From positions 1-32,964 of the forward strand of contig VYDB01000011.1 in NCBI GenBank assembly GCA_009843635.1: a stretch of 32,964 nucleotides of DNA, read 5' to 3'. Position numbers and translations under genes: made by a program. The notes under the pieces are model-generated. The model saw only the letters and a program-made list of their open reading frames with translations. It was not told the DNA's origin and did not search any database. Position 1 is the stretch's first letter. Each line of letters starts with the position of its first letter. Source of the stretch: Gammaproteobacteria bacterium (GTDB taxonomy: Bacteria > Pseudomonadota > Gammaproteobacteria > Pseudomonadales > Azotimanducaceae). Below are positions 1 to 32,964 of the stretch, piece by piece.

Positions 1-68
1 GGAGCGCCCGCAAAACCCCGCCCCTAAAGACTCTCAGAACAGCGCAAGTGCCTCCTTCGGTTCGCGTT

Positions 69-91
69 GTAGTTTCGCTGCGCGAAACTAC
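69..91. other. Perfect hairpin downstream of the RiPP locus
   Basis: Nine-base arms GTAGTTTCG and CGAAACTAC flank a five-base loop. It lies about 40 bases past the stop of the oxygenase-like gene, so it could end or protect that transcript. No T-run follows on either strand, so it is not a canonical intrinsic terminator. Confidence 0.4.
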
Positions 92-132
92 TGCACGACC
101 GGGGGGACCGATCGGATCGGCGCAACGCGTCG

Positions 133-840
133 CTAACTCTTCACAAAATGACCTAGGTAGTGGCGGCTTTCGGACCGTTCGCTGGTTGGAGGTACGCAGG
201 CGTCGTGGACAAGACGCTCGGTGCTGCAGACGTAGGCGACGTTCGCCGCCTGAAGGATGCGCAAGCAAGGGATGCGCGGGGCACTCTGGAGGTAAAGGTC
301 CGCCACTTCGCTGGGGTGACGGCTTTTGGGTGACTCGATGCGCGCCGCCATTGCCTCGATCGGCACAGGGACCAGATAGAGATACCGCTCTCCAGGGCCT
401 CCGTTCACAACTATGCGGTTTCGGCTCTTCCAGCGAGCGGCCATATCGAGCCCGTCCCACGAATCGACGTGCAGCCCCAAGCGCAAGTTCGATTCATGAT
501 CCACCGTGATCGAAGGATGGTTCGCGTCGTCGATGGACGGGTCGAGAGCAACCACCGGCGACAGGCTGAGAAAGGGCTTGAACTCCAATGCCCTCTCCGA
601 CCTCAGGCCGCAATGAAAGAATGCGGCAAAGTTCAGTTCGTCTTCGATCGACAGTTCATCGAGCGAGCCGGTGTATTCAGTAACTTCAGATTCACTCAGC
701 TTGCGGAAGTCGATGGGCAGTTTGGCGCCGGATCGATAGTCAACGGCGTCCGGGTAATGCTCCTGTGCACAAACGAGCGTGTCGCTAAACGAAATCAGGT
801 CCCGAATATCTCCGAGCCTACCGTCAAAGAAGACTCTCAT
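133..840 (-). CDS. Putative 2OG-Fe(II) oxygenase, RiPP-modifying (YhhC-like)
   Basis: A 235-residue protein. The ATG at 838-840 lies two bases beyond the stop of the radical SAM gene, so the two are almost certainly co-translated. Residues 122-130 read GLHVDSWDG, giving an HxD pair (H124, D126) expected of the facial triad in 2-oxoglutarate/Fe(II) dioxygenases. H212 in a LVHD context is the best candidate for the distal histidine. The stretch RNRIVVNGG followed by RYLYLVP looks like beta strands of a double-stranded beta-helix. Cyclophane-forming radical SAM loci are known to carry a small 2OG oxygenase that further oxidises the peptide, and I infer this role from position and the HxD motif. 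The family call is tentative; a different DSBH fold protein is possible. Confidence 0.6.
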   Translation of the reverse strand: MRVFFDGRLGDIRDLISFSDTLVCAQEHYPDAVDYRSGAKLPIDFRKLSESEVTEYTGSLDELSIEDELNFAAFFHCGLRSERALEFKPFLSLSPVVALDPSIDDANHPSITVDHESNLRLGLHVDSWDGLDMAARWKSRNRIVVNGGPGERYLYLVPVPIEAMAARIESPKSRHPSEVADLYLQSAPRIPCLRILQAANVAYVCSTERLVHDACVPPTSERSESRHYLGHFVKS

Positions 841-842
841 TC

Positions 843-2024
843 TCAGATCAAGTCCGCTCCGATCTCTTCCAACGGCTCGCCGTGCAATGCCAGATACTTC
901 AATACATGGGTGTAGAAGTTGTCCAGGCCTTGGCAATAGACCGTCGGGTTGTCGAAGCCGTTGCTGCTGGCATAGCGGTGTACCGGTTGGCCACTGCCAC
1001 AGACGTCTCGCCAACAGCAATCCGAACATGAAGATGCGGGCGTTCCCTTGAACTTCTCGAAGTCATGAAACAAGGGGTCCTGAAGGATCTCCTCGAGGCT
1101 TGAACTCTTCAGGTCCCGGTACTCATAGCCACTCCAGTACTTCGTGGACCTCAAGGTGTCGTCCGGCCCCACTCCGCCATCGGACGACACGGTGATTAGC
1201 ATGTAGTCCGGATCGCTTCTGCCGCCAGCAAAGAGGAAGTTCCCCTGCCCGTAGATTCGCGCCAGGAAATGATCGATAAACCTGACGCTGACGGATTCAT
1301 CGTCATCCACCATCATGTCGAACACCTTGATCAGAAACGCTCCATAGGCTTGCGCGTCACCGGAAAAGTTGTCGTGATTGAGGTCAGGGAGCAAAAAGTC
1401 GAGGTGTTCCACCTTGAGGTCGTTTCGAAAGTGTGGGTAGATTTCCTTGGCGTCGAACTCCTCACCGATCACGGCCAAGACCGTTGGAGGCTGATGCAGG
1501 TGTTCCTGGCACAAGGCCAATCCTTGAACGGTCGCATGGTAGGAGGACCGGCCGCGATGATCGAGCCGATGGGCGTCGTTGTGCGCCTTTGCTCCGTCAA
1601 GGCTGATGCCCACCTGCACGTCATGTCTGTTGAAAATCTCTATCCACTCGCGATCAATCAGCATGCCGTTGGTCTGGATTGTCAAGGACAGGTCGAGCAC
1701 GTCCACCAGATTGGATTTGATCTCTTGGCATACCCGGTCGAAACGAGCTTTCGGCATCAATAGTGGCTCGCCGCCGTGCAGGTGAACGGCGATTCGCTCA
1801 AGCTTGCACGCCTCGGAAAACTCTCTCAGCCGCCGCACCACCAGCGCGATCGTGTCGTCGCCAATAAACGCCGCATGCTGCTGGTAGCTGTCGTCGCCAG
1901 CGTTGAAGAAGTAGCAATAGTCGCAGTTCAGGTTGCAGCGCTCGGTGATCTTGAGTATGACCTCCAGCGTCTGGAGCTGCTCGAAGCTCACCCTGTTTCG
2001 GTCACTGGCGATACGCACGGCCAT
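843..2024 (-). CDS. Radical SAM/SPASM peptide maturase, cyclophane-forming type
   Basis: A 393-residue protein. The CxxxCxxC motif binding the radical SAM 4Fe-4S cluster is at residues 30-37 (CNLNCDYC). The HLHGGEPLL segment is the usual GGEP motif near SAM. The C-terminal SPASM/twitch region has C333, C336, C342 and C364 in a DVCGSG...HRY...GFDNP.VYC pattern that closely resembles the FxsB, XyeB and GrrM maturases, which join an aromatic residue to a beta-carbon two residues on (three-residue cyclophane, or triceptide). It lies between a repeat-bearing precursor gene upstream and an HxD oxygenase-like gene downstream, all on one strand. The start has no clear Shine-Dalgarno. The exact bond made is inferred, not seen. 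Confidence 0.85.
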   Translation of the reverse strand: MAVRIASDRNRVSFEQLQTLEVILKITERCNLNCDYCYFFNAGDDSYQQHAAFIGDDTIALVVRRLREFSEACKLERIAVHLHGGEPLLMPKARFDRVCQEIKSNLVDVLDLSLTIQTNGMLIDREWIEIFNRHDVQVGISLDGAKAHNDAHRLDHRGRSSYHATVQGLALCQEHLHQPPTVLAVIGEEFDAKEIYPHFRNDLKVEHLDFLLPDLNHDNFSGDAQAYGAFLIKVFDMMVDDDESVSVRFIDHFLARIYGQGNFLFAGGRSDPDYMLITVSSDGGVGPDDTLRSTKYWSGYEYRDLKSSSLEEILQDPLFHDFEKFKGTPASSCSDCCWRDVCGSGQPVHRYASSNGFDNPTVYCQGLDNFYTHVLKYLALHGEPLEEIGADLI

Positions 2025-2067
2025 CAGGCGAAATTGGCACGGCCACGGTCGCCCATGAGAGGCGTGT

Positions 2068-2105
2068 AATGCCCTGAAGCCTTTGAAGCTTCAGGACAAG
2101 GCATT
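2068..2105. promoter_or_regulatory. Long hairpin between precursor and maturase genes
   Basis: The arms AATGCC/GGCATT and CTGAAGC/GCTTCAG nest around a seven-base loop with a five-base bulge on one side. It sits in the 96-base gap between precursor stop and maturase start. No T-run follows on the minus strand. In RiPP operons such structures can stabilise precursor mRNA or reduce read-through so that more peptide than enzyme is made; that role is inferred here. Confidence 0.5.
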
Positions 2106-2120
2106 AGAGCCCTAAAGCAG

Positions 2121-2369
2121 TCAGCTTCCCACCGCTGTGCGATCAACCACAGGCGGTGAGGAAACAAAGTTGCCGCCTACTCGGGGCGGTGCCGAAACGA
2201 AGTTGCCGCCGGCTTGAGGCGGTGCCGAAACGAAGTTACCGCCCGCCCCGGCAAACCCCGAAATCTTCCTTTGAAGATTCGGGCTGATCGCCTTGCCTGC
2301 TGCTTGCCGTTGGTCCTCCGTGGAGATTCCCAACTTCTCCCTGAGCCTGCGCACCCTACGATCTTCCAT
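2121..2369 (-). CDS. Multi-core RiPP precursor peptide with GGNFVS[A/S]PP repeats
   Basis: An 82-residue peptide. Residues 1-40 form a charged leader (MEDRRVRRLREKLGIS..). Residues 43-73 hold three 11-residue units: GGNFVSAPP-QA, GGNFVSAPP-RV and GGNFVSSPP-VV. A short tail DRTAVGS ends the peptide. Each unit has an F-x-S triplet, the same spacing as three-residue cyclophane motifs and reminiscent of the FXSXX-COOH peptides paired with FxsB. The radical SAM/SPASM gene follows 96 bases downstream. A GAGGTGG ribosome site lies just upstream of the ATG at 2367-2369. I infer that each F-V-S becomes a cross-link, giving three rings, and that the oxygenase adds a second modification. No secretion or protease gene is visible in the window. 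Confidence 0.75.
   Translation of the reverse strand: MEDRRVRRLREKLGISTEDQRQAAGKAISPNLQRKISGFAGAGGNFVSAPPQAGGNFVSAPPRVGGNFVSSPPVVDRTAVGS
2151..2243 (-). repeat. Three tandem 33-bp units encoding the core peptide repeats
   Basis: Three in-frame direct repeats with an 11-codon period make up the core region of the precursor. GGCGGTGCCGAAACGAAGTT (plus-strand reading) recurs almost unchanged. Differences are mostly at the two linker codons and a few third positions, so the repeats have been kept at protein level. Confidence 0.9.
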
Positions 2370-2400
2370 GAGCCACCTCGTGGTTTACCAGAATGAGTCG

Positions 2401-2430
2401 AACCTACACCCGTCATCGACGGGTTGTCAA
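2401..2430 (-). promoter_or_regulatory. Candidate promoter and operator for the RiPP locus
   Basis: Read on the minus strand, TTGACA (plus 2425-2430) is a perfect -35. The following 17 bases (plus 2408-2424) are exactly the palindrome ACCCGTC-GAT-GACGGGT. A weak -10 (GTAGGT or TAGGTT) follows. The precursor ATG lies about 32 bases further on. A perfect dyad filling the spacer is a typical repressor or MerR-like placement. The weak -10 lowers certainty. Confidence 0.45.
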
Positions 2431-2517
2431 TAGTCTTGCCCACTGCATGTTGCCAACACCCGCACTTGCGCCCAAATCGCAAACAGGCAACCATGAGCGT
2501 GAGGGCAGGAGAGACGC

Positions 2518-3348
2518 ATGTCTGAGGGCAATATCAGGCTCGGCATACAGATTCGGACCCAAGGTCCGCAATCGGATGCCGCCGTCATGGTGGCTTGCGC
2601 CGAAGCCGCTGAGCAGGCTGGGCTGGACGACATCGTGGTGGTGGACCACATCGCCATACCGCCGGATGACATCGAAGGTTCCGGCGGCCGCTATCTCGAC
2701 CCCTTGGGCGCACTGCTGTTCCTCGCCGCTAAAACCGGCCGCATTGGCCTTGGCACCGGTGTGCTGGTGCTGCCCTACCGGCCGATTCTGCCCACCGCCA
2801 AGGTGATCGCGACGCTGCAGGAATTGTCTGGATGCCGTCTGCGCCTCGGCGTCGGAGTCGGTTGGATGCCAGCGCAATTCAACGCCTTGGGCGTCCCGCG
2901 CAACCGGAGGGGGCGGTTGTTCAACGAGGGGCTTGAATTCCTAAATCGTGCCTTCGCCAGCGACCGGGTCACCGAAAACGGCCAGGACTTCATGTTCCTG
3001 CCGCGCCCAATGCGTCCGCCCCTGCTCATTGGCGGCACGCTCCCATACGCGTTCAACCGAGCGGTGGCCCATGGTGACGGCTGGCTTCCCATGGGCGGAC
3101 GGCGCCCAGAGAAGTTCGCCGCACCGGTCCAGGAACTGCGCCAGCGCTTCGCCGATGCGGGCAAGGGCGAGCCGGAAATCGCCGTTTTCACCCGGCTGCC
3201 CTTCGAGAACCCTAGCGAACTCGCGCAACGCCTGGCCGACTGGGCGGGCATCGGCGCAACCGCGGTGATTCACGGCGGGGTGCGCTATGCCGACGCCGCC
3301 GAATTCAACGACGCGGCGGTCGCTCTCTCAGAAGCTCGCAACGGGTAG
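2518..3348 (+). CDS. LLM class flavin/F420-dependent oxidoreductase
   Basis: A 276-residue luciferase-like monooxygenase fold protein. Family marks are an N-terminal first strand LGIQIRT, the segment VVVDHIAIPPD near residue 45, IGLGTGVLVLPYRPI around residues 80-95, and RLRLGVGVGWMPAQFNALG, the conserved GxGxGW element that holds the flavin or deazaflavin. It matches the short TIGR03619-like subgroup of probable F420-dependent oxidoreductases. AGGAG precedes the ATG by a normal distance. It is transcribed divergently from the RiPP locus and convergently with a second LLM gene. The substrate is unknown. Confidence 0.85.
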   Translation: MSEGNIRLGIQIRTQGPQSDAAVMVACAEAAEQAGLDDIVVVDHIAIPPDDIEGSGGRYLDPLGALLFLAAKTGRIGLGTGVLVLPYRPILPTAKVIATLQELSGCRLRLGVGVGWMPAQFNALGVPRNRRGRLFNEGLEFLNRAFASDRVTENGQDFMFLPRPMRPPLLIGGTLPYAFNRAVAHGDGWLPMGGRRPEKFAAPVQELRQRFADAGKGEPEIAVFTRLPFENPSELAQRLADWAGIGATAVIHGGVRYADAAEFNDAAVALSEARNG

Positions 3349-3380
3349 CAATATCGCAGGTCCCTTCCGCTAGCCCAATC

Positions 3381-3465
3381 GAGGGCGGGACGCCCTCGCT
3401 CCGAGGAATCCCGCTCCGGAGCGAGGGGCTAGCGCCGTAACTTCACGCGAGGGGTTCGCCCCTAC
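3381..3465. repeat. Palindromic intergenic cluster between convergent genes
   Basis: Three stem-loops sit in the 120-base convergent gap: GAGGGCG-GGA-CGCCCTC at 3381-3397, CCCTCGCTCCG (3393-3403) paired with CGGAGCGAGGG (3417-3427), and AGGGG-TTCG-CCCCT near 3450-3463. The first two share a strand, so they are mutually exclusive. This looks like a REP/BIME-type unit or bidirectional terminator serving both LLM genes. Copies elsewhere cannot be checked here. Confidence 0.5.
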
Positions 3466-3468
3466 AGG

Positions 3469-4491
3469 CTACAGCGCAATCTCCGCCACGGCTTCAATGG
3501 ATTCTGGGCTGCCGGAAAACACCAATCCGGTGGCCCTGCTGTCACGCCAAGCATCGAGGCGGTCGCGGACGCGCTCCTTGGGGCCGACCAACGCGACGGC
3601 GTCGATCAGGTCGTCGGGCACGGCGGCCATGGCCTCGTTGCGCTGACCGCCCAAGTAGAGATCCTGAATCTCCTTGGCGGCATCCGGCCAGCCTTGGCGG
3701 CTGACCAGGTTGTTGTAGAAGTTCTTGGAACGGGCGCCCATGCCGCCGACGTAGAGGGCCAGTTGGGGCCGCAGCTTGTCCCGGCAGGCTTGCAGGTCGT
3801 CGCCGACGATCACGTTGACCTGGGGCTGAACATCGAAATCAGCCCAGCCCTTCTCCCCTTCCGCCTTGGCGAAGCCGGACTCGATGTCAGCCGCAAAGCC
3901 GTCCAAACCCTCCGGCGTGACCCACAGGGGAATCACCCCGTCGGCCACCTGTGCAGCCGTCGCCACGCCCCTCGGCGAAATCGCCGCCGTGTAGATGGGA
4001 ATGTCCGGGCGCCCGTGGAGGATGCTGCGCAGCGGCTTGCCCAAGCCCGATGCGCCCTCGCCGGTGTACGGAATCTGGTAGCACTCGCCCTGAAACGCGA
4101 CCCGATCCTGGCGGGCGAAAATTTGGCGCATGATGGCAATGTACTCCCGGGTGCGGGTGAGCGGCTTGCCGTAGGGCTGGCCATGCCAGCCCTCGATCAC
4201 CTGCGGTCCGGAAGGTCCCAAGCCCACGATCATCCGCCCCCCGGAGAGCTTGTCCACGGTCATCGCCTGCATGGCCGCCATAGCCGGGGTGCGGGCGGAC
4301 ATCTGCATGATCGAGGTGCCGAGCTTAATGCGGCTAGTGTGGCCAGCCACGTAAGCCAAGGGCGTGATGGCGTCCGAACCCCAGGCCTCCCCCGCCCAAA
4401 GCGAGTCGAACCCAGCCGCCTCAACTCGCTGAATGGCTTCCAAATCGATCTGCACTTGCGGGCCGATGCCCAGCGCGACTCCAAACTTCAT
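3469..4491 (-). CDS. LLM class F420-dependent oxidoreductase
   Basis: A 340-residue protein beginning MKFGVALGIGPQ. The N-terminal half carries the LLM pattern: AAGFDSLWAGEAWGSDA (residues ~25-41), IKLGTSIMQMSARTPAMAAM, and LSGGRMIVGLGPSGPQVIEGWHGQPYGKPL, which matches the F420-binding region of the Rv3520c-like subgroup. The C-terminal half holds a KERVRDRLDAWRDSRATGLVFSG segment typical of the last helices. Length is normal. AAGAGG lies upstream of the ATG. A perfect Fnr-type palindrome stands about 60 bases upstream. Substrate unknown. Confidence 0.85.
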   Translation of the reverse strand: MKFGVALGIGPQVQIDLEAIQRVEAAGFDSLWAGEAWGSDAITPLAYVAGHTSRIKLGTSIMQMSARTPAMAAMQAMTVDKLSGGRMIVGLGPSGPQVIEGWHGQPYGKPLTRTREYIAIMRQIFARQDRVAFQGECYQIPYTGEGASGLGKPLRSILHGRPDIPIYTAAISPRGVATAAQVADGVIPLWVTPEGLDGFAADIESGFAKAEGEKGWADFDVQPQVNVIVGDDLQACRDKLRPQLALYVGGMGARSKNFYNNLVSRQGWPDAAKEIQDLYLGGQRNEAMAAVPDDLIDAVALVGPKERVRDRLDAWRDSRATGLVFSGSPESIEAVAEIAL

Positions 4492-4548
4492 ACGGTGTGC
4501 CTCTTGCTTGCTTAGTTTAGTCAGTTTCTATATATGGCAATCAACCCA

Positions 4549-4562
4549 TTGATTTATATCAA
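4549..4562. promoter_or_regulatory. Candidate Fnr/Anr box
   Basis: TTGAT-TTAT-ATCAA is a perfect match to the TTGAT-N4-ATCAA consensus of the Fnr/Anr oxygen-sensing regulators. Its centre is about 64 bases from the ATG of the LLM oxidoreductase ending at 4491. A TATATA-like stretch lies between, but no clean -10 can be fixed. Confidence 0.45.
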
Positions 4563-4593
4563 ATCAGTACTGGAGTTCTAAGGTCTCAATGGG

Positions 4594-7329
4594 TTAATGC
4601 CCGCGCAAGTTAACAGAATCCGCAACCACCTGATACGCCTGCTGTCCGAGCCGCTCGAACTCAGCAGCAAAACGCGACCCTGCCTGTCGTTGCGCAGTGC
4701 GGGCCTCCTCAAGGCGTTCAACGAGACGCTGCTGCTCCTCCCGGCTGGGAAAGGCGATGCGTATGGCTTCGAAGTCCCCTGTCTGCGCCCGTCTTCGATT
4801 GCTGTGTCCGGTGGTAATCGCCCGGAACGCACGCTGATAGTGGGGTGTGCGCAGCAAGTAAGCCAGAAAGCGTGGGTCAAGGCGACCATCGGTCACCTGA
4901 TAGATCGGGAATTCGCTGGTGACCAAAGCGCCATCAAAGGGTTCGGTGACAACGGCGATGCAGCCCTTCCATAGGTCGATGGAGGAATACACCAAATCGC
5001 CGCTGCGCGCCGAATGCCAACGGGACGGACTGCCGTCGAAATACATCCCCAGCCATTGCGGTGGGTTACGTCCTTTGCCTGCTTCTCGAGGGCGAATTTC
5101 GCCGTTCTGGCCGAGGGTCATCACCACAAACTCCTGATCGGGCGTTTCCTCCGGCCTGACCCGGCTATCCCGCCGCCGCATGAGATCACCAAGCCGATCG
5201 GAATTCCAACCGTCCGGTACGCCACTTTCTTCGCCCAGCTTGAAGAGAAAGTACTTTGGATCCAAACGGTTGCTCTCATGAGCCGACCAAAGGTCTTCGA
5301 AGGGCAGCGTGGCGCAGTGGGGATTGGTTACTCCCTCATATTCCGCGCCGCTGGCCAAGAAGCGCCGATACTCGCCAAGAATTGAACCTGCTTGATCGTT
5401 CGCAAGCATCCCGTTCGCCGCGGGCAGATACAAGTCGTTTTGTTCGGTAGCCGCACCAGTGGGCAGGTAGCCCACATGATCAGCCTCGGCCAAAAACGTA
5501 CGATGCTGCAGTATTGTCCAAGCATCAGCAATGGCTTGAGTCCGGTCTCGCCCTTCCGCCAGCGCCTCGTTGCGCACCTCCTTGAACTGGTTGGCCTCCG
5601 CTTCAACAAACTTGCGGAAAACAAGCACTGAAGTCTTGTTCTGGGCTCCCGACGTATGAAAGGCATGATCGGGGAGCGAGATGACCGCCTCAACGAATCC
5701 GTTTTCCGCCAGCAGCGCTCTGGCTTGGGGACAGTTCGATCCCTCACCCTGATTGTTGAGCAAGCCATCGGGCAGGATGAAGCCTAGGCGCCCACCTGGC
5801 GCCAACAGTTGGATCGACCGTTCAAGGATGACGTGCTCTGAGGGCACTTTTTGACGATCCCGAGCTATTTCAAAAGCTTCAAGAACGTTGGCCCCCAAAA
5901 GGTCCGGATCGCCAGCAGCCACTGAGTCCCCAAATGGCGGATTGCCGACAATGCAGTCGAAACCTCCCCCTCGCGCTGGATTTTCCGCCGACGCCAAAGC
6001 GAGACTCAGCCTGGCGTTGGCAAACTCAGTGTCCAAGCAGGAACGGTCACCTTCGACGTTCGTGTGCCCGTCTTGGTGCAGGAGCAGATTGATCTTGCAG
6101 ATGCGAGCGAGCGTAGCGTGAATTTCGATGCCGAACAGTCGATTGGCCGCAAAGTCGGATTTCGTTCGCACGAGCTGGGCTTGACCCTGATACGCTGCAT
6201 CAATGCGCCCCCACACCTGCAGCAGTGTCTCAAGCAGGAAGCCGCCGCTGCCCGCGGTCGGGTCGAGCACGTAGTGGCCCTCGTGGATGTTCAACAAGGC
6301 CACGATGAACCGCGCCAGCGGTCGCATGGTGAAGTACTGACCGAGTTCACCCCGGAAAATGGCGCCGAAAAACCCTTCAAACGCCGCCCCGATGACATCA
6401 ACATCGGTATTGGAAAAGCTGACTTGGTCCAATGTGCGGACCACGTCAACTATTTTGTCCGGCGGAAGACCAATTTCCGCCCCCGGCGGAAAGACGGCCG
6501 GGTCGCGGCGGACTGCTTCGGCGAAAAGTTGGCGAATGCGCGCTGCTACTGCTTCGGGCTTTTCGCGCACACCGACTTGGAACCGCCGCGGCTGGCCATT
6601 GGGCGTGTGACGCTCATCAGCAATTTTGGCAAACAGCAGCTTGCTCCACTCATCAAAGGCTGTGAGGGGATCCCGCTTTCCGCCCGACCATATGGCGGAG
6701 TGCGCCTGCCGAATGATCATGCCAACCCGCGAACGATCTACAACCGGCGCTATGTCCGTTTCGCCCCCAGCCACTAAAGCGAAAGCGGGTGCCTCGCCAT
6801 AGCAATGGGGTGCGGCATCTCGACTTCCGAGGACGTTCAGCACACGCTCCCCGGACGGAAATCCCGCCAAGTCAAAGAGCCTGCTGGTGTCATACTGGTC
6901 GTAAAGAACGTAAGCGCTCCGGAAACTGCCACCGTAGCCGAAAGCCTGCTCAATGGCTTGGCGCTCGACTGCATCCGTTGAACCAACGGGCTTGCACTCG
7001 ACCACCAAATAGGGGTCGCGATGCTCGTCATCCCTGAAGACCACGACATCCGCTCGGTCGCCGCCAGTTCTCGACGGCACCGTTACTTCAGTGCCAACCC
7101 GCTTAGCTGGATAGTCCCTTGCCACAACCAGAAAGGCGATCGTTCTCGCCCGCACCCACTCCTCGGGATTCCCCCAGTCGTAAGTCTTCGACGACCCGAT
7201 GTGATAGGTCACCGATTGCCCTTCAATCCCAACGACATTTCGCGCAATTGCCTCGATCAGGTGAGGATCACGGAGTGCGGCTTCAGCGGTGTCGGGCTTT
7301 GTGGCTGGCCGCATATTGGGTGAAGCCAT
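4594..7329 (-). CDS. Fused nuclease-N6 methylase-specificity protein (single-chain R-M)
   Basis: A 911-residue protein with three parts. Residues ~20-160 resemble the HsdR N-terminal nuclease domain, with D94 (GGDRADVVVF) and E111-C-K113 (YLVVECK) forming a PD-(D/E)xK site. Residues ~300-620 are an N6-adenine methyltransferase: GQYFTMRPLARF, SAM motif DPTAGSGG (356-363), IEIH (401-404) and catalytic NPPF (463-466). Residues ~705-905 look like one HsdS target-recognition domain, including SGDLVYSSI, FLAYLLRTPHY and a C-terminal helix. Cleavage, methylation and site choice in one chain is type IIG-like architecture with type I-like modules. It stands alone between metabolic genes. The start ATG lies 12 bases after a TATAAT, so the mRNA may be nearly leaderless. 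Confidence 0.85.
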   Translation of the reverse strand: MASPNMRPATKPDTAEAALRDPHLIEAIARNVVGIEGQSVTYHIGSSKTYDWGNPEEWVRARTIAFLVVARDYPAKRVGTEVTVPSRTGGDRADVVVFRDDEHRDPYLVVECKPVGSTDAVERQAIEQAFGYGGSFRSAYVLYDQYDTSRLFDLAGFPSGERVLNVLGSRDAAPHCYGEAPAFALVAGGETDIAPVVDRSRVGMIIRQAHSAIWSGGKRDPLTAFDEWSKLLFAKIADERHTPNGQPRRFQVGVREKPEAVAARIRQLFAEAVRRDPAVFPPGAEIGLPPDKIVDVVRTLDQVSFSNTDVDVIGAAFEGFFGAIFRGELGQYFTMRPLARFIVALLNIHEGHYVLDPTAGSGGFLLETLLQVWGRIDAAYQGQAQLVRTKSDFAANRLFGIEIHATLARICKINLLLHQDGHTNVEGDRSCLDTEFANARLSLALASAENPARGGGFDCIVGNPPFGDSVAAGDPDLLGANVLEAFEIARDRQKVPSEHVILERSIQLLAPGGRLGFILPDGLLNNQGEGSNCPQARALLAENGFVEAVISLPDHAFHTSGAQNKTSVLVFRKFVEAEANQFKEVRNEALAEGRDRTQAIADAWTILQHRTFLAEADHVGYLPTGAATEQNDLYLPAANGMLANDQAGSILGEYRRFLASGAEYEGVTNPHCATLPFEDLWSAHESNRLDPKYFLFKLGEESGVPDGWNSDRLGDLMRRRDSRVRPEETPDQEFVVMTLGQNGEIRPREAGKGRNPPQWLGMYFDGSPSRWHSARSGDLVYSSIDLWKGCIAVVTEPFDGALVTSEFPIYQVTDGRLDPRFLAYLLRTPHYQRAFRAITTGHSNRRRAQTGDFEAIRIAFPSREEQQRLVERLEEARTAQRQAGSRFAAEFERLGQQAYQVVADSVNLRGH

Positions 7330-7341
7330 CAGCTAATGTCC

Positions 7342-7347
7342 ATTATA
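7342..7347 (-). promoter_or_regulatory. TATAAT -10 element for the R-M gene
   Basis: A consensus TATAAT on the minus strand ends 12 bases before the ATG at 7327-7329. No ribosome site is visible between them, so transcription would start only about 5 bases before the ATG. The -35 is poor and overlaps the LexA-like box. Confidence 0.45.
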
Positions 7348-7364
7348 GGGGAACCAAGCATCGA

Positions 7365-7384
7365 TACTGTATAAATTAACAGAT
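7365..7384. promoter_or_regulatory. LexA-like SOS box upstream of the R-M gene
   Basis: TACTGTATAAATTAACAGAT carries the invariant CTGT-N8-ACAG of the E. coli-type LexA box with an AT-rich spacer, and matches 15 of 20 positions of the palindromic consensus. It overlaps the expected -35 for the TATAAT at 7342-7347, a repressing position. Confidence 0.5.
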
Positions 7385-7432
7385 GTGCTGTCAACCGTCT
7401 TTTCATCGATACCGCGCTTCCAGTCCTCCCGC

Positions 7433-8434
7433 TCACTGCAAACGCCGTTCCACCAGCGATTGCGCTGCCTCAATGGCGGCGGCGAGACCGCGGCTGTCGG
7501 CTCTGCCAAGGCCCGCGATATCGAAAGCGGTGCCGTGGTCCACCGAAGTGCGGACGAAGGGAATGCCCAAGGTGGCGGTGGTGCTTTGGTGAAAGTCGTG
7601 GACTTTCACAGCGATATGGCCTTGGTCGTGGTAGAGGGCCAGCACCACGTCGAACTCGCCGCCGATGGCCCGGTTGAACACCGAATCCGCCGGGATGGGG
7701 CCGGTGACGTCCAGGCCTTGCCGCCGAGCGTCGGCGACGGCGGGCGCGAGCTCGTCGATTTCCTCCCGGCCCAGCAGCCCCCCTTCCCCGCCGTGGGGGT
7801 TGAGCGCCGCCACCGCGATGCGCGGTCGGTGCAGGCCCCACCGCTCAAGCGACTCGTGGATCAGGCCGAGTTTCTCGCCCACGTTGGCGCGGGTGGCGTA
7901 GCGGGCGGCTTCGATCAAGGGCTTGTGGGTGGAAAGATGCACGACCTTGAGGCCCGGTGTCATCAACATCGTTGCGGTGGAGGCCGAGCCCGTCAGCCGC
8001 GCCAAGATTTCCTGGTGGCCGATGTCGTCAACATAGCCGGCTGCGTGAATCGCCTCCTTGTTGATGGGGCAGGTCACCATCGCCGCCAAGCGCCCGTCGA
8101 GGCAGAGCGCCGCCGCCGCCTCCACCGCCTGCACGGCATGGCGCCCGCAGGCGACCTGAACCTGGCCGTGCCGAAAGTCTGCAGGCCGGGGCACCCCAAC
8201 GTCGAAGATTCCGACAATGCCGGCGCTAGCGGGCAGGTCGTCGATCGAATCGAACTCCGGGAGTGGCGCCGGCGGCAGATTCGCCGCCGCAGCGCCCTCG
8301 GTCAAGGCCCAGCCGCTGCCGATCAGCAGCAGCCGAATCCCGGCACAATCCGCCACCTGCAAGTGCTTGGCCAGCACCTCCGGGCCGATGCCCGCCGGGT
8401 CGCCCATGGTGATGCCGACCAGCGGAAGGGGCAT
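7433..8434 (-). CDS. pdxA: PdxA-family 4-phosphate dehydrogenase
   Basis: A 333-residue protein starting MPLPLVGITMGDPAGIGPE. PdxA oxidises 4-phosphohydroxy-L-threonine in the DXP-dependent pyridoxal phosphate pathway. Family residues seen: GDPAGIGPE (11-19), CPINKEAI (122-129), metal histidines at H170 (LSTH), H214 (NPHGGEGG) and H269 (YHDQGH), and DHGTAFDIAG (299-308). The GHIAVK and TAFDIAG wording is closer to PdxA2 (D-threonate/D-erythronate 4-phosphate dehydrogenase) than to E. coli PdxA, so a catabolic role is possible. The open frame runs further upstream into ribBA, but the ATG at 8434, five bases after the ribBA stop, fits the family N-terminus. Confidence 0.85.
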   Translation of the reverse strand: MPLPLVGITMGDPAGIGPEVLAKHLQVADCAGIRLLLIGSGWALTEGAAAANLPPAPLPEFDSIDDLPASAGIVGIFDVGVPRPADFRHGQVQVACGRHAVQAVEAAAALCLDGRLAAMVTCPINKEAIHAAGYVDDIGHQEILARLTGSASTATMLMTPGLKVVHLSTHKPLIEAARYATRANVGEKLGLIHESLERWGLHRPRIAVAALNPHGGEGGLLGREEIDELAPAVADARRQGLDVTGPIPADSVFNRAIGGEFDVVLALYHDQGHIAVKVHDFHQSTTATLGIPFVRTSVDHGTAFDIAGLGRADSRGLAAAIEAAQSLVERRLQ

Positions 8435-8439
8435 GGGTG

Positions 8440-9528
8440 TTAGAGAAGCTCCGTCGCGTCGAGAGTCAGCCCGAAGCCGCGCATGCCGACGAAGCCCACT
8501 TCGCGGCCCGCGATGAGGCGAATGTGGGTGAGGCCCAGATCGCGCAAAATCTGCGCGCCGACGCCGATCTCCAGCCATTGGGCCTTGCGCTCCTGCTCCC
8601 GGGACTGGTCCTCCAACCGCTCTAGGGGCACACCCACAAAGCCGGTGCGAAGGTAGATCAAAACACCCTGCCCCAAGGCCTTGATGCGGTCCAAGGACGC
8701 ATCCAGGAGACTCAGGTCATGATCGGTCTGCGGACCGAGCACGTCATCGATCAGTTTTTCACGATGCATGCGCACGGGCACCGACGCATCGCCGCGCACG
8801 TCGCCGAACACCAGCGCCAGATGCTCCGCATCCTCGAACTTGGTTTTGTAAGCGAGCGCCCGGGCCGGGCCGATGCGCGTCTTGACCTGGAACTCCCGGG
8901 TGCGCTCCACCAGCCGCTCCCGGGTCTGCCTATAGGCGATGAGGTCGGCGATGGTGATGATCTTCAACTGGTGGCGGCCAGCGAACTCGAGCAATTGCGG
9001 CAGCCGCTGCACCGTGCCGTCGTCATTGACCAGTTCCGCCAGCAGGCCCACCGGCGGCAAACCGGCCAGTTCCGCTAGGTCAACGCCGGCCTCGGTGTGC
9101 CCCGAACGCACCAGCACGCCGCCGCGGCGGGCCACCAGCGGGAAGATGTGGCCGGGACGCACGAAATCCTCGCCCGCCACGTTGCTGCTGGTGAGCGCCT
9201 GCACCGTAGCCGCCCGTTCTTCGGCCGAAATGCCGGTGGTCAGGCCCTGCTTGTAGTCGATGGAGACGGTGAACGCGGTGCTCATGGGCGCATCGTTGAG
9301 CGCCACCATGGGATCGAGGCGCAAACGGTTCGCTAAGCTCTGGCGAATGGGCGCGCAAAGGATGCCGCTGGTGTGGCGGATCATAAAGGCCACCTGCTCG
9401 GGGGTCGCCTTGCTTGCGGCCATGATGAGGTCGCCTTCGTTCTCACGGTCGTCATCATCAACCACGACCACCATCTCGCCCGCCGCGATGGCCTGGAGCG
9501 CGTCTTCAACGGAATCGAATTGGGACAT
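8440..9528 (-). CDS. ribBA: RibBA-like: DHBP synthase with degenerate GTP cyclohydrolase II domain
   Basis: A 362-residue protein. Residues 1-200 are 3,4-dihydroxy-2-butanone 4-phosphate synthase (RibB): DDDDRENEGDLIMAA (24-38) holds the acidic metal site, and RPGHIFPL and RSGHTEAGVDL (141-151) complete it. It makes the four-carbon riboflavin precursor from ribulose 5-phosphate. Residues ~208-362 keep the GTP cyclohydrolase II fold, but the zinc motif CxxCxSGDxxxxxxC is missing: where cysteines are expected the protein reads MHREKLIDDVLG, with no cysteine nearby. The second half is therefore probably catalytically dead, as known in several gammaproteobacteria. It is followed by pdxA five bases on. 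No FMN riboswitch is visible in the 35 bases upstream. Confidence 0.9.
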   Translation of the reverse strand: MSQFDSVEDALQAIAAGEMVVVVDDDDRENEGDLIMAASKATPEQVAFMIRHTSGILCAPIRQSLANRLRLDPMVALNDAPMSTAFTVSIDYKQGLTTGISAEERAATVQALTSSNVAGEDFVRPGHIFPLVARRGGVLVRSGHTEAGVDLAELAGLPPVGLLAELVNDDGTVQRLPQLLEFAGRHQLKIITIADLIAYRQTRERLVERTREFQVKTRIGPARALAYKTKFEDAEHLALVFGDVRGDASVPVRMHREKLIDDVLGPQTDHDLSLLDASLDRIKALGQGVLIYLRTGFVGVPLERLEDQSREQERKAQWLEIGVGAQILRDLGLTHIRLIAGREVGFVGMRGFGLTLDATELL

Positions 9529-9563
9529 GAGCCTAGTTTACCGCAACCCCCGATGCAGCGGCT

Positions 9564-10229
9564 TCAGTGGATCGGATCGAGCGGCTGATTGAACTCCACG
9601 AGGAAACCGTCCACATCGTAGAACCGCGTGACGTTGACCCGGATGATGCTGCTGCCGTCGTACGACGGGTACTCCGTATAGGTGGGACCGCCGATGACTT
9701 CAACGCCCTCCACCGCTTCGATCTTGGGCCAGCGCTCTTCAAGTTGCGTGGTGTTGAACAGCAGCACCGAGTTTCCCGGCGTGAATCCTTCCTTGCGCAC
9801 CGGCTTGGCATGTACGGGGTGCTCCGGGTTGTTGTATTCGTAGTCAACCAGCCCGAGGACGCCGATGAAATCGTTGTTGGCTTTCAGGAACACCAGCCGA
9901 ATCTCCTGCTGACGGTCCTCCGTCCGGTGTGGGCGGCGGATGATGTTGTCGTAGATGACCTCCATGCCGATCGCATCCCGGTACAGGAGCAGTGATTTCT
10001 CGATATCCCTTACAATCAGGGTCTGGCGTCTGAGCGTGAGCGGGTCGGGGGCCTCGTCCAGCCCGAGGGGCTGGATGGCAGGCGTATCCGCTGTTGCAGC
10101 CGTTGATGAACTGCTCTCATCGCCCTCGGCGCCCGGCGGCGTGCAGCCGGCCAGCGCTGCGAGCAGAACCGGCAGCAGCAAAGCCGAACGCCATGTCCGA
10201 AGCCTAGCGTGAAGAGGTTTCATGGTCAT
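9564..10229 (-). CDS. VOC (glyoxalase-fold) domain lipoprotein
   Basis: About 221 residues. The N-terminus is a signal peptide with a lipobox LAALAGC, so the mature protein should be a lipid-anchored periplasmic or outer-membrane protein. A low-complexity linker rich in Ser, Thr and Ala follows. From LRRQTLIVRDIEKSLLLYRDAIGM on, it is a vicinal-oxygen-chelate domain ending FYDVDGFLVEFNQP, with the usual glutamate before the last strand. VOC proteins are usually cytoplasmic, so a lipoprotein form is unusual. Three in-frame ATGs occur (10235, 10229, 10223). 10229 is preferred because AGGAG lies eight bases before it. Function unknown; ring-cleaving dioxygenase or glyoxalase-like chemistry are both possible. 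Confidence 0.75.
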   Translation of the reverse strand: MTMKPLHARLRTWRSALLLPVLLAALAGCTPPGAEGDESSSSTAATADTPAIQPLGLDEAPDPLTLRRQTLIVRDIEKSLLLYRDAIGMEVIYDNIIRRPHRTEDRQQEIRLVFLKANNDFIGVLGLVDYEYNNPEHPVHAKPVRKEGFTPGNSVLLFNTTQLEERWPKIEAVEGVEVIGGPTYTEYPSYDGSSIIRVNVTRFYDVDGFLVEFNQPLDPIH

Positions 10230-10343
10230 GCTCATTGCTCCTGCCAGTCCTTGTGCCAATCGCGCTCGAAGCGCACCCGGCTGCCTGTGTGGAAGGCTCT
10301 ATTGCCTACCTGCCGCAACCTACTCGATCGGAACTTGAATGTC

Positions 10344-11396
10344 ATGGCGAAATCGAACGACTGGGGCGGGCCGAACCGGCAATGGGTGATCGCGGAACAT
10401 CCGGTCACCACCCTTGAGGCGAGGCATTTCGAGTACCGGGAAGCCCCGGTTGCTGAACCCGGCCCGGGCGAAGTGCTGCTGAAAACGCACCTGCTGAACA
10501 TCGCACCGGTCATGCGCATGTACATGATGCAAGGGGGCGCTGCCGGGGAAGCGCCGCTTGAGATTGGCGAGGTGATCCACGGCCGGGGCGTCGCCGAGGT
10601 GATCGCCTCCAATCACGCTGGTTTCGCACCCGGCGAATTCGTGCAGGGGCAACTTGGCTGGCAGACTTGGAAGGTCAGCCGCATGACCGATGCGGAGAAG
10701 TTTCGCCGCCTGAAGCCGCACGGCCTGCCCATACACCACGCACTGACGGTATTCGGCATGACTGGATTCTCCGCCTACTGTGGCTTTTTCGGCCGCGGGC
10801 AACCCCGGCCGAGTGATGCGGTGCTGGTTTCCGGGGCGGCCGGCGGTGTGGGCTCCCTAGTGGTGCAGATGGCTCGCCTGCACGGCTGCGCACCCCTGGT
10901 CGGCATCGCCGGGGGGCCGGAGAAATGCAGCCTGATCGAGAAACTCGGCTGCGATGTGGCCATCGACTACAAGGCGGACGACGTGGCTGCGGCGATCCGG
11001 GAGTCGTTTCCTGCCGGCGTCGATCTCTACTTCGACAACGTCGGCGGTGAAATCCTTGAGGCCGCCCTAGGCCATCTCGCTCCGGGCGCCCGGGTCGTGC
11101 TGTGCGGTTCCATTTCGGAATACCAACGCCAGACGCCCTTCGGCCCCAGAAACTACACGAACCTGCGCCGAGCCAACGCCGACATGCGCGGCTTCTTCGT
11201 TTACAACCACAGCGCCGAATTCGATGCGGCGGAAGCGGCCATGGCCGCTTGGCTGACCGAAGGCAAACTGAAGGCGCCAGTTGATGTCGTCAGCGGTTTC
11301 GAGGCGATGCCGCGCGCACTGATGGACATGTTCGAGTCAACGGGCGGCGGCAAGCGGATCGTTCAAGTGGTCGAGGGAGACATCGCTTGCTATTGA
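10344..11396 (+). CDS. NADP-dependent oxidoreductase, MDR family (zinc-free)
   Basis: A 350-residue protein of the medium-chain reductase superfamily, leukotriene B4 dehydrogenase / alkenal reductase type. N-terminal region: NRQWVIAEHP and PGPGEVLLKTHLLNIAPVMRMYM. The Rossmann motif is VSGAAGGVGSLVVQMA, followed by GIAGGPEKCSLIEKLGCDVAIDYK and VDLYFDNVGGEILEAAL, all typical of the family. The zinc ligands of classical alcohol dehydrogenases are absent. These enzymes reduce the C=C bond of enones. The open frame continues upstream to 10209, but MAKSNDWGGPNRQW at 10344 matches the family start and avoids overlap with the divergent lipoprotein gene. Confidence 0.85.
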   Translation: MAKSNDWGGPNRQWVIAEHPVTTLEARHFEYREAPVAEPGPGEVLLKTHLLNIAPVMRMYMMQGGAAGEAPLEIGEVIHGRGVAEVIASNHAGFAPGEFVQGQLGWQTWKVSRMTDAEKFRRLKPHGLPIHHALTVFGMTGFSAYCGFFGRGQPRPSDAVLVSGAAGGVGSLVVQMARLHGCAPLVGIAGGPEKCSLIEKLGCDVAIDYKADDVAAAIRESFPAGVDLYFDNVGGEILEAALGHLAPGARVVLCGSISEYQRQTPFGPRNYTNLRRANADMRGFFVYNHSAEFDAAEAAMAAWLTEGKLKAPVDVVSGFEAMPRALMDMFESTGGGKRIVQVVEGDIACY

Positions 11397-11843
11397 TCGC
11401 GGAACCTTGGATTGGCTCAGGAGGAACGGACCGGGGTCAGTTGGCGGATGCCACTGCACAACATTCATTATTGTCAATATGATTTATATTTTGTACATAT
11501 ACAATTTAGATCGGGACATTCATGCTTTCAAGGGTGCAGGGCCAGCACTCAATCAGAACGCTTAGCCGGTCAAACCGATATCGCCTGAATCTCGCATTGT
11601 TGCTTACGAGCAACGACTGGAGGATCAGTTCCGACACGACTGGGAAACCATAAGAACTATAGATCGGTCCAGTGAACGCGCTTTCGAGATTGCGATTGGA
11701 AATCAACGTGCCACCATCAAAGAATGGGTCAGTTCAACTGCGACTCGATCATGAATCAGTAAGTGAGCGCGGAAAGTCGACAGATCACCCCTTTTTTTAC
11801 CTCTGCTCTGAGACTACTGCGAGACTGAGCTAAACCGCCATAG
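11397..11843. other. AT-rich intergenic region, no convincing gene
   Basis: A 447-base gap between the convergent MDR reductase and Lrp genes. Bases 11463-11512 are strongly AT-rich and contain the palindrome TTGTA-CATA-TACAA (11491-11504). A 66-codon frame exists on the minus strand at 11506-11706, but its product resembles nothing I recognise and it lacks a good ribosome site. A T-run occurs near 11791-11797. Confidence 0.5.
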
Positions 11844-12782
11844 CTACTTTCTTCTAGGGAGTTCTTTAACACTGTCAAAGTAAGCGTAGTGGTATTGATG
11901 TTTCGCAGCCGAAACCACTAGTTGAACTTGCATTGAATGGATCCCACCAATAGCGGGTATCGTGTTGTCGCACAAATCGCCTAGTTCCTGTGTGCTGGAC
12001 GCGTTCAAATGAGCCAAAATGTTTGTACCACCTGTCACCTCAGCCAATAAAGCGACTGAATCCAGCTTCTTGAGTTCTCTGATCACCTTATCAGTTTGGC
12101 GCGTGAGAGTCGTAATGCGAGCGGTCGCATTAACCGTCAACCGCAACGCCGCAGGATTGCAAACCACTTCAAACTGCATAACACCCGACTGCGCCAACTT
12201 ATTGATCCGCTGTCGCACTGTGCCTTCCGAGACATCGAGCTTACGCGCAACCTCACGATTACTCTGTCGCCCATCCTGAGAGAGCGGCAGAAAGATGGAT
12301 TCTTCTTCTTTGTCTACCATGGAGTTAGGCGCGTTGAGATCTCCCAATGCAGAAACATACTTGTGCATGTGTATACACGTACAAAAGTCTACCGTGTCCA
12401 CCCCCTTGATCTGGCCGATGCGATCAACTAGATCATGCGCGCTCTTGATTGATTTCGCGCGCGATATGACAAATACGTCAGGATTCCCTACGCCCTGAGA
12501 CACACTGCAAACTTCTTTGTGATTTGCTATGTCCTTACAGACCTCTTGAACCTTCCGTCTTGAGGTATTCACAAACAAAAAGCACAGGAATTCATAACCA
12601 TCTGAAAACAGGTGCTTCTGCGCGACGACTTTCATGATCCCACGCTCAGCCATTCCACGAATGCGTTGTGCGACCGTGCTTTCAGCAATGTCCAATTGCC
12701 TTGCGATCCGTTTATTCGTGATACGAGGACTGGCCCGCAACTCCTGGATGATTTGAAGGTCTGTTTTGTCAGGGTATTCCAT
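11844..12782 (-). CDS. Tandem (double) Lrp/AsnC-family transcriptional regulator
   Basis: A 312-residue protein made of two complete Lrp/AsnC halves. First winged-helix: DLQIIQELRASPRITNKRIA..LDIAESTVAQRI (8-41), then a ligand-binding alpha/beta (RAM) domain to ~148. Second helix-turn-helix: SIFLPLSQDGRQSNREVA..LDVSEGTVRQRI (162-193), then a second RAM domain to ~295. Normal Lrp proteins are ~150 residues and pair as dimers; here one chain could mimic a dimer. The ATG at 12782 is chosen over an upstream extension because it sits directly before the first domain. It lies downstream of the reductase-P450-CMD genes on the same strand and may control this region. Ligand unknown. Confidence 0.85.
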   Translation of the reverse strand: MEYPDKTDLQIIQELRASPRITNKRIARQLDIAESTVAQRIRGMAERGIMKVVAQKHLFSDGYEFLCFLFVNTSRRKVQEVCKDIANHKEVCSVSQGVGNPDVFVISRAKSIKSAHDLVDRIGQIKGVDTVDFCTCIHMHKYVSALGDLNAPNSMVDKEEESIFLPLSQDGRQSNREVARKLDVSEGTVRQRINKLAQSGVMQFEVVCNPAALRLTVNATARITTLTRQTDKVIRELKKLDSVALLAEVTGGTNILAHLNASSTQELGDLCDNTIPAIGGIHSMQVQLVVSAAKHQYHYAYFDSVKELPRRK

Positions 12783-12858
12783 GGGGGTATTTTCTTTATC
12801 TGGCGCGCGCAAGTCTAGCACCCGGCTCAGGCGCGTGATCTCGTCGGGGAGCCGTGTT

Positions 12859-13224
12859 CTAGTCTTCGGGCCAGACTTCACCCAGTACCCGGAAGGCGCT
12901 GGCGGCACAGGGCCAGCCGGCATAGTGGGCGGTGTGGGTGATCATGGCTTCCACTTTGGCCCGTGAAACACCCAGGTTTTTCGCGCCCACAAAGTGAAGC
13001 CGCTGCTCCGCCTCGCGGTTCAGCGCTACCAGAACCGTGCAGGTGAGCAATGATCGCTCTTCCAGAGCCAGAGTGTCGTCCTGCCACACGGTGCCGAAGA
13101 GATGCTCCACGGTGTATTCCGAAAACTGGTTTGGCGGTCTGGACGACCCGCCACCGGTGACCCCTTCGAACAGGCGACGGGCCAGGGCAAGCCCTTTTTC
13201 AGATTTGGTGGGTTCATTCGCCAC
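12859..13224 (-). CDS. Carboxymuconolactone decarboxylase (CMD/AhpD-like) family protein
   Basis: A 121-residue protein in the range of single-domain CMD proteins. Family features are EYTVEHLFGTVWQDDTLALEERSLLTCTVLVALNRE, then GVSRAKVEAMITHTAHYAGWPCAASAF, where the H...HYAGWP stretch is the conserved active-site helix. A GTG start at 13222-13224 is preferred, since AGGAG lies seven bases upstream; the open frame continues to a TTG inside the P450 3' end. Spacing to the P450 stop is 29 bases, so they share an operon. CMD-like proteins are common beside catabolic oxygenases as lactone decarboxylases or thiol peroxidase-like accessories. The exact reaction is unknown. Confidence 0.8.
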   Translation of the reverse strand: MANEPTKSEKGLALARRLFEGVTGGGSSRPPNQFSEYTVEHLFGTVWQDDTLALEERSLLTCTVLVALNREAEQRLHFVGAKNLGVSRAKVEAMITHTAHYAGWPCAASAFRVLGEVWPED

Positions 13225-13253
13225 TGATTCTCTCCTGTTGAAGCTCGGCCAAT

Positions 13254-14474
13254 TCAGGCCGCGCAAATCTCCAGCTTGGTCAAACCAAGCAGGCGGTTAT
13301 TGGGCATCCAGGCGTGATCGCCGACGATCTCGAACTGCTGAAATCGCTCGGTCAACACATCCAGCACGACCTGGATTTCCATACGGGCCAGGCTGGCGCC
13401 CAGGCAGAAGTGCACACCGGCACCGAAGCCGAGATGCTTGTTTGGCCACCGCCCGACATCAAACGCAAAAGGGTTTGTAAATGCACGCCCATCCCGGTTG
13501 GCCGACATCTCCCAGTGCGTGACCTTGTCTCCGCGGCGGATCTTACGGCCGCCCAGTTCTGTGTCCTCTACCGCGGTGCGTCGTTTGTAGATGGAAGGGG
13601 TCGTCCAGCGCACGATCTCCTCAATCGCCGACCTAGTGAGTTCAGCATCGTTCTTCAGCCGCTCAAACTGCTCGGGAAGTTCGGCAAAAGCCTTGACTGC
13701 GCCGCCCAGGGCGCTGCGGGTGGTTTCAGCACCTGCCGGGAACAGAAGTGAAAAGAACCCCAGCAATTCCTGATCGGTTAACTGAGAGCCGTCCTCCTCA
13801 AATCTGGCGGCGATGAGCGTTGATAGGATGTCGTCGGCCGGTGCCCGGCGTTTTTTCTCGATGAGGTCGGCGCCATATCGGCGTAACTTGGCGCGCGATT
13901 CGGGGTCCATGACATCGCCTTTATCGCTGGCCAACCCCTGGTCGACCCAGTCCACCAGCTCCGCCCGCTCGTCTAAGGGTACACCCAGCAGAGAGCAGAT
14001 CATCTGCAATGGCAACTCCCGCGCCACGTGGCGCACAAAGTCGAAGTGTTGCAGATCCGGCACCTGATCGAACAGGCGATGCGCCCGCTCTTCCATTTCC
14101 GCCTGCAGGTTCTTGATGGCTTTGGGTGTAAATCCCTGGCTGATGAGGCCGCGCAACCGGCGATGCTTCGGGTCATCGGTAAAATTGAGCACAATATTGA
14201 CGATATCTTCATGGTCCTCCAGAGCGGTCCCCCCGCCCTTCCGTCCACCGGCAGCGCCAGACGAGAACAGTTGGGGATTGCGAATCACGTAAGCCACATC
14301 TTCGTAGCGGCTGACGACCCAGAACCCTTCGCCGCCAGCCGTGTGTTCTGTGGGCTCATGCCAGTGCACGGGGTCATGCTCACGCAGCCAGCTGAAAAAC
14401 TCATGGGGAAAGCCGTTGGCGAAAGATGCGCCGCGGGAGAGATCCACGCTCGACGGTGACGACGGAGTAGTCAT
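13254..14474 (-). CDS. Cytochrome P450 monooxygenase
   Basis: A 406-residue soluble bacterial P450. The I-helix oxygen-binding motif is AGAETT (247-252), the K-helix ExxR is E286-R289, and the haem loop is FGAGVHFCLG (350-359) with C357 as thiolate ligand. It hydroxylates an unactivated C-H bond using electrons from ferredoxin and reductase partners, none of which is encoded nearby. The start at 14474 is chosen because GAGGA lies eight bases before it; a second ATG nine bases upstream overlaps the preceding gene. One base separates it from the upstream reductase stop. The neighbouring dehydrogenase, BVMO and hydrolases suggest a terpenoid, alicyclic or sterol substrate (inferred). Confidence 0.92.
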   Translation of the reverse strand: MTTPSSPSSVDLSRGASFANGFPHEFFSWLREHDPVHWHEPTEHTAGGEGFWVVSRYEDVAYVIRNPQLFSSGAAGGRKGGGTALEDHEDIVNIVLNFTDDPKHRRLRGLISQGFTPKAIKNLQAEMEERAHRLFDQVPDLQHFDFVRHVARELPLQMICSLLGVPLDERAELVDWVDQGLASDKGDVMDPESRAKLRRYGADLIEKKRRAPADDILSTLIAARFEEDGSQLTDQELLGFFSLLFPAGAETTRSALGGAVKAFAELPEQFERLKNDAELTRSAIEEIVRWTTPSIYKRRTAVEDTELGGRKIRRGDKVTHWEMSANRDGRAFTNPFAFDVGRWPNKHLGFGAGVHFCLGASLARMEIQVVLDVLTERFQQFEIVGDHAWMPNNRLLGLTKLEICAA

Positions 14475-14475
14475 G

Positions 14476-15387
14476 CTATTCATCCTCTTTGATTAATGGG
14501 CTTAATGGCGCCACCTCAGCACCGGCCAGGTCTTCCAAGCGTCGTACCGTGGAATAGAAAGCCTGGTCTCCATAACCTGCTTCGACGGCCTGCTGAAACA
14601 TACTATGAGCCGCTTCGGTCATGGGCATCGATACCGCCAGGGCTTCAGCGGATTCCAGCGACAGCGCCAGGTCCTTGGTGGCGATCGACAGCTTGAACAC
14701 CTGTGCGTTGAAATCGCGGTTCAGCACGAAGCCTGTATTGCGCGTTATCACACCCGCCGTGCTGTGATCCAGCACGGCCTTGATCTCGTCCGACGACAGT
14801 CCGGCTTTGGCGCCAAAAACAAAGGCCTCCTGCACGAGTACGGTGGCGGAGAGAAAAACCTGATTGTTGATCAGTTTCAGCAGAGTGCCGCCGCCAACGC
14901 CTCCAGCCCGCACGATGTTGCGGCCGAAAGCCTGTAGCAGCGGTTCAATCGTTGCGAACACCTCATCGTCGTCGGTACCCACGAGAATGCTGAGCGTGCC
15001 GGCGCGCGCGCCCACGGCGCCGCCGGAAACCGGGGCATCCACGTAGTGCAGACCTGCGGCGTCGCAAGCGGATGCAACCGAGCGCACCGCGGCTACGGAG
15101 CTCGTTGACAGATCGACGATGATGGTGCCTTCTGCCGCATGCTGACGCACACCGTCGATGCCCATTACCACCGCATCGATCTCAGCCGGACCGGGTAAAG
15201 AAAGGAATACAACCCCCGCGTTACGGGCCAGATCCTGCACCGAACCCGCTGCTGATGCCCCCAGTTCCACCATCTCATCAACCGCAGCACTCATCACATC
15301 GTGAACGATCAGGTCGTGACCCGCGGTCAGCAGATTTTCTGCGACAGGCCGGCCCATGGTGCCCAGGCCAATAAATCCAATACCCAC
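14476..15387 (-). CDS. NAD(P)-dependent beta-hydroxyacid dehydrogenase (HIBADH family)
   Basis: A 303-residue protein. The Rossmann motif is GFIGLGTMG (4-12), the substrate-binding motif DAPVSGG is at 117-123, and the catalytic lysine is K171 within GGTLLKLINNQ. These mark the 3-hydroxyisobutyrate dehydrogenase family, which oxidises beta-hydroxy acids or reduces the semialdehydes. A GTG start at 15385-15387 is preferred because GAGGAG lies six bases before it; an ATG eight codons upstream has a poorer site. It is the first gene of the unit that continues into P450, CMD and Lrp, with a very AT-rich upstream region. True substrate unknown. Confidence 0.85.
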   Translation of the reverse strand: MGIGFIGLGTMGRPVAENLLTAGHDLIVHDVMSAAVDEMVELGASAAGSVQDLARNAGVVFLSLPGPAEIDAVVMGIDGVRQHAAEGTIIVDLSTSSVAAVRSVASACDAAGLHYVDAPVSGGAVGARAGTLSILVGTDDDEVFATIEPLLQAFGRNIVRAGGVGGGTLLKLINNQVFLSATVLVQEAFVFGAKAGLSSDEIKAVLDHSTAGVITRNTGFVLNRDFNAQVFKLSIATKDLALSLESAEALAVSMPMTEAAHSMFQQAVEAGYGDQAFYSTVRRLEDLAGAEVAPLSPLIKEDE

Positions 15388-15411
15388 GGTGACTCCTCGT
15401 TTACGACTCAT

Positions 15412-15615
15412 CCTGCAAAGAAGGGGAACGTTACCATTTACACAAGAGCAAATGCAATATACGTATTAATTTATGATTAACTGAACAAATAAATCGACAT
15501 GTATATTGTAAATTTTGTAATACGAATGTTGCTATGCTTTGATTTTCGCAAAATATCTTTACCTTAAGCATGGATTTAGACAAAGTACAACGAAAAAATG
15601 TCCACTCCAGATTAG
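15412..15615. promoter_or_regulatory. AT-rich upstream region of the dehydrogenase-P450 unit
   Basis: About 200 bases, strongly AT-rich at 15450-15540, containing the palindrome ATACGTAT and repeats such as TTGTAAATTTTGTAAT. It should carry the promoter for the leftward unit. I cannot fix one clean -35/-10 pair. AT-rich, weakly dyadic DNA would suit an Lrp-type regulator such as the one encoded at 11844-12782 (inferred). Confidence 0.35.
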
Positions 15616-15789
15616 CTGAGAGGCGATGCTGATTATCAAGTTGTTCTTATCGACAACCCGGCTCCTCACGTGCGTCGCATCACCATGAATTGTCCCGATA
15701 AACGCAATGCGTTAAATCACGCGCTACGGGGCGAATTGCTGCATGCGTTGAAAATCGGTGACATAGACGCGGCGCAGCTGCTGCACTAG
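15616..15789 (+). pseudogene. Enoyl-CoA hydratase (crotonase) N-terminal remnant
   Basis: Read on the plus strand, the frame gives DYQVVLIDNPAPHVRRITM, then PDKRNALNHALRGELLHAL, which is the classical crotonase N-terminus (first strands and the RPxKRNAL motif). It ends at a TAG after about 55 codons, where 200 more residues would be expected, including the whole active site. No ATG, GTG or TTG begins the frame. It abuts the 3' end of the convergent CaiB/BaiF gene, so the rest was probably lost when that junction formed. Confidence 0.8.
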
Positions 15790-15790
15790 A

Positions 15791-18187
15791 TCAGCCCGCT
15801 GCCGCCGCCGACCGGAACATCGCGCGGATCTCTGCACTGTGTTGCCCGAGGCAGGGTCCAGGACGATCGAGGCTCGGTGGCGTCCGCGAGAACCTCGTCG
15901 CATGGCCATCGTACTTGACTCGCCCAATTTCCGGATGTTCGAGGTCCCTGAAAAACTGCACGTGCGCGAGTTGCTCATCGGTGTACAACGCACTCGGCCA
16001 GACCACCCGGTATGCCGGAACCCCGGCGTCCCAGCAGGCCTGCACGGCCGCATCTGCCGATTGTGCACCTACCCAGCTGCTGATAGAGGCCTCTATGTTG
16101 TCAGCCATGCCGCGCCGCGCCAGTTCGTCCAGACCGGCATGCTGCATTAGTCCGACGAGACCGGCAAGCGCTGCCCACTCGGCTTGCGATGTAGCGGCCA
16201 AGGCAATCCACGACTGTTCCCCCGCAGCGGCGTACACGCCATGCGGATAAGCATAGTGGCTGGCCATGCCGGGGGTCTGCAGAGTTACCCCATCGGCGGC
16301 ACATTGCGCAGGCAATGGCCCGAGAAAATGTATCCCGGCTTCGATCTGTGACAAATCGATGTGCTGACCCTCACCCGTCCGTCGACGATGCAGCAGGGCC
16401 GCAGCAATGGCGGCTGCACCATACCGCGGCGCAATGAAATCGGTGTACGCGCCCCAGGGCCCGGTCGGCGCCCGGTCCGGCCAGCCGGTAATCGAAAACA
16501 GGCCGGCCAGCGCTGCCCCCTGATTGCCAAAGCCGGTATAGGTGCGCTGCGGACCCGACTGACCTCGCATACAGGTGCTCAGCATCACGAGCCCCGGATT
16601 CAGCGACCGCAGAGTCTCGTAGTCGAGACCAAAACGCGACATCGTTCCCGGCACGAAACTCTCCACGACAACGTCGGCCCAACCGGCAATTTCGCGCGCC
16701 ATCGACAAATCGTCAGGATCAGCGAGATCCAGATCGATGCTGCGCTTGTTGGTGTTGAAGTTGGCGAAAAACTGAGAGCGGTTGAGGCCCCGCTGTCCGT
16801 CTTTGAATGGCGGAGTCAATCGAATAATGTCGGTTCTGCGGCTGGACTCGACGTGGATGACGTCGGCGCCATGGTCAGCCAGCGCTTTGCTGATGATGGG
16901 CCCGGCAGCAGCCCACGCAAAATCGGCCACCTTGATGTCTTGCAGCGCACGCCGCGCATGTTGGGTGGAACCGCGCGGCTTGGGGCTCGGGGAGACGTCG
17001 AGCAGGTGCTGGTGCGCACCGAGTTTCGGTGCGGGACGCCGGTATTCAACCGGTGTCGCAGACAGTTTGGCAAAGGGGCCGGCAAAACTCAGGTCGCCGA
17101 CGTTGCGCCAGAAATCGCGCGCCTCGAGCTGCACGTCGTCGAGTAGATCAGCGGTGTCCAACACCGGCGCGATGAGCAACTTGCGCTCAGTGGCCAGTGT
17201 CAGCAGTTCAGCCTTGGTGGTGCGCTCGAAGGCCAGCGCCATCGCGTCGTAGCCGCGGTTGAAGGCGTCTATCTCAAGCTCGCCTGCGCGCACCTGCGAC
17301 ATCCAGCTCAGCCAGTCGATCGCAGGCAGGTCCGGATCGAGCAGATCCGCGTGCGCATCAACAAGCCACTCGATGACACCAGCCATCGTGCGCTCACCGA
17401 TGCCGGGTATCGGCAGTCCGACCACCGCGTGACCGTTCGCGCAGTTCAGCACTCTGATAGGCCGCATGCCGGGTATCGCGGGCGGACGGGCTGTGGCGCG
17501 GGCCGCCGCAAAGCCTGGTACATCGATGCCGGCCACCGACGGCCAGCAAGTTGCGTTCATCAGCGTCCACACCATGGCCGCCTGCATGGACACGTCCAGA
17601 TGCTGCCCGCGCCCGTCCAGTTCGCGCGCATTGAGCGCCATCAGGATGTCGGCGGCTGCCTGTACGCCAGCGTGCAGATGCGCTTGCGGCATTCCCACCG
17701 GCAGCGGTGCCCGGTCCGGGTCGCCCTGCAAGCCAACCAGTCCCCCGGCAGCTTCGATGGTGAGTTCACAGGCCGGCGCGTTCGCCCGGGGTCCGTCCTG
17801 ACCGAATGGACTGATGCTGGCGACGATCAGCCCCGGCGCGTGATCTGCCAGCGATGCATAGTCGAGTCCAAGCTCCCGCAGATAGCCCGGTTCGAACGAT
17901 TCGATCAGGACATCTGCGCCACAAACCAGTTTACGCAGCCGAGCGACATCCGAAGCTGAGTCGAGGTCGACCACAACGCTGTGTTTGCCGAGCGCAAACG
18001 TCTCCCACCAATACGAGTGAGCGCCGTCAGCTGCAAACGGGGGGCGTCGGCGCGAGGCCGATCCGCCGGGTGGTTCCACGCAGATCACCTCCGCGCCAAG
18101 GTCGGCGAGTACCCGCCCGGCCATTTCGCCGCGACTGTTCGCGAGGTCGATCACCCGCAGCCCTACCAGTGCGCCCAATTCGCTCAT
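15791..18187 (-). CDS. Double-domain CaiB/BaiF (class III) CoA-transferase
   Basis: A 798-residue protein with two CaiB/BaiF domains. Domain 1 (~1-395) opens LVGLRVIDLANSRGEMAGRVLADLGAEVICVE. Domain 2 (~415-798) opens DIKVADFAWAAAGPIISKALADHGADVIHVE. Single-domain members move CoA between acids through an aspartyl ester. In domain 2, D583 (GAYTDFIAPRYGAA) fits the catalytic aspartate. In domain 1 the matching segment PQAHLHAGVQAA has H170 instead, so that half is probably inactive. The ATG at 18187 is preferred over an in-frame TTG five codons upstream. It is the likely CoA-activating step for the acids made by the surrounding genes (inferred). Confidence 0.85.
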   Translation of the reverse strand: MSELGALVGLRVIDLANSRGEMAGRVLADLGAEVICVEPPGGSASRRRPPFAADGAHSYWWETFALGKHSVVVDLDSASDVARLRKLVCGADVLIESFEPGYLRELGLDYASLADHAPGLIVASISPFGQDGPRANAPACELTIEAAGGLVGLQGDPDRAPLPVGMPQAHLHAGVQAAADILMALNARELDGRGQHLDVSMQAAMVWTLMNATCWPSVAGIDVPGFAAARATARPPAIPGMRPIRVLNCANGHAVVGLPIPGIGERTMAGVIEWLVDAHADLLDPDLPAIDWLSWMSQVRAGELEIDAFNRGYDAMALAFERTTKAELLTLATERKLLIAPVLDTADLLDDVQLEARDFWRNVGDLSFAGPFAKLSATPVEYRRPAPKLGAHQHLLDVSPSPKPRGSTQHARRALQDIKVADFAWAAAGPIISKALADHGADVIHVESSRRTDIIRLTPPFKDGQRGLNRSQFFANFNTNKRSIDLDLADPDDLSMAREIAGWADVVVESFVPGTMSRFGLDYETLRSLNPGLVMLSTCMRGQSGPQRTYTGFGNQGAALAGLFSITGWPDRAPTGPWGAYTDFIAPRYGAAAIAAALLHRRRTGEGQHIDLSQIEAGIHFLGPLPAQCAADGVTLQTPGMASHYAYPHGVYAAAGEQSWIALAATSQAEWAALAGLVGLMQHAGLDELARRGMADNIEASISSWVGAQSADAAVQACWDAGVPAYRVVWPSALYTDEQLAHVQFFRDLEHPEIGRVKYDGHATRFSRTPPSLDRPGPCLGQHSAEIRAMFRSAAAAG

Positions 18188-18220
18188 GTCTTTAGTCGTC
18201 AACCTCGTAGATGATGTCCG

Positions 18221-18301
18221 TTAGCTGAGCTGCTGTCGGTACCAGCGCGCCGAGCGTATCTCCAACGGTTCGAGCTCGTTCTCATGATTCTGTTCGGTCA
18301 T
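18221..18301 (-). other. Short 26-codon ORF in the gap upstream of the CoA-transferase
   Basis: ATG at 18299-18301 is preceded by GAGGGA at good spacing and gives MTEQNHENELEPLEIRSARW plus six residues. In another frame the same stretch ends LTDIIYEVDD followed by a TAA four bases before the CoA-transferase ATG. Two good-looking ends in different frames suggest a frameshifted or deleted small gene. No family recognised. Confidence 0.3.
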
Positions 18302-18386
18302 CTCGACGTCCCTCTTTTCGTTGTTATTGACCGAAGCGATTCCAGTGGAATCACTCGTGCGCCACAAACCGGACGCCCCGTAGTTC

Positions 18387-20084
18387 CTAGTCGCTGCTCC
18401 GGAGCACTCGGCCCGCGTGGGCGCCGGTGTGCTCCCCGTCCTCCATGAAGGGCTGGCCGTTCACCAGGGTGTGTCGCATGCCTATCGCGCGCTGAGTGAA
18501 GCGACCGGCGCCGAGCGGGAAGTCGTACACGAAATCGGGCCGCTGGAGCCGCAGCGCGTCCAGGTCGATCACGTTGACGTCCGCGAAGGCCCCCGGCCGG
18601 AGCTCGCCGCGATCGCGCAGGCCGAACAGGCGCGCCGGTTCCGACGTGAGCTTGCGCACGGCCTCCTCCACCGGGAAGAGCTGCTGCTCGCGCACCCAGT
18701 ACGACAGCAGGAACGAGGGCAGGCTCGCGTCCATGATCTGGCCGCAGTGCGCGCCCGAGTCCGCCAGGCCGAGCAAGACGTTCTCGTCGGACAGCATGCG
18801 CCCGACGGTCTCCAGGTTCGTGTTTGCGATCGGGCACAGGAAGAGCGCCTGGCCCTCGCTCTCGAACATGGCGTCCAGGAAGGCCTCGACGCGCGAGATC
18901 CCGCGCTTGGCCGCGATCGCGTTGATCGAGTCCTCGGGGGCGAAGTCGTAGCGCTGTTCGCCGTCCCGCTCCTTGAGCAGGTAGAGCTCGCGGATCAGCA
19001 TCGCCGGGAACGGCGAGTTCGACTCGCCGTCCGCGACGAGCCGCGCCCGGAACTCGGGCTTGCGCGCGAGCTCCAGTTGCGCCGCGAGCGTGGGAGCCTT
19101 GCCCAGCTCCGCCCACGCGCCGTTCGGGCCGCCGAACGGCGGCATGTTGTTCAGCAGGCCGAACAGGAGCCCGACCGAGCGCACCTGCGTCTGCGGGTAC
19201 ACGCGGGAGCCCGCGGCGTTCGCCTCCCTCACCTGCGCCAGGGTCGCGCGCCACGCGTCGGGGTGCGCCTCCAAAGTTTCGGGGTAGCCGAACGTGACCG
19301 GTCGACCGGACTCCGCGCTCAGACGCGCCATCCACTCGATCTCGGACGGCATCGCGGGCTGGTCGTCCAGCCGGGGCAGCACCTGGTACACGCCGCGCCC
19401 GTGCTTCGCGAGCACGCGCGCGTAGGCGAAGAGCTCCGCCTCGTCGGCGAAGGTCCCCGGAATCGACTCGCCCTCCGGCGTGACGTGGCCGAGCACGCGC
19501 GACGTCGAGAAGCCGAGCGCCCCGCCCGCCATCGCCTCGTCAACGAGCTGGCACATGCGCTCGACGTCGTCCGGGTCGGCGACGTGCTGCTTGAGCCCGC
19601 GCTCGCCCATCGCGTGGATGCGGAGCGCGGAGTGGCCCACGAAGCCCCCCGCGTTGATGCCCATGGGCAGCTTGTCGAGCGCGGTCAGGAACTCGCCGAA
19701 GCTTTCCCAGTTGAAGTCCAGCCCGTCGATGATAGTCGCCTTCGGAATGTCCTCGACCGACTCCATCAGGCCCGCCAGGTACTCGCGGTCGCTCGGCCGA
19801 CAGGGCGCGAAGGTGATCCCGCAGTTCCCCATGACGACGGACGTCACGCCGTGCAAGGACGCCGGGCTGGCCAGCGGGTCCCAGTGCAGCTGGGCGTCCA
19901 GGTGCGAGTGAATGTCGACGAAGCCGGGCGTGACGACGCAGCCGTCGGCGTCGATGGTTTGCCGACCGCTCCCGACGTCGCCCACGGCGACGACGCGATC
20001 CCCGTCGATCGCGACGTCGCCGCGCGCTCCCGGCGCCCCCGTGCCGTCGATCACTGTTCCGTTACCGATTACTATGTCGTGCAT
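18387..20084 (-). CDS. N-acyl-D-amino-acid deacylase family amidohydrolase
   Basis: A 565-residue amidohydrolase of the D-aminoacylase type. N-terminal beta domain: MHDIVIGNGTVIDGTGAPG. The metal site is HSHLD (59-63), then GNCG with C88 at the position of the conserved cysteine ligand. ADSGAHC (in LLGLADSGAHCGQ) is the C-terminal active-site segment, and GELRPGAFADVNVID is the usual tail. These enzymes hydrolyse N-acyl-D-amino acids, but many family members act on other amides or cyclic imides. GAGGG precedes the ATG by six bases. The gene is visibly richer in GC than both flanks, with extreme GC third positions producing long open frames on the opposite strand, which suggests recent transfer. 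Confidence 0.85.
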   Translation of the reverse strand: MHDIVIGNGTVIDGTGAPGARGDVAIDGDRVVAVGDVGSGRQTIDADGCVVTPGFVDIHSHLDAQLHWDPLASPASLHGVTSVVMGNCGITFAPCRPSDREYLAGLMESVEDIPKATIIDGLDFNWESFGEFLTALDKLPMGINAGGFVGHSALRIHAMGERGLKQHVADPDDVERMCQLVDEAMAGGALGFSTSRVLGHVTPEGESIPGTFADEAELFAYARVLAKHGRGVYQVLPRLDDQPAMPSEIEWMARLSAESGRPVTFGYPETLEAHPDAWRATLAQVREANAAGSRVYPQTQVRSVGLLFGLLNNMPPFGGPNGAWAELGKAPTLAAQLELARKPEFRARLVADGESNSPFPAMLIRELYLLKERDGEQRYDFAPEDSINAIAAKRGISRVEAFLDAMFESEGQALFLCPIANTNLETVGRMLSDENVLLGLADSGAHCGQIMDASLPSFLLSYWVREQQLFPVEEAVRKLTSEPARLFGLRDRGELRPGAFADVNVIDLDALRLQRPDFVYDFPLGAGRFTQRAIGMRHTLVNGQPFMEDGEHTGAHAGRVLRSSD

Positions 20085-20396
20085 GTGCGTCCCTCTCTAG
20101 TTGCAATCTCGCCACCAACTTGGTGTATCACTCCATCTTTGATTGCCAAGTCTCCGAATAAGAGTCGTATTTGTACCTTCGCATCCGTTGTGATCGAAGT
20201 CTGTTCCTGTGTTCTCCCCGTGTTGTTCACACTAATTGGCCTTTCATGTAGGGCTCAAATGATGCACCATAAGTACGCATATTTCTACAACAATCGTCGT
20301 GAACTGCAATACTCGCAGTAACGAACGACGGATTGAGAACTATAAATGTGCATTCAGTAGCGAATTGAAAGTATCGGTGAAAGTTGGTTTTGAGGC
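20085..20396. other. Intergenic region with a possible Lrp C-terminal fragment
   Basis: About 310 bases with lower GC than the gene to the left. On the plus strand, 20259-20321 reads MMHHKYAYFYNNRRELQYSQ then stop. The YAYF...(R/K)EL pattern resembles the last residues of the tandem Lrp protein encoded at 11844-12782 (HYAYFDSVKELPRRK). Nothing upstream in the frame supports a longer match, so this is only a weak suggestion of a remnant. No other feature is seen. Confidence 0.25.
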
Positions 20397-20470
20397 TCAG
20401 GGAGCTTGGTCCTGATCTCGTGTACATGGGCGTACCCCGCGGATAGTGCCTTGCTGTCGACCTGGTGGGC

Positions 20471-20578
20471 TCATGATTTCATGACGTACAGTCCGATCAT
20501 CAGGTACATGTAGCCCGCCCCGAGCCCGGGCGCACCGAATGTGAATACCGTGCGCCACGGACCTCGCGGTAGGGTCAG
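20471..20578 (-). pseudogene. 3' end of a membrane-protein gene (remnant)
   Basis: In a frame different from the adjoining SDR, the minus strand reads [20 protein letters not shown] then [15 protein letters not shown] and a TGA stop. This is a hydrophobic, glycine-rich tail typical of an integral membrane protein, ending with its own stop codon. It begins exactly where SDR similarity ends, so it marks a fusion breakpoint. Family not recognised. Confidence 0.5.
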
Positions 20579-20825
20579 TCATGCCCGTGGGGATGGGCCC
20601 CGGGCAGATGCAGTTGACCGTGATGCCCTCGGCACCGAACTCCACGGCGAGTGAGCGGGTGAGACCCACCACCCGTGCCAGCGGCTCCCCGTTCAGGTCG
20701 ACGCACGCGACCTTCGCCCCCTCGTCGGCAAACAGCTTCGCCGTGGCTTCTCCGATGCCGCTGGCGGCTCCCGTAACGATTGCCACTCTGCCTTCGATGG
20801 AGCGGCTGAGGCGAGTAAGCGCCAT
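20570..20825 (-). pseudogene. Short-chain dehydrogenase with deleted catalytic core
   Basis: The frame starts at an ATG 22 bases after the BVMO stop. It has a normal SDR beginning: [20 protein letters not shown] (12-31, the TGxxxGxG cofactor motif), then [14 protein letters not shown]. It jumps at residue ~52 to [20 protein letters not shown] (53-72), [11 protein letters not shown], which normally follows the active site. About 110 residues are missing, including the NNAG motif, catalytic Ser and YxxxK. After residue ~84 it runs into unrelated sequence to 20397. It cannot be an active reductase. The intact gene was probably the partner of the BVMO in one operon. Confidence 0.8.
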
Positions 20826-20847
20826 GCTGATATCCCTGTGTCCTTAG

Positions 20848-22509
20848 TTAGTTTTCGACTCGATTCTCAAGTGAAGATGAGGCCCGCGCCATCGCGCCAG
20901 CGTGAACCGGTTCGAACTCAAACCCTTCGTAGCCTTCTTCCGCCACCTCATTCAGACGCTTGAAGTACTGTGTACCCAGCAGGTACCCCAGAAACTGGCG
21001 CGGCTTGCCGGGCACGTTTGCGCCCATGTACCAGGAATTCGCGAAGGGGTGGAGCGTGCGGTTGGCAAGGTCATTGACCTCTCCATCCCAGGCCTTTTCC
21101 GCATCTTCGGTGGCTTCCATCGCACCGAGCCCAGCCTCTTCCAGGTGGCTGATGCAGCCGGCGATCCACGCCGTGGTGCGCTCTCCACCCAGCGGCATGG
21201 TGAAGAATACGCCTGGTGAGCCCGGGCCGTGAATCATGAACAGATTGGGGAAGCCCGCAATGGTCGTGCCGAGATAGTTATCGAAACGTTCACCCCATTT
21301 CTGCTGCAGGCTCACACCTCCCCGCCCTTTCGGGTTGAGATTCAGCATGGAGCCAGTCACTGCATCGAACCCGGTGGCAAGCACCAAAATGTCGATCGGG
21401 TGTTCGCCGTCTTGCGTGCGCACGCTCGTGGGCGTGAATTCCTGAATCGGATCCTCGCGGAGGTCCACCAACGAAACGTTATCGCGGTTGTAGGTTTCGA
21501 AATAACCATTGTCCAGGATTATGCGCTTGGTGCCGATGTAGTAGTCCGGCATCAGCTTGGCAGCAGTCTCCGGGTCACGCACGATCTCGCGGATCTTGTT
21601 GCGGACAAACTCAGAGACCTCGTCGTTGAGTTCCTTCTTCGACATCACACCGGCGTAGCTGTTGATGATGAGGTCGATGCCACCCGTCTCCCACAGCGCT
21701 TCATATAGGGCTTCGCGCTCCTCCGGTGTGGCGTCCGCAGCACGTCTGTGGGTGATTTTGAACGGCACACCGCCACGATGGCACATGCAAGCACGCAGGT
21801 CTTCCCAGTTCTCGCGGGCCTCGGTGAGCTCTTCAGAAGAAAGTGGACGGTTACGTGCCGGTAACGAGTACTGCGGTGTCCGCTGGAACACAGTGACATG
21901 CTCGGCTTCCTTCGCAATCTCCGGAATGGATTGAATGCCTGAAGAACCGGTTCCAATCACGCCGACGCGTTTACCTTCAAAAGAGACTCTTTCGTGAGGC
22001 CAGCGGCCCGTGTGATAGCACTCACCAGCAAAGTCATCGATGCCGGGATAGTCTGGCAGATTGGCGACGAACAGCGCACCCACCGCACAGACCAGGAATT
22101 GTGCCGTGGCAGATTCACCAGTGCTGGTGTTGATCGTCCAGCGCTGTGCAGCTTCATCGTAGCATGCGTCGGTCACCCAGGTATCGAACTGGATGTCTTT
22201 CAGCAGGTCGAAGCGTGCAGCCACATGCTCGAGATAGGCGAGCACATCCGGCCCGGCGGTCTGGGTCTCCTTCCAGTCCCACTCATTCACTAGTTCCTGT
22301 GAGAAAGTGTAGGCATAGAACGGACTGCTCGGCGCATCCACACGGGCACCTGGATAACGGTTGTACCACCATGTACCGCCCACACCGGACGCTCCGTCGA
22401 ATGCGCGCACATTCTTCCCCATTTTGTCGCGCAGGTGATGCAGCGCGTACATGCCGCCGAAGCCTGAACCGATGATGATGGCGTCGTACTGTTTGTTGCT
22501 CCCTGTCAT
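20848..22509 (-). CDS. Flavin-dependent Baeyer-Villiger monooxygenase
   Basis: A 553-residue class B flavoprotein monooxygenase. The FAD Rossmann motif is GSGFGG (14-19). GGTWWYNRYPGAR (44-56) is the conserved active-site stretch. The BVMO fingerprint FxGxxxHTxxWP is present as FAGECYHTGRWP (160-171). The NADPH Rossmann motif is GTGSSG (186-191). ATGFDAVTG and HGPGSPGVFF near the C-terminus also fit. It inserts oxygen next to a ketone to give an ester or lactone using NADPH and O2. The ATG at 22509, preceded by GGAGGGG, lies 13 bases after the aldehyde dehydrogenase stop, so the two are co-transcribed. It could open a cyclic ketone made by the P450 and dehydrogenases (inferred). Confidence 0.93.
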   Translation of the reverse strand: MTGSNKQYDAIIIGSGFGGMYALHHLRDKMGKNVRAFDGASGVGGTWWYNRYPGARVDAPSSPFYAYTFSQELVNEWDWKETQTAGPDVLAYLEHVAARFDLLKDIQFDTWVTDACYDEAAQRWTINTSTGESATAQFLVCAVGALFVANLPDYPGIDDFAGECYHTGRWPHERVSFEGKRVGVIGTGSSGIQSIPEIAKEAEHVTVFQRTPQYSLPARNRPLSSEELTEARENWEDLRACMCHRGGVPFKITHRRAADATPEEREALYEALWETGGIDLIINSYAGVMSKKELNDEVSEFVRNKIREIVRDPETAAKLMPDYYIGTKRIILDNGYFETYNRDNVSLVDLREDPIQEFTPTSVRTQDGEHPIDILVLATGFDAVTGSMLNLNPKGRGGVSLQQKWGERFDNYLGTTIAGFPNLFMIHGPGSPGVFFTMPLGGERTTAWIAGCISHLEEAGLGAMEATEDAEKAWDGEVNDLANRTLHPFANSWYMGANVPGKPRQFLGYLLGTQYFKRLNEVAEEGYEGFEFEPVHAGAMARASSSLENRVEN

Positions 22510-22522
22510 ATCCCCTCCCAGG

Positions 22523-23941
22523 TCAATCCCCGGCACGAGCGACTGTTACGATTTTCAACTGAGTGAACTCTTTCAAGCCTTCTTCACCCAGTTCCGAACC
22601 AATACCGGACATTTTCGAGCCACCGAAAGGAATGGTCGGATCTAGAGGGGCATGGGTGTTGACCGATACGGTACCTGCATCAATCTGGTTCGCGATGTCG
22701 TAGGCCCGTTCGAGGTCGGTAGACCAGACTGAGCCAGTCAGACCATAGTCGGAGTCGTTGGCACGCTGAACAACATCGCTGACTTCGCTGAATTTGATCA
22801 CCGGCAGCACTGGGCCAAATTGCTCTTCATCAACCAGGCGTGTGCCTTCTTCGATGTCCCTGACAATTGTCGGCCTAATGAAGTAGCCAGGTTGATCCGG
22901 GACCTCACCACCGGCCGCAATCGTGCCTTTATCGCGAGCTTCGTCCAGAATTTCCTTGACCTTATCGTACTGCATCTTGTTCTGCAGCGGTCCGAGTTTT
23001 GTGCCTTGCTCCAGGCCATTGCCGACTACTGTTTCATTGGCAATTGCTGATAACTCGTCTATCACTTCATCATAAATTGACTCGTGCACGTACAGGCGCT
23101 TCAACGCTGCGCAAACCTGTCCGGAGTTAAAAAATGCTCCCTGGAACAAGCGTGGCGCAACATCCTTGGGATCAACGTCGTCCAGCACGATACCAGCATC
23201 ATTGCCGCCAAGTTCCAGCGTAATACGCTTGAGTAAGCTGGCCGCACCCTCCATGACCTTCTTGCCCGTGGCGGTGGAACCGGTAAAGGAGACTTTACGG
23301 ATATCCGGATGCTGGGTCAGCGGTCCGCCAAGATCGTTGGCGTCTGCGATGATGTTGACAACACCGGCAGGCACAATGTCCTTGATAATCTCACCGAAAC
23401 GTAAAGTGGTCAGCGGCGTTGTTGGCGCTGGTTTAACGACGACGGTGTTACCGGCGATCAGCGCTGCCGGTAATTTGAAGCCGAGGAGCATCAGGGGGAA
23501 ATTCCACGGCAGAATTGCGCCAACGACGCCCAGGGGCTTGCGATGGGCTTCGACTCGACGGCTTTCGCTATCCTCGCGAATCTCTACATCCAGGTTAAGA
23601 CTTGTGAAATATCTGAAGAATGCTGCCGTACCGTATATTTCACCGGTGGCACCCTCGAGCGGCTTGCCCTGTTCCTGAACCAACAGTTGGATCAGTTCCT
23701 GAGCATTGGCTTCAATAGCATCAGCCATATCGGCAACAATCCTTTTACGCTCGTCAATCGGGCGTGCACTCCAGCTATCAAATGCATCTTTAGCAGCGGC
23801 TACCGCTTGGTTAAGTTGGTTCTCCGATGCCCGTGAACAGGTTTCAAAAACTTCTTCCGTGGCTGGATTAATGACATCTAGCGTCTCGTCGCCCTTAACA
23901 AGTTCTCCGTTGATAAGTAATGAGTAAGGAGTCTCGTCAAA
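22523..23941 (-). CDS. Aldehyde dehydrogenase, start codon not identifiable
   Basis: The open frame has 472 codons and full ALDH content, but no ATG, GTG or TTG before the internal ATG at 23726-23728. Upstream of that ATG, 71 in-frame codons encode a genuine ALDH N-terminus: YSLLINGELVKGDETLDVIN, then PATEEVFE. Numbering from the internal ATG: PWN (74-76), FTGSTATGKKV, glutamate E172 in LELGGND, and catalytic C206 in NSGQVCAALKR. It oxidises an aldehyde to acid with NAD(P). Starting at the internal ATG would remove the first strands of the cofactor domain. The original start is lost, a rare codon is used, or there is a frameshift; an in-frame TAA lies at 23942-23944. It heads the BVMO unit. 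Confidence 0.8.
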   Translation of the reverse strand, partial: FDETPYSLLINGELVKGDETLDVINPATEEVFETCSRASENQLNQAVAAAKDAFDSWSARPIDERKRIVADMADAIEANAQELIQLLVQEQGKPLEGATGEIYGTAAFFRYFTSLNLDVEIREDSESRRVEAHRKPLGVVGAILPWNFPLMLLGFKLPAALIAGNTVVVKPAPTTPLTTLRFGEIIKDIVPAGVVNIIADANDLGGPLTQHPDIRKVSFTGSTATGKKVMEGAASLLKRITLELGGNDAGIVLDDVDPKDVAPRLFQGAFFNSGQVCAALKRLYVHESIYDEVIDELSAIANETVVGNGLEQGTKLGPLQNKMQYDKVKEILDEARDKGTIAAGGEVPDQPGYFIRPTIVRDIEEGTRLVDEEQFGPVLPVIKFSEVSDVVQRANDSDYGLTGSVWSTDLERAYDIANQIDAGTVSVNTHAPLDPTIPFGGSKMSGIGSELGEEGLKEFTQLKIVTVARAGD

Positions 23942-24090
23942 TTAAACTATCCAACAACCCGCCCAATGCCTTGCAAATGCTGGCTTCCGTCACATGAAAC
24001 GGACAATTTATTTTGGCGAGAGTCCTAAGACATAAAAATCTCCTACGTAATTTGAATTTTCCGGACTGCGGGCCCCGCGACGGGCGCCGA

Positions 24091-24945
24091 CTAATCCAGC
24101 TTAAGCACCTTGCGCGCGTTGTCGCGCAAAAACTTCGGCCACACCTCATCTCTAAACGGCACACCCGGCATGTCCCCCATGATCCGGTCGAGAGACAATC
24201 CCACAGGAAAGTAGCCGCCGTAGATGATCTTGTCAGCACCACGTGTATTGGCGTATTGCACAATGGCTTGTGGATAATGTTTCGGGGCAAAGGCTGTGGT
24301 TGAGTAATACAGGTTCGGCCACTTCAACATCAGTTTTACCGCCAGGTCCACCCACGGCTCGCAGCCATGACGGGTAACAAACACCAATTCCGGGAAATCG
24401 TACATCACCTGATCGATCAGCTTCACGTCCTGGGACCACATCGGAAAGCGCGGTCCAGGCACACCGGCGCAGGAAAAGATGGGTACATCCAGCTCTACAC
24501 ACTTAGCGTAAATGGGATACATCAACGGGTCGCTGATGCCGACCTGAGGGTTGAAGCCGGCGTTAAAAGCGCCAAAAGAGCGCACCCCAAACTCTTCATA
24601 CTGGCGCACCATGCTACGAATACCGTCCATTCCACGATTGGGATCCACCCAACCCTGCCCAACAAACCGGTCAGGATGCTGTTTCAGCGCTTGTCTGCTG
24701 ACATCTCCACCGACGCCGATGACCCCCACTTCAATGCCGTGCTTGTCCATCTCATCGAGGGTGATGGAAATCGGATCCTTGGAACCGTACAACTCTTTCG
24801 GCACCTGCTTAAACATGTACTCCACGGGAAAGTCGAAATCCGCCGAGCCGTCGCGCAACTGCTTGCGGATAAAATCGTGCATTTTGAAGTCTTCGGCCGG
24901 GAAGCCGATCAACGTATCAACAATGCCTACTGCAGGGATGGCCAC
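24091..24945 (-). CDS. Amidohydrolase-2 family protein with degenerate metal site
   Basis: A 284-residue TIM-barrel protein of the amidohydrolase 2 (ACMSD-like) family. A GTG start at 24943-24945 follows GGAG by seven bases. The N-terminal strand reads VGIVDTLIGFP where active members have DxHxH, so the two histidines are missing. The later strand reads FVTRHGCEPWVDL, and the C-terminal strand is KIIYGGYFPVG where GTD.P is usual, so the aspartate is missing too. NARKVLKL closes the protein. The loss of three ligands suggests that it does not use the classical metal centre or is non-hydrolytic. This VDTxxGFP subgroup probably forms a distinct set (inferred). Co-oriented with the SDR and CocE genes. 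Confidence 0.75.
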   Translation of the reverse strand: MAIPAVGIVDTLIGFPAEDFKMHDFIRKQLRDGSADFDFPVEYMFKQVPKELYGSKDPISITLDEMDKHGIEVGVIGVGGDVSRQALKQHPDRFVGQGWVDPNRGMDGIRSMVRQYEEFGVRSFGAFNAGFNPQVGISDPLMYPIYAKCVELDVPIFSCAGVPGPRFPMWSQDVKLIDQVMYDFPELVFVTRHGCEPWVDLAVKLMLKWPNLYYSTTAFAPKHYPQAIVQYANTRGADKIIYGGYFPVGLSLDRIMGDMPGVPFRDEVWPKFLRDNARKVLKLD

Positions 24946-24947
24946 CG

Positions 24948-24992
24948 CTAGACTCCGTACAACGCGTTAAAGGTTTTGAAAATCGATTGCAT
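24948..24992 (-). other. 14-codon leader-like ORF before the amidohydrolase
   Basis: MQSIFKTFNALYGV is preceded by GGAGAG five bases from its ATG and stops three bases before the amidohydrolase GTG. Its last codons contain the GGAG that serves the next start. It may be a translational leader or an N-terminal remnant. Confidence 0.3.
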
Positions 24993-25012
24993 ATAGCTCT
25001 CCAATCAATGTT

Positions 25013-25768
25013 TTAGCACATGGTGATTCCACCACTCACTGATAATGTTTGTCCGGTAATGAATCCTGCGCCGTCAGAGGCAAGAAAAGCGATGGCTGGC
25101 GCGACATCTTCTACTGTGGCGAGGCGTCTCATGGGAGTTGCCTTGGTGAGCGCGTCCACAAATGAACCGCCCTTGCCGAATTCGTCTGCCATGCCGCGTA
25201 TCATCGGCGTATCTGTAGGCCCTGGGCACACGACATTGAGCGTGACGCCGTAGCGCGCCACTTCTCGCGCCACACTCTTTGAAAATGCAATTACAGCGCC
25301 CTTAGCACCCGAGTAAACAGCTTCCAGTGATGAGCCGACGCGAGCGGCATCGGATGCCACCGAAACAATTCGGCCATGTTGGTTGGCGATCATGCTGGGC
25401 AGAACGGCGTGAACGGTGTTCAGCGTGCCTTGATAGTTGATCGCTATGACCTTCTCCCAGAATTCGGGGGTTGTCTCGACAAAGGGTTTGAGGCGATCCC
25501 AACCGGCAACGTTGATCAACGTACCGATGATCGCTTCGGACTGAATGTCGGTGACCACTTGTTTCACTTGATCTGTATTTGCGACATCAAATCCAAGGGC
25601 GAGGTGACCGCTTCCGGGTAAGCCCTTCGCTATGGCTTGGCTGTTTTCTTGATCGATATCGGCAACAGCAACACGCTCGCCCCGCTCAGCAAGTGCGTGA
25701 CAGACAGCGGCACCAATGGCGCCGGCGCCTCCAGTAACCAATGCAATCGAGTCTAAACCGGTCGACAT
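25013..25768 (-). CDS. Short-chain dehydrogenase, BadH-like
   Basis: A 251-residue classical SDR. Cofactor motif TGGAGAIG lies near residues 12-19, with D38 (VADID) favouring NAD. The segments NVAGWDRLKPFVETTPEFWE and ASDAARVGSSLEAVYSGAKG, with the catalytic YxxxK at YSGAK, closely resemble BadH, the 2-hydroxycyclohexane-1-carboxyl-CoA dehydrogenase of benzoate and cyclohexanecarboxylate breakdown. VVCPGPTDTPM and GFITGQTLSVSGGITM complete the family pattern. AAGGAAG lies seven bases upstream of the ATG. The likely role is oxidising a beta-hydroxy (alicyclic) acyl-CoA to the ketone. Substrate assignment is by resemblance only. Confidence 0.85.
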   Translation of the reverse strand: MSTGLDSIALVTGGAGAIGAAVCHALAERGERVAVADIDQENSQAIAKGLPGSGHLALGFDVANTDQVKQVVTDIQSEAIIGTLINVAGWDRLKPFVETTPEFWEKVIAINYQGTLNTVHAVLPSMIANQHGRIVSVASDAARVGSSLEAVYSGAKGAVIAFSKSVAREVARYGVTLNVVCPGPTDTPMIRGMADEFGKGGSFVDALTKATPMRRLATVEDVAPAIAFLASDGAGFITGQTLSVSGGITMC

Positions 25769-25785
25769 ATTCTCTTCCTTATTCC

Positions 25786-25845
25786 TTATGGATCCAGGCC
25801 GGTCTCCGGGGGTGCGAAGGCAAAGGCTGGCATTAGCGCAGGCAT
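25786..25845 (-). other. 19-codon ORF between CocE and SDR genes
   Basis: On the minus strand, MPALMPAFAFAPPETGLDP ends two bases before the AAGGAATAAGGAAG stretch that serves the SDR. It lies downstream of the SDR only on the opposite reading, so it precedes the SDR in transcription. It could be a leader peptide or the start of a truncated gene; no family recognised. Confidence 0.25.
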
Positions 25846-25860
25846 AGTTAGCTCTCTGTT

Positions 25861-27672
25861 TTAGTCTCGCGGAATAATGGGCAGCACTATATGTGATGGG
25901 TGATCACCGCCAGAGAAGACACTCTGATGAGCAACAACCATCTCGTTGGTCTCATCCGTCAACAGACTCTTTCCGGTATTCGGGTTCGGATCAAACAGCG
26001 GGAAATTACTAGAAGATACCTGAACTCTCAGGCGGTGCCCTTCCCTAAAAACGTAACTCGTCGGCGTCAGGTCAACATTGACCTCCTGAATTTCACCAGG
26101 GGTCACCAATCCCGGCGCTTCCCCGCGGTATCTTAAGCGCGTAACGCCATCGCAGACGTTGTAGGCATTTCCTGCCTCATCGACATCAACCAGTTTCACG
26201 GTGAAGTCGGTATCTACCGCTGACGTAGCCACCCACAGACGGGCACAAATAGGCCCCGTGACTTCTGTGTCCGATGTGAGCCCGTCACTGGAGTAAACCA
26301 GTACATCTTGACGTGCTTCAATTTCGCTCTGCTCATACATGCCGGGCGGAATCCCTAAATTTACAAAGGAACCACCTTTAGCAGGAACAGGATTCGCTGG
26401 ATCATAGTCATATTCATCCACGCCGGGCGCACTTGCAACCTCCGAGCTTAGAGTCTCTCCAAGATAGAAATTAGTCCACTGAGTCCGAGCCAGAGGCCAT
26501 TCATGTTCAGAGCGCCATTCGTTATCCCCTTGGACAAACAGTGTAATCGGCGCTTCGTTCTCGATGCCGTTCTCTACTCCCTTGAGCCATCGATCCATCC
26601 ACCGCGTATACAATTCACCTGCGTCAGCAGGGGCTGTTTTAGCCATCATGATCTGGTCAATCGAATACTCAGCCGGAAACAGGATCTCTCCCATCGGCGT
26701 AGTTGCGGGGTTCATTTGATTGCCATGTTTGTCTGGTAGCACGATTAACTTCTGGGGTGGTCCACCTTCACGTGCAGCTAACGCCGCGTAGTCATCGAGT
26801 TGACCACGCACAAAGCTGTCGTGCCAGCCTGCCATATGCAGCATCGGCATGTTTGGCGTTTTCCTCTGCAGCCCCCAATCAAACCCTCGCCAGTAGGTCG
26901 CGTCTGGGTCGTCCAGGTTATCTAACCAATCCTTAACCCAAGGCGCGTAATTGCTAAGTTGTTTTGCCGCGACACTCAAAGGCAATGACAAGAATTCGCG
27001 AGACTGCGCCTCAACATCCTGCTGTAGTTCTGCGACCGCTAGAGCCGCGGCCTCGGCCTCAGGCGAACACGGTTCTTGCCCCATCATACTCATCATCGCG
27101 GGCAGCAATTCAGCACTCGTCTCGCGCAATGACTTCAGCTCCGGGTGATCACTCGAATAGGTCACACCTTGCCGACGATTTTCTTCGTCCGCGATGTGCG
27201 CACTCCACAAGAGGAACATGTCCAGTTGAACAACTCCGCGCGTGAAGTAGATAAACCCAGAGTCAATGCTCGCTGTGATCTGCGGTGTAATGGTTTTTAA
27301 CCCTTCGGGGTTTTCTAATGCCGGTAGCCATTGTGTTGCGCCAACATAAGATCCCGATGCCATGCCGATATTGCCATCGCACCAGTGTTGATCACGTAAC
27401 CAGGCCAACATATCCAATCCGTCTCGCTGCTCATTCACAAGCACACGAAAGTCTCCTTCAGACGCGTAAGTACCACGGCAGTCTTGTACAGCAAGAACGT
27501 AGCCATTGTTTGTGAGGTGCTCGAACCCAAGTAGCATCATGTCCTTGTCGTAAGGTGTTCGCACAAGGATGACAGGCCACGGACTTGACGCTTCGTCGTC
27601 AGGTAGGAACAACTTGGTAGACAATGACACCCCGTCGCGCATTGCCACGCTTACATTTTCTTCGATTCTCAT
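25861..27672 (-). CDS. CocE/NonD family hydrolase
   Basis: A 603-residue alpha/beta hydrolase of the X-Pro dipeptidyl-peptidase/cocaine esterase (peptidase S15) family. N-terminal strand: VSVAMRDGVSLSTKLFLPDD; then VILVRTPYDK, AVQDCRGTYASEGDF (around 61-76) and the nucleophile motif SGSYVG with S108. The C-terminal part (GPICARLWVATSAVDTDFTVKLVDVDEAGNAYNV, then GHRLRVQVSSSNFPLFDPNPNTG) is the jelly-roll domain that shapes the active site. It hydrolyses esters or amides of bulky acids. The ATG at 27672, with CAGGGGATAAG before it, is preferred over upstream in-frame starts. It could cleave esters entering the pathway or lactones made by the BVMO (inferred). Confidence 0.88.
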   Translation of the reverse strand: MRIEENVSVAMRDGVSLSTKLFLPDDEASSPWPVILVRTPYDKDMMLLGFEHLTNNGYVLAVQDCRGTYASEGDFRVLVNEQRDGLDMLAWLRDQHWCDGNIGMASGSYVGATQWLPALENPEGLKTITPQITASIDSGFIYFTRGVVQLDMFLLWSAHIADEENRRQGVTYSSDHPELKSLRETSAELLPAMMSMMGQEPCSPEAEAAALAVAELQQDVEAQSREFLSLPLSVAAKQLSNYAPWVKDWLDNLDDPDATYWRGFDWGLQRKTPNMPMLHMAGWHDSFVRGQLDDYAALAAREGGPPQKLIVLPDKHGNQMNPATTPMGEILFPAEYSIDQIMMAKTAPADAGELYTRWMDRWLKGVENGIENEAPITLFVQGDNEWRSEHEWPLARTQWTNFYLGETLSSEVASAPGVDEYDYDPANPVPAKGGSFVNLGIPPGMYEQSEIEARQDVLVYSSDGLTSDTEVTGPICARLWVATSAVDTDFTVKLVDVDEAGNAYNVCDGVTRLRYRGEAPGLVTPGEIQEVNVDLTPTSYVFREGHRLRVQVSSSNFPLFDPNPNTGKSLLTDETNEMVVAHQSVFSGGDHPSHIVLPIIPRD

Positions 27673-27884
27673 CTTATCCCCTGTGTTCCTCGTTAGTCTC
27701 ATCCGAGCGAGCTCAATCGGCTGCCTTCGCCGAAGCCCTGCGCGAACTCCAATATCTCGAGCTCCGTTTCGCCCGGGTGGTACGCCGGTGCCGTGTACCA
27801 CTCATCCGCTCTTAATGACGGTGTGGTACTTGTTCATGAGCAACCTGCCTTGGGTCATGAAATAACTACATTTGAAATTATTAT

Positions 27885-27934
27885 CTGATTTTGCGTAGAC
27901 AATCAAGTAATATAAGCTGTATAGTGTTTAGAAT
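27885..27934 (+). promoter_or_regulatory. Copy A of a shared promoter-operator element
   Basis: This 50-base stretch matches copy B (31847-31896, minus strand) at 43 of 50 positions without gaps. It contains the dyad TGATTT-TGCGTAGA-CAATCA and a -10-like TATAGT (27920-27925), with TAGACA 18 bases before as a -35. It points toward the acyl-CoA dehydrogenase remnant and the enoyl-CoA hydratase. Confidence 0.65.
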
Positions 27935-28041
27935 GCAAGCTAGGCAGATTCCTAGTAAACATAAGGCCGCCAGGTTCGAACACGCAGGATATTTCTCGAG
28001 CACCTGACCCTTCGTGTTCCGCGAGCTCAACTAATTGGTAA

Positions 28042-28212
28042 AAAAATCAGCGTTGGACCATTGCCAAGCAGTTACTTCAGCATGAACGCAATATGGATGC
28101 CGGGATGGGTATGCGAAGAAATGCCCACAACCCTGCCAACTCAATCGAAGGTGGCACGCCGGAGGTTCGGTTGAACATCATCGCCAAGTCCGTGCTGGGA
28201 TTACCCTACTAA
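28042..28212 (+). pseudogene. Acyl-CoA dehydrogenase remnant with internal deletion
   Basis: The frame reads RWTIAKQLLQHERNMDAGMG, which matches the middle of acyl-CoA dehydrogenases (the GWxxAKxLLxxER helix), then passes within ten codons to SIEGGTPEVRLNIIAKSVLG-LPY and a stop, which is the classical C-terminus (EGGTSEIxxNIIAKRVLGLP). The ~100 residues that normally lie between are missing, as is everything before. A TAA at 28039-28041 closes the frame upstream. It lies 22 bases before the crotonase ATG, so an intact dehydrogenase-hydratase pair probably once stood here. Confidence 0.8.
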
Positions 28213-28234
28213 CGCATTTTAAGAAGGAGCCTCC

Positions 28235-29044
28235 ATGGCTGAACGTTACTCAGACTATACCTACCTGCTGTTTGAATATCCGGAAGAGCGGATATTGAAG
28301 ATCACCATTAACCGCCCCGAGAAATACAACGCGTTGGACGAAACTGGCCATCGGGAACTGGCCTACGTATGGCGGGACGTAGACGATGATCCCGATGTCG
28401 ATGTGGTCATCCTTACCGGCGCCGGCAAGGCATTCTGTGCCGGTGGCGACTTAGACTTGGTTGAAGAGATGACTGAAGACTTCAACACCCGCACCGGCCA
28501 ATGGAAAGAAGCCCGGGATCTGGTCTACAACATTATGAACTGCGGCAAGCCGGTCATTTCCGCGATCAACGGCCCCGCGATAGGCGCCGGCCTCGTCGTA
28601 GGTCTTCTGGCCGACATCTCCATCGTCGCCCGCTCCGTCTCCATCACCGACGGGCATACCCGCCTGGGCGTTGCCGCCGGCGACCACGCCGCCATCATCT
28701 GGCCGATCCTGTGCGGTATGGCTAAGTCCAAGTACTACCTGATGACCTGCGACCGCCTGAGTGGCGAAGAAGCCGAACAAATGGGTCTGGTTTCGCTGTG
28801 TGTCGACGATGCAGATCTGCAGGACAAGGCCATGGAGGTGGCCCTGAAACTCAGAAATGGCGCGCCCACAGCAATCCGCTGGACCAAGTATGCGTTGAAC
28901 AACTGGTTGCGCATGATGGGACCGGTATTTGACGTGTCTACAGCGTTGGAGTTTCTGGGATTCACAGGTCCGGAGGCGCGTGAAGGTATAGCCGCATTGA
29001 AAGAGAAGCGGGTTCCGGTGTTTCCCCGGGGGCCCAATCTGTAG
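28235..29044 (+). CDS. Enoyl-CoA hydratase/isomerase (crotonase) family protein
   Basis: A 269-residue full-length crotonase. RILKITINRPEKYNALDETG is the usual N-terminus. The oxyanion hole is formed by GAGKAFCAGGDLDLV (about 63-77) and NGPAIGAGLVVGLLADI (about 112-128). FxxP-type catalytic region: DGHTRLGVAAGDHAAIIWP; the acidic residues of hydratases are not clear there, so it could be an isomerase or hydrolase variant. GEEAEQMGLVS closes the core. AAGGAG lies eight bases before the ATG. It is convergent with the MFS gene and follows an acyl-CoA dehydrogenase remnant and promoter copy A. It probably acts on a CoA-bound intermediate of the local pathway. Confidence 0.88.
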   Translation: MAERYSDYTYLLFEYPEERILKITINRPEKYNALDETGHRELAYVWRDVDDDPDVDVVILTGAGKAFCAGGDLDLVEEMTEDFNTRTGQWKEARDLVYNIMNCGKPVISAINGPAIGAGLVVGLLADISIVARSVSITDGHTRLGVAAGDHAAIIWPILCGMAKSKYYLMTCDRLSGEEAEQMGLVSLCVDDADLQDKAMEVALKLRNGAPTAIRWTKYALNNWLRMMGPVFDVSTALEFLGFTGPEAREGIAALKEKRVPVFPRGPNL

Positions 29045-29122
29045 CACTCAGATCGTGGCGTTGCTGGTCGCTGTCGTCGACAACGACCTCAGGCGGCCAG
29101 GCAACTCCCTAAATTGCCGCAA

Positions 29123-30406
29123 TTAGGCTCTATCTTCCTTATTTCCATATGACAGGGCACCTAACGCCCTGGCAGTTTGCCAGTACATGACAGAAGCACC
29201 CAGCAGCACAAGCGTGGCAAAGCCCAACGCCACATTCAGGGAACGATGTGCGTATTCGGCAGCAAAAGCGTCACTGACTGATCCGACCAGGACCGGCCCC
29301 AGACCAAGACCCAGGATGTTCGCCAGAAAGAACACATAAGCCGCAGCCTGCGCCCGACGATGGGGTTCAACAACTGTCTGAACAATGGCAAGACTTGGCG
29401 CATGGCTGTGTGCGAACAGGAACAACCCGAAACCGATACAAAGGGTCGTGACGATCCAGTCGTTGCTCCACAAGGCAACAAGATAAACCGGGGTTGCCAG
29501 CAGCACCGCAATGCACCCCAGAAGGGCTGGACCTCTTGGATCCTTCTTCGCCCAACGATCAGCAACAAGGCCACCGGACAACAAGCCCAAGCTTCCGAAC
29601 ACGGCTGAAGTGATGCCAACGATCATGCCAACTTCACTCTGTGATAGATCGAACTGCCGCAGATAGAGCGCAGGTTTCCAGACGGTGAAACCATAGCCGA
29701 CGAAAGTACCCAGCATGTGCGCGAGGTTAACGTACCGATAAGCCTTGTTGGCCCACAGGTGCCTAAACGCTTCAAGCATGGATTCGGAGGGTTGCCCGGG
29801 TTCCACTTCCTGAACCACCTCGTCCATTGCACCTCGCACCGGTTCACGTACGCTGAACTTGACCAGTAAGGCCAGCGCTAATCCCGGCACGCCTGCACAG
29901 ACAAATGCCCAGCGCCATCCATAGTACTCCGCTACGAAACCGCCCATGATGAGACCGAAGAGCATTCCCAGGGGACCGCCCATGGCTAAGATCGACATGG
30001 CAAAAGATCTTTCTTCCCTGTTGAAGTAATCCGAAATGATCGAGTGGGAAGGCGGGCTTCCCCCTGCTTCACCGACGCCAACTCCAACACGGGCCATGAA
30101 CAGCTGCCAGAATGATCCCGCCGCTCCGCACAATGCAGTCATGCCACTCCACACCGCAACCGCGATTGAGACGATAGTGACCCGGTTGTACCTGTCCGCC
30201 AGCTTTGCGATCGGTATTCCCAGCGTCGCATAGAAAAGGGCAAAAGCGATTCCAGACAGTAAACCCAGTTGCAGGTCAGAAAGCGCAAACTCGGCGCGAA
30301 TGTCCTCGATAAGAATCGACAGGATCTGCCGATCCATGAAACTGAAGGCATAGACCAGGGCCAGTACGCCAAGGACATACCAGCGATAATGAGAAGAACC
30401 CGTCAC
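29123..30406 (-). CDS. Spinster-type MFS transporter
   Basis: A 427-residue inner-membrane protein with about 12 hydrophobic helices. YRWYVLGVLALVYAFSFMDR at the first helix, then QILSILIEDIRAEFALSDLQ and GIPIAKLADRYNR (the MFS loop 2-3 motif) are typical of spinster-like MFS proteins. ARVGVGVGEAGGSPPSHSII is the conserved helix 4-5 region. The start is given as GTG at 30404-30406. It has no clear ribosome site. In the same frame, an ATG preceded by GGGAGAG lies 12 codons upstream but is followed by TGA after nine codons, so the true start may be disturbed. It probably imports or exports a pathway substrate (inferred from position). Confidence 0.85.
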   Translation of the reverse strand: MTGSSHYRWYVLGVLALVYAFSFMDRQILSILIEDIRAEFALSDLQLGLLSGIAFALFYATLGIPIAKLADRYNRVTIVSIAVAVWSGMTALCGAAGSFWQLFMARVGVGVGEAGGSPPSHSIISDYFNREERSFAMSILAMGGPLGMLFGLIMGGFVAEYYGWRWAFVCAGVPGLALALLVKFSVREPVRGAMDEVVQEVEPGQPSESMLEAFRHLWANKAYRYVNLAHMLGTFVGYGFTVWKPALYLRQFDLSQSEVGMIVGITSAVFGSLGLLSGGLVADRWAKKDPRGPALLGCIAVLLATPVYLVALWSNDWIVTTLCIGFGLFLFAHSHAPSLAIVQTVVEPHRRAQAAAYVFFLANILGLGLGPVLVGSVSDAFAAEYAHRSLNVALGFATLVLLGASVMYWQTARALGALSYGNKEDRA

Positions 30407-30532
30407 CTGTAATCAGGCGAGCTGCTCATTGCTAGGTAGCATGCGCACTCGCTCTCCCGCAATCAACAGCAAGGCGATCTGTGACAGGAGAGAAACAGTG
30501 GCTGCTATCGATCCGCCTCGCCGCCACCCTGG

Positions 30533-31732
30533 CTAGACCTTTCCGACTTCGACACCCCGGGCGGCCAAGATTCGGTCCGCGGTTTCCTGCAAGCCCCACA
30601 CGTCGACGGCGTTCTGACCGACGATCTTTCGCGCGTCCGCTTCGGATACGGTGTCGTAGATCTCCTTCAACACGCGACGGCCATACCCCAGCGTCCCTTC
30701 CGGATGGGGGTAGTCCACACTCCACATGATCTTGTCCGCGCCGATGCGATCGACTTCCCGGTAGGCGGTCGGATCGTCCATGAAGGTGGCATAGCAGTTC
30801 TGGCGCCAGTAGAACGACGGAAGACGGGCGAGTTTGGGCCTAGTCTCCGTTTCGTAGGCGCGATAGACGTTGTCGGCATCGTAGAGCGCCGATGCGGCCC
30901 AGCTCGCGCCGCCCTCCGTAAAGATGACCTTCAGGTCAGGGTGCCGCTCCAGGATCCCGGAGAAGACAAGCGTGCACCACAGCTTGCGGAACGACTGCAA
31001 TTGCGCGGTGATGTACGTCAGCAGCGCTCCATGACCCGTGGATTGCTCTCCAGCTTCGCCGACATGGAAGGAGAGCGGGAGCCCACTCTCTTCGATCGCG
31101 TCGAAGATCTGCTCGGCTTCTTGCGAGTTGTACTGTATGCCACGGGGATAGGACGGCAGCATGATGGCCTTGAAGCCGAGCGACTTGAGCCGCTGCAGAT
31201 ACTCACGGGTCGCTTCTGGACGAAGGATCGTCGGCAGGATTCCGACGCCGATGACCCGGCCGTCGAATTGCCCACACCACTCAGCGAACCATTGGTTGTA
31301 GACGTCAACGGTCGCCATCAGCTTGTCGGCATCCCTGATGTAGAACAGAGCCAGGCCGCGCTGCGGGAATGCAATGCTGATGTCGACCAGGTCGCCATCC
31401 ATGTCCGCGAGCCTCAATGCAGGATCATGGATTCCCTCCCTGCCCTCGATCAGCTGGCTGTTGAAGCCCGGCGAATCGAAGCTTCGCCCCTCGACCTCCA
31501 GGTGGTACCCGGCATCATCGCGCCATAGCTTCGGTGCCCAGTCTTTGTATCGGGCCGGCATCCGATCTTCCCAGAGATGGACGGGCTCCATCACGTGGTC
31601 GTCGGCAGAGACGATAATGTGCTCCTTCGGCGGCCGCCAATCCATCTGTTCGAACTCACGATCCTGTGGCCACGGGATCCGAGTCGTAGTCGGGTCGCGG
31701 AAATCAACGTGTGAAGTCATAGTAATTCTCAT
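30533..31732 (-). CDS. Amidohydrolase-2 family metal-dependent hydrolase
   Basis: A 399-residue ACMSD-like TIM barrel. IIVSADDHVMEP (39-50) gives the N-terminal DxHxxE-type metal motif. LSFHVGEAGEQSTGHG supplies the next histidine, HPDLKVIFTEGGASWAASAL follows, and IMWSVDYPHPEG carries the C-terminal aspartate. All main ligands are present, unlike the paralogue at 24091-24945. The ATG at 31730-31732 overlaps the TGA of a short upstream ORF (ATGA), which suggests coupled translation; an alternative ATG lies four codons on. Family members decarboxylate or hydrolyse cyclic acids. It is transcribed from promoter copy B. Confidence 0.85.
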   Translation of the reverse strand: MRITMTSHVDFRDPTTTRIPWPQDREFEQMDWRPPKEHIIVSADDHVMEPVHLWEDRMPARYKDWAPKLWRDDAGYHLEVEGRSFDSPGFNSQLIEGREGIHDPALRLADMDGDLVDISIAFPQRGLALFYIRDADKLMATVDVYNQWFAEWCGQFDGRVIGVGILPTILRPEATREYLQRLKSLGFKAIMLPSYPRGIQYNSQEAEQIFDAIEESGLPLSFHVGEAGEQSTGHGALLTYITAQLQSFRKLWCTLVFSGILERHPDLKVIFTEGGASWAASALYDADNVYRAYETETRPKLARLPSFYWRQNCYATFMDDPTAYREVDRIGADKIMWSVDYPHPEGTLGYGRRVLKEIYDTVSEADARKIVGQNAVDVWGLQETADRILAARGVEVGKV

Positions 31733-31815
31733 CTAGTACTGTGGTTGACGGTAAACAGTGCGCCGCCCGGTCCATTGACTATCTGGCCGTTACGAATCAC
31801 GAGATGGTAGGTCAT
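31729..31815 (-). pseudogene. N-terminal amidohydrolase remnant acting as upstream ORF
   Basis: A 28-codon frame begins MTYHLVIRNGQIVNGPGG, which is the N-terminal beta strand of D-aminoacylase/amidohydrolase-3 proteins (compare MHDIVIGNGTVIDGTG at 20084). It then reads ALFTVNHSTR and stops. Its TGA overlaps the ATG of the next gene. It is either a deletion remnant or a coupled leader ORF. Confidence 0.5.
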
Positions 31816-31834
31816 CAGTTTTTTCCAAAAACTG
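31816..31834. promoter_or_regulatory. Hairpin abutting the upstream ORF start
   Basis: CAGTTTTT-TCC-AAAAACTG on the plus strand is a perfect 8-base inverted repeat. In the minus-strand mRNA it ends directly before the ATG, with the GGA of the only Shine-Dalgarno-like sequence in the loop. It could modulate initiation. Confidence 0.35.
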
Positions 31835-31846
31835 TCGTGCTACGCT

Positions 31847-31896
31847 ATTTCCAACACTATACAGCATATATTCCTTGATTTCCTACGCAAAATCAG
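31847..31896 (-). promoter_or_regulatory. Copy B of the shared promoter-operator element
   Basis: On the minus strand this matches copy A (27885-27934) at 43 of 50 positions. Its dyad is perfect here: TGATTT-TGCGTAGG-AAATCA. TATAGT (plus 31856-31861) is conserved as a -10. The ATG of the short upstream ORF is about 40 bases further on, and the amidohydrolase follows. Confidence 0.65.
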
Positions 31897-31972
31897 TTCA
31901 TGCTTTCAAGCGGTCAGATACAAGTACGAATAAACACCCTTTTTCAACATTCTGAATAGTATCGTCGCGCGC

Positions 31973-32386
31973 TTACGCGGGACGGAACTTCGGCAACGCC
32001 AGGTCGTCGTGGCGCTCCCAGTCGACGACCACGGGTAGCCCGATCTGGATGTCGGAGCTCTCTACACCGACCAGGTTGGTCGGAATCCGCGGCCCCTCTT
32101 CGAGGTCGACCATGGCGATGTTGTAGGGAGTCTCGGCGGCCCAGCCCGGGTGGTACTTCTGATGCATTACGCCCCAGGTGGCGACCGTGCCCTTGCCGCT
32201 CGACTCGATCCACTCGAGCTCCGTGCCCAGACATACGTCGCAGACGTCGCGGTAGGGCAGCATGGTCGTGCCGCAGCCGGTGCAGCGCTTGAGCATGAGC
32301 TTGCCCTCGAGCGTGGCCTGCCAGAACGGCTCGAGGCCGGGCTCGTCTGGCGCGGGGAGCGGCTTCGGGGGAGGTGCGTCGGCCAT
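31973..32386 (-). CDS. Zn-ribbon OB-fold (DUF35) acyl-CoA-associated protein
   Basis: A 137-residue DUF35 protein. The rubredoxin-like zinc ribbon has C35/C38 (CTGC) and C49/C52 (CDVC). The OB fold follows: GKGTVATWGVMHQKYHPG, then YNIAMVDLEEGPRIPTNLVG and IQIGLPVVVDW. Such proteins bind an SCP2-type thiolase and complete its active site, as in the ChsH2-DUF35/Ltp2 retro-aldolase of steroid side-chain breakdown, or thiolase/HMG-CoA-synthase complexes. The partner thiolase ends nine bases upstream. AGGAG lies six bases before the ATG. GC is high, like the partner. Confidence 0.88.
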   Translation of the reverse strand: MADAPPPKPLPAPDEPGLEPFWQATLEGKLMLKRCTGCGTTMLPYRDVCDVCLGTELEWIESSGKGTVATWGVMHQKYHPGWAAETPYNIAMVDLEEGPRIPTNLVGVESSDIQIGLPVVVDWERHDDLALPKFRPA

Positions 32387-32395
32387 CGGTGACTC

Positions 32396-32964
32396 CTAGT
32401 TCGCCCGCGGGCTCAGAATGAGCGTTCCGTGGTAGCTCAGCATGCCGCCGTTTCCGCTCACCAGAACTGCGTCGTTCGGGGCCTGGCGGTCGCCGCCGTG
32501 GCCGCGCGCCTGGATCACGCCCTCGCTCAGTGGCGTCATGCCCCACATGTAGTAGCCGGAGAGCTGGCCCCCGCCGGTGTTGGTCGGAAGCCTCCCACCG
32601 GGCCCGAGCTTGCCGTCTTCGACGAACGATCCGCCTTCGCCCTTCTTGCAGAAGCCGTAGTCCTCGAGCGTGACCAGCACGGTGTACGTGTAGCAGTCGT
32701 ACAGCTGACACTGAGTAATGTCGTCGGGCCCGAGGCCCGCCATGCGGAACGCGGTCTCGCCGGACATGCGCGCGCCGGTCTCGGTCTCGAAGCTCGTGCC
32801 GTGGCGCGGGTCGTTCCCGGGATGTCCCTGTCCCCAGCCCCGGATGTAGACCGGAGGCTGAGGCATGTCTCGCGCCGCCTCGGCGGAGCTCACGATCACG
32901 GCCACCGCGCCGTTCGAGACGAGGCAGCAGTCGAGCAGGTGCAGCGGCTCCACGATCCAGCGCG
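32396..32964 (-). CDS. SCP2-type thiolase (lipid-transfer/Ltp2-like), partial at window end
   Basis: About 189 C-terminal residues; the gene continues past the right edge. LDCCLVSNGAVAVIV is the core strand of thiolases that have lost the acyl-accepting cysteine of the biosynthetic type. QLYDCYTYTVLVTLEDYGFC, GGSFVEDG.LGPGGRLPTNTGGG and SGNGGMLSYHGTLIL fit the non-specific lipid-transfer/SCP-x thiolase family. Paired with DUF35, it is likely to carry out thiolytic or retro-aldol cleavage of a branched or steroid-like acyl-CoA (inferred). Co-transcribed with the DUF35 gene. Confidence 0.85.
   Translation of the reverse strand, partial: RWIVEPLHLLDCCLVSNGAVAVIVSSAEAARDMPQPPVYIRGWGQGHPGNDPRHGTSFETETGARMSGETAFRMAGLGPDDITQCQLYDCYTYTVLVTLEDYGFCKKGEGGSFVEDGKLGPGGRLPTNTGGGQLSGYYMWGMTPLSEGVIQARGHGGDRQAPNDAVLVSGNGGMLSYHGTLILSPRAN

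Follow-up and report, generated by a model that had tools for sequence, protein, structure and literature searches.

A probable triceptide-type RiPP cassette with repeated GGNFxSA cores, a cyclophane-type SPASM maturase and a MicC-like oxygenase in probable sponge symbionts

The window, by which we mean the whole 32,964-nucleotide stretch analysed here, carries on its minus strand, in order, genes for a precursor peptide, a SPASM radical SAM maturase and an oxygenase-like protein (Table 1). All three had been claimed together in a reading of the sequence alone, and all three are found, with a correction to the start of the last. As listed, the third open reading frame spans 133-1029. Its opening 63 codons, however, run over the maturase in a different frame, and homologues align only from 840 onward; the gene is therefore taken as 133-840. 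The precursor and maturase genes (A and B) are separated by 96 bp, and B and the oxygenase gene (C) by 2 bp. The genome itself (4.49 Mb, 152 contigs) gives a single match to each of the three genes.

Table 1. Features of the cassette in the window
Feature	Position	Strand	Evidence
Precursor peptide gene (A), 82 aa	2121..2369	-	ORF; homologues upstream of maturase in 16/16 related loci; single match in own genome
Leader region, residues 1-42	2244..2369	-	Motif common to leader of 53-aa single-core precursor L003/L027
Core 1 GGNFVSAPP, residues 43-51	2217..2243	-	Sequence
Core 2 GGNFVSAPP, residues 54-62	2184..2210	-	Sequence
Core 3 GGNFVSSPP, residues 65-73	2151..2177	-	Sequence
SPASM radical SAM maturase (B), 393 aa	843..2024	-	Pfam Radical_SAM, NCBIfam scores, alignment, tree
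MicC-like alpha-ketoglutarate/Fe(II) oxygenase (C), 235 aa	133..840	-	Profile match to PDB 9vkm MicC; alignment

To place the cassette, 84,980 species genomes were scanned with a three-sequence maturase alignment as query. The scan returned 23 loci, 16 of which (L021-L036) encode maturases 65-96% identical to that of the window, while the other seven share 25-36%. The sequence-only reading had held that a lack of homologous peptides beside related radical SAM genes would refute it; a homologous precursor lies upstream of the maturase in all 16 related loci, or 17 of 17 with the window. The leader is conserved in the family (MED..RxLREKLGIS...), and the window precursor is 62% identical overall to the 53-residue, single-core precursor L003/L027.

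Across the 17 precursors there are 51 GGNF cores. As cores were counted only if they bear the string GGNF, with later positions free, GGNF is fixed by the choice of cores and the Ser is not. L027 (53 aa) has a single copy, and L024, L028 and L035 have two each; eight precursors, including that of the window, have three, and five have four. Runs of N interrupt the L023 and L024 precursors, the former being read in three unjoined frames around its gap, so that the counts for these two are lower bounds. All 51 cores have Ser at the second position after Phe, and the residue between is Val in 47, Ile in two and Leu in two. The position after Ser is Ala in 48 cores, Ser in two and masked in one, and the next two positions are Pro in 47 and 42 of the 51. 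The three cores with an F-x-S triplet reported for the window are thus borne out there, and the triplet extends to every core counted in the family. Phe is also the sole aromatic residue in any of the 51 nine-residue cores.

The conserved family unit is GGNFxSA. An exact 11-residue period, as first described, holds for the three cores of the window, but linkers between cores vary in length and content across the family, and neither the period nor the diproline is therefore a family feature. The diproline beside each predicted ring likewise stands in the window cores and fails elsewhere, being absent in L027 and L028 and replaced by Pro-Ser in L023. Codons within the cores drift synonymously, judged from codon counts rather than a formal dN/dS: the Ser is encoded by TCG, TCC, TCT and TCA in 12, 14, 15 and 9 cores, with one TCN, and all four Gly codons are used. 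Since a homologous precursor recurs in all 16 loci and the core sequence persists despite synonymous codon change, the locus is not a product of chance, and we regard it as almost certainly a genuine RiPP cassette.

The maturase carries a CxxxCxxC motif (C30, C34, C37) and C-terminal cysteines C333, C336, C337, C342 and C364, all invariant in the 17 rows of the family alignment. It matches Pfam Radical_SAM above the cut-off (E 2.8e-14) and SPASM at 19.5 bits, under the cut-off of 21.5. Scores against the NCBIfam models are 286.9 bits for YhhB (cut-off 445), 285.6 bits for the equivalog XyeB (cut-off 450) and 263.2 bits for the subfamily FxsB (cut-off 370). The best solved relative of the maturase-family profile is the cyclophane synthase ChlB (E 1.5e-56), and a search of viral contigs with the maturase gave no relative.

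A phylogenetic tree was generated from the 17 family members and 15 hand-picked outsiders, comprising 10 of 23 plasmid matches, two plasmid GrrM rows, two of the seven distant loci and L004; a Rhizobium YhhB row was trimmed to 420 residues, and four others span the matched range only. In these 32 rows a long stem leads to the family, which forms its own clade (support 100/100). Its sister, at 98/99, holds Xenorhabdus XyeB with Trinickia, Paracoccus and Pseudoalteromonas and includes several long branches. The invariant cysteines and the placement beside XyeB bear out the earlier call of a cyclophane-type SPASM enzyme, at scores under the XyeB, YhhB and FxsB cut-offs, and the clade probably represents cyclophane-forming enzymes outside the named families. 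Gene anatomy, conservation and family placement are established.

The third protein aligns over profile positions 90-220 with the alpha-ketoglutarate oxygenase MicC (PDB 9vkm_A; E 2.5e-6). Its residues H124, D126, H212 and R226 are invariant in 16 of 16 aligned rows, whose start codons were chosen manually, and the HxD and distal His align with those of MicC. H124, D126 and H212 are candidate iron ligands and R226 a candidate 2OG-binding residue, and the homology together with the HxD...H and Arg upholds the earlier assignment of an HxD, 2OG-like oxygenase. Three relatives of the protein were found on plasmids, two of which (Nostoc, Streptomyces ADI95-16; E 3e-21 and 1.4e-18 for a set of 1000) adjoin GrrM/OscB maturases. 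Among open-licence PMC papers, nothing was found on MicC with cyclophane or ketoglutarate.

The protein might instead be a peptide-binding or structural partner with no oxygenase activity. Consistent with this, the longer frame (133-1029) has no match in Pfam or NCBIfam at E <= 1, the structure model is weak, and the gene, present in 15 of the 16 related loci, is absent in L028. The last point argues that the protein is dispensable, not that it is inert, and invariance of all four residues, with the HxD and distal His in register with MicC, makes an inactive partner an improbable reading. We consider it likely that the third protein acts as an oxygenase on the peptide.

The 16 related records are MAGs labelled Gammaproteobacteria (among them one Pseudomonadales and one OMG group), Alphaproteobacteria (among them one Rhodospirillales) and Candidatus Binatota. 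The oxygenase is found in three of nine genomes of the genus and 10 of 200 of the taxonomic family; among 369 class-level and 398 phylum-level genomes, which are partly the same, it occurs in the window's own genome only. Bin names such as RHO and COS recall Rhopaloeides and Coscinoderma, both of which are among the sponge hosts in PMC8163846, where the bins are unnamed. From the bin names, the carriers of the cassette are probably sponge symbionts. Among the open-licence PMC papers listed on radical SAM, RiPP or cyclophane in sponge symbionts, none dealt with the GGNFxSA family, judged by title or start of abstract.

The window maturase is 81% identical to that of L023, a MAG labelled Alphaproteobacteria, and 73% to that of L027, from the window's own genus. 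The maturase tree does not track taxon labels, which may be wrong for MAGs, and its branching order within the clade has little resolution. A constraint that keeps the genus together costs 14.5 lnL units (p-AU 0.066), and one that keeps the taxonomic family together costs 13.3 lnL units (p-AU 0.048). These comparisons suggest horizontal transfer; with borderline AU tests and so little resolution inside the clade, we take it as likely, short of proof.

We infer the ring chemistry, the order of steps, the site of hydroxylation, processing and function as follows. The best reading, and a likely one, is a triceptide-type RiPP cassette that makes one Phe-Ser cyclophane per core and then oxidizes it. 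The precursor leader would direct the SPASM maturase to each GGNFxSA core; there the enzyme would abstract a hydrogen from the Ser beta-carbon and bond that carbon to the aromatic ring of the Phe two positions earlier. The predicted product has one three-residue Phe-x-Ser cyclophane per core, so that the window peptide would carry three, at -2 Da each. The MicC-like oxygenase would act next and oxidize the ringed core, with beta-hydroxylation of one core residue (Asn, the central Val/Ile or the Ser of the ring) as the most likely reaction, and leader removal, core release and export would fall to enzymes encoded elsewhere.

The triceptide links described in PMC11002830 run from an aromatic ring at position i to the C-beta at i+2, and among the enzymes reported there MscB links Phe C4 to Ser C-beta, and XncB or OscB links Phe C4 to Asn C-beta. 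Since Phe is the only aromatic residue of the core, this rule and the MscB precedent lead to the prediction of one Phe-x-Ser cyclophane per core, which on present evidence has a good chance of being right. An Asn/Phe/Val ring, offered at first as an alternative, becomes less likely, as only Phe-x-Ser fits the pattern of PMC11002830. A cross-link of another kind, for example through the conserved Asn or Gly, or a larger ring, deserves weight because GGN, kept in all counted cores (partly by selection), is unneeded by the Phe-x-Ser rule, and because larger Aro-x-x-Asn rings are predicted for other radical SAM clusters in PMC9062424. However, GGN may be a recognition element, the links in PMC11002830 join an aromatic residue to i+2, and the single-core L027 precursor means that no link between cores is required; we consider such a cross-link improbable. 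Another reading has the maturase close Val methyl groups to cyclopropylglycine, as TvgB does on TVGG repeats, leaving Phe and Ser unmodified. The tvg system of PMC9062424 does combine a Gly-Gly/Val repeat core, a radical SAM enzyme and an Fe/alpha-ketoglutarate oxidase, but Val is the variable position of NFxS, replaced by Ile or Leu in four of 51 cores, and Ile has no gem-dimethyl group. As the maturase also groups with XyeB cyclophane synthases, in a tree without TvgB, this chemistry appears very unlikely.

Beyond the three genes, a Rieske oxygenase alpha/beta pair lies within 5 kb of the cassette in seven of the 16 related loci. In L022, L023 and L028 it is immediately upstream and co-oriented, and in L024 it is divergent; L026 and L036 have it downstream in convergent orientation, and L027 downstream on the same strand. 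The alpha subunits, 69-99% identical to one another, are nearest to benzoate/anthranilate dioxygenase models and the beta subunits to 3-phenylpropionate dioxygenase models, all under cut-off. Among the genomes of the 16 relatives, an ortholog occurs in exactly these seven, always at the cassette, and in none of the other nine; other matches at E <= 1e-60 are limited to 35-38% identical paralogues in two of the seven. The window's genome has 27 Rieske matches and no ortholog (best E 4.5e-30).

An NCS2-type permease (~588 aa) is encoded no more than 5 kb from the cassette in 12 of the 16 loci, of which seven (L029-L035) form a single group of close relatives; in the L027 genome the distance is about 6 kb. 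None was found beside L022 and L023 in the stretches examined. The closest such permease in the window's genome (64%) is on a different contig, and in genus members that lack the cassette the NCS2-type permeases are at ~50%. Neither Rieske pair nor permease is present in the window (33 kb) or in its 96% relative, covered by two stretches of nearly the whole 29-kb contig, and the two companions are therefore not part of the minimal cassette. A TonB receptor is common to L025 and L036, and a TRAP solute-binding protein to L025 and L027. A prolyl peptidase was considered as release enzyme and rejected: an S9-domain gene, preceded by a distantly similar one, lies upstream of the L026 precursor, and no other searched locus has them.

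Because the companions are kept although their arrangement differs, a functional link seems a better explanation than inheritance of gene order, and they point to a wider function that is not yet understood. The peptide may be cofactor-, carrier- or metal-related and serve a nearby oxidative uptake pathway (Rieske, NCS2-type permease, TRAP/TonB) rather than act as a secreted antibiotic. This would fit the strict company of Rieske pair and cassette across the 16 genomes, the 12 loci with a permease, and a lack of any recognized exporter. Against it, the window and its closest relative have neither neighbor, the window's genome has no Rieske ortholog and carries its nearest NCS2 permease elsewhere, seven of the 12 permease loci are not independent, and the neighbors may merely travel together; we hold the reading unlikely. 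That the Rieske pair itself belongs to the pathway, either tailoring the ringed peptide (e.g., its Phe ring) or using it, with the permease, as a cofactor or carrier, likewise seems unlikely. Open-licence PMC papers gave nothing on Rieske with RiPP. If true, tailoring would make the Rieske pair a new kind of RiPP enzyme, and a cofactor or carrier role would be a PQQ- or mycofactocin-like one for a triceptide.

To our knowledge, the purpose of most triceptides is unknown, and the Rieske and permease companions offer a handle on it. The GGNFxSA family contributes a distinct clade of maturases that probably form cyclophanes, paired with a clean repeat core whose reconstitution should be easy, and ties triceptides to uncultured, probable sponge symbionts of several groups. 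With the single-core L027 (53 aa) and the oxygenase-free L028, which has Leu as the middle residue, the ring step and the oxidation step can be tested separately.

Among known systems, XyeA/XyeB is close in that its SPASM maturase belongs to the sister group and a small leader-core precursor lies directly upstream. Unlike the window, it has no GGNF repeats, XncB is reported to join Trp to Arg/Asn or Phe to Asn (PMC11002830), and the window maturase scores under the XyeB cut-off. In the Xenorhabdus XyeA/XyeB cluster (L077), the third gene looks retropepsin-like, and HlyD and peptidase-ABC exporter genes come after it; considered as a homologue of C, this third gene was rejected at -2.0 bits. 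MscA/MscB of the FxsB group shares the predicted link, Phe C4 to Ser C-beta (PMC11002830), whereas the window maturase scores under the FxsB cut-off and lies on another branch of the tree, where the group is represented by two FxsB rows and no MscB sequence.

YhhA-YhhB-YhhC likewise has a precursor, a cyclophane radical SAM enzyme and a 2OG-Fe(II) oxygenase in a row, and occurs in the same genus: L004 is a member by all three NCBIfam models (cut-offs 36, 445 and 150 for YhhA, YhhB and YhhC), and L005 looks the same. Its cores, however, are Tyr/His-x-Arg, the L004 YhhC does not match the profile of the window's third protein, and the window's precursor and third protein have no YhhA or YhhC match in NCBIfam at E <= 1. 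MicC and its relatives beside GrrM/OscB belong to the same oxygenase family, with HxD and distal His, but those in Nostoc and Streptomyces ADI95-16 are partnered with GrrM/OscB, which is distant from the window maturase in the tree. Tvg, which makes poly-cyclopropylglycine, shares a repeat precursor, a radical SAM enzyme and an Fe/alpha-ketoglutarate enzyme and differs in its TVGG core, the modified Val and the presence of peptidase and transporter genes, as described in PMC9062424. The ChlB-HExxH fusion likewise forms the cyclophane first, with alpha-ketoglutarate-dependent beta-hydroxylation to follow (PMC12636437); its hydroxylase, however, is a fused, zincin-like HExxH domain, in contrast to the separate HxD protein of the window. 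A precursor with a cyclophane radical SAM enzyme and an alpha-ketoglutarate oxygenase is thus a known theme, represented by YhhABC and the ChlB/HExxH fusion and, with other radical SAM chemistry, by tvg. New here are the GGNFxSA core, the maturase clade outside the named families and the pairing with a MicC-like oxygenase.

A Rieske alpha/beta dioxygenase pair lies at the RiPP cassette in seven of the related loci (L022, L023, L024, L026, L027, L028, and L036), and in those seven genomes its ortholog is found only adjoining the cassette. An NCS2-type permease of ~588 aa, which exceeds the xanthine/uracil permease models in length, likewise adjoins the cassette in L024 to L026 and L028 to L036. 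L025 carries two copies in tandem, dissimilar to each other, as well as a single frame with matches to LysM and UvrD helicase domains, an unusual combination. In L026, one of two large genes upstream of the precursor has a prolyl oligopeptidase (S9) domain, so that a Pro-specific peptidase adjoins Pro-Pro cores; this pair of genes was found in none of the other loci searched. Within the window, a 911-aa protein has an HsdR N-terminal domain and an N6 methyltransferase, and its C terminus is type I specificity-like.

Features in the window and in the compared loci
Feature	Position	Strand or setting
Single-chain restriction-modification-like protein, 911 aa	window 4594-7329	minus
Two large genes, one with prolyl oligopeptidase (S9) domain	L026:2-4603	5' of precursor
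LysM/UvrD frame	L025:3-1607	
Precursor-like ORF, no entry in annotation table shown	L076:3647-3931	Pseudoalteromonas plasmid pNC201
Short peptide, GrrM/OscB, MicC-like protein	L073:489-4441	Nostoc plasmid pTCL26-01_E
GrrM/OscB maturase and MicC-like protein	L074:4070-12170	Streptomyces sp. ADI95-16 plasmid
YhhA-YhhB-YhhC cluster, then aKG-HExxH beta-hydroxylase-type protein	L004:1283-4088	window's genus

Related enzymes also occur on plasmids. The XyeB-related maturase of L076 has immediately upstream a precursor-like ORF with five Tyr-x-Gln triplets (YAQ, YGQ, YDQ, YTQ, and YSQ). The three L073 genes are consecutive, the short peptide having NWDNSFLQWNDSWGNGGNGH at its end, and a phytanoyl-CoA dioxygenase-like protein is encoded upstream. 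LanC-like, lantibiotic dehydratase, and thiopeptide-type proteins neighbor the L074 pair, a gene set that perhaps yields a mixed product.

YhhA, YhhB, and YhhC of L004 all (3/3) exceed NCBIfam cut-offs, and their precursor bears YDR and HNR motifs at its end; L005 appears to have the same arrangement.
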